Positions 1 to 64,000 of a stretch of 64,000 nt of DNA are shown in pieces. The DNA comes from Deltaproteobacteria bacterium (GTDB taxonomy: Bacteria; Desulfobacterota; Desulfobulbia; Desulfobulbales; Desulfurivibrionaceae). Every line of letters begins with the position of its first letter. Within the stretch, counting starts at the first letter, position 1. The stretch is from contig DUZW01000009.1 in the NCBI GenBank assembly GCA_013349295.1, positions 20,924 through 84,923 on the forward strand, given 5' to 3'. Below the pieces are notes generated by a model that worked only from the letters and a program-made list of their open reading frames with translations, did not search any database and was not told the origin of the DNA. A program made the translations under genes and the position numbers.

Positions 1-1219
1 CGGCATAATCCTTGCGGATCATGGTGTTGTGGGTGGGGATGATCACCACGTTGAGATTATAGATCTTCTTGAATTCCGCAGCTTCGGTATCCGCGGTACC
101 GGTCATGCCGGAGAGCTTTTCATACATGCGGAAATAATTCTGGAAGGTGATGGAAGCCAGGGTCTGATTCTCCTGCTCCACCTTTACCCCCTCCTTGGCC
201 TCCAGAGCCTGATGCAAGCCATCGCTGAAACGACGGCCAGGCATGGCCCTCCCGGTAAACTCGTCCACGATCACCACCTGACCGTCACGCACCAGATAAT
301 CCACATCCCTTTTAAAAAGGACATTGGCCCTCAAAGCCTGGTTCAGGTGATGCAGCCACTCGATATTTCGTGGATCATAGAGGTTCTCCACCCCGAGCAA
401 CTTCTCGCCCAAAGTCACCCCTTCATCGCTGAGGGATACCGATCTGGTCTTTTCATCCAGGGTGTAATGCTCCTCACTCTTAAACTTATGGATAAGCCGG
501 TTCACCCGCTCGTAAAGCTCGGTGGACATCTCAGCGGGGCCGGAGATGATCAGAGGGGTTCTTGCCTCGTCGATCAAGATGGAGTCCACCTCATCGACAA
601 TGGCGTAGTGGAACTCGCGCTGGCAAAAATCCTTGAGGTCGAATTTCATGTTGTCGCGAAGATAATCAAAGCCGAACTCGTTGTTGGTCCCGTAGGTAAT
701 ATCCGAGGCGTATGCCTCACGGCGGGCCGCATCATCCATCCCATGCAGGATGGAACCAACACTGAGCCCGAGAAAGCGGTACAGCTTGCCCATCCATTCG
801 GCATCGCGCCGGGCCAGATAATCGTTGACCGTGACCACATGCACACCGCGACCGGTGAGGGCATTGAGATACACAGGCAAAGTGGCGGCCAGGGTCTTGC
901 CCTCGCCGGTTTTCATCTCGGCAATCTTGCCCTGATGGAGGACAATGCCGCCAATAAGCTGCACGTCAAAATGACGCATGCCCAGGACCCGCCAAGCAGC
1001 CTCTCGGCAGACGGCAAAGGCCTCGGGCAAGAGGTCGTCAAGGGGCACCCCGGCAGCGAGACGCTCCCGGAACAGCACGGTCTTGGCCACAAGCGCGACG
1101 TCATCAAGCTTCTGGATCTCGGGCTCCAGCTGATTAATCGCCGCCACCAGCGGTTGAATGCTTTTGATAACCCGTTCGTTTTTGCTGCCAAAAACCTTTT
1201 TCAAAACAGAACCGAACAT
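1..1219 (-). CDS. secA: Preprotein translocase ATPase SecA (5' part, cut by window edge)
   Basis: This is the motor ATPase that drives preproteins through SecYEG. It has no entry of its own in the ORF track because its stop lies outside the window; the long plus-strand ORF 29..1291 is its antisense shadow. Translating the minus strand from the ATG at 1219 gives a typical SecA N-terminus ([16 protein letters not shown]). Walker A MKTGEGKT lies about 100 residues in, followed by the helicase-type [16 protein letters not shown] and the start of the preprotein cross-linking region. About 406 of an expected 830-900 codons are present. The start is supported by a GGAG ribosome site 7 bases upstream. 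Upstream lie a copy of the dispersed palindrome and an argA-like gene on the same strand. Confidence 0.95.
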
Positions 1220-1289
1220 ATTTCTACTCCAAGAGGTCAACATCGAAGGCCGGCCCAGAGGCACACCCCGACGCCATCAGCTTTTTTTT

Positions 1290-1354
1290 AAGGAACCGTT
1301 ACGAAATAACCTCAGCTTTCTTGATCATTTCGTTACGATTCGTTATGCCGTTTT
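1290..1354 (-). repeat. Dispersed palindromic element, copy A
   Basis: On the minus strand this reads AACGGCATAACGAATCGTAACG, a short spacer, then TTATTTCGTAACGGTTCCTTA. The halves form an imperfect inverted repeat and match the copies near 6.7, 7.0, 10.0, 59.6 and 60.2-60.5 kb. It sits between the argA-like gene and secA. No coding potential. Confidence 0.75.
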
Positions 1355-1405
1355 GGCTGTCCACATGACGAAATTCATTACTCCAGCAAGGGTTGCGGAC
1401 AAGGC

Positions 1406-1876
1406 TTATCTTTCCCAGATCAGGGCCTCTTCGTTGCAATCCGGAAACTTTGGACACTGTATGCAATCACTCCACACCTTGTGGGGGAGTTCGTTTTTAT
1501 CAATATGCCTGAACCCGAGCCGCTGGAAAAAAGCGGGCTGATAGGTCAGGGTAAAAACCCTGGTGATCCCGAAATGATCGGCCTCGGCCAGACAAGCCTC
1601 GACCAGCTGCCGGCCAATCCCGTGACGCTGGGCTTCTTCCACCACTGCCAGGGAACGAATCTCCGCCAGATTTTCCCAGCAGACATGCAGGGCACAGATC
1701 CCGACCATTTTCCCGGCCGGGGAATCATCCGTCCCATCCTTGACAAAGACCTTAAAATCCCGCAGCTGGTCGTACAAGGAACTCAAGGAACGGCCCAACA
1801 GCAGGCCCTTGTTGGCAAAATGCTGCAACAGGGCATACATCACTTTCACATCGTCCATCCTGGCATCACGAATCAT
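1406..1876 (-). CDS. GNAT N-acetyltransferase, short ArgA-like N-acetylglutamate synthase
   Basis: The 156-residue protein is a single GNAT domain that would transfer acetyl from acetyl-CoA to an amino group. The acetyl-CoA loop is visible as RSLAVVEEAQRHGIGRQLVEA (about residues 73-93), followed by the FFQRLGFRHID strand typical of the fold. The C-terminus carries the cysteine signature CIQCPKFPDC, which I associate with the short N-acetylglutamate synthases of deltaproteobacteria that start arginine synthesis without the kinase-like domain of classical ArgA. The substrate is inferred from family resemblance only. The start is the ATG at 1876; no strong ribosome site is visible. It lies upstream of secA on the same strand. 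Confidence 0.75.
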   Translation of the reverse strand: MIRDARMDDVKVMYALLQHFANKGLLLGRSLSSLYDQLRDFKVFVKDGTDDSPAGKMVGICALHVCWENLAEIRSLAVVEEAQRHGIGRQLVEACLAEADHFGITRVFTLTYQPAFFQRLGFRHIDKNELPHKVWSDCIQCPKFPDCNEEALIWER

Positions 1877-2139
1877 GACGGTCTCACAAAAAAAGGAAAG
1901 CGGTCAAAGGTCCGCAAAAGCAAGCAACCGGCCACAACGCAACAACCGTTGCAATCGCGATTTTTTTTACGATTACAACAGTCATGACGGCTTCTCACAT
2001 TTTTCGGCCCACCCGGCAGGCGGAACCTGTTCGTTCTACCATACCCGCCCATAAAGAAAAAGATTTAGGATTACCATGCCACTCGCTCCATCCGGACGAT
2101 AACATTATCTTGTCAACATTACGGCTCCCCCTCAAAAAA
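1877..2139. other. Intergenic, no gene seen
   Basis: About 260 bases between the argA-like gene and the SPOR gene. It contains poly-T and AT-rich stretches near 1960-1980 that could hold the argA promoter, but no confident -35/-10 pair or terminator could be assigned. Confidence 0.5.
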
Positions 2140-2724
2140 TCAGGGGGCCTGGAGGCGGGACGCAGGCAGCAGGGCGATATAGGCCTTGACCTTTTCCTCT
2201 TTTTCCAGCTTGGCGATGAGCTGATTGGCATCGCCAAGCTTATCAAACTTACCCACATAAATCCGGATAAACGGATCATCCTTGTCCTCGGGCGGCACGG
2301 AAAAAGCCTCATAGCCACGACCGCGCCACTGGGCTACATCCTGTTGCGCCCTTTCCTGGTCGCGAAGAGCGGAAACCTGGATGGCAAAAAAAGAAGGCTC
2401 GGCCTCGGCCCATTCCGTTTCGGAAGCGGGGGCGGATTCCGGCTGCGCTCCGGTTGCTGGCGCCGAATTTTCCTTTTGCCCGGAAGAGGCGACGGGTTCG
2501 ACATCGACAGGAGTCGGCTGTCCCGGACGCAACGCTTCGGCAATTTTAGCCATCGGCGATTTTTCCTCTCCCGGGGTCGGCTGGAGAATAGTCTGCCCGG
2601 CCCATATGCCGATAATGAACATCCAAAAAAAGATACAGCCGGTGACCAGGGTCAGACTGAACATCCCCAACAACCCCAGCTCAAAACGGATAACAAATCT
2701 ACCTTTCTGGTTCGGTGCGTTCAT
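2140..2724 (-). CDS. SPOR-domain membrane protein
   Basis: The 194-residue protein has a short cytoplasmic N-terminus, one hydrophobic segment (about residues 15-45, LGLLGMFSLTLVTGCIFFW), a Pro/Ala/Glu-rich linker (about 50-108) and a C-terminal SPOR domain (about 110-190). The SPOR signature is AIQVSALRDQERAQQ and FIRIYVGKFDKLGDANQLIAKL. SPOR domains bind denuded peptidoglycan glycan strands, usually at the septum, so a role in envelope or cell-division processes is likely. It lies downstream of argS on the same strand but is separated by about 240 bases with a large nested palindrome, so it may have its own promoter. The exact function is not deducible. Confidence 0.85.
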   Translation of the reverse strand: MNAPNQKGRFVIRFELGLLGMFSLTLVTGCIFFWMFIIGIWAGQTILQPTPGEEKSPMAKIAEALRPGQPTPVDVEPVASSGQKENSAPATGAQPESAPASETEWAEAEPSFFAIQVSALRDQERAQQDVAQWRGRGYEAFSVPPEDKDDPFIRIYVGKFDKLGDANQLIAKLEKEEKVKAYIALLPASRLQAP

Positions 2725-2782
2725 AAGCGGATTATCCGTTGCCGGGAAACACCGGGCAACGCCTCCTCATGCTGATCTTTAG

Positions 2783-2889
2783 GTAAACGGTCAGCAGCAC
2801 CGCATCTGCTTTGTCATCGGCCTGCCCGCATACTTGATGTATAGCGAACAGGCCTCTTCCGCGCATCTACGGCACTGCTGACCGTTTAC
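2783..2889. repeat. 107-bp nested palindrome
   Basis: A perfect 15-base inverted repeat (GTAAACGGTCAGCAG at 2783-2797, CTGCTGACCGTTTAC at 2875-2889) encloses a second one (GGCCTG 2819-2824, CAGGCC 2849-2854). That in turn surrounds the small ATAC/GTAT palindrome in GCATACTTGATGTATAGC. The unit lies between argS and the SPOR gene and has no coding content. It looks like a REP/MITE-type element rather than a simple terminator because no T-run follows either arm. Confidence 0.7.
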
Positions 2890-2964
2890 AGGCCGAGGTT
2901 AGCGGCAAGTGCGTAGCCCCGGCGGAACGATTACATCTTTATTTAACAGGACATGCCCCAGGCC

Positions 2965-4623
2965 CTACATGGATTCCGGAGCGCTCACCCCAATCAGGGC
3001 AAGACCGTTTCGCAAGACCACCCGCAAACCCATGGCCAGCCAGAGACGGGCTCGGCTCAATTCCTCATCCTCGGAAACAATCCGGTGCTTATTATAGTAA
3101 CTGTGAAACTGCCCGGCAACATCCTGGAGAAAGAAAACAAGCCGATGCGGAGCCAGATCAAGGGCAGCGCCCTCCACCAGAGCAGGAAAGGCTGCCATGG
3201 CCTTGAGCAAATGGGTCTCGTCCTCCAGGGTAAGCCTGGACAGCGGCGCATCCGCCAAGCTCCCCAAGGCAACACCCTTGGCCTCGGCCTGCCTGCGGAT
3301 GCTGTGCAATCGGGCATGGGCATATTGCACATAGTAGACCGGATTTTCCTGGCTGGTCTTGGTGGCCAGATCCAGATCAAACTCCAGCTGACTGTCCGCC
3401 TTGCGCATGAGAAAAAAGAAGCGGGCCACATCCGCGCCCACCTCATCGAGCAATTCGTCCACCGTCACGAAATTGGCCTTGCGGGTGGACATCTTCACCT
3501 GCTGCCCATCGCGCAACAGGGTGACGAACTGGTGCAAGACCACGGTCACCTTGGCCGGATCATACCCCAGGGCCTTGACCCCGGCCAGCACATCCGGCAC
3601 CGTGGCGATATGGTCGGAGCCGAAAATATCCACCATCCAGTCAAAGCCCCGACGAAATTTCTCCCGATGATAGGCCATGTCCGGCAGACGGTAGGTCGGC
3701 TCCCCGGTGGACTTGATGATCACCCGGTCCTGAGGCAGGTCAAACTCAGTGCCCTTGAACCAGACCGCACCGTCCTGATCGTAGGCCAGCCCCTTCTCCC
3801 GCAGGGAGGCGACCACATCGTCCACCAGGCCGTTTTCATAGAGGGAATGTTCGTTGTAGTAGTTGTCAAAAACAATGCCAAGGCGATGCAGGGTACCATT
3901 GATGTCGTCAAAGATCACCCGCTCGGCCTTGTTCTTGAATACCATGACATCCGGCTCATCCTTAAGAGCATCGCCATGCTCCTTGATGAGCTCCCCGGCA
4001 ATATCCCGAATATACTGCCCCTGATACCCGTCTTCCGGAAAGGTAAAGGGCAAGCCCAGAGTCTCAAGATACCTGGCCCGGGTGGATTCACCCAGCACCC
4101 GCATCTGCCGACCGGCATCGTTATAATAATATTCCCTGGTCACCTGATGACCGGTAGCCGAAAGCAGACTGGCGATGGCATCGCCCAAGACCGCCTGCCG
4201 CCCGTGTCCGACACTTAAAGGCCCGGTTGGGTTGGCGCTGACAAACTCGACCAGGACCTTCTTGCCCTGCCCGACCGCGCTCCGACCAAAGGCGGCATCT
4301 TGCGCGCAGACCTCGGGCAACACGGATTGCCAAACGGATTTATTGATGTAACAATTGACAAAGCCCGGCCCGGCGATCTCCACTCGGTCCAGCAGATCGG
4401 TATGGGGGGCAAGCATCTCCACCAACTGCGCGGCAATGGTCCTGGGGTTCTTCTTATCTTTTCCTGCCACCACCATGGCCAGATTGGTGGCCAGATCACC
4501 CTGGCCCGCGTGCTTGGGTTCATCAAGGGAATACCCCCCCGCCGCGGCAGCGGTCCAGAACCCCGCCTCAATCCCCTGGTTAAAGCAATCATCTATTAAT
4601 TTCTTCAGGCGTGTCTTGATCAT
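2965..4623 (-). CDS. argS: Arginyl-tRNA synthetase
   Basis: This class I synthetase charges tRNA-Arg. The 552-residue length is normal. The HIGH-type motif appears as NPTGPLSVGHGR (about residues 131-142) and the KMSK-type motif as KMSTRKANFVTVDEL. The C-terminal anticodon-binding domain follows, with the family's YYNKHRIV segment near the end. The N-terminal Add-1 domain is present. The ATG at 4623 gives the usual family start. The gene is monocistronic or leads into the SPOR gene. Confidence 0.95.
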   Translation of the reverse strand: MIKTRLKKLIDDCFNQGIEAGFWTAAAAGGYSLDEPKHAGQGDLATNLAMVVAGKDKKNPRTIAAQLVEMLAPHTDLLDRVEIAGPGFVNCYINKSVWQSVLPEVCAQDAAFGRSAVGQGKKVLVEFVSANPTGPLSVGHGRQAVLGDAIASLLSATGHQVTREYYYNDAGRQMRVLGESTRARYLETLGLPFTFPEDGYQGQYIRDIAGELIKEHGDALKDEPDVMVFKNKAERVIFDDINGTLHRLGIVFDNYYNEHSLYENGLVDDVVASLREKGLAYDQDGAVWFKGTEFDLPQDRVIIKSTGEPTYRLPDMAYHREKFRRGFDWMVDIFGSDHIATVPDVLAGVKALGYDPAKVTVVLHQFVTLLRDGQQVKMSTRKANFVTVDELLDEVGADVARFFFLMRKADSQLEFDLDLATKTSQENPVYYVQYAHARLHSIRRQAEAKGVALGSLADAPLSRLTLEDETHLLKAMAAFPALVEGAALDLAPHRLVFFLQDVAGQFHSYYNKHRIVSEDEELSRARLWLAMGLRVVLRNGLALIGVSAPESM

Positions 4624-4824
4624 TGTCTTTCTAGTCCGAAAAAATGTTTTTTAACAAACAAGGTGTCTTGCGTCATGATTGATCACGGAGCAGAACAATC
4701 ACAGCCGGCGTTTTCCCCATATCCGTAGCAACTACAGGGGCGCATCTCCACGAAAAAGGGCGGCGAAATCTCCCCGGTTATGCGAGCCGGCCGACAAAAA
4801 AAAGATACGGCAGCCGGTGACCGC
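4624..4824. other. Intergenic between alr and argS, with a possible Cys-rich microORF
   Basis: About 200 bases. On the minus strand the in-frame end of ORF 4683..4964 reads MRPCSCYGYGENAGCDCSAP, a 20-residue peptide with CSC and CDC pairs, in an otherwise alr-overlapping frame. The nearest ribosome-like site (GTGGAG) abuts the ATG. There is no independent support that it is translated. Confidence 0.25.
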
Positions 4825-5955
4825 TTAGTCGCTGTCAACATGAACCTGCCGGTTGCAAGAGCCGAAAAGGCAGAGAATCTCATAGTTGATGGTATCGGAC
4901 CAGCGGGCGATCTCCTCGGCCCTGATCTCCCCGGCACCTTGATGCCCGAGCAGCACAGCTTCATCTCCGACCTTGACCTCGGGAATATCCGTCACATCAG
5001 CCATGCAGGCATTCATGCAGATCATACCACGAACCGGCGCCCGCTGTCCTGCCAGTAATACCTCGGCCTTGCCCGCCATTCTCCGCAGATAGCCGTTATC
5101 GTAACCCACCGGCAGCACCGCAAGCCTGGTAGGCCGATCGGTCACATATCTGTGCCCATAGCTGATCCCCTGCCCTGCCGGAAACTCCTTGACCTGCAAC
5201 ACCGTGGTCGCAAAACGCATGACCGGCCGCAGGTCCAAGGCATAAGCCTTGTGCAGCCAGTCCGCCGGATAACAGCCATAAAGAGAAATACCCGGGCGCA
5301 CCAGATCACAGCGCATTTCGGGATAACGCAACAGGGTTGCCGAATTGGCAATATGCTTGATCGGCGCCTCGCCGGTGGCTTGCACACGACTCAAAAGTTC
5401 CTGAAACAAAGCAAACTGTTCTTCCGTGATGGCGTCGCCTTCCGTATCCGCCTTGGGAAAATGGCTTGCGATCCCGGAGAGATAGAGACTGGGAAACCGG
5501 CGCAAGGCAGCGAGGAACGGCTCAAGCTCGTGGGGAAGAATACCAAAACGCCCCATGCCGACATCGACCTTTATCTGCACCCCTTTCCGGCAACCACCCT
5601 TTGTCGCCTGCGCGGCAAGAGCCTCCATTGCCTCCAGGGTATAGACCACGGGGGTGAGGTCATGGGCCACCGCATCCGCCGCCCCCTGCCGGTCGACCCC
5701 GAGCATGACCACAATCTGTCCGGTTATCCCGGCCTGACGCAACCGCACCCCCTCTTCGACCTCGGCCACGCCGAAGGATGTGGCCCCGGCCTCGGTAAGT
5801 GCCTGGGCCGACGGGATAAGTCCATGCCCATAGGCATCGGCCTTGACCACTGCCAGAATGTCCACCGCCGGGCCGACCAGTTTTCGCACCTGCCGGAAAT
5901 TATGGCGCAGGGCGGCACGATCAACCTCCACTCTATTCCAGGAAGGTGTTCCCAT
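4825..5955 (-). CDS. alr: Alanine racemase
   Basis: This PLP enzyme interconverts L- and D-alanine for peptidoglycan synthesis. The PLP-lysine motif is AVVKADAYGHG (about residue 36 from the chosen start), and the C-terminal beta-barrel domain carries the catalytic-tyrosine region (GQGISYGHRYV) and the family's MICMNACMADVTD. The ORF track begins at a TTG at 6006; the ATG at 5955 (MGTPSWNRVEVDRAALRHN) fits the family's usual start and gives 376 residues. The ribosome site is weak. The family sequence around MICMNACMADVTD usually reads MDQ/MDM, so the Asn-Ala there is slightly unusual but not disabling. Confidence 0.93.
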   Translation of the reverse strand: MGTPSWNRVEVDRAALRHNFRQVRKLVGPAVDILAVVKADAYGHGLIPSAQALTEAGATSFGVAEVEEGVRLRQAGITGQIVVMLGVDRQGAADAVAHDLTPVVYTLEAMEALAAQATKGGCRKGVQIKVDVGMGRFGILPHELEPFLAALRRFPSLYLSGIASHFPKADTEGDAITEEQFALFQELLSRVQATGEAPIKHIANSATLLRYPEMRCDLVRPGISLYGCYPADWLHKAYALDLRPVMRFATTVLQVKEFPAGQGISYGHRYVTDRPTRLAVLPVGYDNGYLRRMAGKAEVLLAGQRAPVRGMICMNACMADVTDIPEVKVGDEAVLLGHQGAGEIRAEEIARWSDTINYEILCLFGSCNRQVHVDSD

Positions 5956-6068
5956 ACCAAAGCAACCCGTTGTTACAGCGAAGAGGCTTTGTTGAAATCG
6001 CAACAATCCGCGATTTCAACAGCTATTCCTTTGTCATTCTTTGATGTTGCGTGCCAGAGCCATGACCC

Positions 6069-6512
6069 TTACTTTTTTGCAGGCCCATCAGTTCTGCGCG
6101 CGTTCCACTCCTGCCAGATGAGCCTGCTCGACAACAGAAGCGCCCATCCGACAGCGAGATATATAACACTGACCACCAAGGGAGACACGGAGGAATTACG
6201 CAACAGGCGGCCGCCAAGCATCATACAGACAACCATCCCCCACATCCCCCAAGAGTATACCCCGCCAATACACATCCCGTCCGGGCGCGCCACGATCCGG
6301 GCGATATTCTTCCGGGCCGAGCGTCCAATAAGCCAAAAAGCCTTCAATGTGCCAAGCCCCAAGGCCAGCCCCAGAAACATCCAAGACAAAGCCTTGCACA
6401 GGAGGTAGCCCCGCACCATCAGGTACAGGCCGATAAAACTCCACATCAGGGCGGCAATCAGGAGATTGGTCCGGATAGTCGCCCCCGGCTTCAAGCGTGC
6501 CAACCAGCTCAT
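6069..6512 (-). CDS. Small integral membrane protein, unknown function
   Basis: The 147-residue product begins MSWLARLKPGATIRTNLL. That start is chosen because a GGGAGGGG ribosome site lies 6-8 bases upstream of the ATG at 6512, whereas the longer ORF starting at 6611 runs back through a hairpin. Four hydrophobic helices are visible, at about residues 15-36, 40-60, 77-98 and 108-130, with basic loops (GRSARKNIARIVARPDG). I do not recognise a domain. It lies between alr and the ferredoxin gene on the same strand. Confidence 0.65.
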   Translation of the reverse strand: MSWLARLKPGATIRTNLLIAALMWSFIGLYLMVRGYLLCKALSWMFLGLALGLGTLKAFWLIGRSARKNIARIVARPDGMCIGGVYSWGMWGMVVCMMLGGRLLRNSSVSPLVVSVIYLAVGWALLLSSRLIWQEWNARRTDGPAKK

Positions 6513-6568
6513 GCATTCCCCTCCCGAAGCTGCCTTGCCATAGCGAAGTCCATCCCACATGCAAATAA

Positions 6569-6602
6569 ATAGGCCTACCCCCAATGGTGGGAATAGGCCT
6601 AA
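6569..6602 (-). terminator. Hairpin downstream of the ferredoxin gene
   Basis: TAGGCCTA arms (6570-6577 and 6594-6601) enclose a C-rich/G-rich inner stem. On the minus strand the hairpin is followed by a T-rich stretch (TTTATTTG). It probably ends the ferredoxin transcript or separates it from the membrane-protein gene. Confidence 0.5.
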
Positions 6603-6623
6603 ACGCTTCACGGAATGTTCTGC

Positions 6624-6730
6624 AAGCCGTCAGTACAAAATAGCCTTACCATTGCACTGGCAAGGAACGGCATAAGAAGCCGGGACGGAATGTCTGAAAA
6701 AGCAAAGATTATTCCGCAACGGCTCCTAAA
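6624..6730 (+). repeat. Dispersed palindromic element, copy B
   Basis: The full-length form carries a 5' arm (GCCGTCAGTACAAAA...CCATTG) and then the palindromic core AACGGCATAAGAAGCCGGGACGG ... CGCAACGGCTCCTAA. It ends 8 bases before the ferredoxin stop codon. Together with copy C it brackets the ferredoxin gene as direct repeats. Confidence 0.75.
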
Positions 6731-6737
6731 TTTTACA

Positions 6738-6923
6738 TTACACCTCGGTGACGGTGAGGGCACCCTCGGGGCAAACCTCAACACAGGTCTCACAGCCCAG
6801 GCATTCGTCGGCATTCACAGCTTCGGCCTTGCCGTCAACCATCTCATACACCTGCGCGGGGCAAGCGTTTACGCACTCTGCATCACCGGCGCATTTATCC
6901 TTATCGATATCAATCTGCCACAT
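6738..6923 (-). CDS. Small ferredoxin with an Asp-substituted first cluster motif
   Basis: The 61-residue soluble electron carrier has two cluster motifs. The C-terminal one is canonical for [4Fe-4S] (CLGCETCVEVCP). In the N-terminal one (CAGDAECVNACP) the second cysteine is aspartate. The same CxxDxxC arrangement is known from Desulfovibrio africanus ferredoxin III and Pyrococcus furiosus ferredoxin, where the site holds a [3Fe-4S] or an Asp-ligated, convertible [4Fe-4S] cluster. Start ATG at 6923, with a GGAGG-type site upstream. Repeats of the same family lie on both sides. A role in low-potential electron supply to sulfur or carbon metabolism is likely but not shown. Confidence 0.9.
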   Translation of the reverse strand: MWQIDIDKDKCAGDAECVNACPAQVYEMVDGKAEAVNADECLGCETCVEVCPEGALTVTEV

Positions 6924-6958
6924 AATACTTCCTCCATATAAGGTTTAAAAAAATTGAT

Positions 6959-7062
6959 AAGCCGTCGTTCAAAAATTAACGATACCATTGAAATTCCAAG
7001 AACGGCATAAGGCGCCGTAACGAAATAGTCACGGTAATAATTATTTCGTAACGACGCCTAAA
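6959..7062 (+). repeat. Dispersed palindromic element, copy C
   Basis: Arm GCCGTCGTTCAAAAATTAACGATACCATTG, then core AACGGCATAAGGCGCCGTAACGAAATA ... TTATTTCGTAACGACGCCTAA. This copy has the longest near-perfect stem of the single copies. It lies upstream of the ferredoxin gene. Confidence 0.8.
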
Positions 7063-7320
7063 CAAGATCGAACTGCCACAGATCGGGGCAGAATATCGAG
7101 CCCATTGCTTCCGGAAAAAGATATAAAATTTCCCTTTCCCTCTAATGCACCAACATTTTTTTGTCAATAAAAAAGAATCCCCGGCGCAATGAGGGGCGCA
7201 CAAGGGGAAAAGACGATTCAGGTTGACCAGTTTGCTCTGATCTTTTAGGATACCAGCCGTTGTTTTTTTTGCAGGCATGCACCTGTGTTCTTCTTAATCT
7301 GTCCGGAAAAGGCCCATGTT
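7063..7320. other. Intergenic, no gene assigned
   Basis: Divergent region between ferredoxin (minus) and the 7321 gene (plus). ORFs in the track here (6976..7278 and 7245..7520 minus) have no family resemblance and overlap the repeat or the real gene, so they are not called. Confidence 0.4.
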
Positions 7321-7683
7321 ATGAGCAGCAAACCAAAAATCAAAAAAAAGACCACGGTAAGCCCCGAACTCAGGGCCCAGAAAAATGAAGAGGCCATGGT
7401 TGCCGGCATTCTGGAAGGAAGTCCGGACGGAATCGGCGTAGCGATTATCCGGCTGGAATGCGGCTGCCGGAAAATGGCGGCCGTTGACTGCAAAGGGGAG
7501 GCGGCCAGCAAGGTGGTCATCTACCGGGACGATGCCGAGAGCATCTGCGACGCATGCAAAGAGGATAACGGCGCCTTCGCCAGGGTGGTGACCCAATTCA
7601 TCCACTGGCAGGAACCGATCCCTGATGGCGCTACCAGAATGAAGATCGAAGCCAAGGTTCTCGGCAGCTACACCAGCCATTGA
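7321..7683 (+). CDS. Conserved-looking hypothetical with CxC and CxxC pairs
   Basis: The 120-residue protein begins MSSKPKIKKKTT, a Lys-rich tail. The GTG start at 7285 in the track is unlikely because a GGAAAAGG site precedes the ATG at 7321. The core has LECGCRK (CxC) and ESICDACKED (CxxC) pairs about 40 residues apart, which could ligate zinc or a metal cluster. No catalytic motif is visible and I do not recognise the family. Codon use and GC content resemble the neighbours, so it is probably a real gene. Its flanking genes are on the opposite strand. Confidence 0.6.
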   Translation: MSSKPKIKKKTTVSPELRAQKNEEAMVAGILEGSPDGIGVAIIRLECGCRKMAAVDCKGEAASKVVIYRDDAESICDACKEDNGAFARVVTQFIHWQEPIPDGATRMKIEAKVLGSYTSH

Positions 7684-7753
7684 CCCGAAAGTCCTTGCCG
7701 CTTACCGGCTGAAGGTCGCCAGGCTCCCTCCCTTCCGCGATAGCAGCAGCGGA

Positions 7754-8245
7754 CTATTTTCCGCACACCCCAAGATATTTCCCTTTGGTTTTCACGACCT
7801 GTTTTGTGGAGTGCCCCTGCCCCTGGGTTGTCATGGTCATTGTGCTGTCCATGACAACGCCGGTGTAGGTGGCTACCCCGTCCCCTGTCATCTTCATCTC
7901 TCCTTCCGTGCAAACGGTGCGCCATTTGACCGTATTCCCCCGGCGCTCGATTTTGGTTGTTTTGCACTTATTATCGGTTTTCTGATCGGAAGCCGGGAGC
8001 AAATCGTCCTTGCTGATACATTTCACCACCGTAGAGTGCATGGTATTCCCCCGGGTCGAAACCGATAACCCCGGCGGAAGCTTCACTCCCGGCGGCAAAG
8101 CGGGCATCTGCGGCACTCCCTCCATCTGCATCTCCGAAGTGAACTCCCACTTTCCTTCGCGGATATCATCCGCACCGGCTGCAGCCCCCGCCAGAATCAA
8201 TACCGCCGATACGCCCAACGCTACTGCCCGCATTCTCTGCTTCAT
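7754..8245 (-). CDS. DUF3617-type exported protein
   Basis: The 163-residue protein has a signal peptide (MKQRMRAVALGVSAVLILAGAAAGA) followed by a DUF3617-like domain: an IREGKWEFTSEMQMEG opening and a conserved cysteine pair in VKCISKDDLLP and NKCKTTKIE. DUF3617 proteins are periplasmic proteins of unknown function. The start at 8245 is preferred over 8260 because GGAGGGGGGTGG directly precedes it. It is downstream of the cbiA-like gene on the same strand. Confidence 0.75.
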   Translation of the reverse strand: MKQRMRAVALGVSAVLILAGAAAGADDIREGKWEFTSEMQMEGVPQMPALPPGVKLPPGLSVSTRGNTMHSTVVKCISKDDLLPASDQKTDNKCKTTKIERRGNTVKWRTVCTEGEMKMTGDGVATYTGVVMDSTMTMTTQGQGHSTKQVVKTKGKYLGVCGK

Positions 8246-8345
8246 CCACCCCCCTCCCATGTTATGACAAAAATTGCCCCACAGCCAAATCCAGTTCCAG
8301 CATGATGGCGATCAAAGCACTTGTCGACGCACGCCGGCAAAGGCC

Positions 8346-9758
8346 TCACCCCTTTGCCGCACGATACTCCCGCGCCTTGGCCACCAAAGCCGGCGCCCAT
8401 GTAGTTGTGCCCAGCGCATGGATATGGGTGTAGAGCGCCAGCACATTTTTGAACACCAACCCATCCCTTTTCTCGCAAAATCCAACTCCACGCTCCATCC
8501 GCAGAGCCAGCTGAACGGCCTCTCCGCCCCACTCTTCCACCCGGCTGTAGCGAAATTCGTGCCCCTTGATCTCTGTCCCCGCAGGATAATAAGGATTTTC
8601 CCCCTCAGCCACCAGCACGGTATAACCATGGGCTTGGGGTTTTTGCATCAGCCCGAACCGCACCGGAAAAAGACCAACCAGGGGGAAGGCCTCGTCACCA
8701 AGCACCATGCTTTCGCCAAGATAGATCAGGCCGCCACACTCCGCATAGATGGGCAGCCCTGCTTCGGCGGCTCTTTTAAGGGAGGCCCGGAAGGAAACAT
8801 TACCGGAAAGCGCACGGGCACTGGTTTCAGGAAAGCCCCCGCCGATATAAAGGCCATCAAGTTCCGGCAGCTCCGTGGCGGCCAGGGCATTGATCTCAAC
8901 CAGCTGGGCACCGCAGCGGATCAGCGCTTCCAGGTTTTCCGCATAATAGAACTGAAAAGCCGCATCCTTGAGGATGCCGATCCGCACCGGCTCTTCTACC
9001 TCCCTCGCTTCCGGGCGCTGAGTTTCCGGTTCGCCGGCGCAGAGGGCCATCATCTTTTCTATCCCGGCAAGATCAAGATAGCGCGTCGCCTTCCCGGCCA
9101 GTCCCTGCACTGCCGCATCGGCTCCCGCATGCTCCGGGCAGGGGGTTATCCCCAGATGCCGCTGCGGAAAAGCGTCTTCCTTGGAGCGGGGGATGGCGCC
9201 AAGCACCGGGATCCCCGTATAATGTTCCACGGCCTCCCGGACAAGGGCCTCGTGCCGGGATGTCCCCACCCGGTTTAAAATCACCCCGCCGATCTTCACC
9301 TCCGGATCAAACCGCTGGCAGCCCAAAACCATGGCCGCCATGGTCCGGGTGGTCTTGGTACAATCAACCACCAGCAACACCGGCAACCCCAGGGTTTTGG
9401 CCAGCTCGGCCGTGCTGAAGGTTCCTTCTGCATCTACCCCGTCATAGAGACCACGATTACCTTCAATGATAACCAGCTCCCGCCGGCGCACATGGGTCCG
9501 AAAAGAATGGGCAAGCGCTTCAGGTGGCATGAGATAGGGATCAAGATTGTAACAGGGAAACCCGGCGGCCAGGGACAACCAGCCTGCGTCAATATAGTCC
9601 GGCCCCTTTTTAAAGGGCACCACCCGACGCCCCTGCCCGGCAAAGGCCGCAGCCAATCCCACCGCAACGACGCTTTTCCCTGAACCTCCTCCCAACCCGG
9701 CAATCACCAGTCCTTTTACGGAACATTCTTCCTCTGCGGCCAAGCCCTTCCCTCCCAT
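8346..9758 (-). CDS. cbiA: Cobyrinate a,c-diamide synthase / DsrN-type amidase
   Basis: This glutamine-dependent, ATP-using amidase of the CobB/CbiA family amidates peripheral carboxylates of a tetrapyrrole. The N-terminal dethiobiotin-synthetase-like domain carries the P-loop GLGGGSGKS (about residues 19-27) and FKKGPDYIDAGW. The C-terminal class I glutaminase domain has its nucleophile in YAECGGLIYLGE. The start at 9758 is chosen because GGGAGAAG lies 7 bases upstream; longer starts to 9899 lack a site. In dsr-bearing organisms a homologue called DsrN is held to make sirohaem amide for sulfite reductase. The gene lies about 4 kb downstream of dsrABD, so both cobalamin and sirohaem-amide roles are possible. 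470 residues. Confidence 0.85.
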   Translation of the reverse strand: MGGKGLAAEEECSVKGLVIAGLGGGSGKSVVAVGLAAAFAGQGRRVVPFKKGPDYIDAGWLSLAAGFPCYNLDPYLMPPEALAHSFRTHVRRRELVIIEGNRGLYDGVDAEGTFSTAELAKTLGLPVLLVVDCTKTTRTMAAMVLGCQRFDPEVKIGGVILNRVGTSRHEALVREAVEHYTGIPVLGAIPRSKEDAFPQRHLGITPCPEHAGADAAVQGLAGKATRYLDLAGIEKMMALCAGEPETQRPEAREVEEPVRIGILKDAAFQFYYAENLEALIRCGAQLVEINALAATELPELDGLYIGGGFPETSARALSGNVSFRASLKRAAEAGLPIYAECGGLIYLGESMVLGDEAFPLVGLFPVRFGLMQKPQAHGYTVLVAEGENPYYPAGTEIKGHEFRYSRVEEWGGEAVQLALRMERGVGFCEKRDGLVFKNVLALYTHIHALGTTTWAPALVAKAREYRAAKG

Positions 9759-9770
9759 AGTTATCTTCTC

Positions 9771-9790
9771 CCGTGAATCACCATTCACGG
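9771..9790. promoter_or_regulatory. Small perfect hairpin in the cbiA leader
   Basis: CCGTGAAT-cacc-ATTCACGG, an 8-bp stem with a 4-base loop, ends 12 bases upstream of the cbiA ATG and next to its ribosome site. It could modulate translation. No cobalamin-riboswitch B12 box is visible. Confidence 0.35.
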
Positions 9791-10033
9791 TCATCCCGCG
9801 CACAGAAAACCACCTACCATACCCGGTGTCAAGCGGTTGCGAGAGCAGCACTGCGGCGAAAGCCGACATCGGCAAAGATTTTGACGAAGTTTTCGCCATA
9901 TGGTACTTTGCCCCACTTGCACACCGGCGCCGCCATGCTTATATATATTCCACTTTGAGACTTTGGCCGGTGCTTTTCGCACCAGGACTTTTTCTAAAAC
10001 ACTATCTGCTTGTTCTCGAGATTAAGAAACGGA

Positions 10034-10135
10034 TTTAGGAGCGGTTACCGAATAATCATTTTTTACCCATTCCGTTACAGCTCCTTATGCCGTTTTTGCT
10101 ATTTAAATGGCCTGCTTATTTTGTTACAACGGCTT
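10034..10135 (-). repeat. Dispersed palindromic element, copy D
   Basis: On the minus strand it reads AAGCCGTTGTAACAAAATAAG ... AACGGCATAAGGAGCTGTAACGG ... GGTAACCGCTCCTAAA, so both the 5' arm and the palindromic core are present. It lies upstream of the TPR operon, inside the 9.76-10.17 kb gap, which otherwise shows nothing recognisable. Confidence 0.75.
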
Positions 10136-10173
10136 ACGATTTTCAACCATTTTGAAGAATGAGGACGCCCCCT

Positions 10174-10797
10174 ATGTCTGCCCAACAAGAAGATCTGCCT
10201 AAGATCATTGAAGAACTTGAACAAAAATGCATTGAACTTCCGGACAATATCGTGGCCCACCACCATCTGGCCTTGGTTTACCGCAAGGCCGGAAGGACAA
10301 ACGACGCCATGCGATCGCTCGAAAGATGCCTGAAAATAGACCCCCATGCCGTTGAGGCCCTCATCAATATCGGGGCCATGCACTTTGAACAGGGCGAACT
10401 TGACAAGGCCCTGGCCGCAAACCAGGCGGCAGTGCAGGTCAATCCGGCATTGGCCCAGCCCCACAACAATATCGGCCTTATCTGGCAACAAAAGGGGGAA
10501 AGCGACAAAGCCATTGCCGCTTACACCTTGGCCACGCAGAATGACCCGAAAATGCACATGGCCTGGATCAACTTGGCCTCGGCCCAGGTTATGGCCGGCA
10601 ATTTCGAACTTGCGGTCAATGCTGCCAAGGAAGCGGTAAAGCTTGAGCCGGACTTCCCCATGGCCCACAACAACCTCGCGGTGGCCCTTTATTACAATAA
10701 GGATTTTCAGGCGGCCAAAAAATCGCTGGCTAAGGCAAAGGAGCTCGGCTATGCGGTCGACCAGCGCCTTGTCGAGGCCATTGAGAACGAGCTGTAA
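10174..10797 (+). CDS. TPR-repeat protein
   Basis: The 207-residue soluble protein is built of about five tetratricopeptide repeats, for example AHHHLALVYRKAGRTNDAMRSLERCLKIDP and AHNNLAVALYYNKDFQAAKKSLAKAKELG. Such arrays act as protein-binding scaffolds. The start is the ATG at 10174 (MSAQQEDLPK), with GAGG 9 bases upstream, rather than 10159. It is the first gene of a tight three-gene operon; its stop is 2 bases from the next start. No enzymatic domain is present. Confidence 0.85.
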   Translation: MSAQQEDLPKIIEELEQKCIELPDNIVAHHHLALVYRKAGRTNDAMRSLERCLKIDPHAVEALINIGAMHFEQGELDKALAANQAAVQVNPALAQPHNNIGLIWQQKGESDKAIAAYTLATQNDPKMHMAWINLASAQVMAGNFELAVNAAKEAVKLEPDFPMAHNNLAVALYYNKDFQAAKKSLAKAKELGYAVDQRLVEAIENEL

Positions 10798-10799
10798 TC

Positions 10800-11948
10800 A
10801 TGGCCAAAGACGCACAGATAAAGGTCAGCCCCTGGTGCCCATTCTGCGGCCAGGATGTGGGTCGCCCTCGGGAACCGGTACAGCGAAAGCTGGACGAATT
10901 CACCATGGGCGAATGCCAGTGCGGCGCGACATATACCTGCGATCCCACCGGCTTTAATGTAGGAGCGGCCATGGTCGAGGCCATAGTCCATGCCTGCGAC
11001 GACAACTGGGATCTGGCTTGGGAACTGCTTCCGGATGAGGATTACCTGACGGGCCGGATTGACAATTACGACGAGCAGACCCATCAGGTTTACGAAACCA
11101 AGAATGTCGACGGCCGCAAGGTGGCCGGCGTCCTCTATTTTGTCCGACTTAACCGGGAACTGGCCGCGCTGGCCAAACGTCTGCATACGGACAAGAATGC
11201 CAAGGACAGCACCCTGCTTGAGGAAGATCCGGCAAATGACCTCCCGGCAATGGAATCGGCCCGCGATCCCAAACGCAAAAAGAAACGGGCGGACAAAACC
11301 ACCGTCACCCAAATGGCGAAGACTCAAGACATCGATGGCTTGGTTGACCTTGCCTTCGACGATCTCAAGACCCTGCGCTTCATCCAACGTCTGCTCTATG
11401 ATCCTGACGAGAGTAACCGCTGGCAATACGCCCATGTCCTGGGCCAGGTCTGCCGGCGCCTCTCCACCCGAAAACCCGGAGCGGTGAGCGATCTGCTGCA
11501 CCGGCTGTTCGAGGCATGTTCCGATTCCGCAGCAGCTCACTGGGGCCTGCTGGAGTCCATCGGTTCAATCATTGCGGCACGGGCCGACATTTATGGTGGT
11601 TTTGCCAGGCACCTTCTCATGCACCGTGGAGTACCAACCACCAGGGTTCAGGTATTGTGGGCCCTGGGAACCATCGCGGAAAAACGTCCCGACATTGTCC
11701 GTGCCACCCCGTTTTACAGCCTGTTTCCCTTTGTCACCCACTCCGAACCAATCACCAGGGGCCACGCAGTCCGGCTTCTAGGACGGATTGCCGCAACCGA
11801 GGTGGAAAGCGAGATTGAAAAACTGACTGGCGACGAAGCCGAATTAACCATTTACGAGCAGGGGCAACCCGTGCGCACCACCGTGGCAGAACTTGCCAGA
11901 GAAGCACTTGCCCATCTGCACAGATCAAAAGAGCCAAAAAATGACTGA
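10800..11948 (+). CDS. Zinc-ribbon / HEAT-like repeat protein
   Basis: The 382-residue protein has an N-terminal zinc-ribbon-like motif (WCPFCGQDVG ... GECQCGATYTCDP, about residues 12-45). A middle region follows with a basic linker KRKKKRADKTT, then a C-terminal helical-repeat segment of HEAT or PBS-lyase type (WALGTIAEKRPDIVRATPFY, GHAVRLLGRIAATEVESEIEKL). It starts 2 bases after the upstream TPR stop and overlaps the downstream TPR start in ATGACTGA, so the three are translationally coupled. I have a weak memory of related proteins being conserved in sulfate reducers. The function is unknown; adaptor or assembly factor is only inferred. Confidence 0.75.
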   Translation: MAKDAQIKVSPWCPFCGQDVGRPREPVQRKLDEFTMGECQCGATYTCDPTGFNVGAAMVEAIVHACDDNWDLAWELLPDEDYLTGRIDNYDEQTHQVYETKNVDGRKVAGVLYFVRLNRELAALAKRLHTDKNAKDSTLLEEDPANDLPAMESARDPKRKKKRADKTTVTQMAKTQDIDGLVDLAFDDLKTLRFIQRLLYDPDESNRWQYAHVLGQVCRRLSTRKPGAVSDLLHRLFEACSDSAAAHWGLLESIGSIIAARADIYGGFARHLLMHRGVPTTRVQVLWALGTIAEKRPDIVRATPFYSLFPFVTHSEPITRGHAVRLLGRIAATEVESEIEKLTGDEAELTIYEQGQPVRTTVAELAREALAHLHRSKEPKND

Positions 11949-12507
11949 ACAGCAAAAACAGGAACCAAAGGAAGAAAAAAGCCAAGCCCAACTTGACTAC
12001 GAGGCAGGTCAGGAATTCCTCAAAAACCTCGAACCGGCTCAAGCCGCAAATGCCTTTCACAACGCGCTCATTGCTTTTGAGCTCGAAGGCAACGAAAACG
12101 GTATTGCCAATGCGGCGGATAAACTGGGCGATATTTGCGCGAAACGTGGCGATGTGGCGATGGCCCTGAGCCATTATGACCGGGCCTATGCCATTTGCCA
12201 GAAGCAGTCAGACCGCTTCAGCCTTTTCTCCATCGAAAAGAAAAAAGCCAAACTGATGTACGATGCCAAGGACTATGACCAGGCCATCCGACTGTATGGC
12301 GAAGTCCTTGATGAATACAGCGCCCTGCGAAATCCCCAGGGATCGGTGGATACGCTGGAGATTCTGGCGGAGATCTATCTGGCAAAGGGGGAAAAAGACA
12401 AGGCAGCGGATTCATACAGAACGGTGGCCGCGATACACAAGAGCTTCAAACACAGCCGGCATGCGGAAAAATACCTGGAAAAAGCGGCGGAGATCGAAAA
12501 AGGATAA
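11941..12507 (+). CDS. TPR-repeat protein, third gene of the operon
   Basis: The 188-residue protein has a charged N-terminus (MTEQQKQEPKEEKSQ) and about four TPR-like helical pairs (AANAFHNALIAFELEG, ALSHYDRAYAICQKQ, AIRLYGEVLDEYSAL, AADSYRTVAAIHKS). The start at 11941 overlaps the upstream stop, which is strong evidence over the track's 11893. Domain content mirrors the first gene of the operon, so the two TPR proteins may both bind the zinc-ribbon/HEAT protein. Confidence 0.85.
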   Translation: MTEQQKQEPKEEKSQAQLDYEAGQEFLKNLEPAQAANAFHNALIAFELEGNENGIANAADKLGDICAKRGDVAMALSHYDRAYAICQKQSDRFSLFSIEKKKAKLMYDAKDYDQAIRLYGEVLDEYSALRNPQGSVDTLEILAEIYLAKGEKDKAADSYRTVAAIHKSFKHSRHAEKYLEKAAEIEKG

Positions 12508-12545
12508 ATAAAGGGTCGTGGGCAGATTGTCCCACCTGAAATATC

Positions 12546-13130
12546 CTATTTCTCCTTTGCAGCAATTGTTTCTTCAGTAACATCGCACGACAGCGACTGA
12601 TCAAGAATCACCGCTGCGATGGGCCAGCGCCTTACACCTTTTTCCTCGCCCGCCAACTGGACGGAAAGGTCGTGGAGTATTCGCTGCAGAGCGACAAGAT
12701 TGATCGTCGGGTAGGATTCTCCCGGCTCAAATCCGGAAAGGCCGCAGACATGCCCCTTGCCGTCAATCACTGTGGGAACCCCGTAAGTCCGGCAATTTAC
12801 CGGGCGCGCTTCATAACAAAGACAAAGTCCTTGGTCATCAAGAAGCGGACACCTGATCCGAGCTACGGCCGGATCAAGATGCGCAGCCATGATATGCTCC
12901 CATGCCTGCATGGCTTGGTGCGCCGCCGCTGCTATCTGTTCCCGCATTGGGGCAGCAAGCTTGCGAAAATGAGCTTGAAGATTGACCGCCTCAACAAGTG
13001 ATACATCAAAAACTGCGTGGCAGCAGTCCGCGCATCCTTTTTCGCAGGTGATCGCATCGGGGTGCACCTCGCGCACAGCCTTAAATGCCTGATCAATGGC
13101 GGCAAAAAGCTTATCCAACTCGTCATGCAT
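12546..13130 (-). CDS. YkgJ-type cysteine-cluster protein
   Basis: The 194-residue protein has the family signature CEKGCADCC (about residues 28-36) and later cysteines in RIRCPLLDDQGLCLCYEARPVNCRTYG. This matches the YkgJ/UPF0153 family, thought to bind zinc or an iron-sulfur cluster, with unknown function. The start is uncertain: ATG 13130 (MHDELDKLF) or 13142 (MRSDMHDEL). It is separated from dsrD by the dsr terminator and has the same orientation. Confidence 0.8.
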   Translation of the reverse strand: MHDELDKLFAAIDQAFKAVREVHPDAITCEKGCADCCHAVFDVSLVEAVNLQAHFRKLAAPMREQIAAAAHQAMQAWEHIMAAHLDPAVARIRCPLLDDQGLCLCYEARPVNCRTYGVPTVIDGKGHVCGLSGFEPGESYPTINLVALQRILHDLSVQLAGEEKGVRRWPIAAVILDQSLSCDVTEETIAAKEK

Positions 13131-13212
13131 GTCCGATCTCATTTGCCAAAAAACTGACAGGAGCACTTAATCCCGTCAGGAAACACCTGCCTTTCCCTGC
13201 TGGGCGCATCAC

Positions 13213-13246
13213 AAAAAAAAATGCAGAGGAAGCCCTCTGCATTTTT
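13213..13246 (-). terminator. Rho-independent terminator of the dsrABD operon
   Basis: On the minus strand ATGCAGAGG and CCTCTGCAT form a 9-bp stem followed by a run of nine T. It begins about 25 bases after the dsrD stop. Confidence 0.85.
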
Positions 13247-13270
13247 CATATTCACGCTGAAAAACCAATA

Positions 13271-13504
13271 CTAACGATGTTCTTCGTCCTTAGCCCGACC
13301 TTTTGCAGCATACATGGTAGTGCTGCCGCTGGACCAAAAATCCATTTTGCCTTCTTTTACCAGATCATTGGCCGCATTCTTCACTTCACGGGGCTTGGCG
13401 TCGGGATCACAGGCATAAAAATCCTTAACATAGAGCTGGGGCTTGGGAGCATTCAGCGCTTTCTCAAGGATGGCTGCCTTCAACTCGTCTTTGCTTAATG
13501 CCAT
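13271..13504 (-). CDS. dsrD: DsrD, dissimilatory sulfite reductase-associated protein
   Basis: This small protein of 77 residues starts MALSKDELKAAILEKAL and has the winged-helix fold known from the Desulfovibrio vulgaris DsrD structure (VKDFYACDPDAKPREVKNAANDLVKEGKMDFWSSG). DsrD is reported to stimulate DsrAB activity allosterically and is usually taken as a marker of reductive-type Dsr. The start at 13504 has an AAAGGAG site 7 bases upstream; the track's 13549 start is a leader artefact. It is third in the dsrA-dsrB-dsrD operon and is separated from dsrB by about 110 bases with a hairpin. Confidence 0.95.
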   Translation of the reverse strand: MALSKDELKAAILEKALNAPKPQLYVKDFYACDPDAKPREVKNAANDLVKEGKMDFWSSGSTTMYAAKGRAKDEEHR

Positions 13505-13559
13505 GGTACTTACTCCTTTCGATAAGGGTTTTAGCAAGCACATCAACAATCAACAGAAC

Positions 13560-13587
13560 AAGGTCAGCAGCTCATTTAAACTGCTGA
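13560..13587 (-). promoter_or_regulatory. Intercistronic hairpin between dsrB and dsrD
   Basis: GGTCAGCAG ... CTGCTGACC, a perfect 9-bp stem with a 9-base AT-rich loop and no T-run. Because it is not followed by U-rich sequence it is more likely an mRNA processing or stability element, or a partial attenuator, than a full terminator. Confidence 0.55.
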
Positions 13588-13614
13588 CCCTGCTTCTAAT
13601 GAAGACCGTTCACA

Positions 13615-14745
13615 TTACTTGATATGGCTGGTGAACTTGAACTGTGTAGAAGTTCTCCAGGTATCATACGCCAAGCGGTAGTCGTCAACGGATTTGATGG
13701 TGAACGGGATACCGGTCTTTTCGAAGAATTTCTCCCAGCCGATCCTTGCAGCCCACTCGCCAACACGCTCGTACTTACGAGCATCCTTGGCATAGGTCTC
13801 AAGGATATTCTTCACTGCGGCAACGGTTTCCGGCCAGCGCGGCGGGGTGTTGGGCAGGAAGGGGATAACCAATTTAGAGAACATCGGCATGGACCGGGAG
13901 TTGGAAACCTTGCCGCCAACCAAAATAGCGATACCATCACCTTCCGGATCAGCCAAAGGCATGGCCGGACACATGGTGTAGCAGTTACCGCAGTACATGC
14001 AGCGATCAGCGTTTACCTTTACAGATTTAACATCTTCACCCGCGCTGTTCTTCGCTGTAGCAGGCTTAACCGCGCCCAGAGGACATGCGGAGATGGCCAG
14101 GGGAAGCTCACAGAGACCGGTAATCGCATCGTGGTCGATCATCGGCGGTTTACGATGTACGCCGAGGATGGCGATATCGGAAGCATGTACCGCACCGCAC
14201 ATGTTCAAGCAACATGCCAGAGCTACACGAACCTGCGCAGGCAGCTTGTGAGTGATGAAGTAATCAAACAACTCGTCCATAACGGCCTTGACCACGCCGG
14301 AAGCGTCGGTAGCCGGGGTGTGGCAGTGAATCCAGCCTTGGGTATGCACGCAGTTACTTACAGATGCACCGGTGCCGCCAACGGGGAACTTATTGCCGCG
14401 GCTCTTCAGTTCATCAAGCAGAGGCTGAACCTTGGCTTTTGAATCGACCATGAACTCAACGTTGTTCCGAGTGGTCCAACGAACATAGCCATCACAATGC
14501 GCATCGGCTATGTCGCAGATCTCACGGATCAATTCGATACTGATGAGACGTGCAGCACCAACACGAACGGTGTAACACTCGTCTCCGCTTTCGCCTTTGT
14601 GCATCAAAACGCCGGGCTGAATGATCTCGTGATAGAGCCATTTGCCATAGTTCTTTTTAACAACCGGCGGAAAAAACTGCTCGTAATGTGGCGGACCGAT
14701 GTCTGTGATTCTGTCGGCCATCGGATTCGCTGGATCGTAACCCAT
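13615..14745 (-). CDS. dsrB: Dissimilatory sulfite reductase beta subunit
   Basis: The 376-residue partner of DsrA in the alpha2beta2 sulfite reductase reduces sulfite with six electrons, handing the product to DsrC as a trisulfide. Visible are the sirohaem-[4Fe-4S] cysteines ([17 protein letters not shown] and later ACPLGAVKP) and an inserted ferredoxin motif [18 protein letters not shown] site lies 7 bases before the ATG at 14745. DsrA lies 63 bases upstream and dsrD downstream. The length and cysteine spacing are normal, so the enzyme should be intact. It acts in the cytoplasm. Confidence 0.97.
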
Positions 14746-14808
14746 GATAATTCCTCCTTATATCGTAAAATCAGATAAGTTCAATTGTATCAGCAACAAC
14801 CAGGCACA

Positions 14809-16089
14809 TTACTGGGCGTTACGCTTACGGAATTCCTTAACATCACGCTCAAAACCGCCTTCAACCTCGTCTTCCTGCCAGAACACATAGGGGTTGGAAC
14901 GAGGCTCCTTGATATGTTGCGGAACGGGCGTAACTTCCATTACCTTCAGGAAGGTGGGCAGACCGACACGCATGATGGTCTCACCAACACGCTCACGGTT
15001 TTTGCCGACTTCCATCCACCAATCCCAGATCTTCTCGATCACTTCGATGACTTCTTCGAACTCAGTCTCAGGATTAACATCGATAAAAGGAATGGTCATG
15101 GTAGCGAACTGGGCGCCGTCAAGAATCGGGGCCTTGGCGCCGACACAGATGGTTGCTCCCTGCTTGAGACCGGGACGCAGCGCACGAGGCATTACGTTGA
15201 TGCAATGCATGCAACGGGTGCACTCGGAGTTGTCGATCTTAAGGGTATCGCCTTCCATCCACATGCATTCGGTGGGACAGAGATCAAGAACCTCTTTCTT
15301 GATGTCGAACTTGCCCCAATCCTTGCCGGAGTGAGCGCCGGCATTGGGAATGAACTCACCGCTGATGTAACCCTTAACCGCAGCCTGATCGATGCGGATG
15401 TCGTCGCGCCAGGTGCCGATAACAGCAAAGTCGGAACGGGCGATGGCGGCAACGCAATCGTTGGGGCAACCGGAAAACTTAAATTTGAACTTATAAGGGA
15501 AAGCCGGACGATGGATCTCGTCCTGGTAATGCATGGTCAGGTGGTGACAGAGAGCCTGGGTGTCATAGCAACCCCACTCGCAACGAGCCCGGCCAAGGCA
15601 GCACTCGGGAGTACGAAGGTTGGAGCCGGAACCGCCGAGATCCTGATTCAGATCGTGGGTCAGTTCGTAGAACAGGGGCTCCAGGTTCGGGGTGGTGGTG
15701 CCGAGAAGAACCAAGTCGCCGGTGGACCCGTGCATGTTGGTCATACCGGAACCGTATTTCTCCCAGAGGTTGCAGATGTCGCGAAGCTTCGCGCTGCTGT
15801 AAAACTTACTGGAAGGCTGGTTCAAACGTACGGTGTGAAAATGAGCCACACCGGGAAACTGATCCGGCACATCCGAGTACCGGCCGACAATACCGCCACC
15901 GTAACCGAAAACACCGACGATACCGCCGTGTTTCCAATGAGTAATTCTGTCCTTAAAAGACAGCTCAAGCTGACCCAAAATGTCAAAACACTCGGGTTTT
16001 TTCTCTGCCTGACGCTTCAGGTCAGTGACGAAACTCGGCCACGGGCCTTTTTCGAGCTCGTCCAACAAAGGCGTATCATGCTTCGGCAT
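14809..16089 (-). CDS. dsrA: Dissimilatory sulfite reductase alpha subunit
   Basis: The 426-residue catalytic subunit binds the functional sirohaem. The cluster cysteines are in CCLGRARCEWGC and FSGCPNDCVAA, and the ferredoxin domain is CTRCMHCINVMPRAL. A GGGAGG site precedes the ATG at 16089 (MPKHDTPLLDELEKGPWPSF). It heads the dsrABD operon. The 16090-16320 region upstream should hold the promoter, but no clear consensus boxes are seen. Length and motifs match the reductive bacterial type; together with DsrD this argues against an oxidative-type rDsr. Confidence 0.97.
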   Translation of the reverse strand: MPKHDTPLLDELEKGPWPSFVTDLKRQAEKKPECFDILGQLELSFKDRITHWKHGGIVGVFGYGGGIVGRYSDVPDQFPGVAHFHTVRLNQPSSKFYSSAKLRDICNLWEKYGSGMTNMHGSTGDLVLLGTTTPNLEPLFYELTHDLNQDLGGSGSNLRTPECCLGRARCEWGCYDTQALCHHLTMHYQDEIHRPAFPYKFKFKFSGCPNDCVAAIARSDFAVIGTWRDDIRIDQAAVKGYISGEFIPNAGAHSGKDWGKFDIKKEVLDLCPTECMWMEGDTLKIDNSECTRCMHCINVMPRALRPGLKQGATICVGAKAPILDGAQFATMTIPFIDVNPETEFEEVIEVIEKIWDWWMEVGKNRERVGETIMRVGLPTFLKVMEVTPVPQHIKEPRSNPYVFWQEDEVEGGFERDVKEFRKRNAQ

Positions 16090-16547
16090 TGTCGATTCCT
16101 CCCTTACTAAGGTAAATTAAATAGGTTTCTAATAAATAAACCGTTCGCCCAGCATCGTTATTTCCAACTCGCAGCACTGAGGGGGCTTTCGAGGCAAGGC
16201 GATTGTAACTACATGTAAAATGTGAACAGTGATTCAGTCAGAGGACCATAGCCAGTGCCGCACTCTTTGTCAATAAAAAATGATATGTTTCCAGCCGGTG
16301 TTTTCATCTCCGCGCCCATTTCTTGTTTTCCTTAACCCACTGGCCTTACCGGTCTAATTTAGCGAGACATTACAAGGACCGCAACATCCTTTTTTGTGCC
16401 TGTTTTCTCCCGGTCGGACATTCCCACGAAGGTGTTTATCTCCTCTTTTTTTTCCTGTACATTGTAGGCACTATTCAGGAGCCGTTCTTGTCATTCAAAC
16501 GACGCCAAATGTATTTTTTTCAACGGCTAACTCGCGAGGAAGCTCCC

Positions 16548-16853
16548 ATGCCAAGACCCAAAAAAATACGTCACTGCGAAGGGCAGAGATGCGGCAAAGC
16601 CTTCAAGCCCGCCCGCATCCCTTTGGCGGAATTGAGCCACATCCCTCTTCTTCAGGATGAGCTGGAAGCCTTGCGGCTCTGCGATCTACAGGGCTTGACC
16701 CAGGAGCAGGCAGGAAACAAAATGGGAATTTCACGGGGAACGGTACAGAGAATTCTGACCTCGGCCCGGCACAAGGTTGCCCAGGCGCTGGTGGAAGGGG
16801 CTGCCCTCATCATCGAAGACAGCCCCGCACTCCAAAATGAGATGAAGAGGTAA
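16548..16853 (+). CDS. DUF134 (UPF0251) helix-turn-helix protein
   Basis: The 101-residue putative DNA-binding protein starts MPRPKKIRHCEGQRCGKAFKP, the DUF134 opening with paired cysteines. A sigma-70-region-4-like helix-turn-helix follows (LTQEQAGNKMGISRGTVQRILTSARHKVAQAL). The start at 16548 has GAGGAAG upstream; the track's 16323 start reads through non-coding sequence. DUF134 genes are often beside NifX/NifB-domain genes, as here, where the two converge with only 2 bases between the stops. The regulatory target is unknown. Confidence 0.9.
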   Translation: MPRPKKIRHCEGQRCGKAFKPARIPLAELSHIPLLQDELEALRLCDLQGLTQEQAGNKMGISRGTVQRILTSARHKVAQALVEGAALIIEDSPALQNEMKR

Positions 16854-16855
16854 GC

Positions 16856-17260
16856 TCAGTGCCCTGCCCCATGACAGTTGCCGTGTCCCTGGCAGGCCTG
16901 GGTGGGATCCATCAGGATCAGCTTGTTTTCGACCATGCCCGCGACAACCTCGGCAACCGTTTCAAAGGCATGACGGGCGGCAAAATACACATCAATACCG
17001 ACTTGGGCGAATCCCTGTAACGGCCTCGCCCCCATGCCCGCCACGAGAACGACCTGAACACCATGCTCTTTCAGCATACCCACCGGCTCCATGCAGCCAC
17101 CGGCGCCATGCTCGACACTGACAACCGTATTCACGCCGACAACCTTGCCGTTTTCCAAGTCGACCAGGGTAAAGAGGTCGCAATGCCCGAAGTGCTCGGA
17201 ACGTTCACCCTCAAGTCCGCCAGGGTTGTTTGATGGAACCGCAATTCTTTTCTTGTCCAT
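16856..17260 (-). CDS. NifX/NifB-type dinitrogenase Fe-Mo cofactor-binding domain protein
   Basis: The 134-residue protein has the Nitro_FeMo-Co fold: IAVPSNNPGGLEGERSEHFGHCDLFTLVDLENG, then GMLKEHGVQVVLVAGMGARPLQGF. The C-terminus is Cys/His-rich (ACQGHGNCHGAGH), suggesting metal binding. Such proteins in non-diazotrophs are thought to handle Mo/Fe clusters, but their role is mostly unknown. Start ATG 17260 with an AAGGAG site. No nif genes are nearby, so a direct role in nitrogenase is not supported. Confidence 0.85.
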   Translation of the reverse strand: MDKKRIAVPSNNPGGLEGERSEHFGHCDLFTLVDLENGKVVGVNTVVSVEHGAGGCMEPVGMLKEHGVQVVLVAGMGARPLQGFAQVGIDVYFAARHAFETVAEVVAGMVENKLILMDPTQACQGHGNCHGAGH

Positions 17261-17309
17261 AAGCTGACTCCTTCCGTCTTCAGACGTGTTTCTTTTTTTC
17301 TTCCCTTTT

Positions 17310-18296
17310 CTATTCCGCGCTGGGCGCCGGCCCGAAAATCCTGTCGCTGAACTTCACATACCAGGCTGCGGACTGGACCTGAACGATATAAGATACCGCG
17401 ATCACCAGGGCAGCATCCGCCCCCTTGCTTCCGAAGGCATTGATGGCGATAGCCAGAGCGATGGAAAGGTTTCGCATCACCGTCCCGTACACCAAGGCGA
17501 TGGCATCGCCGCGATTAAAAAATACCCTGCCGACCATGGTACTCAGACCGAAATTAAACACATACATAATGAGCAGCGGCATAAAAATACCGCCCAGAAT
17601 TCCAGGATTCTCCGAGATTCCCTTAGCCTTCAGGGCAATGGCCACAAAAACAATACCCAGCACCCCCACCGTAGACAAGGAGGGGAAACGGGATGCCCAG
17701 GTTTGCTTGAATTCCTGCATCCCATATTTTCTCAAAAACATCTGCCGGGTAAGATAGCCCAGAAACATGGGCAAAAAAACAATGACAAGTATCTGTTTGA
17801 CCACCAGCATCAGGTCAATATCGACCCTGGCGCCCATGAGCCCCTGCACATAGAAAGGTGTGGCCAGCGACCCCAGGGTCAAACCGATGACGGTCATATT
17901 GACGGCGGCGGCCAGATTCCCCTTGGCAAATCCTGTCCAGGAAATGGTCATGCCGCTGGTTGGCAACAGGGAGGCAAGGAGCAGGCCCAGTGCCATATAA
18001 GGTTGGTCCCGGAAAAAAATAAGCCCCAGGCCATAGGCGATAAAAGGTACAACGGCAAAATTGACGACCTGGGCAAAAAGCTGCAACCTGACATTTTTGA
18101 TCCCGTCCTGCAAGGACCTGATGTTCAAAGTCACCATCATGGGGTAGACCATAAGAAAGGTGAATGGCAAAATCAGGGCCTTAAGCGCGTACAAAGATGC
18201 GGAAACAGCGCTGAGCCCGAACAAATATCCCGCCGCCATCATGGCCGGGATGAGCACAACCAACCGCTTGTTGAGTTTGATCAAAAAATTCCACAT
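17310..18296 (-). CDS. BASS/ACR3-superfamily carrier
   Basis: The 328-residue inner-membrane protein has about ten hydrophobic segments and resembles the bile acid:sodium symporter / arsenite efflux superfamily (VYPMMVTLNIRSLQDG in TM3; SGMTISWTGFAKGNLAAAVNMT mid-protein). Classical Acr3 arsenite pumps have an essential cysteine in TM4 (ARCIAMV). Here the corresponding stretch reads PTSGMTISW with no cysteine, so arsenite export is doubtful and the substrate is unknown. Start ATG 18296 with a GAGGA site. It lies divergent from the 18699 flavoprotein across a 400-base gap. Confidence 0.75.
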   Translation of the reverse strand: MWNFLIKLNKRLVVLIPAMMAAGYLFGLSAVSASLYALKALILPFTFLMVYPMMVTLNIRSLQDGIKNVRLQLFAQVVNFAVVPFIAYGLGLIFFRDQPYMALGLLLASLLPTSGMTISWTGFAKGNLAAAVNMTVIGLTLGSLATPFYVQGLMGARVDIDLMLVVKQILVIVFLPMFLGYLTRQMFLRKYGMQEFKQTWASRFPSLSTVGVLGIVFVAIALKAKGISENPGILGGIFMPLLIMYVFNFGLSTMVGRVFFNRGDAIALVYGTVMRNLSIALAIAINAFGSKGADAALVIAVSYIVQVQSAAWYVKFSDRIFGPAPSAE

Positions 18297-18611
18297 GGGG
18301 ATATTCCTCGCCTCATCAAATTAAAAAAAGCCAGTCATTCAGGTTGGTGCGTCGCATCAAGCATCCCGCGAAGCACCAGGAAGGATCAGCCGGAGAACCG
18401 TTTGAAATCATCTGGACACTTGCCGAGTTCAGCTCGATCCGAATCTTTCCGGTTCAAGCTGCTACCCTTTCATTCTTCCTATTTTTTTTAAAACTTCAGA
18501 GAAATGCACCGGCCTCATTATGTGCATATGCTCACAATAAGCCGGAGAAAACCGCGTGTCAAGCCGGGAATTAAGCAAAAAAGAAAACATTTAAACACCC
18601 ACCCGAAAGGT

Positions 18612-18645
18612 TTGACAGACAGCGCCAATCGCGATAGGCTATCGC
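18612..18645 (+). promoter_or_regulatory. Putative sigma-70 promoter with palindromic operator
   Basis: A TTGACA -35 at 18612-18617 is followed after 17 bases by TAGGCT (a 3/6 match to the -10). A perfect palindrome GCGATAG-g-CTATCGC (18631-18645) overlaps the -10. This sits 54 bases before the flavoprotein ATG and suggests repressor control. The rest of the 18297-18698 gap shows no gene. Confidence 0.45.
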
Positions 18646-18698
18646 ACATTCGCGCGACCTAATCAACTATACTCACTCTTTATATAAGGACAGTTGCC

Positions 18699-20423
18699 AT
18701 GGGGAAAAAAATCGTAATCATCGGCGGTGTTGCCGCCGGACCAAAATCCGCCTGCCGGGTTAAACGCCTCATGCCCGATGCCGAGGTGACCATCATCGAT
18801 CAGGACAGCCTTATCTCCTACGGAGGCTGCGGCATCCCCTACTATGTTTCCGGCGATGTCTCCGATGAAAAGGAGTTGCGAAACACCAGCTTCCACATGA
18901 CCAGGGATGAGTCTTTTTTTCTCAAGGCCAAGGGGGTCACCGCCAGAACCAACACCCTGGTCCTGGCCATCGACCGCAGGGAGAAGCTCGTGCTCGTTGA
19001 AGATATCACCTCCGGCGTACAAGAAAGCATACCCTACGACAATCTGGTCATTGCCACCGGCGCCCGACCCAATGTCCTGCCCATTCCCGGCGCGGAACTG
19101 GACGGAGTCTTTACCATCAGCGATCTGCACAAGGCTATTGCCATCAAGGAGCGGATCGCCAGGGGCGAAGTGAGCCGCGCGGTGGTCATCGGCGGCGGCG
19201 CCATCGGCATTGAAATGGCCGAGGCCTTCACCGACCTGTGGGGAATCGACACCACCATCCTCGAGTTCATGCCCCAGGTTCTGCCCCGGCTGGTTGACTG
19301 GGATTTTGCCCGAATGCTGGAAACCCACCTCCGGGAAAGCGGGGTGACGGTGTTCACCGGCGAGGGTGCCTCGGCCATTGAAGGGAAAGACGGCAAGGTC
19401 TGCCGGGTTGTTACCCCCAAACGGACCCTGGAGGCAGATCTGGTCGTGATGGCCGTGGGCGTCCGGGCGAGAAGCGAACTGGCCCAAGCCGCCGGACTTC
19501 TCGTTTCAGCCATGGGCAATATCGTGGTCAACGAACGGATGCAGACCTCGGACCCAAACATCTACGCGGCAGGAGACTGTATCGAGGTGAAAAATATCAT
19601 CACCGGCAAAGGCTCCATAGCCCCCATGGGCTCGCTGGCCAATCGCGAAGGAAGAATCGTGGGGGACAATCTGGCAGGCATCCCCACCAAATACAAGGGC
19701 TGGATCGGCAGCTTCATCATGAAGGCCTTTGAACGCAGCATCGCCGCCACAGGCCTTTCCCTCGACGCGGCCTTGGCCGAGGGCTTTGCCGCCGCGGCCG
19801 TGACTACCGCCCAGTCCGACCGGGCTCATTTTTTTCCCAGCCAGGCCGTTATTCCGCTTCGTCTCATCTTTGACACCAAGACCCGCAAGGTTCTCGGCTG
19901 CCAGGGCTTCGGCCCCATGAGCGACGCAGTGCTGGCCCGAATCGATGCTGCCGCAGGCATCATCGGCCAAGGCGGCACCATCGACGACATCAGCCAGCTG
20001 GAAATGGCCTACGCTCCGCCTTTTGCCACGGCCCTCGACGCCCTGAACGCCACGGCCAACGTGGCCGACAATCTGGCCGCCGGACGGCTGCGCTACGTGA
20101 GCACCAGGGACTTTCTCAACTGGATGGACAATTTTTCCAGCCAACCGGACTGGGTGGCCCTCGACCTCCGCCACCCCAACGAGGCTGGGGTCTTTGTCAA
20201 AAAATACGGCAAGGACAGATGGCACTCCATCCCCTACATCGAAATCCGGGAGCGCTATCAGGAGTTGCCCAAGAACAAGACCATGCTCATCATCTGCGAT
20301 GCGGGCACCCGCTCTTCCGAAATCCAGATCATCCTGGATCATGTGGGGCTTGCCGACAATCTGGTTCTGGGCGGCGGCTTCAATCTCATCCGCAGAATGG
20401 GCGTGGACTGGTGGCCCAACTGA
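18699..20423 (+). CDS. FAD-dependent disulfide reductase with rhodanese domain (CoA-disulfide reductase-like)
   Basis: The 574-residue pyridine nucleotide-disulfide oxidoreductase has FAD motif IIGGVAAGPKSACRVKRL, the single active-site cysteine SYGGCGIPYYVSG (about residue 47), NAD motif VIGGGAIGIEMAEAF, and a second FAD motif IYAAGDCIEV. A C-terminal rhodanese domain (about 470-574) keeps the catalytic cysteine in IICDAGTRSSE. Fusions of this type include CoA-disulfide reductases and NAD(P)H-dependent sulfur or polysulfide reductases (Npsr). In this sulfur-metabolising context, persulfide or polysulfide handling is likely. Start ATG 18699; neighbours are not obviously functionally linked. 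Confidence 0.88.
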   Translation: MGKKIVIIGGVAAGPKSACRVKRLMPDAEVTIIDQDSLISYGGCGIPYYVSGDVSDEKELRNTSFHMTRDESFFLKAKGVTARTNTLVLAIDRREKLVLVEDITSGVQESIPYDNLVIATGARPNVLPIPGAELDGVFTISDLHKAIAIKERIARGEVSRAVVIGGGAIGIEMAEAFTDLWGIDTTILEFMPQVLPRLVDWDFARMLETHLRESGVTVFTGEGASAIEGKDGKVCRVVTPKRTLEADLVVMAVGVRARSELAQAAGLLVSAMGNIVVNERMQTSDPNIYAAGDCIEVKNIITGKGSIAPMGSLANREGRIVGDNLAGIPTKYKGWIGSFIMKAFERSIAATGLSLDAALAEGFAAAAVTTAQSDRAHFFPSQAVIPLRLIFDTKTRKVLGCQGFGPMSDAVLARIDAAAGIIGQGGTIDDISQLEMAYAPPFATALDALNATANVADNLAAGRLRYVSTRDFLNWMDNFSSQPDWVALDLRHPNEAGVFVKKYGKDRWHSIPYIEIRERYQELPKNKTMLIICDAGTRSSEIQIILDHVGLADNLVLGGGFNLIRRMGVDWWPN

Positions 20424-20449
20424 TTTCTCCAGCTTCCCCACGATGGAGG

Positions 20450-21022
20450 ATGACCGTCGGCCCAATCCCCATGGCGGTCACCCTCCTGTTCTGTCTGCTT
20501 ATCGCAGGGACGGCTTCCGCGACCAACGCCCAGGCAAAAACAAAAGTCCCCGCCCCTCAACCCGGCGCAGTCCGGGCCGTAGCCGATTCCGCCTATGGCG
20601 ACACCCTGGCCGCGCTGATCACAAACGCCAGACAACGCATTGATCTCTCCATGTTTCTCTTCAAAACAACCCCGGCCAGTGACAACCGACCGACAGGGCT
20701 CGTAAGGGATCTGGTGGCGGCCAGACAACGGGGGGTAACGGTCCGGGTTATCCTGGAATATTCCAAGCATGACCAAACGCTCAACCGGGCGAACCATGAG
20801 ACGGCCCAAGCCCTGAAAAAAGGCGGAGTCGCGGTTTTTTTCGACTCCGCCGGCCGCACCAATCATACCAAGCTGGCTGTCGTCGATCGACGTTACTGCC
20901 TGGTGGGAAGTCACAATCTCACGCAGTCGGCCCTCATGCACAACCACGAGTTTTCCCTGCTGCTTGACAACCCGGCCCTTGCCGAGGAGATTCTGGCCTA
21001 CATGGAGACAATCCTGCAGTAA
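20450..21022 (+). CDS. Secreted PLD-family protein with a single HKD motif
   Basis: The 190-residue protein has an N-terminal hydrophobic signal (VTLLFCLLIAGTASA) and one HKD motif, HTKLAVVDRRYCLVGSHN. That architecture is typical of dimeric Nuc-type nucleases and their phosphodiesterase relatives. It probably acts in the periplasm on nucleic acid or phospholipid. The start is uncertain: ATG 20450 (overlapping GGAGG) or ATG 20471; the track's 20219 start overlaps the flavoprotein and is not credible. It converges with the topoisomerase-like gene 25 bases away. Confidence 0.8.
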   Translation: MTVGPIPMAVTLLFCLLIAGTASATNAQAKTKVPAPQPGAVRAVADSAYGDTLAALITNARQRIDLSMFLFKTTPASDNRPTGLVRDLVAARQRGVTVRVILEYSKHDQTLNRANHETAQALKKGGVAVFFDSAGRTNHTKLAVVDRRYCLVGSHNLTQSALMHNHEFSLLLDNPALAEEILAYMETILQ

Positions 21023-21047
21023 CATCCCTGCGTCAAGCTGCTGCTTT

Positions 21048-23759
21048 TCATTTCTTTCTCCTGACAATACGGACCTTTTTCGTCGCCCCGCCAGCCGTTC
21101 CGCTTCCTGGCGCAACGCGGCGCACCAGCACTTTCTTTTTCACCGGCACACCGACTGGCTCCTGCTCCGCAGCGCCGGTTCCGGCCAGAGGCCGGATGAA
21201 GGTACAGCCGGCCTTGGGGCATCGCAGGGAAGCCCTGCCATCAAGACTCTTTTTTTCCACCAGAAACGGCGAATCACAGACCTGACAGGGAATAGCATGG
21301 GGTTTGGACCAGGCCATGAATTCACAATCCTGTTCGGGACAGACATAGAAAATCTTCCCCGTGGGCGTATGCTTGGTCACCACGGTACCAGTCCGGCACA
21401 CCGGACAGAGCATCCCCGGCCCACCGTCTTTTTCGTAAGATGCTGAATGTCGGCATTCGGGATGCCCCGAACAGTACCAGTACTTACCGAAACGATCCTC
21501 CTTCAACAACAACGGCCTGCCGCAGTCGGGACACGCCTTGACAACCGACCCAGCCGTCGCTGACTCTTGCTCCACAACGGGAGAAACCCCAGCCCCTTCC
21601 GTCGGAGGCATCGGCTCGTCGATGGAAATCGCCGCCTCGGCAAACATCTTTTCCGCGGCAGCGGCAAGCTCGGGCGAAACGACCTCTTCCCCGGCCACAG
21701 GTTCATCCAGGGCAATGGACTCTTGCTCCTCCACCTGACCGGGTCCTACCGCTTCACCCTGAACCTCGCCCGTTTCGGCCACGTCGCTTACGGAACCATC
21801 CTCACCTCCCGCCGCAACCTGCGTCCCCGCCTCGACCGGCGGCGCAGGACCGGCAGCAGCCCCCATGCCCGCTTCCGGCACCGGCTGCACTGGCGCACCA
21901 GACTCCACAAGCGGCTCCGGAACGGGAAGCAGCGTCTCCTTTTCTGCCCGGGTCGAGGCAACCTCTGCCGCTGAATCCGGGGCCTTCACCGCCTCCCCTT
22001 CCTCCGGCAACCGAATAACACTGCGTGAACTGATGCCTCGTTTCTGAATGGCAACAGGCACCGCCATTTTCACCAAAACCTCGCCCCGCATCATCATGGT
22101 CTGGTCAAGCTGCTGCAGGGCAAAAGCCAGAGATTTTCTGCCGCTCACCGCCTCTTCGATGGTCTGGGCCAGATAGGCGGAAAGATGAACCCCCTTCATG
22201 GTCGGAAAAGCACGATTCATAACACCTACCAGCTTGATGGTGTTCTCGGCGCACCGGAAAGACCCGTCCGGCATTATCCGGAGATAATTGCTGTCGATCA
22301 TCTGCTGGAGCATGGCCACGGTCATTCCGTCGATCTCCAAAAAGAAATCGGCAAGATCGGCGGACAGCCCCTCAAAGCTGTAGTATTCAGGGGGGATACC
22401 AGTATTTTTTTCCGGAATAATCTGCACACAGCGGAGCGGTTGCCCCGGTTGCGCATCAGCCAAGGGAGAAGGCGGCGCCAAAAGTTCATGCTCCTGCAAG
22501 CCAGGATAGATGGCGAGAAAGCCTTTATCCGTCACAACCTTGGTGCTCCCCAGAAAAAGGCAGTATTCTCCCGCCTCCACCGTCACAGCGCGAAGCTCTC
22601 CTTGGGCCTCTTTCATCTGACTTGCCAAGGCTCTGGCCCAGACCAACCGATATATCTTGTCCTCCGCCGTTCCCAATTTCCCAGAAAGCTCTTCCGGGCC
22701 AAGCTCCGGCAGAGTGGGAAGGATCACCCCCCTGGTATTTGCCGGAATGATTTCCGACCCCAGACAATTCTTGCCCAGCCTTTTTTCCACCTGTTCCCTG
22801 ATCTTTGCAAACAAGGTTATCAAGCCATCCTGCTCCATCTCCGGAGGCAAAAATGCGGTAACAAGCCCCAGATGTCGACCATCCACCTCCACACCATAAT
22901 ACAAATTGCGGATCGCAGTCATTGCCGCCAAGGGCGAAAGCCCACCCTGCGCGACCCCATCCCGCAACAATTCCATAAAACAATAGGGCTCCGGCGGGGC
23001 AACAGCAAGCCGCGAACCCACCACTTCGCGAACCTGAAACGACTCATTGTTAAAGAGATTGATGGCGGCATGCACCTCTTTCTCGCTTCGGAGAAAACCG
23101 TCATCAGTGACCCCGTAAGCCTCATGCAGGCTGAGGATAGAATCCCCTGCCTCGCTGCTGATTTTGACCTTCACTTTCCATTTGGCGACCGGGGTGTACA
23201 TCCGAATCTCGGTTTCCCGCTCCGCCAGCAAAAAGAGAGCGGTGAGACTCGGATAATTGAGCGGCAGGCCACTGGGACCGGTGCGACTGCCGAGGAGACG
23301 TTGCAAATGCCTCCCCAGATAGGATTCAAAAAGCATCCTGACGTAGGTGGCCGAGCCCCTCTCCCCGCTGACCGGCTCCACCCGTCGAAAGGATTCCCTG
23401 AGCGCCTCTCCGGCAAGGCCGGTCAATGCGAGCCTCTTGGGTTGCGCACTGCCGGGGGCGACCGTGGCCCAATAGCCGCTGATCAGCCAGGACCAGAACT
23501 CCCCCCGCCAATCACCATCTAGGCCGAGATATATTTCCCTGCCCTGGCAAGCCAAAAGTCTGTCCAGAAAGAGCTTCTCCTTGGTTTCCGGAGCAAAATC
23601 AAAATGCGCCTTTTCCCGACGCATATGGTCCTTGGGAGAAACACAGGACGCCTTCGCAGGAGGTGCCTGCACGAGAAGGATATCAATCTCTCCGCCAAAC
23701 TGATCTTCCAAGGTTTTAGCCTTGGCCGCCGCCTCGACGATGACTACGGGATTTGCCAT
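21048..23759 (-). CDS. Degenerate type IA topoisomerase-like protein, active-site Tyr missing
   Basis: The 903-residue protein keeps the outline of bacterial topoisomerase I. It has an N-terminal Toprim (VVIVEAAAKAKTL; IYLGLDGDWRGE at about 76-87), the central core (IYRLVWARALASQM), an Ala/Pro/Glu-rich linker (about 590-735), and three C-terminal topo zinc fingers (CPDCGRPLL...CRHS, CPVCRTGTV...DCEFMAW, CQVCDSPFL...GCTFIRP). Where TopA has YITYMRTDS, this protein has LVTAFLPPE, so the nucleophilic Tyr (here Ala302) and the following Arg are lost. AHEAIRP is also gone, and the third Toprim acid is Arg. It should bind DNA but not cleave it. It is divergent from the acidic-repeat FGE gene. Confidence 0.85.
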   Translation of the reverse strand: MANPVVIVEAAAKAKTLEDQFGGEIDILLVQAPPAKASCVSPKDHMRREKAHFDFAPETKEKLFLDRLLACQGREIYLGLDGDWRGEFWSWLISGYWATVAPGSAQPKRLALTGLAGEALRESFRRVEPVSGERGSATYVRMLFESYLGRHLQRLLGSRTGPSGLPLNYPSLTALFLLAERETEIRMYTPVAKWKVKVKISSEAGDSILSLHEAYGVTDDGFLRSEKEVHAAINLFNNESFQVREVVGSRLAVAPPEPYCFMELLRDGVAQGGLSPLAAMTAIRNLYYGVEVDGRHLGLVTAFLPPEMEQDGLITLFAKIREQVEKRLGKNCLGSEIIPANTRGVILPTLPELGPEELSGKLGTAEDKIYRLVWARALASQMKEAQGELRAVTVEAGEYCLFLGSTKVVTDKGFLAIYPGLQEHELLAPPSPLADAQPGQPLRCVQIIPEKNTGIPPEYYSFEGLSADLADFFLEIDGMTVAMLQQMIDSNYLRIMPDGSFRCAENTIKLVGVMNRAFPTMKGVHLSAYLAQTIEEAVSGRKSLAFALQQLDQTMMMRGEVLVKMAVPVAIQKRGISSRSVIRLPEEGEAVKAPDSAAEVASTRAEKETLLPVPEPLVESGAPVQPVPEAGMGAAAGPAPPVEAGTQVAAGGEDGSVSDVAETGEVQGEAVGPGQVEEQESIALDEPVAGEEVVSPELAAAAEKMFAEAAISIDEPMPPTEGAGVSPVVEQESATAGSVVKACPDCGRPLLLKEDRFGKYWYCSGHPECRHSASYEKDGGPGMLCPVCRTGTVVTKHTPTGKIFYVCPEQDCEFMAWSKPHAIPCQVCDSPFLVEKKSLDGRASLRCPKAGCTFIRPLAGTGAAEQEPVGVPVKKKVLVRRVAPGSGTAGGATKKVRIVRRKK

Positions 23760-24064
23760 GCACCTCTCCCCACAAATTTTCCAACCACAAAAGAGTCCTG
23801 TTTAAGAAAAAAACGTAAAGGTATTGCCTTTCCTTCACGAAAAACAGCATATAATCTGCAACGACTTTATACAATCAATTATGATGATCTTGCCGGAAGT
23901 CGTGACCCCGCCAACAAACGGTGGCCACCATTTCGAAAATCCGCAAAAACAAACGGTTGACTCTTTCACCTGAAAGACCGGCTGCTGCGTTTTTGAGCTT
24001 TTACGATTTCAACACTTATCCGCAAACTTTTTTTTGGCTTGCACCTTTTTCAGCCGGAGCCCCC
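23760..24064. other. Divergent promoter region
   Basis: About 300 bases between the topoisomerase-like gene and the acidic-repeat gene. It includes AT-rich blocks (CATATAATCTGC, ACTTTATACAATC) that could hold back-to-back promoters. No gene seen. Confidence 0.4.
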
Positions 24065-26653
24065 ATGCCCGCCCTGCTCACTCTCCAAGGCATTGATGAA
24101 ACCCTCGATAACCTTGAGTTAAAGGAAGGAACCCTCAAAGCGGAACTGGCCAAAGTTATACGGTCCTATTTCGTTGACGAATCTTCCATACAGTCCATCG
24201 CCAGCATCCCCACCGATGAGATCGTCATCAAAATCTGGGGGCCCTGCCAGGATGAAGAACTCAAAGCCAAGAAGAAAAACTTCAGCTCCCTCAAGTCCGC
24301 GCTCAATAAATCCCTCAAGGATCTCGACAAGGCAGGAAAAAATCAGGCCGGCATCATTGTTGGCCGAGACAACGTCTTTATTGTTTCGGAAGAGCGCAAG
24401 GATGACCTCCTCAAACAGATGGGGCTTTCGCCAAACTCGCCGCATCTTCTTCACGACATGCTCGCGGCCTTCAAAAAATTCTTTTCCGAAAACATCAAAG
24501 AGCAGAACGTTCAAGAGGTCAAGGATCTGCTGGCGGAGTTTGAAGAAGCGCAAAAAAAATTAAAAAAGTTAGTCGGCCTTGAACCGGAAGCAGAGATAGA
24601 CGAAAAAGCCCCCGAAACTGCGGTGCCAAGCCCGGAGAAAGAAAGCGGAGAAAAAGACTCAACCGAAACCGTTGAACTCCTTGAGGGAGATGAATTTGAA
24701 GTTATTGAGGAAAGCGAAGAGATAGAGGTTCTCGACGAGGAGGAAATTGAAGAGATCGTAGGCGAAGAACGTGATGACATCCAACTCCTCGAAGAGGAGG
24801 TCGAAATCATCGATGCCGACGAGATCGAGGAGGTTCGCGAGGAAGAGGCTCCTCTTGACCAAGGCCTTGGAGAAGAAGAAGGCGGTCCGCCGGAGGAAGG
24901 TTGCACGGAAGAGGTTGAGGTTCTTGACGAGGACGAACTCGAAGAAATCGTGGGAGAGGAGCATGATGACACCCAATTCCTCCAAGAGGAAGTCGAAGTC
25001 ATCGATGCCGACGAAATCGAGGAGGTTTGCGAGGAAGAGGCTCCTCTTGACCAAGGCCTTGGAGAAGAAGAAGGCGGTCCGCCGGAGGAAGGGAGCACAG
25101 AAGAGGTTGAGGTTCTTGACGAGGATGAACTCGAAGAGATCGTGGAAGAAGAGCATGATGACACCCAATTCCTCGAAGAGGAGGTCGAAGTCATCGATGC
25201 CGACGAGATCGAGGAGGTTTGCGAGGAAGAGGCGCCTCTTGACCAAGGCCTTGGAGAAGAAGAAGGCGGTCCGCCGGAGGAAGGGAGCACTGAAGAGGTT
25301 GAGGTTCTTGGCGAGGACGAGATCGAAGAGGTTCTCGAAGAAGAGGCTCCTCTTGACCAAGGCCTAGGAGGGGAAGAATGCGGTCCGCCGGAGGAAGGAA
25401 GCACGGAAGAGGTTGAGGTTCTTGACGAGGATGAGGTCGAAGAGATCGTAGGCGAAGAGTGTGCTGACACGCAACTCCTTGAAGAGGAGGTCGAACTCAT
25501 CGATGCCGACGAGATCGAGGAGGTTCTTGACGAAGAGGCTCCTTTTGACCAAGGCCTTGGAGAAGAAGAAGGCGGTCTGCCGGAGGAAGGAATCACGGAA
25601 GAGGTTGAGGTTCTTGACGAGGACGAACTCGAAGAGATCGTGGAAAAAGAGCGTGATGACACCCCATTCCTCGAAGAGGAGGTGGAAATCATCGAAGAAG
25701 GGGATCTGGAAGAAATTGAAGGCGTTGCGGAACCGTTGGCGGAAAAGCTTCATCAGCCGAGCCCCCTGGAGGTTCTCTCAAAATACATCGAAGCGGAAGA
25801 AGCGATCAACCAGGGAGAGTTGCTCAGGGAAACCCAGGAGGAGTTTATCAATCAAATCCTGGAGCGTTTCATGCCGAAATTCATCAAGATTCCCGCCGGC
25901 GTCTATCTGGTCGGCAGCGCCACCCCCAAAGGGTTGGAACAACCCCTGCGGAAGGTCATGCTCCATGATTTCTACCTTGGCCAATCTCCCGTGACCAACG
26001 ACCTGTTTGACATGTTTGTCCGGGAAACCGGATACTTGACCGATGCGGAGGAAGCGGGCTACGGCATAGTTTTCGAAGGCCGCTGCACCAACAAAATAGA
26101 CCCGGAGACCGGCAGGGAAATCTTCAGCCTGAACAGGGGAACACTTGCCCGCCATGTGAGCGGGGCAAACTGGCGCCATCCGGCCGGTCCGGGCAGCTCC
26201 CTGGAGGGCAAACATAATCATCCCGTGGTACAGGTCAGCCACCGCGACGCCATGGCCTTTGCCGCTTGGGCAGGCAAACGATTGCCCACGGAGGAGGAAT
26301 GGGAAGCTGCGGCCCGCGGTGCAAGCGGCCAGCTCTTTCCCTGGGGCAATATGTGGCTGGCGGAGCTGGGTAATTTTGAGGCTACCTGCCTCGGCGGGAC
26401 AAGTTCCGTCGAGCATTTCGGGCGCAAGGCCATGAGTCCATTCGGCATCCATGATCTGCTGGGTAACGTTGCCGAATGGACCTCATCCCCCCATGCCGGA
26501 CAGACAGAGCCGCAGCCAGGTCGCTCAGTGGAGAAAATCTATATCATCAAGGGCGGATCCTGGATAACCGGAGGAACCGTGACCGCGGCATGGCGCCAGA
26601 TCGAACAGGGAAAATACTGGACAAACACCATCGGCTTCCGCTGCGCGGTATAA
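24065..26653 (+). CDS. FGE/SUMF1-domain protein with long acidic repeat array
   Basis: The 862-residue protein starts at ATG 24065 (MPALLTLQGIDETLDNLEL), with GGAG upstream; the track's GTG at 23921 is unlikely. Residues 1-180 form a helical domain I do not recognise. Residues about 218-542 are an array of roughly five 64-residue Glu/Asp-rich units (EVEVLDEDELEEIV...EVIDADEIEEV...EAPLDQGLG). The C-terminal about 260 residues are a formylglycine-generating-enzyme/SUMF1 domain (IPAGVYLVGSATPKG, RLPTEEEWEAAARG, LLGNVAEWTSSP, IKGGSWITGG, GFRCAV). Many FGE-fold proteins are not sulfatase activators but binding or other oxidative domains. No sulfatase gene is nearby. Cytoplasmic; no signal peptide. 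Confidence 0.85.
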   Translation: MPALLTLQGIDETLDNLELKEGTLKAELAKVIRSYFVDESSIQSIASIPTDEIVIKIWGPCQDEELKAKKKNFSSLKSALNKSLKDLDKAGKNQAGIIVGRDNVFIVSEERKDDLLKQMGLSPNSPHLLHDMLAAFKKFFSENIKEQNVQEVKDLLAEFEEAQKKLKKLVGLEPEAEIDEKAPETAVPSPEKESGEKDSTETVELLEGDEFEVIEESEEIEVLDEEEIEEIVGEERDDIQLLEEEVEIIDADEIEEVREEEAPLDQGLGEEEGGPPEEGCTEEVEVLDEDELEEIVGEEHDDTQFLQEEVEVIDADEIEEVCEEEAPLDQGLGEEEGGPPEEGSTEEVEVLDEDELEEIVEEEHDDTQFLEEEVEVIDADEIEEVCEEEAPLDQGLGEEEGGPPEEGSTEEVEVLGEDEIEEVLEEEAPLDQGLGGEECGPPEEGSTEEVEVLDEDEVEEIVGEECADTQLLEEEVELIDADEIEEVLDEEAPFDQGLGEEEGGLPEEGITEEVEVLDEDELEEIVEKERDDTPFLEEEVEIIEEGDLEEIEGVAEPLAEKLHQPSPLEVLSKYIEAEEAINQGELLRETQEEFINQILERFMPKFIKIPAGVYLVGSATPKGLEQPLRKVMLHDFYLGQSPVTNDLFDMFVRETGYLTDAEEAGYGIVFEGRCTNKIDPETGREIFSLNRGTLARHVSGANWRHPAGPGSSLEGKHNHPVVQVSHRDAMAFAAWAGKRLPTEEEWEAAARGASGQLFPWGNMWLAELGNFEATCLGGTSSVEHFGRKAMSPFGIHDLLGNVAEWTSSPHAGQTEPQPGRSVEKIYIIKGGSWITGGTVTAAWRQIEQGKYWTNTIGFRCAV
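24719..25692 (+). repeat. 192-bp-period coding tandem repeat
   Basis: Unit starts (GAGGTTGAGGTTCTTG or variant) fall near 24719, 24911, 25103, 25295, 25409 and 25601. The spacing is exactly 192 bp except for one unit with an in-frame 78-bp deletion (114 bp). Units are near-identical at the DNA level, pointing to recent duplication. The antisense ORFs 24511..25692 and 24659..25360 are by-products. Confidence 0.9.
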
Positions 26654-26727
26654 AAAAAGGAGCAAGGTCAAGGTTAAAGGTACAAGGAAGAGGTAAGCTT
26701 TTTCCTTTCGCCTTTAGCCGTTAGCCT
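26654..26727. terminator. Purine/pyrimidine-mirrored region between convergent genes
   Basis: AGGTTAAAGGTACAAGGAAG pairs imperfectly with CCTTTCGCC...CCTTTAACCTT around AGGTAAGCTTTTT. It lies between the converging FGE-protein and aroB genes and could act as a weak two-way terminator. Confidence 0.35.
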
Positions 26728-27822
26728 TTAACCTTTCGCCTTGGGCCTTGCCCCTAATACTGTATCAATCAGCTCCTCGCTCACCGCATCGGTGACAACA
26801 ACCTTGCCGATCTCCGTGGGCAGCACAAAAAATGGACGTCCGCCCACGGTTTTTTTATCTGTTTTCAGAAACGACTTGATCTGTTGCGGGGAAAATTCCG
26901 CTGGGATTTTCACGGACAGGCCGTAATCGGCGATGAGCTGGCACACGGCGTCCGCCTGCTCCTGGGCAAAAATCCCCTTGCCCACCGCCAGCCCGCAGGC
27001 TGCCACCATCCCCAAACCAACAGCCAAACCATGGGCCATGGCATAGTTGGAAGCGGCCTCCACCGCATGCCCCAGTGTATGACCGAAGTTCAAAATACGA
27101 CGCAGATCAGCCTCGCGCTCGTCCGCGGCCACCACAGCGGCCTTGATCTCGCAACAGCGGGCAATCACCTCTTCAAGTACCGTAATATCCCTGGCCAGGA
27201 TGGCCTCTCGTTGTTCGACAAGATACCGAAAAAACTCCGCGTCATATATCACCCCATATTTGATCACCTCGGCCAGTCCGTTCAAAAGCTCGGCCGAGGG
27301 AAGCGACATGAGAACATTGCTGTCGATGTACACGCAACGAGGCTGATAAAAGGCGCCGATCAAATTCTTGCCTTCGGGGATATCAACTCCGGTTTTCCCC
27401 CCCACCGAGCTGTCCACCTGAGCAAGGAGAGTAGTGGGAATCTGGACAAAAGGGATACCCCGCATGTAAATGGCGGCAAGAAAGCCGGTGATATCTCCGG
27501 TTACTCCGCCCCCAAGGGCGATGAGCGCATCCTTCCGGTCCAGCCCCATCTGAGCAAGCCTGCTGGCCAGCTCAGCAACCGTGGCCAGATGCTTACTTGC
27601 CTCGCCTTGAGGAAAGGTGATGAGTTCAGCGGAAACACCTGCCGCGGTCAAAGAGGCCATGAGTCTGCCGCTCACCAGTTCCGCGACATGGGAATCAGCC
27701 ACCACCACATACCGCTTGGCTATGGCGCGCTGCTTGAGATCCGCACCGATTGCCTCCAAGAGGCCATTTTCGATCAAAATATCATAACCCCTGTCGCCGA
27801 GGCCAACCCGTACTGTCCGCAT
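26728..27822 (-). CDS. aroB: 3-dehydroquinate synthase
   Basis: Second step of the shikimate pathway: DAHP to 3-dehydroquinate, NAD- and Zn/Co-dependent, in the cytoplasm. The 364-residue protein shows LGGGVTGDITGFLAAIYMRGI, PTTLLAQVDSSVGGKTGVD, the metal-ligand regions LAEVIKYGVI and NFGHTLGHAVE, and a C-terminal LPTEIGKVVV. The start is ATG 27822 (MRTVRVGLGDRGYDILI) with GGAAGGATAAGG upstream; the track's 27954 start is an upstream extension. Length and motifs are normal. Confidence 0.96.
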   Translation of the reverse strand: MRTVRVGLGDRGYDILIENGLLEAIGADLKQRAIAKRYVVVADSHVAELVSGRLMASLTAAGVSAELITFPQGEASKHLATVAELASRLAQMGLDRKDALIALGGGVTGDITGFLAAIYMRGIPFVQIPTTLLAQVDSSVGGKTGVDIPEGKNLIGAFYQPRCVYIDSNVLMSLPSAELLNGLAEVIKYGVIYDAEFFRYLVEQREAILARDITVLEEVIARCCEIKAAVVAADEREADLRRILNFGHTLGHAVEAASNYAMAHGLAVGLGMVAACGLAVGKGIFAQEQADAVCQLIADYGLSVKIPAEFSPQQIKSFLKTDKKTVGGRPFFVLPTEIGKVVVTDAVSEELIDTVLGARPKAKG

Positions 27823-27932
27823 ATCCTTATCCTTCCGCCTTTCGGAGTCTCGACTCCACCTTGATTCCCAGACTTTTAACTTCTTCGTAAATCGACCTAC
27901 CCTATAAAAAATCGCATAACATTGCAACCTTC

Positions 27933-27960
27933 TTGACAAGTCCGGCAGGATCACTAGACT
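27933..27960 (+). promoter_or_regulatory. Sigma-70-like promoter for the winged-helix gene
   Basis: TTGACA (27933-27938), a 16-base spacer, TAGACT (27955-27960), about 50 bases before the ATG at 28013. Confidence 0.5.
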
Positions 27961-28012
27961 GAATACAAGAATGCTCCAACAGACAACACCGATTTACAGG
28001 AGGGGAGAAACC

Positions 28013-28525
28013 ATGGCAGCCAAGAAAGACAAATCCGTATTGACCGAAGCAGGGAAAAAAGTAGGCAAAGCCTTGGCCAGATCGGGCCATACGGCAGAAA
28101 AAACCGGCAACAAGATGAAAAAAGCAGCGGAGAAAATCGTAAAAGAGGCCGAAAAAACAGTGGAATCCGCCATCGGCAAGGTTAAAGCTGAGTTGAGCGG
28201 CTTGCCTGCTCAAACGAAACTTATGCCCTTTGGGTATAAAAAAGAAGTGAGCGAACTCACCCATAAAAAAACAACCTGCGCGACGCCTGAAAAAGGCCCC
28301 TTATTTAAACCAAGCAAAAGCATGACCGTGGAAGGCCAGATCGGCTTCCTGGCCGGAGACATCTTTATGTATCTGAGCGAAAACGGCCCGACCCCGGTAG
28401 CAAAAATCACCAGCGTCATGGAAAACCGAGGCAGCCTTGCGCTCCTTGGCGCGGCGCTGGGATGGCTGGCCCGGGAGGCTAAGATATCCTTTTCCAAGGA
28501 CGGTTCCAAGGTCTCAGTCATCTGA
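28013..28525 (+). CDS. Lys/Ala-rich N-terminus fused to a winged-helix domain
   Basis: The 170-residue protein starts MAAKKDKSVLTEAGKKVG with an AGGAGGGG site. Residues 1-60 are very Lys/Ala-rich and helical (AEKTGNKMKKAAEKIVKEAEKTVESAIGKVKAEL), recalling histone-H1-like bacterial proteins. The C-terminal 70 residues resemble a DUF2582-type winged helix (TVEGQIGFLAGDIFMYLSENGPTPVAKITSVMENRGSLALLGAALGWLAREAKISF). A nucleoid-associated or regulatory role is inferred. It has its own promoter and no operon partner. Confidence 0.7.
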   Translation: MAAKKDKSVLTEAGKKVGKALARSGHTAEKTGNKMKKAAEKIVKEAEKTVESAIGKVKAELSGLPAQTKLMPFGYKKEVSELTHKKTTCATPEKGPLFKPSKSMTVEGQIGFLAGDIFMYLSENGPTPVAKITSVMENRGSLALLGAALGWLAREAKISFSKDGSKVSVI

Positions 28526-28572
28526 ACCCAGCTTGTCATCAGGTTATTACTCCGAAGGTTAACTATCAAACC

Positions 28573-28603
28573 GTCATTCCCGCGAAGGCGGGAATCCATG
28601 CTT
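28573..28603 (+). repeat. Left inverted repeat of the GIY-YIG cassette
   Basis: GTCATTCCCGCGAAGGCGGG followed by AATCCATG. It is nearly identical to the reverse complement of 28897-28927 and internally palindromic (ATTCCCGC/GCGGGAAT). This sequence type is a common dispersed repeat in proteobacteria. Confidence 0.8.
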
Positions 28604-28607
28604 GAGA

Positions 28608-28898
28608 ATGAAAAAACAAGCCGCCGTTTATATTCTGGCAAGCAAATACAACGGCACCTTGCATATCGGCGTAACCAGCAATCTAACCCAAAGGATTTGG
28701 CAGCACAGGGAGGACCTGCTTGAGGGTTTTAGCCGAAAATACACTGTCCATTTTCTCGTGTATTACGAATTGCATGAGGAGATGCCCACAGCGATTTTAT
28801 GTGAAAAACAGCCCAAGAAATGGAACAGACAATGGAAGATAAACTTGATCGAAAAGAGTAATCCGGAATGGAAAGACTTATGGCCAGAATTGAGCTGA
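28608..28898 (+). CDS. GIY-YIG family small nuclease-like protein
   Basis: The 96-residue protein starts MKKQAAVYILASKYNGTLHIGVTSNLTQRIWQH and continues ILCEKQPKKWNRQWKINLIEKSNPEWKDLW. This is the YhbQ-like single-domain GIY-YIG family (VYI...HIGVTS, Arg and Glu of the active site retained). The cellular role is unknown. It is bracketed tightly by inverted copies of an ATTCCCGC-type repeat; the left copy abuts the start and the right begins around the stop. The ATG at 28608 is preferred over TTG 28602. Confidence 0.88.
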   Translation: MKKQAAVYILASKYNGTLHIGVTSNLTQRIWQHREDLLEGFSRKYTVHFLVYYELHEEMPTAILCEKQPKKWNRQWKINLIEKSNPEWKDLWPELS

Positions 28899-28927
28899 GC
28901 ATGGATTCCCGCCTGCGCGGGAATGAC
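28897..28927 (-). repeat. Right inverted repeat of the GIY-YIG cassette
   Basis: TGGATTCCCGCCTGCGCGGG followed by AATGAC, the inverted mate of 28573-28603. A degenerate second tail follows: ATGACATGATTGCCAGG, then ATGACGTGATTGCCGGAC about 65 bases on, suggesting a short tandem event. Confidence 0.75.
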
Positions 28928-29026
28928 ATGATTGCCAGGCTGGACGGAATTTTTTTCAACTCTTGATTCTCGCCCCCGATCTGGTCGGTGGCATGACGTG
29001 ATTGCCGGACCAAGCAAAATATCCAC

Positions 29027-29070
29027 AAAAATGGGGGGAGATGCCGAAAGGCATCTCCCCCCATTTTTTT
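29027..29070. terminator. Strong bidirectional terminator after sat
   Basis: AAAATGGGGGGAGATGCC-GAAA-GGCATCTCCCCCCATTTTTTT forms an almost perfect stem with a tetraloop and T-runs on both strands. It ends sat on the minus strand and the GIY-YIG region on the plus strand. Confidence 0.9.
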
Positions 29071-29098
29071 CATATACAAAAACTCAGGTACAGCGATA

Positions 29099-30376
29099 TT
29101 ACATCTTGGCGCCGGAAGCAGCACCCTGCATCTTAACCTCTACCTTCTCGGTCAGACCCTGGTAGTACTCCTTCAGGATAACGAGAACCTCGTCGCGGCC
29201 GAAATGCGGTACAATCTCGGCGCCCTCGGAAAGGGCCTTACGCAGCTTGGTACCGGAGAGGATAACGCGATCCTCCTTGGAGTGCGGGCAGGTACGCAGG
29301 GAAGCCATACCGTCGCACTTGTGGCAGTAGAAGGTCCAGTCGATCTTCAGCGGCTTACAGATCAGAGCCTTGCCTTCGGCCAGATTCTGAGGAATCTTGT
29401 CGAAGATGGTCTGAGCTTCGAACAAACCGTAGAAGTCGCCAACACCGGCATGGTCACGACCGATGATCATCTTGGTGATGCCGTAGTTCTGACGGAAGGT
29501 TGCATGGAGCAGAGCCTCACGGGGACCGGCGTAACGCATATCCAAGGGGTAACCGGCCTGGATGACGTTGTCTTTTACAAAATAGTGCTCAACCAGACAA
29601 TCGATAGCCTTTACGCGAACCTCAGCGGGGATATCGCCTTTCTTCAGGTTGCCGATCAGAGAGTGGATCAGAACGCCGTCACAAACCTCGATGGCGATCT
29701 TGGCCAGGAACTCATGGGAACGATGCATGGGGTTACGCAGCTGCAGGGCAGCAACGTCGGACCAGCCGCGCTCTTCGAACATGGCGCGAACTTCAGCAGG
29801 GGTCAGGTAAACGCCCTTGTACTTGGCAGGATACTCGCCCTCGGAGAGAACCTTTACCGGACCAGCCAGGTTCACTTCCTTCTGAGCCATAACCATCTTG
29901 ACGCCCGGATGATCTTCCATGGCGATCTTCCAGAACTTGTCGTCGGCAGACTCCTCGCCTTCGCCCTTGAAGACCTTCTCACACTCCCACTTCTTGTCAG
30001 CCTCGCTCATCTCGAACTTCTCGGTGATCTTCATGGTGGCGTAGATCTCGCCGTCAGCCTCAAGAGCAACCTCGTCGCCGACCTTGATCGCATCGGCATC
30101 GGCCTTGGAAACGTCCAGAGTGATGGGCAGGGGCCAGAAGGTGCCGTCAGCCATGGTAAAATTCTCAACAACGCCCTTCCAGTCAGCCTTGTTCATGAAG
30201 CCGTTCAGCGGAGAAAAACCGCCGATGCCCATCATGATCAAGTCGCCTTTTGCCCGAGCGCTGATCTTGATCTTCTTGAGGCCTTTGGCCTTTTCCTGCT
30301 CAGCGGTACGCTCGTTGCCGTGCAGCAAGCAGCATACCAGACCTTTTCCACCATGGGGAGCGACTAACTTAGACAT
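29099..30376 (-). CDS. sat: Sulfate adenylyltransferase (ATP sulfurylase)
   Basis: The 425-residue dissimilatory-type enzyme activates sulfate to APS, or runs in reverse. Motifs are [15 protein letters not shown] and [12 protein letters not shown] for nucleotide and sulfate binding, and [15 protein letters not shown] for a zinc site of the archaeal/bacterial short form. The start is [14 protein letters not shown] at 30376 with an AAAGGAG site; the track's 30532 start is a leader extension. It is not adjacent to apr or qmo here. Together with DsrABD it places the genome in dissimilatory sulfur metabolism. Confidence 0.97.
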
Positions 30377-30713
30377 GATCAAGTCTCCTTTGTATAATGA
30401 TAAAGATAATATTGAAAGAATGCACAATTGCACAATGAACACGGATTCAGTTTGACCGTCAGGTATACGGGAGGCCCAAATAATTGTCAAGGAAAAATTC
30501 TTCGACCAAAAACAAAGGCGCCCTTCCGCCATGTTCCCGGCTTGGGGCGATTTTTCATTTTACGGGAAATATGACCAGGGGAAAAAAAGAGGAGAGAACA
30601 AACTGATTATTCACTGCAAATGGACGCACCTATAGCGTCCACTGCCGATCATTTTTTTTAGCACCGGCAGCACAGGGACAACACACAAAAACACGCAGGA
30701 CTCGAACTACGAG
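30377..30713. other. Intergenic between flaG and sat
   Basis: About 340 bases with the sat promoter region (AT-rich at 30385-30440, boxes not assigned) and a small GGACGC/GCGTCC hairpin at 30622-30640 that may help end the flaG transcript. No gene seen. Confidence 0.4.
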
Positions 30714-31118
30714 TTACGCCTGCTCGTCGAACAGCAGACCGGACAACTCTTGGAGTTTTGCCCGAAGCATCATAGCATCTTCCGAGGGAAACTGTTTTAT
30801 CAGCTTGCCGCTCTGCCGATCCGTAATCTGCACCACGACCTCATTGGGCTTTTCCTGAACCTTAAAATTCAGTCTGGTATTGCCCAGGGAATCGAGGCGC
30901 CGCTGCATCTCCTCCACCGCCTTGGCAACCTCCTTGGCGTCGGCAGGCTTTGGTTGCGATTTGGCATGCAGCTCTTTTTCTCCCAAACCAGACCGGGACG
31001 ACTCACTGCCCTTGGCCACCGGAGAGACTTGGGGTTTCACCTTGTCCTCCCGTTCCACGGCCGCAGGTGTTACCGTCACGCCAACTCCCTTGATTTCGGT
31101 GTTTACGCTGGCATCCAT
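30714..31118 (-). CDS. flaG: Flagellar protein FlaG
   Basis: The 134-residue protein has a variable N-terminus (MDASVNTEIKGVGVTV) and the FlaG domain at about 60-130 (LRFxxxE-like LNFKVQEKPNEVVVQITDRQSGKLIKQFPSEDAMMLRAKLQELSGLLFDEQA). FlaG affects filament length in several species by an unclear mechanism. It has a GGAGG site and is the last gene of the flagellin-fliD-fliS series. Confidence 0.9.
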   Translation of the reverse strand: MDASVNTEIKGVGVTVTPAAVEREDKVKPQVSPVAKGSESSRSGLGEKELHAKSQPKPADAKEVAKAVEEMQRRLDSLGNTRLNFKVQEKPNEVVVQITDRQSGKLIKQFPSEDAMMLRAKLQELSGLLFDEQA

Positions 31119-31153
31119 GACATCATACCTCCACTATTTTATTCCGCCTTCCC

Positions 31154-31582
31154 CTATGTTCTACTGCTGAGATATCTGGGCCGGGGAACCAGGCCCTTTT
31201 TCATATTATACCCCAGCAATGCCTCTTTCCCCTTACGCATTGCCAGGAGCTGTTCCTGCACTTGCAACTGCTGCCTTGCGATAAGCTCTTGCAGCACAAT
31301 CTCCTCGGCCAACAGCTGCTGAATAATTTTCCGGGCAACGGCTATGCACCCTGTAGTCTCTTGCCCGCAAGCGGCTAGTTTCTCAAGAATCCTGGCAATC
31401 CCTCTGAAGGCCCGCTCCCTGTTCTGCCGCCAGGAAAAAAGGTCCTTACAGTTTCCAGCAAGAAGCGCCGCCTGCTGCGCCTGCTGCATGGCGGCAAACT
31501 CGGTCGCCGCCCGGCGAAAATCCTCGGACAGAGTGCTGGCGGATAAATCGCCCATTACTTCGCTCGAAACCGAGTTCTTCAT
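31154..31582 (-). CDS. FliT-like flagellar chaperone
   Basis: The 142-residue all-helical protein (AATEFAAMQQAQQAALLAGNCKDLFSWRQNRERAF ... QQLLAEEIVLQELIARQQLQVQEQLLAMRKGKEALLGY) sits between fliS and flaG, where FliT or FlgN-type export chaperones usually lie. The late GKxxLxGY segment is common to FliT/FlgN-like proteins. It probably binds FliD. GGGGGAG ribosome site before ATG 31582. Confidence 0.65.
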   Translation of the reverse strand: MKNSVSSEVMGDLSASTLSEDFRRAATEFAAMQQAQQAALLAGNCKDLFSWRQNRERAFRGIARILEKLAACGQETTGCIAVARKIIQQLLAEEIVLQELIARQQLQVQEQLLAMRKGKEALLGYNMKKGLVPRPRYLSSRT

Positions 31583-31609
31583 CTCGCTCCCCCTTCTGCC
31601 GCTTGCCTA

Positions 31610-32155
31610 CTAGATGGAAACAGAGAGTCCACCCATGGCTACCTGAGGCTGATGCACCTCATAATCTGTCCGTTTGTTCCCCCTTGGAGCAATGACCGGA
31701 CTCGCCGGCGGAGCCGCCGTCACAGCACCATCCTCGCTGCTGACCCCTGATTTTTTAACGGATTCCAACTCCACGCCCGACTCCCGCATGGCGGTCTCCT
31801 CCCAAATCGTCTTGAGTCGCTCCAAGTAGGTCCGCGCCAGACGCAAAACCTTCACATCCTCGGACACCGAAACCCTGGGGAGTTCCACCAGAATGGCCCC
31901 ATACAGACCCCGCAAAAATTGGGCGGACTCGGAATTATCCTCGGACTTGATTGAGGCCTGCAGTTCGGTGATGATCGCAATGGCTTTGCCCAGATTCTCC
32001 CCGCGTTTCTTGGAGGTATGTTCGCGGATTCCTTCCTCGGCCAGTTCGAGATGAAGCAAAACCCTTTCGTACAACATATGAATCAGCTTCACGGGCTGAA
32101 TTTCCGCCTGCTTTTCCGTTGTCCGATAGGCATCCAGCACTTTTTGCCCTACCAT
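31610..32155 (-). CDS. fliS: Flagellin export chaperone FliS, with long C-terminal tail
   Basis: The 181-residue protein starts MVGQKVLDAYRTTEKQAEIQPVKLIHMLYERVLLHLELA, the FliS helical bundle that caps flagellin's C-terminus before export. Usual FliS is about 125-140 residues. Here a Ser/Ala/Pro-rich tail of about 45 residues (AVTAAPPASPVIAPRGNKRTDYEVHQPQ) is added. The start at 32155 has GAGGAGG. It lies between fliD and the fliT-like gene. Confidence 0.9.
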   Translation of the reverse strand: MVGQKVLDAYRTTEKQAEIQPVKLIHMLYERVLLHLELAEEGIREHTSKKRGENLGKAIAIITELQASIKSEDNSESAQFLRGLYGAILVELPRVSVSEDVKVLRLARTYLERLKTIWEETAMRESGVELESVKKSGVSSEDGAVTAAPPASPVIAPRGNKRTDYEVHQPQVAMGGLSVSI

Positions 32156-32207
32156 GTGCACATCCTCCTCATCAGGTTGAAATTGTTGCAAACCGCCAAT
32201 CTTCTCA

Positions 32208-33590
32208 CTATTTGTTCGAACTGCCGGACAACATGTTGCTCAGGCTGTCGAACTGGCCCGTCAAATAATTACCCATAGACTTCATCTGACTCATGTATCG
32301 ATCCAGCTCAACAAACTGCTTGGTCAAGATTTCATATCTCTTATCAAGCCGCTGAGTCTGCGCCTCGATACTCAGATTCAAATCATCAATTCTGGTCTGA
32401 GCCCCTGTTTTTTCCGCGGCGATCTGTCCGGAGCCGCCGGTTGCCTCCCGGAGATAATCGTTGACCGTATCGGCAAAGCCACTGATCCCCTTCTCCTGAT
32501 CACCTGTAAAAAAAGCGGAAATACTGTCAGGCGTGGCTGCAATAGCCGCTGACAACACATCCTGATTAATAGAGATGGTGCCGTCGCGGTTGAACTCAAG
32601 GCCAAGATCGAAAAACGTGGTCACTTTCTTTGCACTATCCGCGTCAACACTCTTGGTCATCAGATTCTGCAGGGCATAGGGCAAATCGCGCAGGGTAGTT
32701 CTCGCCAGGATACCAAAGCTGCCCTTTTCCGAATCATATTTCGTGTTGTTGGAAATCTCCTGAACCACATCGTTATAGGCGGTTACAAAACTGGTGATCT
32801 TCTCAGCCAGGCCGCTGTTATCCGAGGCCACCGCAATAGAAACATCCCCAATTTTCTGGAAATTCAAGGTCACCCCAGGCATGACATCATCTACAGTGTT
32901 AGAGCCCCGGTAATAGGTAACATTGTCAACAACCAATTTTGCATCAAGCGCTTCGGCATTGGCCTCTTGCCGTTGCATGGCCATGAGATCCGGAATCTCA
33001 GCGATGGAAATACTATTGGTGCTCCCAGGTGCATCAGCCTGCAACATCAACTGATAGCGTTCGCTTCCGCTGCCGGTATCGATCACCTTCGCGGTCACCC
33101 CGGCATTGTTCTGATCGCTATTGATGAGGTCCGCAAGATCACTTAATTTCGTATCAGCCGGCACCGTAACTGATACTTCTGCCCCCCCCAGAGAATAGCG
33201 AAAAAGCCCTTCCACGGTATTGACCAGGCTGTCTTTTTCGGACATCCCACTGGCGAGCCAAGCACTTTTTGAAGCAAGGCGCTCAACGGAAACAGAACCA
33301 CTCTGCTCAGCTGTCCCAGAGATGACCGTGGCCGTCGCCACCGATTCATCAGAGCTGGTCACGGTCCGGTTGAAATAGGTGGAAGAAAGAGAAAGATCCA
33401 GAGCCGCGCTCTTCATGGTCAACAACAAGTTGTTGACCACGGTAAACTCGTTGAGCTGAACCCCAAGCGCGGTTACCTCGTTTTCCTTGCGAGTAATAAG
33501 CTCCTTATCCACAGCCTTGAGCTGATCAAGAATGCTCTGCAGCTCAAGACCGGAACCGACGCCCAGCGTTGAAATTGTGCCTGTTGCCAT
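32208..33590 (-). CDS. fliD: Flagellar filament cap FliD (HAP2)
   Basis: The 460-residue protein forms the filament cap that folds incoming flagellin. The N-terminal region GTISTLGVGSGLELQSILDQLKAVDKEL and the C-terminal coiled-coil (GAQTRIDDLNLSIEAQTQRLDKRYEILTKQFVELDRYMSQMKSMGNYL) are typical. The length is normal, in contrast to the giant flagellin it must fold. AAGGA site before ATG 33590. A sigma-28-like promoter lies about 62 bases upstream. Confidence 0.95.
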   Translation of the reverse strand: MATGTISTLGVGSGLELQSILDQLKAVDKELITRKENEVTALGVQLNEFTVVNNLLLTMKSAALDLSLSSTYFNRTVTSSDESVATATVISGTAEQSGSVSVERLASKSAWLASGMSEKDSLVNTVEGLFRYSLGGAEVSVTVPADTKLSDLADLINSDQNNAGVTAKVIDTGSGSERYQLMLQADAPGSTNSISIAEIPDLMAMQRQEANAEALDAKLVVDNVTYYRGSNTVDDVMPGVTLNFQKIGDVSIAVASDNSGLAEKITSFVTAYNDVVQEISNNTKYDSEKGSFGILARTTLRDLPYALQNLMTKSVDADSAKKVTTFFDLGLEFNRDGTISINQDVLSAAIAATPDSISAFFTGDQEKGISGFADTVNDYLREATGGSGQIAAEKTGAQTRIDDLNLSIEAQTQRLDKRYEILTKQFVELDRYMSQMKSMGNYLTGQFDSLSNMLSGSSNK

Positions 33591-33651
33591 GGGAGAATCC
33601 TTTTAATGCCTTATTGCCTGCAGGCGAATTGAACTTCCTCACCCATTATTC

Positions 33652-33679
33652 ATATCGGCATCCCCAATTGCGTTCTTGA
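33652..33679 (-). promoter_or_regulatory. Sigma-28-like promoter of fliD
   Basis: On the minus strand TCAA, 16 bases, GCCGATAT (consensus TAAA-N15-GCCGATAA). It has the same TCAA -35 variant as the flagellin promoter. Confidence 0.6.
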
Positions 33680-33689
33680 ATATTTTCAC

Positions 33690-33726
33690 AAAAAAAGAGG
33701 CGACAGCTGTTTCCAGCCACCGCCCC
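33690..33726 (-). terminator. Terminator of the flagellin gene
   Basis: On the minus strand GGCGGTGGCTG-gaaa-CAGCTGTCGCC gives an 11-pair stem (with wobble pairs) followed by TCTTTTTTT. Confidence 0.8.
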
Positions 33727-33821
33727 TGTTGAGGTTTATGCCTTGCTCCGAGATCGGTCCGGGATGTCCGGCCCCTGTTGTGTTTCCCTTGAGCCTTTCA
33801 CCTCGGACCTTTCAGCTCACC

Positions 33822-36800
33822 TTACCCCTGCAGCAAGCTCAAAACGTTCTTCGAGCTGGCATTGGCCTGGGCCATGGCAAAGGAGCTTGCCTGGTTCAGG
33901 ATCTGCATCTTGGAGAAGTTTGCAGCCTCCTCGGCAAAGTCAACGTCACGGATGCTGGACTCAGCAGAAGCGATGTTAACCTTGGTGGCACTCAGGTTGG
34001 AAATGGTGGAGGTCAACTGATTCTGTACGGAACCAAGATCAGACCGCACCTTATCCAAGCCCTTCAAGGCCGCATCGGCCACCGAGATGGCGACTTGAGC
34101 GCCTTCCTGGGTCAGAACGCTGATACTTGACAGGGTATTCCGCGAGGACTCACCGAGGGAAGTGGCAGAAAAAGTACCACTGTCCGCATTGGAACCCAGG
34201 ATGCTGCCGGCCTTGAGGACGGAACCACCCTGCAAGGTCATATCCGCGCCCAGGACCACATCGGCACCGGTAACCACGTCGTTGCTCAGTACGGTGCCGG
34301 CGGCATAAGAAGTGCCGTCATCACCGGTAACGCTGGTGGTGAGATAGGTGCCCTTGGTAAGGGTACTGCCTGCGGCAATGGTCGACCCCTTGACCACGTT
34401 CATTTCGGTGCCAGTGGCTACGGTTTCGTCGTTTTCCAGGGTGATGGAACCGCCAAAACTGGAACCGTTGGTGAGTACCGAGTTGTCGGCAATTACCGAG
34501 CCGGAGGCCACAGTGAAGTCCCCACCGGTAACATTGATGTCGGTGGCCAGGGTTACGCTGCCGCCCACGGTGGAGCCGGCATTGATGGCCAGGCTGGCGC
34601 CACCGACCAAGGTGGAGCCGGACTTAATGGTACCATCGCTGCCCATGGTCATATCGCTCAGGGTAGTCACCTCAGCGCCGACACTGGAACCGGCCTTAAG
34701 AATACTGCCGGTGAGGAATTTGGAACCGGTCTGCAAGGTCATCGCCTGGGTGAGCAACATATCGTTGGTGGAGGTGATCTCGGCACCAACATCGCTGCCA
34801 GCCTTGAGCACCGACGTCGCTGTAATCTTGGAGCCTTCCAGCAAGGTCATGTCCTGGGTCAGGGTTGTAACTCCCTTGGTAGTAATCTCCGCAGACACAT
34901 ATGAATTTGCTTTCAGGATGCTGTCTGCCGTCAATTTGGAGCCAGCATTCATGGTCATGTTATCGGTCGTAACCACCAAGGCATTTGTGGTAATGTTCGC
35001 CCCCAGATACGACTTTGCAGTAAGCGACGATAAAGTTGCCAGTTTCGACCCTGCAAGCAGGGTCATATCGTTACCAGCCGCCATTGCTCCCGAGAAATTC
35101 GCCCCGAGCTGCGAGCCAGCGGCCAAGGTGCTTGCCGCCGCCAGCTTAGACCCGGTCTTCAAAGTCATGTCGTTTGTTATGGCCAGAATATTGCCTGAGA
35201 TAGCCGCGTCCACATAGGAGCCGGCAGTTAAAGTACTACCGCTGGAAATACGCGAACTTCCCTTGAGAGTCATGTCATTTGACAGAGTTATTGCACCAGT
35301 TGCACCTGAGCGAGTTGTGAAATTTCCGCCAACGGAAGAGCCGATGGCGAAAGTATTGGTGCCTGAATCAGCTGCAGTCCCGAAACTAGATCCAGCGACC
35401 GCTGTGATCGAGCCATTGGTCAAGGTAACACCACCGGAGACTATCAGATCTGCGGTCAAAATTCCGCTCTGACCGTCGAACGCATTGGTGCCGAGATTGG
35501 TCCCTGCCTTCAGCACCGTACCACTGGCCAGGATACTACCCTGAGTAAGGACGCTGTCTGCCGTTGTAGTAACAATCCCCGAAATGCTTACGGCTTGCCC
35601 TCCAAGCACGGTACCGGCGCCGATAGTCGCACCTGAGTCCAAAACACTGCCCGCCTTCAGCAAGCTCTCCTGGACGGTTGAAGCGGTAAGACCACTGACG
35701 GTAACCGTTCCACCCATTACCGTATTTTTGGCAATGATACTGCCGGAATTGATCACAGATCCAGCCTTAAGAGTGCTGTCCGTGGTGGTGCTCACTGTGG
35801 TGGCGTCGGTAGAAGCCACCGCCCCCCCGAGAACGGTCCCAGCGGCAATGGACGAACCGGCAGTAAGGGTTGAACCGGCCTTGAGGAGACTGTCGCCGAC
35901 GGTGGCGGTGGTCGTCCCATTTTGTACAAATGTCGCCCCTAAAACTGTGCCCGCAGCGAGGACAGACGAGGCGTTCACCGAAGAACCGACCGTAACCAGG
36001 CTCTCGGCGGTAGTGTTGGCAGTAGTGGCATTCAAGGTGACCGTGCCGCCCAGCACCGTATTGGCGGCGATGGTTGAAAGCGTGGCCAGAGTAGAGGTAT
36101 CCTTGATCAGACTGCTGCCCACGGTGCTAACGGTGGTAGTCTTGACGGTAGTCGAGGCACCAAGTACGGTATTGGCCGCCAGAACAGTATCTGCCTTCAG
36201 GATACTGCCGGTGGCGACAGTACTGGCGCTGGTGGTTATGGCGGTGGTGCCGATGGTCACATCGCCGGTGAGATCGGAGCCGGCCGCCAGTTTACTGTTG
36301 GTTACAATCTTGGAGCCGGCGGTCAGGGTTGAATCCTGGGTGGTGATGATCGAGGCATTGGTGAAATTGGCTCCGGTCAACGCATCATTGGTAGTCCAGC
36401 CGGCGGCCAGGGTAGAATCCTGGGCCAGCGTCGATCCCGTCTTAAGAATAGATACAGCCGTTGTCGGCGCAGTGTCACCTTTCACCTCCAGATTACTGGT
36501 AAGCGAGATGGCCGCACCGCCGCCGATGTCGCGAACCAACACGTCCGAGGAACCCTCCTGATTGAGCATAATCTTGCCCAGGGTGGAAAGGTCGCCCCCA
36601 CCAAGAACATTCTGAGTAGCAGCATCACCGGTCACCTTGATTGCCCTGCCATCGGTGGATGTAAGGGTAAGATAGCCCCTGGTGTCAGTGCTTGCCACCA
36701 CCCCGTGCTGGGTGGTTTTCTTGTTGATCGTACTGACCAGCGCTGCATTGCTGTCATTCTGCTTAACATTGAACGACCCGATTGACACACCATTGATCGC

Positions 36801-37562
36801 AAAATCGGCACTGGTGGTGCCTGCGCTGATCGCCCCGGCAGAAGTAGACGAAACAATCGCCTTCGCGGTAATCCCGAGATCGCTACTCAACTGATTGATC
36901 TTATCGGCCAGCCCTCCGAGGCTGTTTTCACGGGTGTTATCATAGGCAATGTCGGTCGCCGATATCACAAAATCCTTATTCTGAAGACCACTATAAAGAC
37001 TGATCTCGACGGTCCCTTCACTGGACACGTTCATGAAGGAAGAAGTAAGATGTCCAATCTTGGCGGACTCCGCCGAATCGATGGAGATATTGACCGTTTC
37101 CCCTGCATAGGCGCCAATCTGAAATGCCTTATTGGTAAAAGCGCCCGAAAGCAGTTTCTGACCGTTGAAGGCGGTGGTTTTGGCAATCGAATCCAGTTCT
37201 TCGAGCAGCTTGTTGATGTCGGACTGGATCGCCTTCCGCGTATCAGTGGTCTGACCATCTTGGGCAGCCTGGATCGACTTCGTCTTAATGGTGTTGACGA
37301 TATTGATCGATTCCTCCAAGGCGCCGTCAGCAGTCTGAACCATCGAAATACCATCGCCTGCATTCCGTATACCTTGACCGAGGCCGAGGGACTGGGAACG
37401 TAGAGCATCTGCAATCGACATACCGGCTGCGTCATCGGCAGCCTTGTTGATCCGCAGACCGGATGAGAGTTTTTCGAGAGAGGCTGACAGACCACTATCA
37501 TTCTTGATCATGTTCTTATGAGCCGTCATTGCCGCAATGTTGGTGTTAATTCTTAATGCCAT
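33822..37562 (-). CDS. fliC: Giant flagellin with hexapeptide-type repeat insertion
   Basis: The 1246-residue filament protein is about 2.5-4 times the usual size. The conserved ends are canonical: MALRINTNIAAMTAHKNM and KLSSGLRINKAADDAAGMSIADALRSQ at the N-terminus, SSIRDVDFAEEAANFSKMQILNQA and ending VLSLLQG at the C-terminus. Residues about 160-330 hold flagellin hook-IN-like segments. Residues about 374-1124 are a Ser/Thr/Gly/Ala/Leu repeat field with a hexad rhythm [LIV]-x-A-G-[ST]-x (STLTAGSSIAAGTVLGG), partly organised into about 35-residue units. No cysteine is seen in it. GGAGG site before ATG 37562. It is monocistronic with its own promoter and terminator, next to a pseudaminic-acid/Maf operon. 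Confidence 0.95.
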   Translation of the reverse strand: MALRINTNIAAMTAHKNMIKNDSGLSASLEKLSSGLRINKAADDAAGMSIADALRSQSLGLGQGIRNAGDGISMVQTADGALEESINIVNTIKTKSIQAAQDGQTTDTRKAIQSDINKLLEELDSIAKTTAFNGQKLLSGAFTNKAFQIGAYAGETVNISIDSAESAKIGHLTSSFMNVSSEGTVEISLYSGLQNKDFVISATDIAYDNTRENSLGGLADKINQLSSDLGITAKAIVSSTSAGAISAGTTSADFAINGVSIGSFNVKQNDSNAALVSTINKKTTQHGVVASTDTRGYLTLTSTDGRAIKVTGDAATQNVLGGGDLSTLGKIMLNQEGSSDVLVRDIGGGAAISLTSNLEVKGDTAPTTAVSILKTGSTLAQDSTLAAGWTTNDALTGANFTNASIITTQDSTLTAGSKIVTNSKLAAGSDLTGDVTIGTTAITTSASTVATGSILKADTVLAANTVLGASTTVKTTTVSTVGSSLIKDTSTLATLSTIAANTVLGGTVTLNATTANTTAESLVTVGSSVNASSVLAAGTVLGATFVQNGTTTATVGDSLLKAGSTLTAGSSIAAGTVLGGAVASTDATTVSTTTDSTLKAGSVINSGSIIAKNTVMGGTVTVSGLTASTVQESLLKAGSVLDSGATIGAGTVLGGQAVSISGIVTTTADSVLTQGSILASGTVLKAGTNLGTNAFDGQSGILTADLIVSGGVTLTNGSITAVAGSSFGTAADSGTNTFAIGSSVGGNFTTRSGATGAITLSNDMTLKGSSRISSGSTLTAGSYVDAAISGNILAITNDMTLKTGSKLAAASTLAAGSQLGANFSGAMAAGNDMTLLAGSKLATLSSLTAKSYLGANITTNALVVTTDNMTMNAGSKLTADSILKANSYVSAEITTKGVTTLTQDMTLLEGSKITATSVLKAGSDVGAEITSTNDMLLTQAMTLQTGSKFLTGSILKAGSSVGAEVTTLSDMTMGSDGTIKSGSTLVGGASLAINAGSTVGGSVTLATDINVTGGDFTVASGSVIADNSVLTNGSSFGGSITLENDETVATGTEMNVVKGSTIAAGSTLTKGTYLTTSVTGDDGTSYAAGTVLSNDVVTGADVVLGADMTLQGGSVLKAGSILGSNADSGTFSATSLGESSRNTLSSISVLTQEGAQVAISVADAALKGLDKVRSDLGSVQNQLTSTISNLSATKVNIASAESSIRDVDFAEEAANFSKMQILNQASSFAMAQANASSKNVLSLLQG
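34640..35275 (-). repeat. About 105-bp coding repeats inside the flagellin insertion
   Basis: Units that begin at the protein level [DN]MTL-x-x-GSKL recur at spacings of roughly 92-108 bp (near 35266, 35160, 35060, 34955, 34850, 34740 and 34645). They are diverged at the DNA level but keep the hexad pattern. Confidence 0.75.
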
Positions 37563-37779
37563 GGTATTTTCCTCCATCCATGTTTTGGTGTTTAGGGAAA
37601 TCCTTTTCCCTGCTGAAATTACTCGTTTCGAACTGCATTAACCCTTTTGCTATCCATCCCGAAGTGTAACCTTAGATATTTCTTTTACAACCCAGCGGTC
37701 ACCTCCTTTGGGGAGCCAGCCCCCTTCAAGAGTTAGACACATTTGCCCCACAGAGCAGAGTTATCCTATTTCAATCTAC

Positions 37780-37806
37780 CTATCGGCCAGACTTAACAGT
37801 ACTTGA
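37780..37806 (-). promoter_or_regulatory. Sigma-28-like promoter of the flagellin gene
   Basis: On the minus strand TCAA-N15-GCCGATAG, close to the FliA consensus TAAA-N15-GCCGATAA. It implies a leader of about 210 bases before the ATG at 37562. Confidence 0.75.
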
Positions 37807-37851
37807 ATGTTTTTTGATTTTGTTTTGGTATTACTTACAGGTCTCCTCCCG

Positions 37852-37893
37852 ACAAAAAAAGGTCCTCTCCGGAACTAAGTTCCGAAGAGGACC
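37852..37893 (-). terminator. Terminator of the glycosylation operon
   Basis: On the minus strand GGTCCTCTTCGGAAC-tta-GTTCCGGAGAGGACC followed by TTTTTTT, directly after the Maf gene. It separates the pse-Maf operon from the flagellin promoter. Confidence 0.9.
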
Positions 37894-37928
37894 CGTGGGC
37901 AGAAGAAGATCCGAGAAAGATTCCCTAG

Positions 37929-40900
37929 TTAACCAAGACGTTCCCTCAGTTGACGATAAGCTTCATGGGCGGCTTCCAGCTGATCCATGGCCAAGTAACA
38001 ATCTCCTATTTTCTTTAACACATGAAGTTGTTCCGGCCGGACGATGAAATATTGCCTGTAGGCGGCCAGGGCATCGGCAGGTTGTTGGCCGCCAAGGAGC
38101 AGATCGCCAAACTCTTCCCAGTGCCCGGCAAGGGAGTGGTCTAGGGCCACCGCACGTCCCAGGGCCGCCACCGCCCGGTCAAAATCTTGACAATTAAAGG
38201 CAGCCTCGAAAATCGCGACCCAGGTTGTTGCTTCGTCCGGGCAGAGCTCGACAGCCCGCTCGAAATATGCCAGGGCCTCGGAATAATCGGCCTGCCCGAA
38301 ACGCAACTGCCCTTGGGCCAAAAAAACAGCCGCCTTTTTGGCCGGCGCAACAATGGCGGCCAGCTCGGTATTCGCGATCAATGCCCCGCCAAAAAATCCC
38401 AACAAATCGGCCAAATCATCCGCCGACTCCTGCCGGGACAAGACCCGATCCAGCTCGACATTGACTGCTTGAACCAGATCCGGATACTCCTGTGTATAGG
38501 CAAGCGCCTTCAGTAACATTCGTAGGGCGACCAGTCGGTCATTTTGCCGCCATTCCCGATAAAACCAAAGATAACGCCCGGCAAGCCCAAAGCGACAGGC
38601 CTTGATCTGCTCAGCCCAGGCAGGATCAAGCTTCTCGGCCCTGGCAAAATAGTCTTCCATTTTTATCAACTGGTAGCGATGGGCCGCGATGGCACCCAGA
38701 TAAAAAGACAATTCCGCCGATTGATCCGGCTCAGGGCAATTGGCCGCGATGGCCTTTTCCAACAGGACGTGATCGCCGTTTTCAAAATACAGCCGAAGCA
38801 GTTCCAGCACGGTCTCCCTGTCATCTCCCTTTGATTTGGCGAGTTTCTTGAGTAAAAAATCCTCCCGCTGGAGATGGCGATGCAAATTTTTCACCTTCTG
38901 GGCGAAGGGTGCCAGAACCTGCCAACGGAAGCGGCTGATCACGACAAAGCGATTGAGTGACCTGTTCAGGCATTCAAGGTATCGATCCGGCTGGTCAGCC
39001 AGATCTTTGACCTCATGGTTCAAACGCTCACTCAAGCACAAGCCTTCTCTGGTAGCCTCTTCCAGCAAGGTCCAGACCTTGGCCTTATCCAACCGCTCAT
39101 TTAATGCATCCAACGCAAGAAATTGCCGCTGCAAAGACACGGGAAGGGTTTCGAATTTTCGGCAGATGGAGCCCTGCGCCAGCAACTTGGTGATTTGCGT
39201 GGTGAGCTTTGCGACCATATCATCCAAGCTGGACATGTCCTTTTCGACAATGGCAATATCTTTGTTCATGCGCGCAAGTGCGTCGATCATCTGTCGCCGA
39301 CCGGGCATCCGGCCACTGCCTTCCGCTTTCTGAATGAGCACAGCGACATCAATCTCCCTGTCGCAATAACGGCTCAGCACCTCCTGCAATGGCAATTCTT
39401 CCGCGCCCTCCAGCCGGACGCCGCCCTCGGTGGCATTGATAAATTGCCGGTCCTTTTCCGCAGTCATGGCCTGCTCCAAGTGGTGCTTGAACCCGAGAAA
39501 GCTCCGCGAAGTCGGCACCTTGCCACCGCCATAACCATCGGCGAAGAGGATTTCCTGTCTGGCAAAAAGTCCCTTCTGACTATCATTGGTCGTCAGCGAG
39601 GCGTGCAGAGCATGGCTCCCTTGCTCACTGAAAGCCAGATCCTGTCCGACAAAAACAATGGGTGAACACCCCAAAAGACTGGCGGCGAGGAAGTTCATGT
39701 GGGCAACGGTGCCGGCACCGGTGGTAAGGATCTTGCCGCCCAGGAGATGATTGAGCCACATTTCCATATGGCCGGCCATGAAGGTCCAGTACACCTGACG
39801 CGCCGGGAAATTTTTTGTCACTGATGAGGTCACCCATGCGCTGCATACCAAGGAAGTATTGGTCGCTTCTGGGGCGACCGCAACAATTTTTTCAAAGGTG
39901 ATATCATCCATATCGATACAGGAAGTGAAGTCCGGAGTTACTCCGTGGGCAAGCAGGGCGGGCAACACAGTATCCGCGGCAATGATTACCGCCTTGCCTT
40001 TGGCCTGGGACAGCAGGTGGATATTTTTGTTCAGCGAAGGGCCGCCGGCCACGATGATGGCCGGGACTCCGGCAAAGGTATCCTTGAGATGTTCGAGTAG
40101 CTGCTGGTGATGAATAGCGCTCAGGTGGCGGAGCCGATTGTTGATAAATTTTGCGCCATGAACAGTAGTGGTATTGCCACCGGTATTATAGGCATTCCCA
40201 TACTTAAATATCTCATCGTAAATAGCCATGTAAGTCTCCGGAGCAATCCGAAAACAAGGAGTATGCCGGAGAATATAAAAGCTTTCCAGTTGCAGAGCAC
40301 GGGACATTGGGGCCAGAAACGCAAGGGCATCAATATCCGGGCCAATAGCGATGCTTACCCGGCGATTGGTGATGAGGAATGTTAAGTCGAGGGCATGGAG
40401 CGCTTGGATAAAAATACCGGTTTCCGGCTCCAACACCGCGAGATGGTGAATATGCTTGCGGCTGTGCAGCATGGCCAATGGGCTGTAGCCCAAGCCCATG
40501 CCGATAAACATCACCACCCCGGCGGCGTTCTCCGGGACCAGGTTGTAATAGTCGGCCAACTCGGCAAGAGGCGATCTGGTGTCGTGGAGGAAAATTTCCT
40601 CCCCATCTTCCTTCCTGACTATTAGATTCTGATTGCCGTCTTCAGCCGGTTGGAACTCACCCAAGGGTTCGTCGGCATAGTCCATCACCGTTTGCCATAC
40701 TTGAGGATGATGCTCTTTCAACAGAGCCAAATTATCCTCAATGTAGTCTTTCGGCTTGGTGAAATCTACAGCAACAGACAATGCTGCCTGGGAGGGTTGC
40801 GAGATCTGGAAGCCGCTGAGGGAGAGACTGCCTGTAACTTTTTCGCTGAAATCGACAAACGAAAAACCGAAACTAGCAACCGCATTTAAAGTCTTATCCA

Positions 40901-41363
40901 AATCATTAGCAGGATTTTCTGCAGCAGGGTAACTCCGATGCCACTGCTCCGGTTCGACCTTTAAGATAAGGCGGAACTTTTCACCCCAGCTCCCTTCCGG
41001 AATTGCAATGGGGGCACCGATATAATGCCAGCGGGTAACTGGCGGCTCCGAGGTCACCCAAAAAAAACAACGCCCCCCTTTGAGATGCAGGCCATCGCCC
41101 CGCAAAAAAAACTCCACTTCTGCGCCCCGAAGATCTAAGTGCGCTTTTTTATCCCAACAGGGATAAACCAGAAGAGCCAGGATGGAATGAGGAGATTCCG
41201 GGGTATCGATACTCCAGCAGGAGTCATCGGCCCATATCCAGGGCCGGCCATCCGGCCCCCCTTGGGGTTCAAAATTAGCGGCATGAAAAATATGATCCGG
41301 ATAGGAGCCAATATACTCATAGCTCCTCCAGGCAGAAAGCGTTGGGATAGCAGCACTTCTCAT
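37929..41363 (-). CDS. Maf/DUF115 motility accessory factor, enlarged
   Basis: The 1144-residue protein has a central DUF115/MAF_flag10 region (about 300-640): GVVMFIGMGLGYSPLAML, AIIVAGGPSLNKNIHLLSQAKGKAVIIAADTVLPALL, PIVFVGQDLAFS. Maf proteins transfer nonulosonic acids such as pseudaminic acid to flagellin Ser/Thr. The N-terminal about 200 residues (WRSYEYIGSYPDHIFHAANFEPQGGPDG...) look like a beta-rich domain that could bind glycan; I do not recognise it. The C-terminal about 180 residues are TPR-like (FGQADYSEALAYFERAVELCPDEATTWVAIFEAAF). GGAGG site. It is the last gene of the pse operon, upstream of flagellin. Confidence 0.88.
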   Translation of the reverse strand: MRSAAIPTLSAWRSYEYIGSYPDHIFHAANFEPQGGPDGRPWIWADDSCWSIDTPESPHSILALLVYPCWDKKAHLDLRGAEVEFFLRGDGLHLKGGRCFFWVTSEPPVTRWHYIGAPIAIPEGSWGEKFRLILKVEPEQWHRSYPAAENPANDLDKTLNAVASFGFSFVDFSEKVTGSLSLSGFQISQPSQAALSVAVDFTKPKDYIEDNLALLKEHHPQVWQTVMDYADEPLGEFQPAEDGNQNLIVRKEDGEEIFLHDTRSPLAELADYYNLVPENAAGVVMFIGMGLGYSPLAMLHSRKHIHHLAVLEPETGIFIQALHALDLTFLITNRRVSIAIGPDIDALAFLAPMSRALQLESFYILRHTPCFRIAPETYMAIYDEIFKYGNAYNTGGNTTTVHGAKFINNRLRHLSAIHHQQLLEHLKDTFAGVPAIIVAGGPSLNKNIHLLSQAKGKAVIIAADTVLPALLAHGVTPDFTSCIDMDDITFEKIVAVAPEATNTSLVCSAWVTSSVTKNFPARQVYWTFMAGHMEMWLNHLLGGKILTTGAGTVAHMNFLAASLLGCSPIVFVGQDLAFSEQGSHALHASLTTNDSQKGLFARQEILFADGYGGGKVPTSRSFLGFKHHLEQAMTAEKDRQFINATEGGVRLEGAEELPLQEVLSRYCDREIDVAVLIQKAEGSGRMPGRRQMIDALARMNKDIAIVEKDMSSLDDMVAKLTTQITKLLAQGSICRKFETLPVSLQRQFLALDALNERLDKAKVWTLLEEATREGLCLSERLNHEVKDLADQPDRYLECLNRSLNRFVVISRFRWQVLAPFAQKVKNLHRHLQREDFLLKKLAKSKGDDRETVLELLRLYFENGDHVLLEKAIAANCPEPDQSAELSFYLGAIAAHRYQLIKMEDYFARAEKLDPAWAEQIKACRFGLAGRYLWFYREWRQNDRLVALRMLLKALAYTQEYPDLVQAVNVELDRVLSRQESADDLADLLGFFGGALIANTELAAIVAPAKKAAVFLAQGQLRFGQADYSEALAYFERAVELCPDEATTWVAIFEAAFNCQDFDRAVAALGRAVALDHSLAGHWEEFGDLLLGGQQPADALAAYRQYFIVRPEQLHVLKKIGDCYLAMDQLEAAHEAYRQLRERLG

Positions 41364-41532
41364 AGGGCCTCCAGGTGATACAGCATCAAGCTGAGATAGT
41401 TTGGCAATAGCGAGAGGTTAAAACTTTTTCAACCACGCCCCGTCCTTTGGTCGCCCTCAGGCTGTCGAAACCGAATTATTCAACAGTCTGCTTGATGATC
41501 AAAGTTTTTGTATCCATTATTTCCAGCAGACC

Positions 41533-42933
41533 TCACCCCTCCCCCTTGCTCTCATTGGAGGTAACAAAGGTAAAGGTCTTCACCAGTTGCTCATCGGAAA
41601 AACCAAGGTTCATTTTGTCATTGATCCGCTTCAGATGACCGCGCACCGCCTCCTGCAATACATCATCCGGGATATTCGTCATATTGAAGCGGAGATCTTG
41701 CCGGTCTCCCATCTTCAACAGATATTGCTCGAAATCATCGGCAAACCCCTTTTCCTTGGCTACTTCAAACATGGGGGTCCCCGGCTGGGGCAGGAGATAG
41801 CCGGTACTGGGATAGATATCAAGCTCGTAGCACACGTCAAAGGTCTGCTTGAGTGTTTCCAGAGTTTCCTCAGGATATCCAAGAACAATGCTGGTGAATG
41901 AGGCTATCCCAGCCTTGTCCAACGCCCGTTTCTGCCGTGCAAAGTCCTCGACCTTAAGCTTCTTGTTCATGGTTTTGAGGATCTCGGGACTCCCGGATTC
42001 CAAGGAGTAACCAAAACTGACACAACCAATTTTTTTTAAATCGTGAAGGAGGTCCATATCATCCTCGGTAAAGAGGTTGGAACGGATGTCTGCGTTCCAG
42101 TAAAACTCCATGCCGCTCTCCTTGGCTACCTCAACAAAATCCTCCACCTGCTTTTTATTAAAGAAGGTCAGCTCGTCAAAAAAGTTGACGTAGTTAATCC
42201 CGTATCTTTTCCGCAACTCTCTGACTTCAGAAAAAATTGATGCGGCGGAACGATAACGGTAATGCGTATATTGAAAAACGTGGTAACAGAAAGTACAGCG
42301 AAACGGACATCCTCTGGCCGTGTTGACCACAAAAGGCCTGATCTCATCCTTGGCGATGGGATATGGTTCAGGGACATCCTGCATCGCTTTACTCAAATAC
42401 CGATCCATATCAAAAAGGTCCCAGTTCGGAAACGGGATAGTATCCACATCTTCGATGATTGCATCATAGCCGGTATCGATAAACCTATCGCCATCCTGAA
42501 AGACCAACCCCTTCACTCCCGCAAGAGAATCTCCGCGCTCCAAAGCCTGAAGGATATGCACCATGGTGGCCTCCCCTTCTCCCTTTACCGCAACATCCAC
42601 TTCCGTATGCGTAAGCAGAAATTCGGAAATCGCCGAGGCGACAGAATTCCCTGCGACAATGCAGGCCTCCGGGTTTGTCTTTCTAGCAATAGCAGCAATT
42701 TGTTTGACATATTTATAGCCGGAAACCAAAGTTCCGGTGGCGATGACATCGTAGTGTTTTTTGCGAAGCAAGGCCTCTATCTCCGCATCGGAATGCCGGT
42801 GAGCTTCGATATCGATAACGTCGAAATCATATCCGGCTCTCTGTACAGCGGTCGCCACATAGGCAATGCCGGTCGGGAAATAGGCCTTGTCCAAATTAGG
42901 GCGTACACAAGGGACAATAAATACGATGTTCAT
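41533..42933 (-). CDS. B12-binding-type radical SAM protein in the glycosylation operon
   Basis: The 466-residue protein has an N-terminal cobalamin-binding-like Rossmann domain (about 1-135; MNIVFIVPCVRPN, YDVIATGTLVSGYKYV) without the DxHxxG lower-ligand motif, as in many such enzymes. The radical SAM domain carries its [4Fe-4S] motif in GCPFRCTFCYHVFQY. The family includes methylases and methylthiolases of sugars, lipids and peptides. The start at ATG 42933 has AAAGGAG. Its place between hisF2 and Maf suggests it modifies the sugar or flagellin; the substrate is unknown. Confidence 0.8.
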   Translation of the reverse strand: MNIVFIVPCVRPNLDKAYFPTGIAYVATAVQRAGYDFDVIDIEAHRHSDAEIEALLRKKHYDVIATGTLVSGYKYVKQIAAIARKTNPEACIVAGNSVASAISEFLLTHTEVDVAVKGEGEATMVHILQALERGDSLAGVKGLVFQDGDRFIDTGYDAIIEDVDTIPFPNWDLFDMDRYLSKAMQDVPEPYPIAKDEIRPFVVNTARGCPFRCTFCYHVFQYTHYRYRSAASIFSEVRELRKRYGINYVNFFDELTFFNKKQVEDFVEVAKESGMEFYWNADIRSNLFTEDDMDLLHDLKKIGCVSFGYSLESGSPEILKTMNKKLKVEDFARQKRALDKAGIASFTSIVLGYPEETLETLKQTFDVCYELDIYPSTGYLLPQPGTPMFEVAKEKGFADDFEQYLLKMGDRQDLRFNMTNIPDDVLQEAVRGHLKRINDKMNLGFSDEQLVKTFTFVTSNESKGEG

Positions 42934-42964
42934 TCTCAAGCTCCTTTGCAGAAATTATTCTCAA

Positions 42965-43723
42965 TCAAAACCTCACCGGAATTCCCTTGCTATACAGGTA
43001 ATCCTTGGCTGCCAACGGGGTTTGCTCGGTAAAATGAAATATACTGGCGGCTGCGACTGCTGCTGCGTTCCCAATAGTCAAAGCCTTGTACAGATCCTCA
43101 TAGATCCCTGCCCCTCCCGAGGCAATCACCGGAATATCCACTGCTTCACTCACCTGCTGAATCAGCACCAGATCATAACCCTCCATGGCGCCATCCCTTT
43201 CAATACTGGTAAGCAAAATCTCGCCTGCACCCAACCGGGCTGCCTCCTTGACGAAGACAACCGGATCAACACCGGTAGCCCTGTGCCCTGAATGGGTAAA
43301 AATTTCATACCGCCCAGAGGCCTGCTTCCTGACATCAATGGAAACAACAACACATTGAGAGCCAAATCGCTGCGCCACCTCCCTGATTAGCTCCGGGTTG
43401 CGCACCGCCTCGCTATTAATGGCGACCTTATCCGCACCTACATCGAGCAACCGCCGGACATCATCAAGTGACCTGACCCCGCCACCCACAGTAAGTGGCA
43501 TAAAGCATTCATCCGCCAGATCGTCAATCAGCTCAAAATCCGGATCCCGCTCCTCGCGCGTGGCAGTAATGTCGAGAAAAATCAACTCGTCGACCTCGCG
43601 CATGTTATACACGCGAATTGCCTGCATGGCGCTACCAACTCCCCGCCAGCTGTCGAATCCAACCCCCTTGACCAGTTCAAAATCCCTGTAGAGCAGGGTC
43701 GGCATGATCCGTACCTTGAGCAT
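42965..43723 (-). CDS. HisF2-type cyclase subunit paired with sugar amidotransferase
   Basis: The 252-residue (beta/alpha)8 HisF homologue (MLKVRIMPTLLYRDFELVKGVGF, PLTVGGGVRSLDDVRRLLDVGADKV, VVSIDVRK, IPVIASGGAG) is of the WbuZ/HisF2 group that feeds ammonia with HisH2 to a sugar amidotransferase. In histidine-pathway HisF the start is RIIPCLDVxxGRVVKG with catalytic Asp11; here it reads IMPTLLYRDFELVKG, so that Asp is replaced while the Asp130-type residue (SIDVRK) stays. This argues against a role in histidine synthesis. AGGAG site overlapping the hisH2 stop. Confidence 0.85.
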   Translation of the reverse strand: MLKVRIMPTLLYRDFELVKGVGFDSWRGVGSAMQAIRVYNMREVDELIFLDITATREERDPDFELIDDLADECFMPLTVGGGVRSLDDVRRLLDVGADKVAINSEAVRNPELIREVAQRFGSQCVVVSIDVRKQASGRYEIFTHSGHRATGVDPVVFVKEAARLGAGEILLTSIERDGAMEGYDLVLIQQVSEAVDIPVIASGGAGIYEDLYKALTIGNAAAVAAASIFHFTEQTPLAAKDYLYSKGIPVRF

Positions 43724-43731
43724 ATTGTCTC

Positions 43732-44349
43732 CTACAAGGCCAGAAAATTACGCAACAATTGAAAACCGGCGCGTTGACTTTTTTCCGGGTGAAACTGGAC
43801 CCCGAAAATATTCTTTTCTCCAACAATCGAAGTAAACCCGCCGCAATAGGGGGTAGTGGCCAAGCGATTCTCCGCCCGTTCACAGACAAAATGGTAGCTG
43901 TGAACAAAATACAAATCCTTTCCGGGTCGAATCCCTTGCAGGAGAGGCGAATCAACCTCGGGGCACACCTCATTCCAGCCCACATGAGGAATTCGCACGG
44001 ACGGGCTGTCCTGCTGCAACCGAACAACCTCCCCCCTGATCCATCCCAGGCCACGATGCTCCCCAAACTCGTAACTCTTATCCGCCAGAAGCTGCATACC
44101 AAGACAAATCCCTAAAAACGGGATCCCTCGATCCAGTACGCGTTCCGCAACCATCTCGTCCAACCGCCGCTGACGGATATTCTGGATAGCATCCCCAAAA
44201 GCTCCGACCCCTGGCAAAATAATGCAATCAGCATTTTTAATCTCCGCTTCGGCACAGGTAATCACCGGATTAGCCCCGCATTCTTCCACCGCGCGAAATA
44301 CCGAATCAACATTCCCCATACCGTATTCAAGAATAGCGACCTTTTTCAT
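43732..44349 (-). CDS. HisH2-type glutaminase subunit
   Basis: The 205-residue class I glutamine amidotransferase starts MKKVAILEYGMGNVDSVFRAVEE. The nucleophile is in PFLGICLGMQLLA, and the catalytic His/Glu are in GVQFHPEKSQ. It overlaps the amidotransferase stop by 4 bases (ATGA) and is 8 bases before hisF2. Supplies ammonia to the HisF2/PseA-type complex. The context, not the sequence itself, separates it from histidine-pathway HisH. Confidence 0.88.
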   Translation of the reverse strand: MKKVAILEYGMGNVDSVFRAVEECGANPVITCAEAEIKNADCIILPGVGAFGDAIQNIRQRRLDEMVAERVLDRGIPFLGICLGMQLLADKSYEFGEHRGLGWIRGEVVRLQQDSPSVRIPHVGWNEVCPEVDSPLLQGIRPGKDLYFVHSYHFVCERAENRLATTPYCGGFTSIVGEKNIFGVQFHPEKSQRAGFQLLRNFLAL

Positions 44350-45506
44350 GAATTATCATCATTGATGCGGGTGAGATTGCCATGCTTGTCCTTGACCAAA
44401 CGACCATTGGCATCACGGACAAAAAGCTTCTTATTGGTGAATCGGTCACAAATCCGAATAAACTCCTCGACAGTCATATCCAGAGGCGCCAGTATTTCTT
44501 CCAGAGATTTCCCCAAATATTCCCATGGGAACTTACCATCATGCTTTTTCACAAGCTTGATTCCCTGGACTCGGGTCAATCGATCACGGCGAATGTGCAG
44601 GCAGGAAATATCCGTAGCCCGTCCAAAGGCAAATTTGAGAAATTTAAAATAGTCGTGGATTCCGGTCTGATGATTGTCCAGATTTTCATAGTTCACGACT
44701 GATCCTTCAACGGTCTTATGATAGGTCGTAAATCCATGCGCTTGGGCCAACAGGGCGTTGGCATAGCCATCCCATGGAATAAAATACCCAAGAAAAATGC
44801 CGGTCACGCCAACCCGTTGCAAATCCACATCCGAGGGATAGGTGTATTGGATGAGGTGTTTTGGTTCGATCCCATCCTCCAGCAGCAAATCGCTTACCCG
44901 CAGCCCCAACAGGCCGCCGAATTCCTCCAGCCAGCGCCTGGTCAACACCTGATCACTCACCGCAGCCGCAGGCCCGCCATACTCGTTTTGCGAATTTTCT
45001 CCCCAAATGATCAGAGGAACATTAAATTTCACCGCAAAATGAATGGGAATTGTAAAAATGGCCACATGCTCCGGCCAGGAAATATCTCCAATCTGTGTCA
45101 AGGCGAGTCGATTGATCTTTCTCCTGATCGCAGGGTTAACCGACATCTCCACATAATCAACGCCAAGATTCTTTATATTTTCGATATTTTGGCGACCGAT
45201 CTCGGAAAGCATATCGGTTGAAGCAGTTACACAAAGAGGATTCATGCCAAGCTCAAGTATCTTGATTACCTGGGCATGACTATCCTTTCCTCCACTCACC
45301 GGAATGATGCAGTCATAATTGCTCCCGTCCTTTGAGCGATAACGATCCAGGATGGACATAAGCTCTCTTTCACGGGCATCCCAGTCAATTACCTGACGAT
45401 TCTCAAAATTCCTGCAGGCGCTGCACACGCCGTCCTGATCAAGATGAAGATCGGGCTTGGTCTCAGGCATTACGCAACGCGTACAATAGTGAATATGTTT
45501 TTCCAT
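44346..45506 (-). CDS. pseA: N-acetyl sugar amidotransferase (PseA/WbpG family)
   Basis: The 386-residue PP-loop enzyme has an N-terminal zinc-ribbon (YCTRCVMPETKP ... GVCSACRNFE), ATP loop PVSGGKDSHAQV, and family segments PLIIWGENSQNEYGG and GYFIPWDGYANA. With HisH2/HisF2 ammonia it converts an acetamido group to an acetamidino group; in Campylobacter PseA acts this way on CMP-pseudaminic acid. The start at 45506 (MEKHIHYCTRC) has GGAG. It sits between the methylase and hisH2 genes and overlaps hisH2. Confidence 0.88.
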   Translation of the reverse strand: MEKHIHYCTRCVMPETKPDLHLDQDGVCSACRNFENRQVIDWDARERELMSILDRYRSKDGSNYDCIIPVSGGKDSHAQVIKILELGMNPLCVTASTDMLSEIGRQNIENIKNLGVDYVEMSVNPAIRRKINRLALTQIGDISWPEHVAIFTIPIHFAVKFNVPLIIWGENSQNEYGGPAAAVSDQVLTRRWLEEFGGLLGLRVSDLLLEDGIEPKHLIQYTYPSDVDLQRVGVTGIFLGYFIPWDGYANALLAQAHGFTTYHKTVEGSVVNYENLDNHQTGIHDYFKFLKFAFGRATDISCLHIRRDRLTRVQGIKLVKKHDGKFPWEYLGKSLEEILAPLDMTVEEFIRICDRFTNKKLFVRDANGRLVKDKHGNLTRINDDNS

Positions 45507-45538
45507 AATAGTCTCCATTCAGAATCCCACAAAAACGG

Positions 45539-46159
45539 CTATCGTTTCTCCATCAGAAACCAGGTGAGGTCATCCAAGGGAAAGTTCAAATCCCCATGAT
45601 AGACAAAACCGTAGTCAAGAAGTCTCAGGTCGGAAAAACGCGTCAACATCTCTCCGGCAAAATCACGTTTGAACAGCCGGCCGCTGTGACCCCGGTAGCT
45701 TACCTCCACCGGTGTGGGGTTGTAGTATTCGATCAGACAAACGTAGCGCCGACTCGCCGCATGGAGCCGGTCGTACACCTGGGGCAGCATCTCGGGATTG
45801 ACATGAATGAGCACCCCGGAGATAAAGGCAAGGTCGTACTGCCGCTCCGGAGTAAAGTCCAAGATCGACTGGTGAAGCACCTGAGTCTTGCCCCACTGCT
45901 CAAGCACCGCTGCCGCCTGTTCGTTGATCTCGATGGCGGCCAGATCCATGGAGGGAAACATCTGGTGCAGCACCCGAAGGTTGTTGCCGATATTGGCGCC
46001 AAACTCAATGGCAGACTCCACCCCGCTGGTGCGCGCCATGATACGGGCAAACAACGCCAGCCGTGCTCCCAGCTCCTTGGGGGTCGGATTACGGCCGATA
46101 TACTGGTCACCGAACTCCCCGGCCCAAAAGGCCTCCTGTTCCGTTTGAAAAGCGGTCAT
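45539..46159 (-). CDS. Pseudaminic acid biosynthesis-associated methylase
   Basis: The 206-residue SAM-dependent class I methyltransferase (SAM loop AIEFGANIGNNLRVLHQMFPSMDLAAIEINEQA; LAFISGVLIHVNPEML; CLIEYYNPTPVEVSYRGH) matches the small family seen in pse clusters. It probably O- or N-methylates a pseudaminic-acid intermediate or derivative. Start ATG 46159 with AGAGGAG. 26 bases after pseF. Confidence 0.85.
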   Translation of the reverse strand: MTAFQTEQEAFWAGEFGDQYIGRNPTPKELGARLALFARIMARTSGVESAIEFGANIGNNLRVLHQMFPSMDLAAIEINEQAAAVLEQWGKTQVLHQSILDFTPERQYDLAFISGVLIHVNPEMLPQVYDRLHAASRRYVCLIEYYNPTPVEVSYRGHSGRLFKRDFAGEMLTRFSDLRLLDYGFVYHGDLNFPLDDLTWFLMEKR

Positions 46160-46185
46160 GGTATTCTCCTCTGCCTTATTTGTTT

Positions 46186-46887
46186 TCAAGCAATCTCACC
46201 AGTCATACGAAGGGCCTGATGCATGGCCTCGGCAGTGCGCCAGTCTTCCAAGGTATCGATGTCCTGCACCAGCCGACGCGGCAGCACCACGGGTCTCGCA
46301 TCACATGCGTAGATCTTCTTATCCCGCCGGAAGCGGGCAACATCGAGCCAATAAAACTGCCCGGCATCATGGTATGCCTCGGGCAGATCGTTGGAACGGG
46401 TCAACTCGTGCTCCGGCCACAGCATGGCCAGCCTGCCATCCTGGCCGATGGTCAGGGCGCGGAACGGCGAAGCAGGGTAACTGGCCACCGGAAATACCGA
46501 AGCCGCATCGGTCTGCTGCATCAGCTCATACCCCTGCCGCAAAAAACCGGCTCGGACAAAGGGCGCTGTTGCGTATAGACAGCAGACTCGCTCCGGCTTC
46601 GTTCCCTCTCCGGCCAACCACTCCAGAGCGTGAAGCACCACCTCGGCGGTGGGAGTAAAATCATCGGCAAGCTCGGCTGGCCGGACAAATGGGACCTCTG
46701 CCCCATATTGCCTGGCAACTGCGGCGATCTCCTCCGAATCGGTGGAAACGATGATCCTGGCAAAAAGCCCTGAAGCCTCAGCCGCCTGGATGGACCAGGC
46801 AAGCATCGGCTGACCGGCAAATGGCCTGATGTTCTTGCCCGGAATCCGCTTGCTACCACCTCGGGCCGGGATAATCGCAATATTCAT
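46186..46887 (-). CDS. pseF: Pseudaminic acid cytidylyltransferase
   Basis: The 233-residue CMP-sugar synthetase has IIPARGGSKRIPGKNIRPFAGQPMLAWSI, the CTP-binding opening, and LYATAPFVRAGFL and DAGQFYWLDVARF further on. It activates pseudaminic acid to CMP-Pse. The start at 46887 (MNIAIIPARGG) has GGAGG and overlaps the pseI stop in ATGA. The next gene in the operon is the methylase. Confidence 0.92.
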   Translation of the reverse strand: MNIAIIPARGGSKRIPGKNIRPFAGQPMLAWSIQAAEASGLFARIIVSTDSEEIAAVARQYGAEVPFVRPAELADDFTPTAEVVLHALEWLAGEGTKPERVCCLYATAPFVRAGFLRQGYELMQQTDAASVFPVASYPASPFRALTIGQDGRLAMLWPEHELTRSNDLPEAYHDAGQFYWLDVARFRRDKKIYACDARPVVLPRRLVQDIDTLEDWRTAEAMHQALRMTGEIA

Positions 46888-47939
46888 GGCAAGCCTCCGA
46901 TCATCTCCCAACCGAGCGGCGTTCCCTTGGGGATGTCCCGACAGGCCCGCCGGCCCAACACCTGGCCAAGATACTTTGGCGCCAGCCCATGTCCTGGTCG
47001 GATGGAGCGGATCTTCTCCGGGGTGAGAACCTCACCGGCCCGAACGTCTTCCACCACGAACAACGACCTCCGGAAGGCCCTGCTCTTCTCTTCAGAAGCG
47101 GACGGCTCATAGCAAACTCGTCCCAGAGCCTGCTCGGTCTCGCGCACCGCCGCCACCATGGCCGCAAACTCTTTCGGTGCAAGAGAGAAGGTGCTGTCCG
47201 GGCCACCCGCCGTCCGGTCCAAGGTAATATGCTTCTCTATAATCGCCGCTCCCAACGCCACCGCAGCCACCGGGGCAACAAGCCCAATGGTGTGGTCGGA
47301 CAGTCCGGCCACTACTCCAAAGGCCTCGGCCAGATGTGGGATGGTACGCAGATTCATGTCCGCCGCCTGCGCCGGATAGGCGCTGGTGCACTTGAGCAGG
47401 GCGATGCCGCCTGCCCCGGCCCGCCGCAGGGTAGCCACCGCCTCATCTATCTCGGCAAGAGTGGCCATGCCGGTGGACATGATCACCGGCTTACCGGTAC
47501 CCCCGATCCGTTCCAGCAATGCATGATCCACCAATTCAAAAGAAGCAACCTTGTGGGCCGATACCTCCATGGACTCCAGAAAATCCACCGCCGTGGCATC
47601 AAAGGGGGTGGAAAAAAGGGTGATCCCCACTCGGTCGGCAATCTCCTTGAGCTTCGGCTGCCATTCCCAGGGGGTATACGCCTCTCCGTAAAGGTCGTAC
47701 AGGGTGCGCCCCTCCCAGATGGTCCCCTTGATCCGAAAGTATTCGTTGTCACAGTCAATGGTCAGGGTATCCGGGGTATAGGTCTGGAGCTTCACCGCAT
47801 CGGCGCCGGCCTCCTTGGCCGCCTCAATAATCCGCGCCGCCTGGTCGAAATCCTGACCGTGGTTGGCACTCATCTCGGCGATGATATAGATCGGATGACC
47901 GGTGCCGATGGCCCGACCATTGATAGTGATCTCAGTCAT
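46884..47939 (-). CDS. pseI: Pseudaminic acid synthase
   Basis: The 351-residue NeuB-family enzyme condenses 2,4-diacetamido-2,4,6-trideoxy-L-altrose with phosphoenolpyruvate. Motifs are IAEMSANHGQDFDQA, AVKLQTYTPDTLTIDCDNEYF (the PseI version), GLSDHTIG and EKHITLDR, with a C-terminal antifreeze/SAF domain (RSIRPGHGLAPKYLGQVLGRRACRDIPKGTPL). It overlaps pseG-pseH by 8 bases and pseF by 4. Confidence 0.94.
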   Translation of the reverse strand: MTEITINGRAIGTGHPIYIIAEMSANHGQDFDQAARIIEAAKEAGADAVKLQTYTPDTLTIDCDNEYFRIKGTIWEGRTLYDLYGEAYTPWEWQPKLKEIADRVGITLFSTPFDATAVDFLESMEVSAHKVASFELVDHALLERIGGTGKPVIMSTGMATLAEIDEAVATLRRAGAGGIALLKCTSAYPAQAADMNLRTIPHLAEAFGVVAGLSDHTIGLVAPVAAVALGAAIIEKHITLDRTAGGPDSTFSLAPKEFAAMVAAVRETEQALGRVCYEPSASEEKSRAFRRSLFVVEDVRAGEVLTPEKIRSIRPGHGLAPKYLGQVLGRRACRDIPKGTPLGWEMIGGLP

Positions 47940-49452
47940 GTTGATTCCTTTCCAGCCGTAATGACACCGCCGGGATACCGCACCGTTCCGTTTCAGCCTC
48001 TGCGACGAAACCGGCCTTGGTAAAAGACCTCAGCGAGGCATAGTTCTCCTTTTTGACCAAAGCGATGATCCGCCCCACTCCTTGCTCCTCCCGAAACAGT
48101 CGGGCACAGGCCGTTCTTATCAGGACGCTTCCCAACCCCTGTCCGCGGAGGCCAGGAGCCAGATTCACCGAGATCTCCGCCATACCCTCGCCCAGATCAA
48201 ATCGCACCAGGCCCAGTTTGGCGGTGTTCGAAAGCGCAGCCAACCAGAGGCGACAATCCGGAGCAGTGAGTTTCGCGGCCAGCCACTGTTCATGGCCCTC
48301 CGGACTGATGGCCTCGGGACGGAAGGAGTTCTTCCGGGTCTTCGGATCATTGGCCCACTGGAGCAGCACATCTTTGTCCTGCCAGCCGGCGGGATGCAAT
48401 GTCATCCCCTTCGCCAGCAGAGCAGTGACCACCCGCCCGGCACCACGTCCATCCACCAGCCTGCACCCCGTGACGGCCTGGGCCTGACGTTGCCCGCCAT
48501 CGTGCAAAAATTCCCGCAACCGGCTGGCCAGCGCATCCGGACCAAGGGCGTCATGCCAACCCAGCGTCATGGCCACCCTCTGGCGAGCAAGCTGACTGGC
48601 ATTCTCCTTCTGATTGTCCGCCGTGACCAGAGTCACAAACGGCACCCCCACAGAGGCCAACTCGTAAGTAGTGGTGCCTGCCGCAGTCACAACAACATCC
48701 GCCCAGCGCATCAAGGCGGCCATATCAATCACGTCCCGCGCCAACTCACACCGAAATGGCAGGCTGGCCGTCAACCCGGCAAGTATCCCTGCATGCGGAT
48801 TGGCCGCCCCCACCACCACCTTAACCTCCAACCCGTCAATATCACTGGTAGCCAGGGCAGAGAGCACCCGGGCACTCACATTGTGCTGGTCCGCGCCGCC
48901 CATGGTGACCAACACCCGCTTAGCCACCACCGGAAATAAACGCTCTTCGCCGGAGCGCCGAAACTCCCGGCGCAGCAGGGCGTAACGCGGCCCCAGCAAC
49001 CTGGTCGCCTCGGGAGGGCAATTGTAGGGAATATTAGGGGCGTAGAGATTCTGATTGAGCAGCGCATCGCAGTGGTAGTCGGCCAATTGCCCCAAGTCAT
49101 CAATCACCAGCAGTTGCCAACCGGCCTCCCGCAGCCCCTGCTGGTAAACACCGTCAAAATGGTAGCCATCCAGCACCATCCAGCCCGAGGAGACATGCGG
49201 AGACAATTGTTCCCCAGCCAATCGGCGCATGGCCGCAAGGTCTGCCGGGTCAGGATAACCACCTGCCAAATCGAGCAGAACAGCTCCTTCCGATTCTATC
49301 CTCCGACGCAACGGTTCCGGCTCGATCCTGCCTGCAAAAAGTACCTCACCACCACGATCACGCCACTCCTCGGCCAACGCCAGGCAACGCATGACATGGC
49401 CGGTGCCCATGGCGCCGTCCGCATCGGCCCGAATCACCAACCTGCCGATCAT
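47932..49452 (-). CDS. PseG-PseH fusion (nucleotide sugar hydrolase plus N-acetyltransferase)
   Basis: The 506-residue protein joins two usually separate pathway steps. Residues 1-335 resemble PseG (RADADGAMGTGHVMRCLALAEEW with the catalytic His; VLVTMGGADQHN; VVTAAGTTTYELASVGVP), which removes UDP. Residues about 345-506 are a PseH-like GNAT (LHPAGWQDKDVLLQWANDPKTRKNSFRPEAIS; APGLRGQGLGSVLIRTAC; NYASLRSFTKAGF), which acetylates the 4-amino group. The order in the protein is G then H. The start at 49452 has AGGAG and overlaps the pseC stop by 4 bases. Confidence 0.92.
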   Translation of the reverse strand: MIGRLVIRADADGAMGTGHVMRCLALAEEWRDRGGEVLFAGRIEPEPLRRRIESEGAVLLDLAGGYPDPADLAAMRRLAGEQLSPHVSSGWMVLDGYHFDGVYQQGLREAGWQLLVIDDLGQLADYHCDALLNQNLYAPNIPYNCPPEATRLLGPRYALLRREFRRSGEERLFPVVAKRVLVTMGGADQHNVSARVLSALATSDIDGLEVKVVVGAANPHAGILAGLTASLPFRCELARDVIDMAALMRWADVVVTAAGTTTYELASVGVPFVTLVTADNQKENASQLARQRVAMTLGWHDALGPDALASRLREFLHDGGQRQAQAVTGCRLVDGRGAGRVVTALLAKGMTLHPAGWQDKDVLLQWANDPKTRKNSFRPEAISPEGHEQWLAAKLTAPDCRLWLAALSNTAKLGLVRFDLGEGMAEISVNLAPGLRGQGLGSVLIRTACARLFREEQGVGRIIALVKKENYASLRSFTKAGFVAEAETERCGIPAVSLRLERNQHD

Positions 49453-50633
49453 GCACCCAGCTCCTGTCGCAGGACATGCACCACCCTGACCACATCCGTC
49501 TCTTCCATGCCCTGATGCAAAGGCAGAGTCAAAATACAATCGTATGCAGCCTCGGCAGTTGGACAGAGGCCCGGAGCAGTGTGGAAGGCGTCCTGATAGT
49601 AAGGGTGCAGATGCACCGGCAGGTAATGGACATTGGCTCCGATTCCCTGTTGCCGCAACCCGGCGAAGATCCGGCCCCGCACTCCGCTGTCGGCAAGACG
49701 CACAACGTAGAGATGATAAGCGTGTTCATCCCCCGACCGCACTGCCAAAGGTCTCACCGCCGTAACATTAGCCAAATCCGTGTCGTAGGCGGCGGCCAAC
49801 TTGCGCCGTTTTTCCAGCCAACCCGGTAGCTTGGCCAGCTGACTCGTTCCCAGGGCGGCCTGCAGGTCGGTGAGCCGGTAGTTGTAGCCCAGTTCCACCA
49901 TCTGGTAGGCCCAGGTACCGACCGTCTCGCGCTGGCGATGATCGGTATCGATGCCGTGGTTGCGGAAGCGCCGCATCCGGGCGGCCAATTCACGATTATC
50001 GGTGACCACCATGCCCCCTTCGCCGGTGGTGATGTGCTTGACCGGATGAAAGCTGAACACCGTGAGGTCGGCCAGGGTCCCCACCCGCCTGCCTCTGTAC
50101 GACCCGCCCAGACTGTGGCAACCATCCGCCACCAGGGCGAGGCCATGGACCCGAGCAAGATCGCGGAGTGCATCATAGTCACAGGGTTGACCGGCATAAT
50201 CCACCGCGATGATCGCCCGGGTTCTGGGGGTGATTTTGAGTGCCACGTCGGCTGGGTCGATAAGCAGGGTATCCGGATCCACGTCGGCGAAGACCGGAGT
50301 CCCTCCCTGATAGACCACACAATTGGCCGTGGCCGCAAAGGTCATGGCCGGCACGATCACCTCATCCCCAGGACCGATGCCCAAGGCGTGCATCGCAGCA
50401 TGCAAAGCCGCGGTACCGCTTGACACCGCCACCCCATACTGCGCACCGCTAAATTCGCAAACCGCCGCCTCGAACCCGCCCACCTTGGGGCCAGTGGTCA
50501 GCCAGTCGGAACGGAGCGCCTCCATCACCGCCGCGATATCGTCCTCATCGATCTGCTGCCTGCCGTAAGGCAGAAAAGCTGTCGAGGTCTCAGATGTGGG
50601 AGGCATAATCGCAGTATCCAGCCGTTGTTTCAT
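49449..50633 (-). CDS. pseC: UDP-4-amino-4,6-dideoxy-N-acetyl-L-altrosamine transaminase
   Basis: The 394-residue DegT/DnrJ/EryC1-type PLP aminotransferase. FLPYGRQQIDEDDIAAVMEALRSDWLTTGPKV is the PseC opening, and the PLP lysine is in FSFHPVKHITTGEGGMV. Uses glutamate to aminate the keto sugar made by PseB. The start at 50633 (MKQRLDTAI) has GGGGAT upstream; MPPTSET at 50606 is the alternative. It lies 22 bases after pseB. Confidence 0.92.
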   Translation of the reverse strand: MKQRLDTAIMPPTSETSTAFLPYGRQQIDEDDIAAVMEALRSDWLTTGPKVGGFEAAVCEFSGAQYGVAVSSGTAALHAAMHALGIGPGDEVIVPAMTFAATANCVVYQGGTPVFADVDPDTLLIDPADVALKITPRTRAIIAVDYAGQPCDYDALRDLARVHGLALVADGCHSLGGSYRGRRVGTLADLTVFSFHPVKHITTGEGGMVVTDNRELAARMRRFRNHGIDTDHRQRETVGTWAYQMVELGYNYRLTDLQAALGTSQLAKLPGWLEKRRKLAAAYDTDLANVTAVRPLAVRSGDEHAYHLYVVRLADSGVRGRIFAGLRQQGIGANVHYLPVHLHPYYQDAFHTAPGLCPTAEAAYDCILTLPLHQGMEETDVVRVVHVLRQELGA

Positions 50634-50655
50634 CGAAATCCCCAAAATCCGGTTC

Positions 50656-51933
50656 TCACGCCACCGCCCGCGCCGGAACCCCATGATCTACATCCGTTGC
50701 CCGATTGTCTTTTTGCTCCGCCTCACCGAATACGATTTGGCGCAGCTCATCCACAGTAAGCCACTCTTCGTTGGCATCGCTGGTGTAGACAAAGCCTTCT
50801 GGCATTTTTACCGCCTCAACGTAATTCTTCCGTTTCCACCATGAATGACTCGGCATGACCACATACATCCCTTTATATTTATAGGTATTGCGGCCTTCAT
50901 CCTCACCGGTGAGCGCTTCGTGCAACTTTTCACCATCCCTGATCCCGATATGCTTGACCGCGCATTCCGGAGCAATGGCCTCAGCCAAATCCATAATCCG
51001 CATACTGGGAATATTCGGCACAAAGATTTCACCCCCCTCCATGTACCGGAATCCCTGAAGAACCAGCTCCACAGCATGATCAAGGGTGATCCAGAAACGG
51101 GTCATCCGTTCATCGGTAATGGTGATCGTACCACTTTCCTTTTGCTGTAGAAAAAGTGGGATAACACTCCCCCGGCTGCCAATAACATTGCCGTACCGCA
51201 CACAGGCAAAACAGGTTCCCTCGGCACCAGCATAGGCGTTGCCTTGGACAAAGAGCTTGTCGGAACAGAGTTTCGTGGCGCCGTACAGATTGACCGGATT
51301 GACCGCCTTATCCGTAGAAAGAGCGATCACCTTTTTGACTCCGGCATCAATGGCCGCATTAATGACATTCTGGGCCCCGTGGACATTGGTCTTCACCGCC
51401 TCGAAGGGATTGTACTCGCAGGCCGGCACCTGTTTGAGGGCGGCGGCATGGACCACCATGTCCACCCCGCGCATGGCCCGCAGCAACCGCTCCCCGTCAC
51501 GGACATCGCCGATGAGAAAACGCAGCCGTTCATCGTCCTTGAACTCTATGCGCATCTCGTGCTGCTTAAGCTCGTCGCGGCTGTAAATGCGGATGGCCTT
51601 AGGATTGAGTCGATCCAGCAGGTAATGGCAGAAGTGCTTGCCGAATGAACCGGTGCCTCCGGTGATCAAAATCGTCTTGTCCGACCAGTCGATGTCAGGA
51701 CAAGACGAATCCGAACCTTTAAGGGTCTCCCTGACGGACTCAATGCTTCGTTTCTGCTTATACACCTGCTCCTTGATCTGCAAAAACGTTTCAAGATCTT
51801 GCTGCGAGTAGCGCCGTTGTCCACCATCTGTTTTTTCCGGATTTATAAAGTCCGCAAATTCCTTCTGCCAATATCTGATGGTGGACACAGGAACCCCCAA
51901 CTCCAAACCGACCTCCTTGATTCTGTATTTCAT
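50656..51933 (-). CDS. pseB: PseB dehydratase with an N-terminal MerR-type HTH
   Basis: The 425-residue protein begins with a MerR-family helix-turn-helix (about 1-75: MKYRIKEVGLELGVPVSTIRYWQKEFADF, GGQRRYSQQDLETFLQIKE) followed by a complete PseB, the inverting UDP-GlcNAc 4,6-dehydratase/5-epimerase (DKTILITGGTGSFGKHF, HAAALKQVPACEYNPFEAVKTN, STDKAVNPVNLYGATKL). Normal PseB is about 330 residues and lacks the HTH. One reading frame covers both without a stop. The start at 51933 has GAGG 8 bases upstream. It heads the operon, so the protein could bind its own promoter; this is inference. Confidence 0.92.
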   Translation of the reverse strand: MKYRIKEVGLELGVPVSTIRYWQKEFADFINPEKTDGGQRRYSQQDLETFLQIKEQVYKQKRSIESVRETLKGSDSSCPDIDWSDKTILITGGTGSFGKHFCHYLLDRLNPKAIRIYSRDELKQHEMRIEFKDDERLRFLIGDVRDGERLLRAMRGVDMVVHAAALKQVPACEYNPFEAVKTNVHGAQNVINAAIDAGVKKVIALSTDKAVNPVNLYGATKLCSDKLFVQGNAYAGAEGTCFACVRYGNVIGSRGSVIPLFLQQKESGTITITDERMTRFWITLDHAVELVLQGFRYMEGGEIFVPNIPSMRIMDLAEAIAPECAVKHIGIRDGEKLHEALTGEDEGRNTYKYKGMYVVMPSHSWWKRKNYVEAVKMPEGFVYTSDANEEWLTVDELRQIVFGEAEQKDNRATDVDHGVPARAVA

Positions 51934-52367
51934 CGCATGCCTCATTTGTTTAGGGGAAACAAATTCAATGGCCACCCGGCGTTGTTTCCCTTGTGTTGAT
52001 CATATCGACCGAGATACAAAAAAGCTAAACTAAAATCTTTCGCTAGCTTCATGTTTTACCTTAAGCAAAAAGGATGCCAAGAAAACAAGGAAAATATTTC
52101 CCATGGCCAATCAACGAAACACAGGCTTTCTTGCGACAAACCGCGTGGTTATCGCCACACAAATCCTGACCCCGGAGCGGAAAAACGTCAAAATCATGAC
52201 AGACTATCCCATCTCGATGCCAGAGAATGAACATGAAACTTTCAGACAACAACCTTGTTTCTTGCTGGACAAGTGGTTAACTTTATGAAAGAATAAAAAG
52301 AGAAATGTAACTCTGGGGATAAACCTTTCTGCGGATCTTCCATCATCCGTGCTGGGAGGAGGACATT
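51934..52367. other. Upstream region of the pse operon
   Basis: About 430 bases between pseB (minus) and the 52368 gene (plus). It should hold the pse operon promoter and any MerR-type operator. ORF 52103..52288 (+, 61 aa) has a GGAAAA site but no recognisable family; I do not call it. Confidence 0.4.
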
Positions 52368-52685
52368 ATGGCGCCGGAAATTATCTCTGCGATACAGACC
52401 ATTCCACCATCGGCCATTGCCCCCGGGTTTTCCAGAACCAACACCTCGGAGAGCCAGAGAGCTTCACAGAATTTACGGCAAGCACAGAAAGAACGAATGG
52501 ATGCAAGCCAAAGAACCCGGGATGCCCAGGCGGAAGAGCAACAGGCCCAGAAAAACCTGCAGGCCGCCCAGGCCGAAGAACGACAGGCCGCCGAGAAAGT
52601 GCGCTCGGCCCAGAATGAGCACCAGAAAGCCACCCGCCCAACGCCCTCACAGACAAGCGGCAAGATAATCAACGTATTGGTTTGA
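52368..52685 (+). CDS. Small coiled-coil protein
   Basis: The 105-residue protein (MAPEIISAIQTIPPSAIAPGF...) has an Ala/Gln/Glu-rich coiled-coil core (RASQNLRQAQKERMDASQRTRDAQAEEQQAQKNLQAAQAEERQAAEKVRSAQNEH). It has a strong GGAGGAGG site at ATG 52368, so it is probably real. No signal peptide or domain recognised. It is divergent from the pse operon. Confidence 0.6.
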   Translation: MAPEIISAIQTIPPSAIAPGFSRTNTSESQRASQNLRQAQKERMDASQRTRDAQAEEQQAQKNLQAAQAEERQAAEKVRSAQNEHQKATRPTPSQTSGKIINVLV

Positions 52686-52781
52686 CAGTGCTGGTTCTGA
52701 CCTGAACGGATTACACCGCAAACGCCTCCCCTTTCACCGCCCATCGAGCGAACAAACTCCTCTGCCTTTTATTGTTGCTGA

Positions 52782-52985
52782 ATGAACTCCGAGTCGGACC
52801 AGACTAGACCAAGCGCAAAACAACAGACTTCCAATGGGAAGAGAATCATCATCGCAAAAGCAGAAAAACCGGCAGCTCGCCTGGTTCCGCTTCGCGAGAC
52901 GGGACAGAAAATTCGCTTCGGACTGATGCAGGGTGAGGTAAAAATCGCTAAAGATTTTGATGCCCCCTGCCCGAAGACGCACTGA
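52782..52985 (+). pseudogene. Phd/YefM-type antitoxin remnant
   Basis: The 67-residue ORF contains the middle of a prevent-host-death antitoxin (RIIIAKAEKPAARLVPL ... FGLMQGEVKIAKDFDAP). The usual DNA-binding N-terminus (MxxVNVHEAKTxLSRLL-like) is replaced by unrelated sequence and the C-terminus is cut short. With the broken PIN gene next to it, this is a decayed toxin-antitoxin locus. It could still be expressed, but the missing DNA-binding part argues against function. Confidence 0.65.
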
Positions 52986-53004
52986 CTGGATTTGAGGGTG
53001 CAAA

Positions 53005-53210
53005 ATGAGGTTACTGCTCGATACCCATGTGCTGCTCTGGGTGATGACAGACGATACCGCCCTTTCGCAAAAAGCAAGAGATACAATCAGCAAAACAACC
53101 GTGGTCTATGCCAGTGCGGTATCCATCTGGGGAAATCAGCATCAAAGCAGCCTTAGGTGTGAAAAGCACGGGGCGCTTAGCCTTCCGCCCCATCAGAATT
53201 CTCGGTTTCA
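53005..53210 (+). pseudogene. PIN-domain (VapC-like) toxin remnant, frameshifted and truncated
   Basis: MRLLLDTHVLLWVMTDDTALSQKARDTI is the PIN N-terminus with the first acidic residue, and VVYASAVSIW follows. An extra G in TGGGGAAATCAGC shifts the frame; in the other frame it continues EISIKAALGVKS as expected for the family. The sequence then runs into the 3' end of tatC on the other strand, so about half of a normal 125-130-residue toxin is lost. Confidence 0.75.
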
Positions 53211-53946
53211 GCAAACCCGGCCAGCCTCTTCCTCCCCAACAGCCAGACCGCGACGATACTCACCTCATAGAGCACTATTAGCGGAAAAGCCATGAGGCAC
53301 TGGTTGATCACGTCCGGGGTGGGGGTAAGAATGGCGGCAATGACAAAGGAAAGCAGGACGGCATACTTGCGGTGCCTGTTCAGGAAGGCCGCATTCACCA
53401 CTCCCATTTTAGCCAACAGCACCATGAAAATAGGCAGTTCGAAGATAACCCCAAAGGCAATGAGCAAACGCAGGCAGAGGGAAAAATATTCCTTTACCGT
53501 GGGCATGGGGCTCAGGAAATCGTTGGAATAGCCGAGCAGGAATTTGAAGGCCGGAGGGAAAACCACGAAATAACCGAAGGCCGCCCCGCCGAAGAAGAAA
53601 AGCGAAGAGAGCAGGGTGAAAGGCAGAATCACCCGTTTTTCATGCTGATAGAGACCAGGAGCGACAAAACGCCAAAGCTGGTAAAAGATCACCGGACTGG
53701 CAAGGAGAAGACCCGAAACCAAGGAAAGCTTCAGATAAAAAAAAACCCTTCCTGATACGAGGTAAAGATCAGACTGGAGCCTTCAGGCATGGCCTCGCAC
53801 AGGGGTTTGAAAAGCAACTGGCCAAGCTCTTTGCTGTAGGAATAGGCCAAGGCAAATCCCACCACCGTGGCAAGCACTGAATTGATCAGACACTTGCGCA
53901 ACTCAGTCAGATGTTCCGTAAGAGCTTGTTTTTGAAAATCATCCAT
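53177..53946 (-). pseudogene. tatC: tatC, split by a frameshift in a run of nine T
   Basis: TatC is the Sec-independent translocase core. The 5' ORF (MDDFQKQALTEHLTELRKCLINSVLATVVGFALAYSYSKELGQLLFKPLCEAMPEGSSLIFTSYQEGFFF) ends at a stop just after a run of nine T (minus strand). The 3' ORF continues exactly where TatC should (YLKLSLVSGLLLASPVIFYQLWRFVAPGLYQHEKR ... LTPTPDVINQ). One extra T (or two fewer) would rejoin the frames into a normal roughly 256-residue protein with six helices. A sequencing error, a real mutation, or transcriptional slippage on T9 are all possible. No tatA/B beside it. Confidence 0.85.
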
Positions 53947-54180
53947 ACCCGACACCAAAACCGTTTAGCTTAATAGAGGTTCTTGCGACCTCCGAAAAAA
54001 TCCTTTGACAGACACAAGAAAAACCTGCCAAAAACTATGATTGAAGCGCAAACTAAGGAGTTATCTCGCGCTCATTAAGGTCCAAGCAATACTACCCCTT
54101 CTCTTCAGCCCGGTCAAGAAAGAGCACCGGCAAAAACAGGCGCTTGCATCGTCCGAAAAAAGTCGTTAATATTTTAACCC

Positions 54181-55056
54181 ATGATCGGCAAAAAATCCCC
54201 ACAGTTCGCTTCAGGCGCAGCCCTGCTGGCTAATCCCATCCTCCCGCTGGCTCGCATTATCCAGATGCTTTATATTACCGGCCCCTTTGAACGAATCGCC
54301 CCGATTCTCGAGGAACTCACCGAGCCGGTGGAGATAGCGACCAGCACCTACCAGAACCCCAAAGAACAACTGCTACCCTACCTTGACGACCTCAGGATTT
54401 TCGAGCAGCTTAAACATTCAGGTCAAGAAGAAACACTGGTTTTAGAGGAAACTCTGGAGCCCTTGGACCAGTTCGAATCCCTCGAGCTGGAGGTAAGCCA
54501 GCGCATCCTTATCCGTGAACTGGAAAAGATCAACAGCCTGTTATGCGGACCTTGCGACTGCACGCTCTGCTGCCTGGGTCCGAGCACAGACATGAATCAG
54601 GTTTTCTTTGAGATTCCCTTACAAGACAACGAAACCGACCTTTTCAATATCCCAAGGATCGACACCAAGGAAAGCAGACAAAGCGATCCCCATGCCGAGC
54701 CGCCGCTCATGGTCGAAGGTGCGCCATTTTTCCAAAGGCAAGCCGCCCTATACCACTGGGACAAAAACTGGAGTCTTATCCTGCCGAAAGCCGGCGCCTG
54801 TCCCAACCTTGAGCAGTCCACCGGCGGATGCGCCATATACCAAGACAGGCCGGATACCTGTAGACGACCGCAGATTTTCCCTTACGCACTTGAACGCAGA
54901 CCGGAACACGATGCCGATGGAAGATCGGCATATATCGCCCAGAGGAAACTGCTGGCTGTCTGGGATTGCCCCTACGTGCAGGAGCTTCGTGAGGAAATCG
55001 ACGCCTACGCCCAACTCTGCGGGCTCACGCCGATCTTCAAATTGAACAAGGACTGA
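54181..55056 (+). CDS. Cysteine-cluster protein, YkgJ-like, with N-terminal extension
   Basis: The 291-residue protein has a helical N-terminal half (1-120) and a C-terminal half with cysteine motifs LLCGPCDCTLCCLG, GACPNLEQSTGGCAIYQDRPDTCRRPQIFPYA and WDCPYVQ, like YkgJ/UPF0153 metal-binding proteins. Function unknown. No clear ribosome site precedes ATG 54181, so the start is provisional. The 53947-54180 gap before it shows nothing recognisable. Second cysteine-cluster gene in the window, after 12546. Confidence 0.65.
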   Translation: MIGKKSPQFASGAALLANPILPLARIIQMLYITGPFERIAPILEELTEPVEIATSTYQNPKEQLLPYLDDLRIFEQLKHSGQEETLVLEETLEPLDQFESLELEVSQRILIRELEKINSLLCGPCDCTLCCLGPSTDMNQVFFEIPLQDNETDLFNIPRIDTKESRQSDPHAEPPLMVEGAPFFQRQAALYHWDKNWSLILPKAGACPNLEQSTGGCAIYQDRPDTCRRPQIFPYALERRPEHDADGRSAYIAQRKLLAVWDCPYVQELREEIDAYAQLCGLTPIFKLNKD

Positions 55057-55078
55057 GAAGCCCAACCACACCCACGCT

Positions 55079-55783
55079 TCACTGTGCGTCCTTTTCTGTC
55101 GCGCTCAGTGCATCCTTGATTTGCATGTTCAATTTCCACAGGGGGGTTATCTTTCGAATCCTTTTCGGCGGCAGCACGTCCCACAAAACCCTCCGATCAG
55201 CATGACCACCTGGATTGCTCAGGGAAATACCATCAGGAGTTATAAAGCCATTGAGCCGGACATCCCAGGCGGCAGGATCAATTTCCTGATCAAGCAGCTG
55301 CTCATTCTCTCCCACTCCGTAAGCCTCCGCTTCAGGAGAAAGCCCATGCAGCTCTGCGAGGATGGCGACCGCGAGGTCGAAAAAACCCTTGCCCTCGCCG
55401 ACAAAATATCCAGACGGCCCGACCGCCAGGCAATCGGTAATCAAAAGACCGACAGGCTTCCGGCAAAGCTCTTCCACCGCAACCCGACGACCGTATTGAA
55501 CCAAGCCCTTGTAGCCCACGGCATAACTCAAGTGCTTGTAGGGTATCTCATACGGCACCAGAAGATAGAACCCCTCCTTCAAACCAGGAGCCGGCACCAA
55601 TAGCTCCTTACCGTCCGTCAGGACGTTTATTCTGATCTGCTGCAATCTCGCGGTGGGTCCTACAAATATCCGTTCAGCATCCCGATATCTCTCAAGACGC
55701 CGCACCACTTCCGCGGACTTTCCGGAAACTTTCCCCTCCGGCGCATCAAGGAACTTCGCCCTCACCTCTTCCTTAGTAATCAT
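55079..55783 (-). CDS. 5-formyltetrahydrofolate cyclo-ligase family protein
   Basis: The 234-residue protein resembles the 5-FCL/MTHFS family: MITKEEVRAKFLDAPEG, DGKELLVPAPGLKEGFYLLVP, and the ATP-loop-like GEGKGFFDLAVAIL (usually GxGxGYYDR). The sequence departs from canonical MTHFS, so it may be one of the divergent 5-FCL-like proteins rather than the folate enzyme. The start at 55783 is chosen over 55807. It lies after the D,D-carboxypeptidase terminator on the same strand. Confidence 0.7.
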   Translation of the reverse strand: MITKEEVRAKFLDAPEGKVSGKSAEVVRRLERYRDAERIFVGPTARLQQIRINVLTDGKELLVPAPGLKEGFYLLVPYEIPYKHLSYAVGYKGLVQYGRRVAVEELCRKPVGLLITDCLAVGPSGYFVGEGKGFFDLAVAILAELHGLSPEAEAYGVGENEQLLDQEIDPAAWDVRLNGFITPDGISLSNPGGHADRRVLWDVLPPKRIRKITPLWKLNMQIKDALSATEKDAQ

Positions 55784-55803
55784 GAACCACACTTCTGTTT
55801 TTA

Positions 55804-55840
55804 ACAAAAAAAGCCGACAGGCTGATTCCTGTCGGCTTTG
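55804..55840 (-). terminator. Terminator of the D,D-carboxypeptidase gene
   Basis: On the minus strand AAAGCCGACAGG-aatcag-CCTGTCGGCTTT followed by TTTTGTT. A perfect 12-bp stem. Confidence 0.9.
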
Positions 55841-55861
55841 ATTCTGTTCTGGCTGTCGATT

Positions 55862-56998
55862 CTACAAATGAGCTTTTTTCTTTTGCCCGGTCAAGGTCAA
55901 CATGGCGTACTGGTCCTGCCCTTTTACCACGTTCTTCTGGTTAACCTGCGAAACCTGCACACCACCAGTGACATCCTCATGCTGGCGTAAGGCCATTTCC
56001 TGTTTGGCAAAACCATGTTCAACCAAGGTGGCGATATCATCCCACATGGAGGCACTGCCCAGCAATGCCACGATAATAGCTTGACCGTTACGCTGGAATT
56101 TGCCGACATAGGTTTTTCCTGCTGCCGCCGTATAACCCGTTTTCCCCCCAACCGCACCGTCCAGAGTCCACAACGCCTTGTTGTGGCTCCGCAGCAACTT
56201 GCCGTCACTGGTGTGCACCTGGACAGTGGACATGCGCTCGGCAAACTCAGGATTATGCATGGCCCGGTTAAAAACCGTGGCCAGATCACGGGCCGTTGTC
56301 TGCTGGCCTTCCCTGGTTAAGCCATTGGCGCTCTTACAAATGGTATTTTGCGCACCAAGGGCCTCGGCCTTTTTGGTCATCAATCGAGCAAAGGCTGGTT
56401 CGGAACCGGCAACCTTTTCCGCCAAAGCCACACTGGCATCATTTGCCGAAGCAAGCAGGACAGCATTAATCAAATCAGAGGCTTGATAAGACTGCCCTTT
56501 TTTCAAATAGACCTTTGAAGCCGGCATGTTTGCCGCATAAGCGCTGGTGGGGACCATCTCCTTATTATTAAGACTTTCAACGGCAATGAGTCCGGTGATG
56601 ATTTTAATGGTGCTGGCGGGCTGACCCGGGCGGTCTGCACTGCGGTCGTACAAGACCTTGCCGGTTTTAGCGTCCATAATATACGCACTGCGGCAGGTCA
56701 ACTTACCCTGCAACTCCGAGGAAACCTCGGTTGGAACAGTGTACGATTCCGCCACTTTTCGCTTCAACTCTTGCACGGAAACACGTGCGGCTACTTTTGC
56801 GTGCCTTTTCTGCTTTTTCGCTATCTTTCCCTTTCGCTGATCAGGCGCAACCTTATGAGTTGAACGCAAAGAGACAACCTTTGCTTTTTCCGCTTGATTT
56901 TTCACAGTTTTCGCATGAAGTTGCGCTCCTGCCGGAGAAGCCAGTAAACAAACAAACAACGCAACAGAGAGAAGCCGTCGGGAAAAAAAAGAAGCCAT
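55862..56998 (-). CDS. D-alanyl-D-alanine carboxypeptidase
   Basis: The 378-residue exported low-molecular-weight PBP trims the terminal D-Ala of peptidoglycan stems. A signal peptide (LLSVALFVCLLASPAGAQ) is followed by a Lys/Arg-rich stretch (about 30-75). The catalytic motifs are SxxK in PASTIKIITG, SxN in LASANDAS, and KTG in GGKTGYTAAAG. The basic N-terminal linker is longer than usual for DacA/DacF types. The AT-rich 57000-57110 stretch upstream probably holds its promoter. Confidence 0.93.
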   Translation of the reverse strand: MASFFSRRLLSVALFVCLLASPAGAQLHAKTVKNQAEKAKVVSLRSTHKVAPDQRKGKIAKKQKRHAKVAARVSVQELKRKVAESYTVPTEVSSELQGKLTCRSAYIMDAKTGKVLYDRSADRPGQPASTIKIITGLIAVESLNNKEMVPTSAYAANMPASKVYLKKGQSYQASDLINAVLLASANDASVALAEKVAGSEPAFARLMTKKAEALGAQNTICKSANGLTREGQQTTARDLATVFNRAMHNPEFAERMSTVQVHTSDGKLLRSHNKALWTLDGAVGGKTGYTAAAGKTYVGKFQRNGQAIIVALLGSASMWDDIATLVEHGFAKQEMALRQHEDVTGGVQVSQVNQKNVVKGQDQYAMLTLTGQKKKAHL

Positions 56999-56999
56999 A

Positions 57000-57328
57000 G
57001 TGAACCCATTTTTCGCTTAAAAATTTTTTTCTAAAAAAAGCTTATAATTTCAATTTAATAGATCTTTATTCAGCTATAATTTATCCGCAACTAAAAAATC
57101 AAGTTTTTTTTGAGGTTTCAAACCCATCTCGTTGATTTATTGTTTTTTACATTCACCAAATATTACCAGGACCATCTGCGATGGCAGCCGCGCCATACAA
57201 ATGAGCGCACCCCAACAAACAAGAAAACAGCCAAAAGAAGCCCACAAAGGTTCTTCCCACCTTTCTTATCGATCAAAATCGCTTTTCAATTAAAAAATGC
57301 GACCGCATATCTCCGTGAGTACCACACC
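57000..57328. other. AT-rich divergent intergenic region
   Basis: About 330 bases, markedly AT-rich at 57020-57110, between the carboxypeptidase and alkyltransferase genes. Promoters for both are expected; no box pair is clear enough to name. The plus-strand ORF from 57110 reads into the alkyltransferase but its first 73 codons lack family resemblance. Confidence 0.4.
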
Positions 57329-58979
<1,651 letters not shown>

Positions 58980-59438
58980 CTACGCATGTGTTCCTACAAC
59001 CCACAAAATCCCAAATTCCGTGCCAAACATGCAAAGACCAGTCTCGCCAAACAGGGTTTCCGGAGAAAATTCGGCAAGTAAGCGGGCTTGAGGAATGGCC
59101 AGAGAGGCCTTGCCCCCCGGATCCAGCTTGCCCAACAAACTGCCGATGGCCATATTTGCCGTTTCCGCCGCCGTATCCTTGAGCTGTCCGTCCCGCACCT
59201 CATCCTCATCAACCCCGAGAAAATTCACGGTGATATTCTTAGCAAGCTCCCATGGAAAATAAAAAAGAAAATTGCCATTAGAACCGCCGGAATAACTGAT
59301 TGTGGCCTCGATGAACCTGCCGCAGCCAAGTTCTCCCTTTCCCGGCGCCTCTTCAAGCGGCTCCAAAAAAGTGAAAAACATGGTCTCAAAGACCTCTGAA
59401 AAAGTTTCGAATATAACCCGCCGCAAGTTCTCGTCCAT
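58980..59438 (-). CDS. CheX/CheC-like CheY-P phosphatase
   Basis: The 152-residue protein (MDENLRRVIFETFSEVFETMFFTFLEP ... GRFIEATISYSGGSNGNFLFYFPWELAKNITVNFLG ... DTAAETANMAIGSLLG) matches the CheX fold with a single ExxN-type phosphatase helix (AAETANMAIG). It would dephosphorylate a CheY. GGGGAGG site. It lies between a cheY-like gene and cheB. Confidence 0.85.
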   Translation of the reverse strand: MDENLRRVIFETFSEVFETMFFTFLEPLEEAPGKGELGCGRFIEATISYSGGSNGNFLFYFPWELAKNITVNFLGVDEDEVRDGQLKDTAAETANMAIGSLLGKLDPGGKASLAIPQARLLAEFSPETLFGETGLCMFGTEFGILWVVGTHA

Positions 59439-59548
59439 TCAGTCATCCTCCCCAAGCACTTTTCCTGATTCACAACCATCTGCAATCTGCACCAACGCTC
59501 CGGGCATCCTCTTCTATTGATGGTTGCCAATGGATCGCGGAATCTGAG

Positions 59549-59625
59549 CCGTCACGATGCGGCGCTGCCTCCATTACTGTTAACGGCGACGATCAAGAAA
59601 GCACTCATTCGTAACGGCGCCTAAA
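59549..59625 (+). repeat. Dispersed palindromic element, degenerate copy E
   Basis: TGAGCCGTCACG ... TTCGTAACGGCGCCTAAA. The right half is well kept, the left half weak. On the minus strand its TAG (59621-59623) is the stop codon of the cheY-like gene. Confidence 0.55.
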
Positions 59626-60058
59626 AATCACTCTCTTCACCAGTCTCTTCGCCCGGATTCTCTTCCAGTCTGTGTTCATAAGCCTTTTCCAGCACATCGT
59701 AGAGAATAGCCTTGATGGTCTCAGGCTGAAACGGCTTTTTCACATAGCCCGCAACCCCGTGCTTTTGCGCCTCTTCCTTACGGGCATCGCTGGCCTCGGT
59801 GGTGATGAAGATCAGGGGAATTTTTCGAAGATCCTCGTCTTCACTGATTTTTTTCAAGAGCTCCATTCCACCCATTTCCGGCATGTTGATGTCTGACAGA
59901 ATGACATCAATCCAGGTTTCCGCCAAAATAGCCAGAGCCTCTTTGCCATTGGCCGCCTCATGAAACTCCCCGACAGGCACCCCGGACATGCTCACGGTTT
60001 TCTTGATCACGGCCCGCATGGTTTCAGAGTCATCTGCCACCAAAATATTGAAAGCCAT
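59621..60058 (-). CDS. cheY: CheY-like response regulator
   Basis: The 145-residue single receiver domain (ILVADDSETMRAVIKKTV; phospho-Asp in DVILSDINMPEMGG; IPLIFITTEASD; GYVKKPFQPETIK) has an acidic C-terminal tail (HRLEENPGEETGEESDF). It would carry the CheA signal to the motor or another output. GAGAGGG site before ATG 60058. The stop codon lies in repeat copy E, so the final residues may have been altered by the repeat's insertion. Confidence 0.93.
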   Translation of the reverse strand: MAFNILVADDSETMRAVIKKTVSMSGVPVGEFHEAANGKEALAILAETWIDVILSDINMPEMGGMELLKKISEDEDLRKIPLIFITTEASDARKEEAQKHGVAGYVKKPFQPETIKAILYDVLEKAYEHRLEENPGEETGEESDF

Positions 60059-60186
60059 CGCCCTCTCTCCCGCTTCCGTTAATTATTCCATCTTGGGCAT
60101 TCGCCGCTTTCCGCGCGCCCTGTTCCCCGGTTGCACCACTCAAGCCATCTGGCTGTTGAATAATCCGGAGATGAATTTAATCCTTG

Positions 60187-60495
60187 CCAAGCCGTTGTTC
60201 AAAAAACAATGCCCCATTGGAATATGGGAATCGACATAAGGAGCCGTAACGCAATAGCTAAAAAAGTACAGGTTATCTCTTAACGGCTCCTAAGCCTTTA
60301 CCAAAAAAATTAAGCAATTGTGATCCCAGAAACGGCATAAGGAGCCGTAACGCAATAGCTGAAAAAGTACAGGTTATCTCTTAACGGCTCCTAAGCCTTT
60401 ACCAAAAAAAATAAGCAATTGTGATCCCAGAAACGGCATAAGGAGCCGTAACGCAATAGCTGAAAAAGTACAGGTTATCTCTTAACGGCTCCTAA
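60187..60495 (+). repeat. Tandem triplet of the dispersed palindromic element (copies F1-F3)
   Basis: Three copies with an exact 101-bp period for F2 and F3 (60294-60394, 60395-60495) and a slightly diverged F1 (about 60187-60293). F2 and F3 differ at only a couple of positions (TTAAGCAATTG vs ATAAGCAATTG, GCTGAAAAAG in both). Each has AACGGCATAAGGAGCCGTAACGC ... TCTTAACGGCTCCTAA. The last copy provides the TAG stop (60492-60494, minus) of the HDOD gene. Confidence 0.9.
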
Positions 60496-61337
60496 ATATT
60501 AAAAAGCTCCTGCGCCCGATCGATCTCCGTGAGAAGATTGGCCATACACAGCTCAAGGTGCATGGAGGTAATGCCAAACCTCTTCAAGCCCCCCCCCTGC
60601 ATTTTCACCGATAACCCATCAGCTCCGACGCCGATCCCCATGCTGATAACCAAGGCATTGGCCAAGGCCACGATCGCGGTAAGGGAATCCTTTTCCAGGG
60701 CATCAGGATCATGATGCTGCAAAACAGCCAGCTCAATCTCCTTGGGAAAGTCCCACTGGCTCATGATCATGCCCCCCAGCTCGGCATGGGTTGCTCCCAA
60801 CAGCTCCTTCTCCGCCTCGACAAAGGAACAGCTGTCCTGAACCACCTTCATCATGATATTTTTAAAATCATCGGCGACAAAACTACTCAAAAACCGTTTA
60901 CCGATATCATGCAAAAGCCCTGCGGTATAAGCGCTTCCTGGGTCCACATCCTTGACGTACTTGACCAATTCCTTGGCCATTATGCCAACGGCAATGGAAT
61001 GCTTCCACAGTTCCCCCTGGTCCAGCTTGTAGCCTTCTCCGGCGGCGCCTTTATAAAAACGGGCGCTGCTGCTGGTAACAATGATGTCCTTGAGTATGTC
61101 GTTGCCAACAATAACCAGGGCCTCATCAAGGGAAGCAACCTTGCGGGGCAGACCGAAGTACGCGGCATTGCAAATCTTTAATACATTGGCCGTAATCACC
61201 TGATCGTATTGAATAACCTCGGCCAAAGCGGCGGCACTCACCTCCGGGTCGTTCAACATCTCCGAAACCCGCTGAGCCACCTTGGGAAAAGGCGGGACAT
61301 GCTTCACCAGGGAAAGAATCTCATCCAGACGGCTCAT
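60492..61337 (-). CDS. HDOD-domain protein
   Basis: The 281-residue protein has an HDOD domain (about 15-215: VKHVPPFPKVAQRVSEMLNDPEVSAAALAEVIQYDQVITANVLKICNAAYFG; AGLLHDIGKRFLSSF). HDOD proteins are related to HD phosphodiesterases and are common in chemotaxis and motility clusters; their activity is largely unproven. It overlaps cheD by 4 bases (ATGA). Its stop codon is supplied by repeat copy F3. Confidence 0.92.
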   Translation of the reverse strand: MSRLDEILSLVKHVPPFPKVAQRVSEMLNDPEVSAAALAEVIQYDQVITANVLKICNAAYFGLPRKVASLDEALVIVGNDILKDIIVTSSSARFYKGAAGEGYKLDQGELWKHSIAVGIMAKELVKYVKDVDPGSAYTAGLLHDIGKRFLSSFVADDFKNIMMKVVQDSCSFVEAEKELLGATHAELGGMIMSQWDFPKEIELAVLQHHDPDALEKDSLTAIVALANALVISMGIGVGADGLSVKMQGGGLKRFGITSMHLELCMANLLTEIDRAQELFNI

Positions 61338-61813
61338 AATTCAAACTCCCCTCTTCCTGAAACCTTCAAGTGGGTAATCCCCGTCCCGATTTCCAAACTC
61401 ACCGTGCGGTTTCCTGTACCACCGACATCTTCCTTGGCCAGCATGATCTGATTCTTCCAAAACATTTTCCGAAGAACAGCCTGATTTCGCTTGCCGATAT
61501 TAAAGATCCCGGCGTTATCCATAATTTGCGACCCGCCAACCACCTTGACGATCAAACGAGTTTTAATGGCTCCGAATTTATACGTTTCCTTGAACAACCG
61601 GGGAATACCGGTATCCGCAAACATGAAGGGCTTGGCCTCCGCCTTCTCCTTATCAAGAGAAGAATCCGGCAGCATATAATGCAGCATGCCCCCGACCTTT
61701 GCCACCGGATCCCAGATCACGACCCCGATACAGGAGCCGAGAGAATAGGTGATCAGGACATCGTCCGGCTTATTGCTGACCTTCATGTCTGAAATGCCAA
61801 CGATTATCTTCAT
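61334..61813 (-). CDS. cheD: Chemoreceptor glutamine deamidase CheD
   Basis: The 159-residue enzyme has the catalytic Cys in TYSLGSCIGVVIWD and His in GGMLHYMLPDS. It deamidates receptor glutamines and, in Bacillus, works with CheC. A CheX-like protein is in the same block. AGGGAG site before ATG 61813; it overlaps the HDOD start. Confidence 0.93.
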   Translation of the reverse strand: MKIIVGISDMKVSNKPDDVLITYSLGSCIGVVIWDPVAKVGGMLHYMLPDSSLDKEKAEAKPFMFADTGIPRLFKETYKFGAIKTRLIVKVVGGSQIMDNAGIFNIGKRNQAVLRKMFWKNQIMLAKEDVGGTGNRTVSLEIGTGITHLKVSGRGEFEL

Positions 61814-61870
61814 GCGCTCCCTGTCCTGTAACCGTCATCGCCTTAGGCCCTTCACCCCGGGCAACGGACT

Positions 61871-62731
61871 TCATCGTTTCAGATATGCGGTCGCATCAAT
61901 CTGGGTAAAATTATGTTTCAAACCGCTGATACTTTCGGAATGGCCGATAAAAAGATACCCGCCCGGGGTAAGAGCCTGATAAAATTTACTCACCAGCTCC
62001 TGTTGCGTTTCCCGGTTGAAATAGATCATGACGTTTCGGCAGAAAATGACATCAATGGCCTCACGCCAAGGAAAATCGCCCATAAGATTGAAACGGTCAA
62101 AATGCACCATCCGTCGAAGATCTTCCTTCACCTTCACATAGCCATCGGAGCTGCCCACCCCTTTCTGAAAATATTTTTTCAAAAAGGGCTTGGGGACCTT
62201 TGCAATCCTTTCGTCGGCATACACTCCCCTTTTCGCTTGCGCCAAAACCCTGGTGGAGATATCCGTAGCCATGATACGGTAGCGCACCCCTGGATGCTGA
62301 CCGAGAAAATCATCCACCACCATGGCCATGGTGTATGGCTCCTCCCCGGATGAACTGGCGGAGGACCAAAGCAGAAGCTCCTTATTTTTCCCCCGTCCCT
62401 CCTTGACAAAGGCGGGCAAAACCGTGGAGCGCAAGATGTCAAAATGAGAGCTTTCCCTGAAAAATGAAGTGAAATTGGTGGACACGCTGTCGATGAGATG
62501 AACAAGCTCCTCCCCGGTAGTGTCGTGGATGACATAGTCATAGTACTCTTTAAACGACTCTATCCCGGTGGCCCGCAACCTCTTGCCCAAACGGGCGTTC
62601 AGCAGCTCTTTTTTCCCAGCCTTCAGAAAGATTCCGGTTTTTTCATACACCAGATCGCTGAATTTCTGAAACAACCCATCGCTGAGCTGCTGATAGCGAA
62701 TTCCCCCTGATCCGTCACTGTTCAATACCAC
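61871..62731 (-). CDS. cheR: Chemotaxis protein methyltransferase CheR, GTG start
   Basis: The 286-residue SAM-dependent enzyme methylates receptor glutamates. It has the CheR N-terminal helical domain (FSDLVYEKTGIFLKAGKKELLNARLGKRLRATG; TNFTSFFRESSHFD) and the SAM domain (LLWSSASSSGEEPYTMAM; DVIFCRNVMIYFNRETQ; GYLFIGHSESISG). It starts with GTG at 62731, with AAGGGAG 8 bases upstream; an ATG alternative would cut the conserved N-terminus. Confidence 0.94.
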   Translation of the reverse strand: MVLNSDGSGGIRYQQLSDGLFQKFSDLVYEKTGIFLKAGKKELLNARLGKRLRATGIESFKEYYDYVIHDTTGEELVHLIDSVSTNFTSFFRESSHFDILRSTVLPAFVKEGRGKNKELLLWSSASSSGEEPYTMAMVVDDFLGQHPGVRYRIMATDISTRVLAQAKRGVYADERIAKVPKPFLKKYFQKGVGSSDGYVKVKEDLRRMVHFDRFNLMGDFPWREAIDVIFCRNVMIYFNRETQQELVSKFYQALTPGGYLFIGHSESISGLKHNFTQIDATAYLKR

Positions 62732-62923
62732 AAAGCCGCTCCCTTGTTATCCCGGCAGATAAGTCACTCGAATCTGCCTATTGATATCGCTCTTTTCCGA
62801 CCTGCGATTCAGGGAATGCTCGCAGCAAATCAATCCCCACAGCCAAGCCCCACTGGTTCTGCCCCGCCCCCCTCAAGGGCAACGCACACACCTCTTCAAA
62901 AAGCTTTTTTACCGTAACTTGTA

Positions 62924-63427
62924 TTACTGGGAGGCAAAGTGCTGCAAAAGCCCCTCGCCGACAACCCTGTCCACATCGAGAAGAATTTTGACCTCGCCCT
63001 TGACTTTCGCCATACCCAGGATATTCTCGGTTTCAGACGAAGAACTGAGGGATGGCGGAGGCTCTATTTCACCGGCAGCGATGTTCAGAACTTCCGAAAC
63101 AGAATCCACCACCATGCCGACCTGCACCGGAGCTGTTTGACCTTGAACCTCGACAACGATCACACAGGTTCTTTCGTCATATTCCTTATGACTCATGTTG
63201 AATTTAAGCCGCAGATCCAACACTGGAATCACCTTGCCCCGCAAGTTGATCACCCCCTTGATATAGACCGGGGTATGCGGTACAGCGGTAATCTCCATGA
63301 CCCCGATTATCTCCCTGACACTGAGAATTCCGACGCCGTAATCCTCTTTTCCCAAGGAAAAAGTGAGGTATTTCCCTGCCAGTTCCGCCCCTTGGCCTAA
63401 ATTCTGCACTACGCTTGCTGCTTCCAT
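62924..63427 (-). CDS. cheW: Chemotaxis scaffold CheW
   Basis: The 167-residue single CheW domain (KYLTFSLGKEDYGVGILSVREIIGVMEITAVPHTPVYIKGVINLRGKVIPVLDLRLKF ... VGMVVDSVSEVLNIAAGEIEPPP) couples receptors to CheA. The start at 63427 is favoured by an AAGGAGG site 6 bases upstream. The roughly 190-base gap to cheR holds nothing recognisable. Confidence 0.95.
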   Translation of the reverse strand: MEAASVVQNLGQGAELAGKYLTFSLGKEDYGVGILSVREIIGVMEITAVPHTPVYIKGVINLRGKVIPVLDLRLKFNMSHKEYDERTCVIVVEVQGQTAPVQVGMVVDSVSEVLNIAAGEIEPPPSLSSSSETENILGMAKVKGEVKILLDVDRVVGEGLLQHFASQ

Positions 63428-63706
63428 CAACATCCTCCTTTTTCATGAAAGACCCACAGGGGCGACTCCTCAGCCCATGGGGATGAAAACATTCCCCAAA
63501 TTTCCGCTGGTTGCAAAAAACTCAGTAACTATCCGGTCTGATACCGGAATTGAACAAAAACACGGGATGATAACTGTTCCGCATTACCAGAGTCGCGCGT
63601 GTCGATTGTCGGCAAAAATCACCGCCAACGCGGCCTGCAAAGTGCACTATTGCACATGAACATGCCGATGACAAAGCAAATGTGGTGCTGCCGAACAATT
63701 ACAAAA
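63428..63706. other. Intergenic between cheA and cheW
   Basis: About 280 bases. A small CCGG...CCGG palindrome (ATCCGGTCTGATACCGGAAT near 63532) is the only structure seen. No gene. Confidence 0.4.
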
Positions 63707-64000
63707 TCAATCCGCCTTGTTGGCAATAACGCCACCAAGATCAAGAATAAGACCAACCCTGCCATCTCCGAGAATAGTCCCTCCGGCAACGCCGGGGACA
63801 TCAAGACCGCCGAGATTTTTGATCACGACCTCCTCTTTGCCCAGGAGTTCGTCAACCATCAAAGCACGACGCCTGCCCTCATTCTCAACCACAACGACAA
63901 TGGCGTCACAAGGATCCGTATAGGTGGATTCCACGCCAAAAACTTCATACAACCTGATGATGGGCACCAGATCTCCACGCACCAACAGGTTTTCTCCCCG
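63707..64000 (-). CDS. cheA: Chemotaxis kinase CheA, C-terminal end only
   Basis: The 97 codons present are the end of a CheW-like regulatory domain (RGENLLVRGDLVPIIRLYEVFGVEST ... RRALMVDELLGKEEVVIKNLGG ... GGTILGDGRVGLILDLGGVI). The family ILGDGxVxLILDxxxL ending fits CheA rather than CheW. The start is beyond the window edge. Upstream of cheW in the operon. Confidence 0.85.
   Translation of the reverse strand, partial: RGENLLVRGDLVPIIRLYEVFGVESTYTDPCDAIVVVVENEGRRRALMVDELLGKEEVVIKNLGGLDVPGVAGGTILGDGRVGLILDLGGVIANKAD

Follow-up and report, generated by a model that had tools for sequence, protein, structure and literature searches.

A very probably non-cleaving relative of topoisomerase I, kept with a SUMF-like partner across a bacterial order, and its possible place in DNA organisation

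Few enzymes acting on DNA are as well conserved as topoisomerase I, and a gene that keeps its architecture without the residues of its chemistry raises the question of what such a protein is maintained for. One such gene, here called TOPL, lies on the minus strand at positions 21,048–23,759 of the window, i.e., the whole stretch of 64,000 nucleotides that was analysed, and encodes a TopA-derived protein of 903 amino acids.

The open reading frame of TOPL is intact, is preceded by a good ribosome-binding site (GGGGAGAGGTGCATG), and was assigned from Pfam and NCBIfam profiles and by mapping on Escherichia coli TopA. The match to PF01131 (Topoisom_bac; E 1.3e-20, 74.2 bits against a curated cut-off of 35.1) places it in the superfamily, and together with the matches to Zn_ribbon_Top1 (E 2.2e-11) and to E. 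coli TopA in the PDB (E 4e-18) makes homology to TopA firm and far beyond chance. Against TIGR01051, the equivalog model of bacterial TopA, TOPL reaches E 2.6e-33 and 115.9 bits, far below the cut-off of 456.4, its identity to the TopA of its own genome is 22%, and, as far as its sequence tells, its membership among the active TopA enzymes is rejected.

Transferring the published domain limits of E. coli TopA gives a pseudo-Toprim domain (residues about 1–130), a D4 domain in two parts (about 131–190 and 460–580) and, between these parts, D2/D3 (about 191–459), where Ala302 replaces Tyr319. These are followed by an acidic linker (581–740), by three strongly conserved C4 zinc ribbons (741–855; window 21,195–21,539, minus strand) with four cysteines each (C743/746/763/769, 785/788/807/812 and 825/828/847/852), and by a basic tail of net charge +11, KKKVLVRRV...KKVRIVRRKK (856–903; window 21,051–21,194, minus strand).

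The former tyrosine motif, GLVTAFLPPEMEQD, spans residues 298–311, corresponding by calculation from the residue numbers to 22,827–22,868 on the minus strand, with the codon of Ala302 at 22,854–22,856. In addition to the tyrosine, Arg321 is replaced by Leu304, His365 by Arg343, and Glu115 by Arg85; E9, the DxD aspartates D111 and D113 (D81 and D83), E117 (E87) and the YxLIW...ASQM core are kept. A sequence-only reading of this DNA had described a TopA-like frame here that retains E9, DxD, an LYxLIWxxxxASQM core and three C-terminal zinc fingers, with the tyrosine changed to Ala302, the arginine lost, AHEAIRP absent and one Toprim acid turned into arginine, and the mapping on the E. coli enzyme bears out all of this. 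Absent from its list was the motif GRPSTYA (E. coli TopA 492–498), which is also gone from TOPL.

Comparison of 32 full-length TOPL homologues with 23 canonical TopA proteins extends these losses to the whole family. The tyrosine is absent from 31 of the former and present in all of the latter, the column holding serine in 17 homologues, alanine in five, threonine in five, other residues singly, and a tyrosine in one (L065). Neither Arg321 nor His365 is kept in any TOPL homologue (0/32 for each, against 23/23), and E115 is kept in one of the 32, again against 23/23. A recent mutation behind the tyrosine loss is thereby ruled out, because the whole clade is affected. The remaining Toprim acids (E9, D111, D113 and E117) and K13 are mostly kept among the homologues, with drift of the Toprim acids in L020, L065 and L070.

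A search for a stand-in for the catalytic tyrosine gave no conserved candidate. Tyrosines one residue after the site are scattered among the homologues, and none near the active site is conserved across the family; in the sub-lineage of L065 and L069 a tyrosine does align at the site, and it comes with degraded Toprim acids and without Arg321 or His365. The complete Tyr/Arg/His/GRPST set was found in no TOPL homologue. Moreover, PF01131 is represented three times in the source genome (2.9 Mb in 66 contigs, 88% complete), by TOPL, by a canonical TopA on contig C1 (motif GLITYMRTDS) and by a TopB on contig C27 (FVTYPRTDS), which rules out TOPL as the only topA. Since the catalytic set occurs in no homologue, the genome has a normal topA as well, and the Toprim and Tyr domains are gone altogether from the distant relatives described below, TOPL is almost certainly a non-cleaving pseudoenzyme. 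The sequence-only reading had proposed a non-cleaving, DNA-binding protein, perhaps a structural or regulatory factor, and had suggested looking for a normal topA elsewhere in the genome and for the tyrosine loss in orthologues. The non-cleaving part of this proposal is strongly supported; DNA binding is plausible from the retained D4, zinc ribbons and basic tail.

Structure prediction agrees with the assignment to the fold family. The AlphaFold2 model of TOPL, built from a 14-row alignment, has a pLDDT of 53 and a pTM of 0.40, drops below 50 around the former tyrosine and, being poor over residues 289–344, gives no reliable superposition of the Tyr pocket. A Foldseek search with this weak model returned type IA topoisomerases only among the 50 matches listed, the best being E. 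coli TopA (E 2e-23), and the TM scores of about 0.3–0.45 with an rmsd of about 14 are to be read against the model pLDDT of 53. These results support the fold family; for the arrangement of the domains, in active type IA enzymes a four-domain toroid, they give no support.

A scan of genome contigs yielded 17 related loci (Deltaproteobacteria, Proteobacteria, Desulfobulbaceae and Desulfurivibrio appear among the record titles), and a profile search, counted from its scores, found TOPL in 57 of the 146 genomes of the window's order, in about 11 family codes. In a tree made by a quick method, with long branches flagged, the 32 homologues form one clade (SH-aLRT 100, stem 1.94), at the base of which lies a member from outside the order, in genome G473. 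Pairwise dN/dS ratios (Nei–Gojobori) are 0.07–0.17 in the Toprim, core and zinc parts and 0.37–0.67 in the linker. TOPL arose once, is ancient, is under strong purifying selection and has been inherited as a pair with a SUMF-like protein; given the single ancient clade and the low dN/dS, it is a maintained pseudoenzyme and not a product of decay. The out-of-order full-length gene in G473 (L103:1743-4670) is split over three overlapping reading frames, by a frameshift or an assembly error, and its partner lies on another contig (L132).

The conserved partner gene, like the ParA link treated further on, had been missed by the sequence-only reading. This gene, SUMF, occupies positions 24,065–26,653 on the plus strand and encodes a conserved N-terminal domain of ~144 amino acids (24,065–24,496, plus strand), an acidic repeat linker (in the window 457 residues long, with a net charge of −180) and, at the C-terminus, an FGE-sulfatase domain. 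The last aligns both to human formylglycine-generating enzyme (FGE; E about 1e-39) and to SUMF2 (5e-39); the active-site cysteine pair of FGE (human C336/C341) was not found in the SUMF of the window, where the aligned stretch, GGSWITGGTVTAAW, has no cysteine. Unlike FGE, SUMF is apparently cytoplasmic. The N-terminal domain has no Pfam match above the cut-off, a weak match to EzrA (19 bits, below the cut-off) being disregarded, and its AlphaFold2 model (pLDDT 78, pTM 0.66) has no PDB match with E below 2.8. Nor was this domain matched in plasmids, phages or viral contigs, and a mobile origin was rejected for this reason. The acidic repeats form overlapping tandem arrays with periods of 192, 306 and 114 bp (window 24,700–25,700), and in several relatives (L004, L009, L085) SUMF is read as two frames, perhaps because the repeats or their surroundings contain frameshifts or were misassembled.

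SUMF is divergent from TOPL and adjacent to it in every locus of the order with a visible flank, down to about 30% identity. In the window the two genes are separated by 305 bp (23,760–24,064), in which a simple scan found no sigma-70-like site. When the N-terminal domain was used as a profile (A3), 52 of the 146 order genomes had both genes, five TOPL only, none SUMF only, and 89 neither (Fisher p 3e-34, a statistic that ignores kinship); read from the coordinates, each of the five TOPL-only cases lies on a contig edge or a fragment. Across this order, which consists mostly of sulfate-reducing bacteria, TOPL is kept with the same partner.

In other orders of the phylum, where the SUMF N-terminal domain led to further loci, the TopA-derived partner is much reduced. 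The f31 genomes carry a mini form of 479–500 amino acids, head to tail with the SUMF gene and mostly overlapping it, which matches only positions 128–191 and 446–862 of the profile, i.e., E. coli TopA about 155–217 and 463 onward; by the published domain limits, only D4 is left of the cutting core, and Toprim, D2 and D3, which carries the tyrosine, have been lost. In two further orders a mini-TOPL of 409–547 amino acids lies near SUMF, usually with a ParA-type ATPase and with a small protein between them, the gene order ParA, small protein, mini-TOPL recurring in several families of two other orders. The mini forms keep the D4 motif FPxMPGxNLVAYxxQTxDEVxSGRK, two zinc ribbons and an Arg-rich RRVVRRK tail.

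The ParA of these loci has an AAA_31 domain, and its deviant Walker A motif is mostly intact; at L131:1275-2003 and L152:5227-5979 the motif is altered or the ParA scores are weak, which suggests that the ATPase of the module is also being lost in places. The small protein, with a core of about 100 amino acids (MKITxxEVI..ADLDWxxIE..GDIVVxNxxIAYKL), is encoded between ParA and mini-TOPL (L129:10312-10830, L147:4730-5215 and 14 other loci), has no Pfam match above the cut-off and gave no match in those TOPL genomes that were searched for it. ParA is present at most mini-TOPL loci, with none at the window locus or at the other full-length TOPL loci scanned. Outside the window's order some loci depart from the pairing: at L132, L137 and L142 no TOPL adjoins the partner domain, G593 has partner and TOPL on separate contigs, and in G282 no partner was found for the mini form. 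A genome search for TOPL gave no match in G543 and G544 despite their partner-domain proteins (L142 and L137), where an independent use of the SUMF N-terminal domain is possible.

As for the wider neighbourhood, in many families of the order the pair is bordered by dsrB, aroB, sat and a CoA-disulfide-reductase-like gene with a rhodanese domain, a long conserved block around sulfate-reduction genes (window 14,809–30,532). Unlike SUMF, these four genes and a PLD-family gene come and go beside TOPL. A link to sulfate reduction was considered and rejected: sat and dsrAB are widespread neighbours of the pair within the order, yet in other orders the pair lies elsewhere, so the association is taken as a fixed chromosomal position. 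The PLD-family gene (window 20,219–21,022) is conserved beside TOPL in most of the order, and its product has an apparent signal peptide and matches the NucT and DISARM DrmC models below the cut-off. No PADLOC model for a known anti-phage defence system matched TOPL, SUMF, the small protein or mini-TOPL, one weak hit for ParA (21 bits) being disregarded. A defence island was rejected, given the empty PADLOC result for the module and the DrmC-matching neighbour, which looks like a secreted nuclease of the NucT type.

The main groove for the G-strand in type IA topoisomerases is D4; the tyrosine sits on D3, and binding of the other strand falls to the C-terminal domains (PMC10969213, PMC7192597). 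With its D4 groove domain, ssDNA-binding type of zinc ribbons and basic tail kept, TOPL would hold on to nucleic acid that is single-stranded, underwound or branched, leaving it uncut, and would act as a scaffold with its SUMF-like partner, whose very acidic linker may contact the basic tail. Where ParA is present, it would move or time the TOPL complex; in the window's order it is missing from the locus. Because selection has kept the groove domain, the ribbons and the tail and has dropped the chemistry, TOPL is probably a nucleic-acid-binding scaffold that acts with its partner, although D4 may bind something else, as the TOPL family does not keep some groove residues of TopA (the Gln of GRVQS and, in the D4 pair of arginines, the second).

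For the role of this scaffold, DNA organisation or positioning of the ParA type appears the most likely, since outside the window's order genes for a ParA-type ATPase and a small protein accompany the pair. This role rests on those other orders, because ParA and the small protein are not found beside full-length TOPL, and we put it forward tentatively, at somewhat below an even chance. More specifically, a dead TopA may have taken a ParB-like role in a DNA-organising or segregation module made of a D4/zinc-ribbon protein and an acidic SUMF-like adaptor. In some orders ParA and the small protein would drive it, while the window's order would have a two-gene form with a full-length dead TopA; we regard this version as possible and rather doubtful. 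Taken overall, a pseudoenzyme scaffold that has, with its partner, a DNA-organising role is a reading for which we see the chances as about equal.

In the main rival reading, the zinc ribbons would instead dock on RNA polymerase, with TOPL and its partner tuning transcription or competing with TopA for the polymerase. A link between the C-terminal domain of TopA and RNA polymerase is published (PMC4678816, PMC9352719), few parts of TOPL are conserved as well as the zinc ribbons, which resemble those of the genome's own TopA (33% identity over TOPL residues 725–858), and a solved RNAP–TopoI complex heads the Foldseek search among the matches listed. Such a transcription-linked factor would account neither for the ParA link nor for the partner having a conserved N-terminal domain, and we consider it unlikely.

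ParA relatives also position cargo other than DNA. If the module moved, e.g., a protein assembly, the TopA-derived protein might be a nucleoid anchor only, which would accord with the recurring gene arrangement of ParA, small protein and mini-TOPL and with an FGE domain without cysteines, suggestive of a binding module. No cargo candidate emerged, though, and ParA does not accompany full-length TOPL and is itself degraded at L131 and L152, so that this explanation seems less likely still. That TOPL remains an active topoisomerase or nickase with another nucleophile or pocket is highly improbable: the mostly kept Toprim acids and K13, and the aligned tyrosine of one sub-lineage, are outweighed by the family-wide loss of Arg321, His365, E115 and GRPST, by the lack of a conserved tyrosine near the site, by the drift of the Toprim acids and by mini forms without the Toprim and Tyr domains. 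A decaying topA duplicate or assembly artefact, for which the loss of active-site residues speaks and nothing beyond, is refuted by the orthologues and dN/dS (intact frames in dozens of genomes, dN/dS about 0.1, an ancient clade and kept synteny) and retains a negligible probability.

The family forms a stepwise series, from active TopA through a full-length dead form to a D4 and zinc-ribbon remnant, that separates binding from chemistry. Its partner, which is nearly invariant, and its link to ParA offer starting points for testing how these bacteria organise DNA. In open-access text, we found neither an inactive TopA-like bacterial protein of this kind nor a conserved order-wide non-cutting branch. 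The shrinking of TOPL to its putative DNA-gripping parts in other orders, in the company of a ParA-type ATPase, suggests a DNA-handling module not described before. There is also a warning for annotation, as TOPL-like genes are probably annotated as topoisomerases.

Among known systems, the ParA/Soj/MipZ positioning systems resemble the module in that the mini form is encoded beside ParA in other orders; they differ in that an adjoining ParB or known adaptor was not seen, that the putative DNA-binding partner is TopA-derived, and that ParA is missing beside full-length TOPL. SUMF shares its C-terminal domain with formylglycine-generating enzyme and SUMF2, but its catalytic cysteine pair is replaced, and it is preceded by the acidic repeat linker and, before that, by a domain that is new. 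With the Topo_C_ZnRpt ribbons TOPL shares four cysteines and aromatic residues, followed by a basic tail, whereas the mini forms join the ribbons to D4 alone, without a cutting domain. Finally, in comparison with bacterial TopA (TIGR01051, PF01131), TOPL has the same domain order, core motif and C4 zinc ribbons, but is without Tyr319, Arg321, His365, E115 and GRPST, and is paired with a SUMF-like gene.
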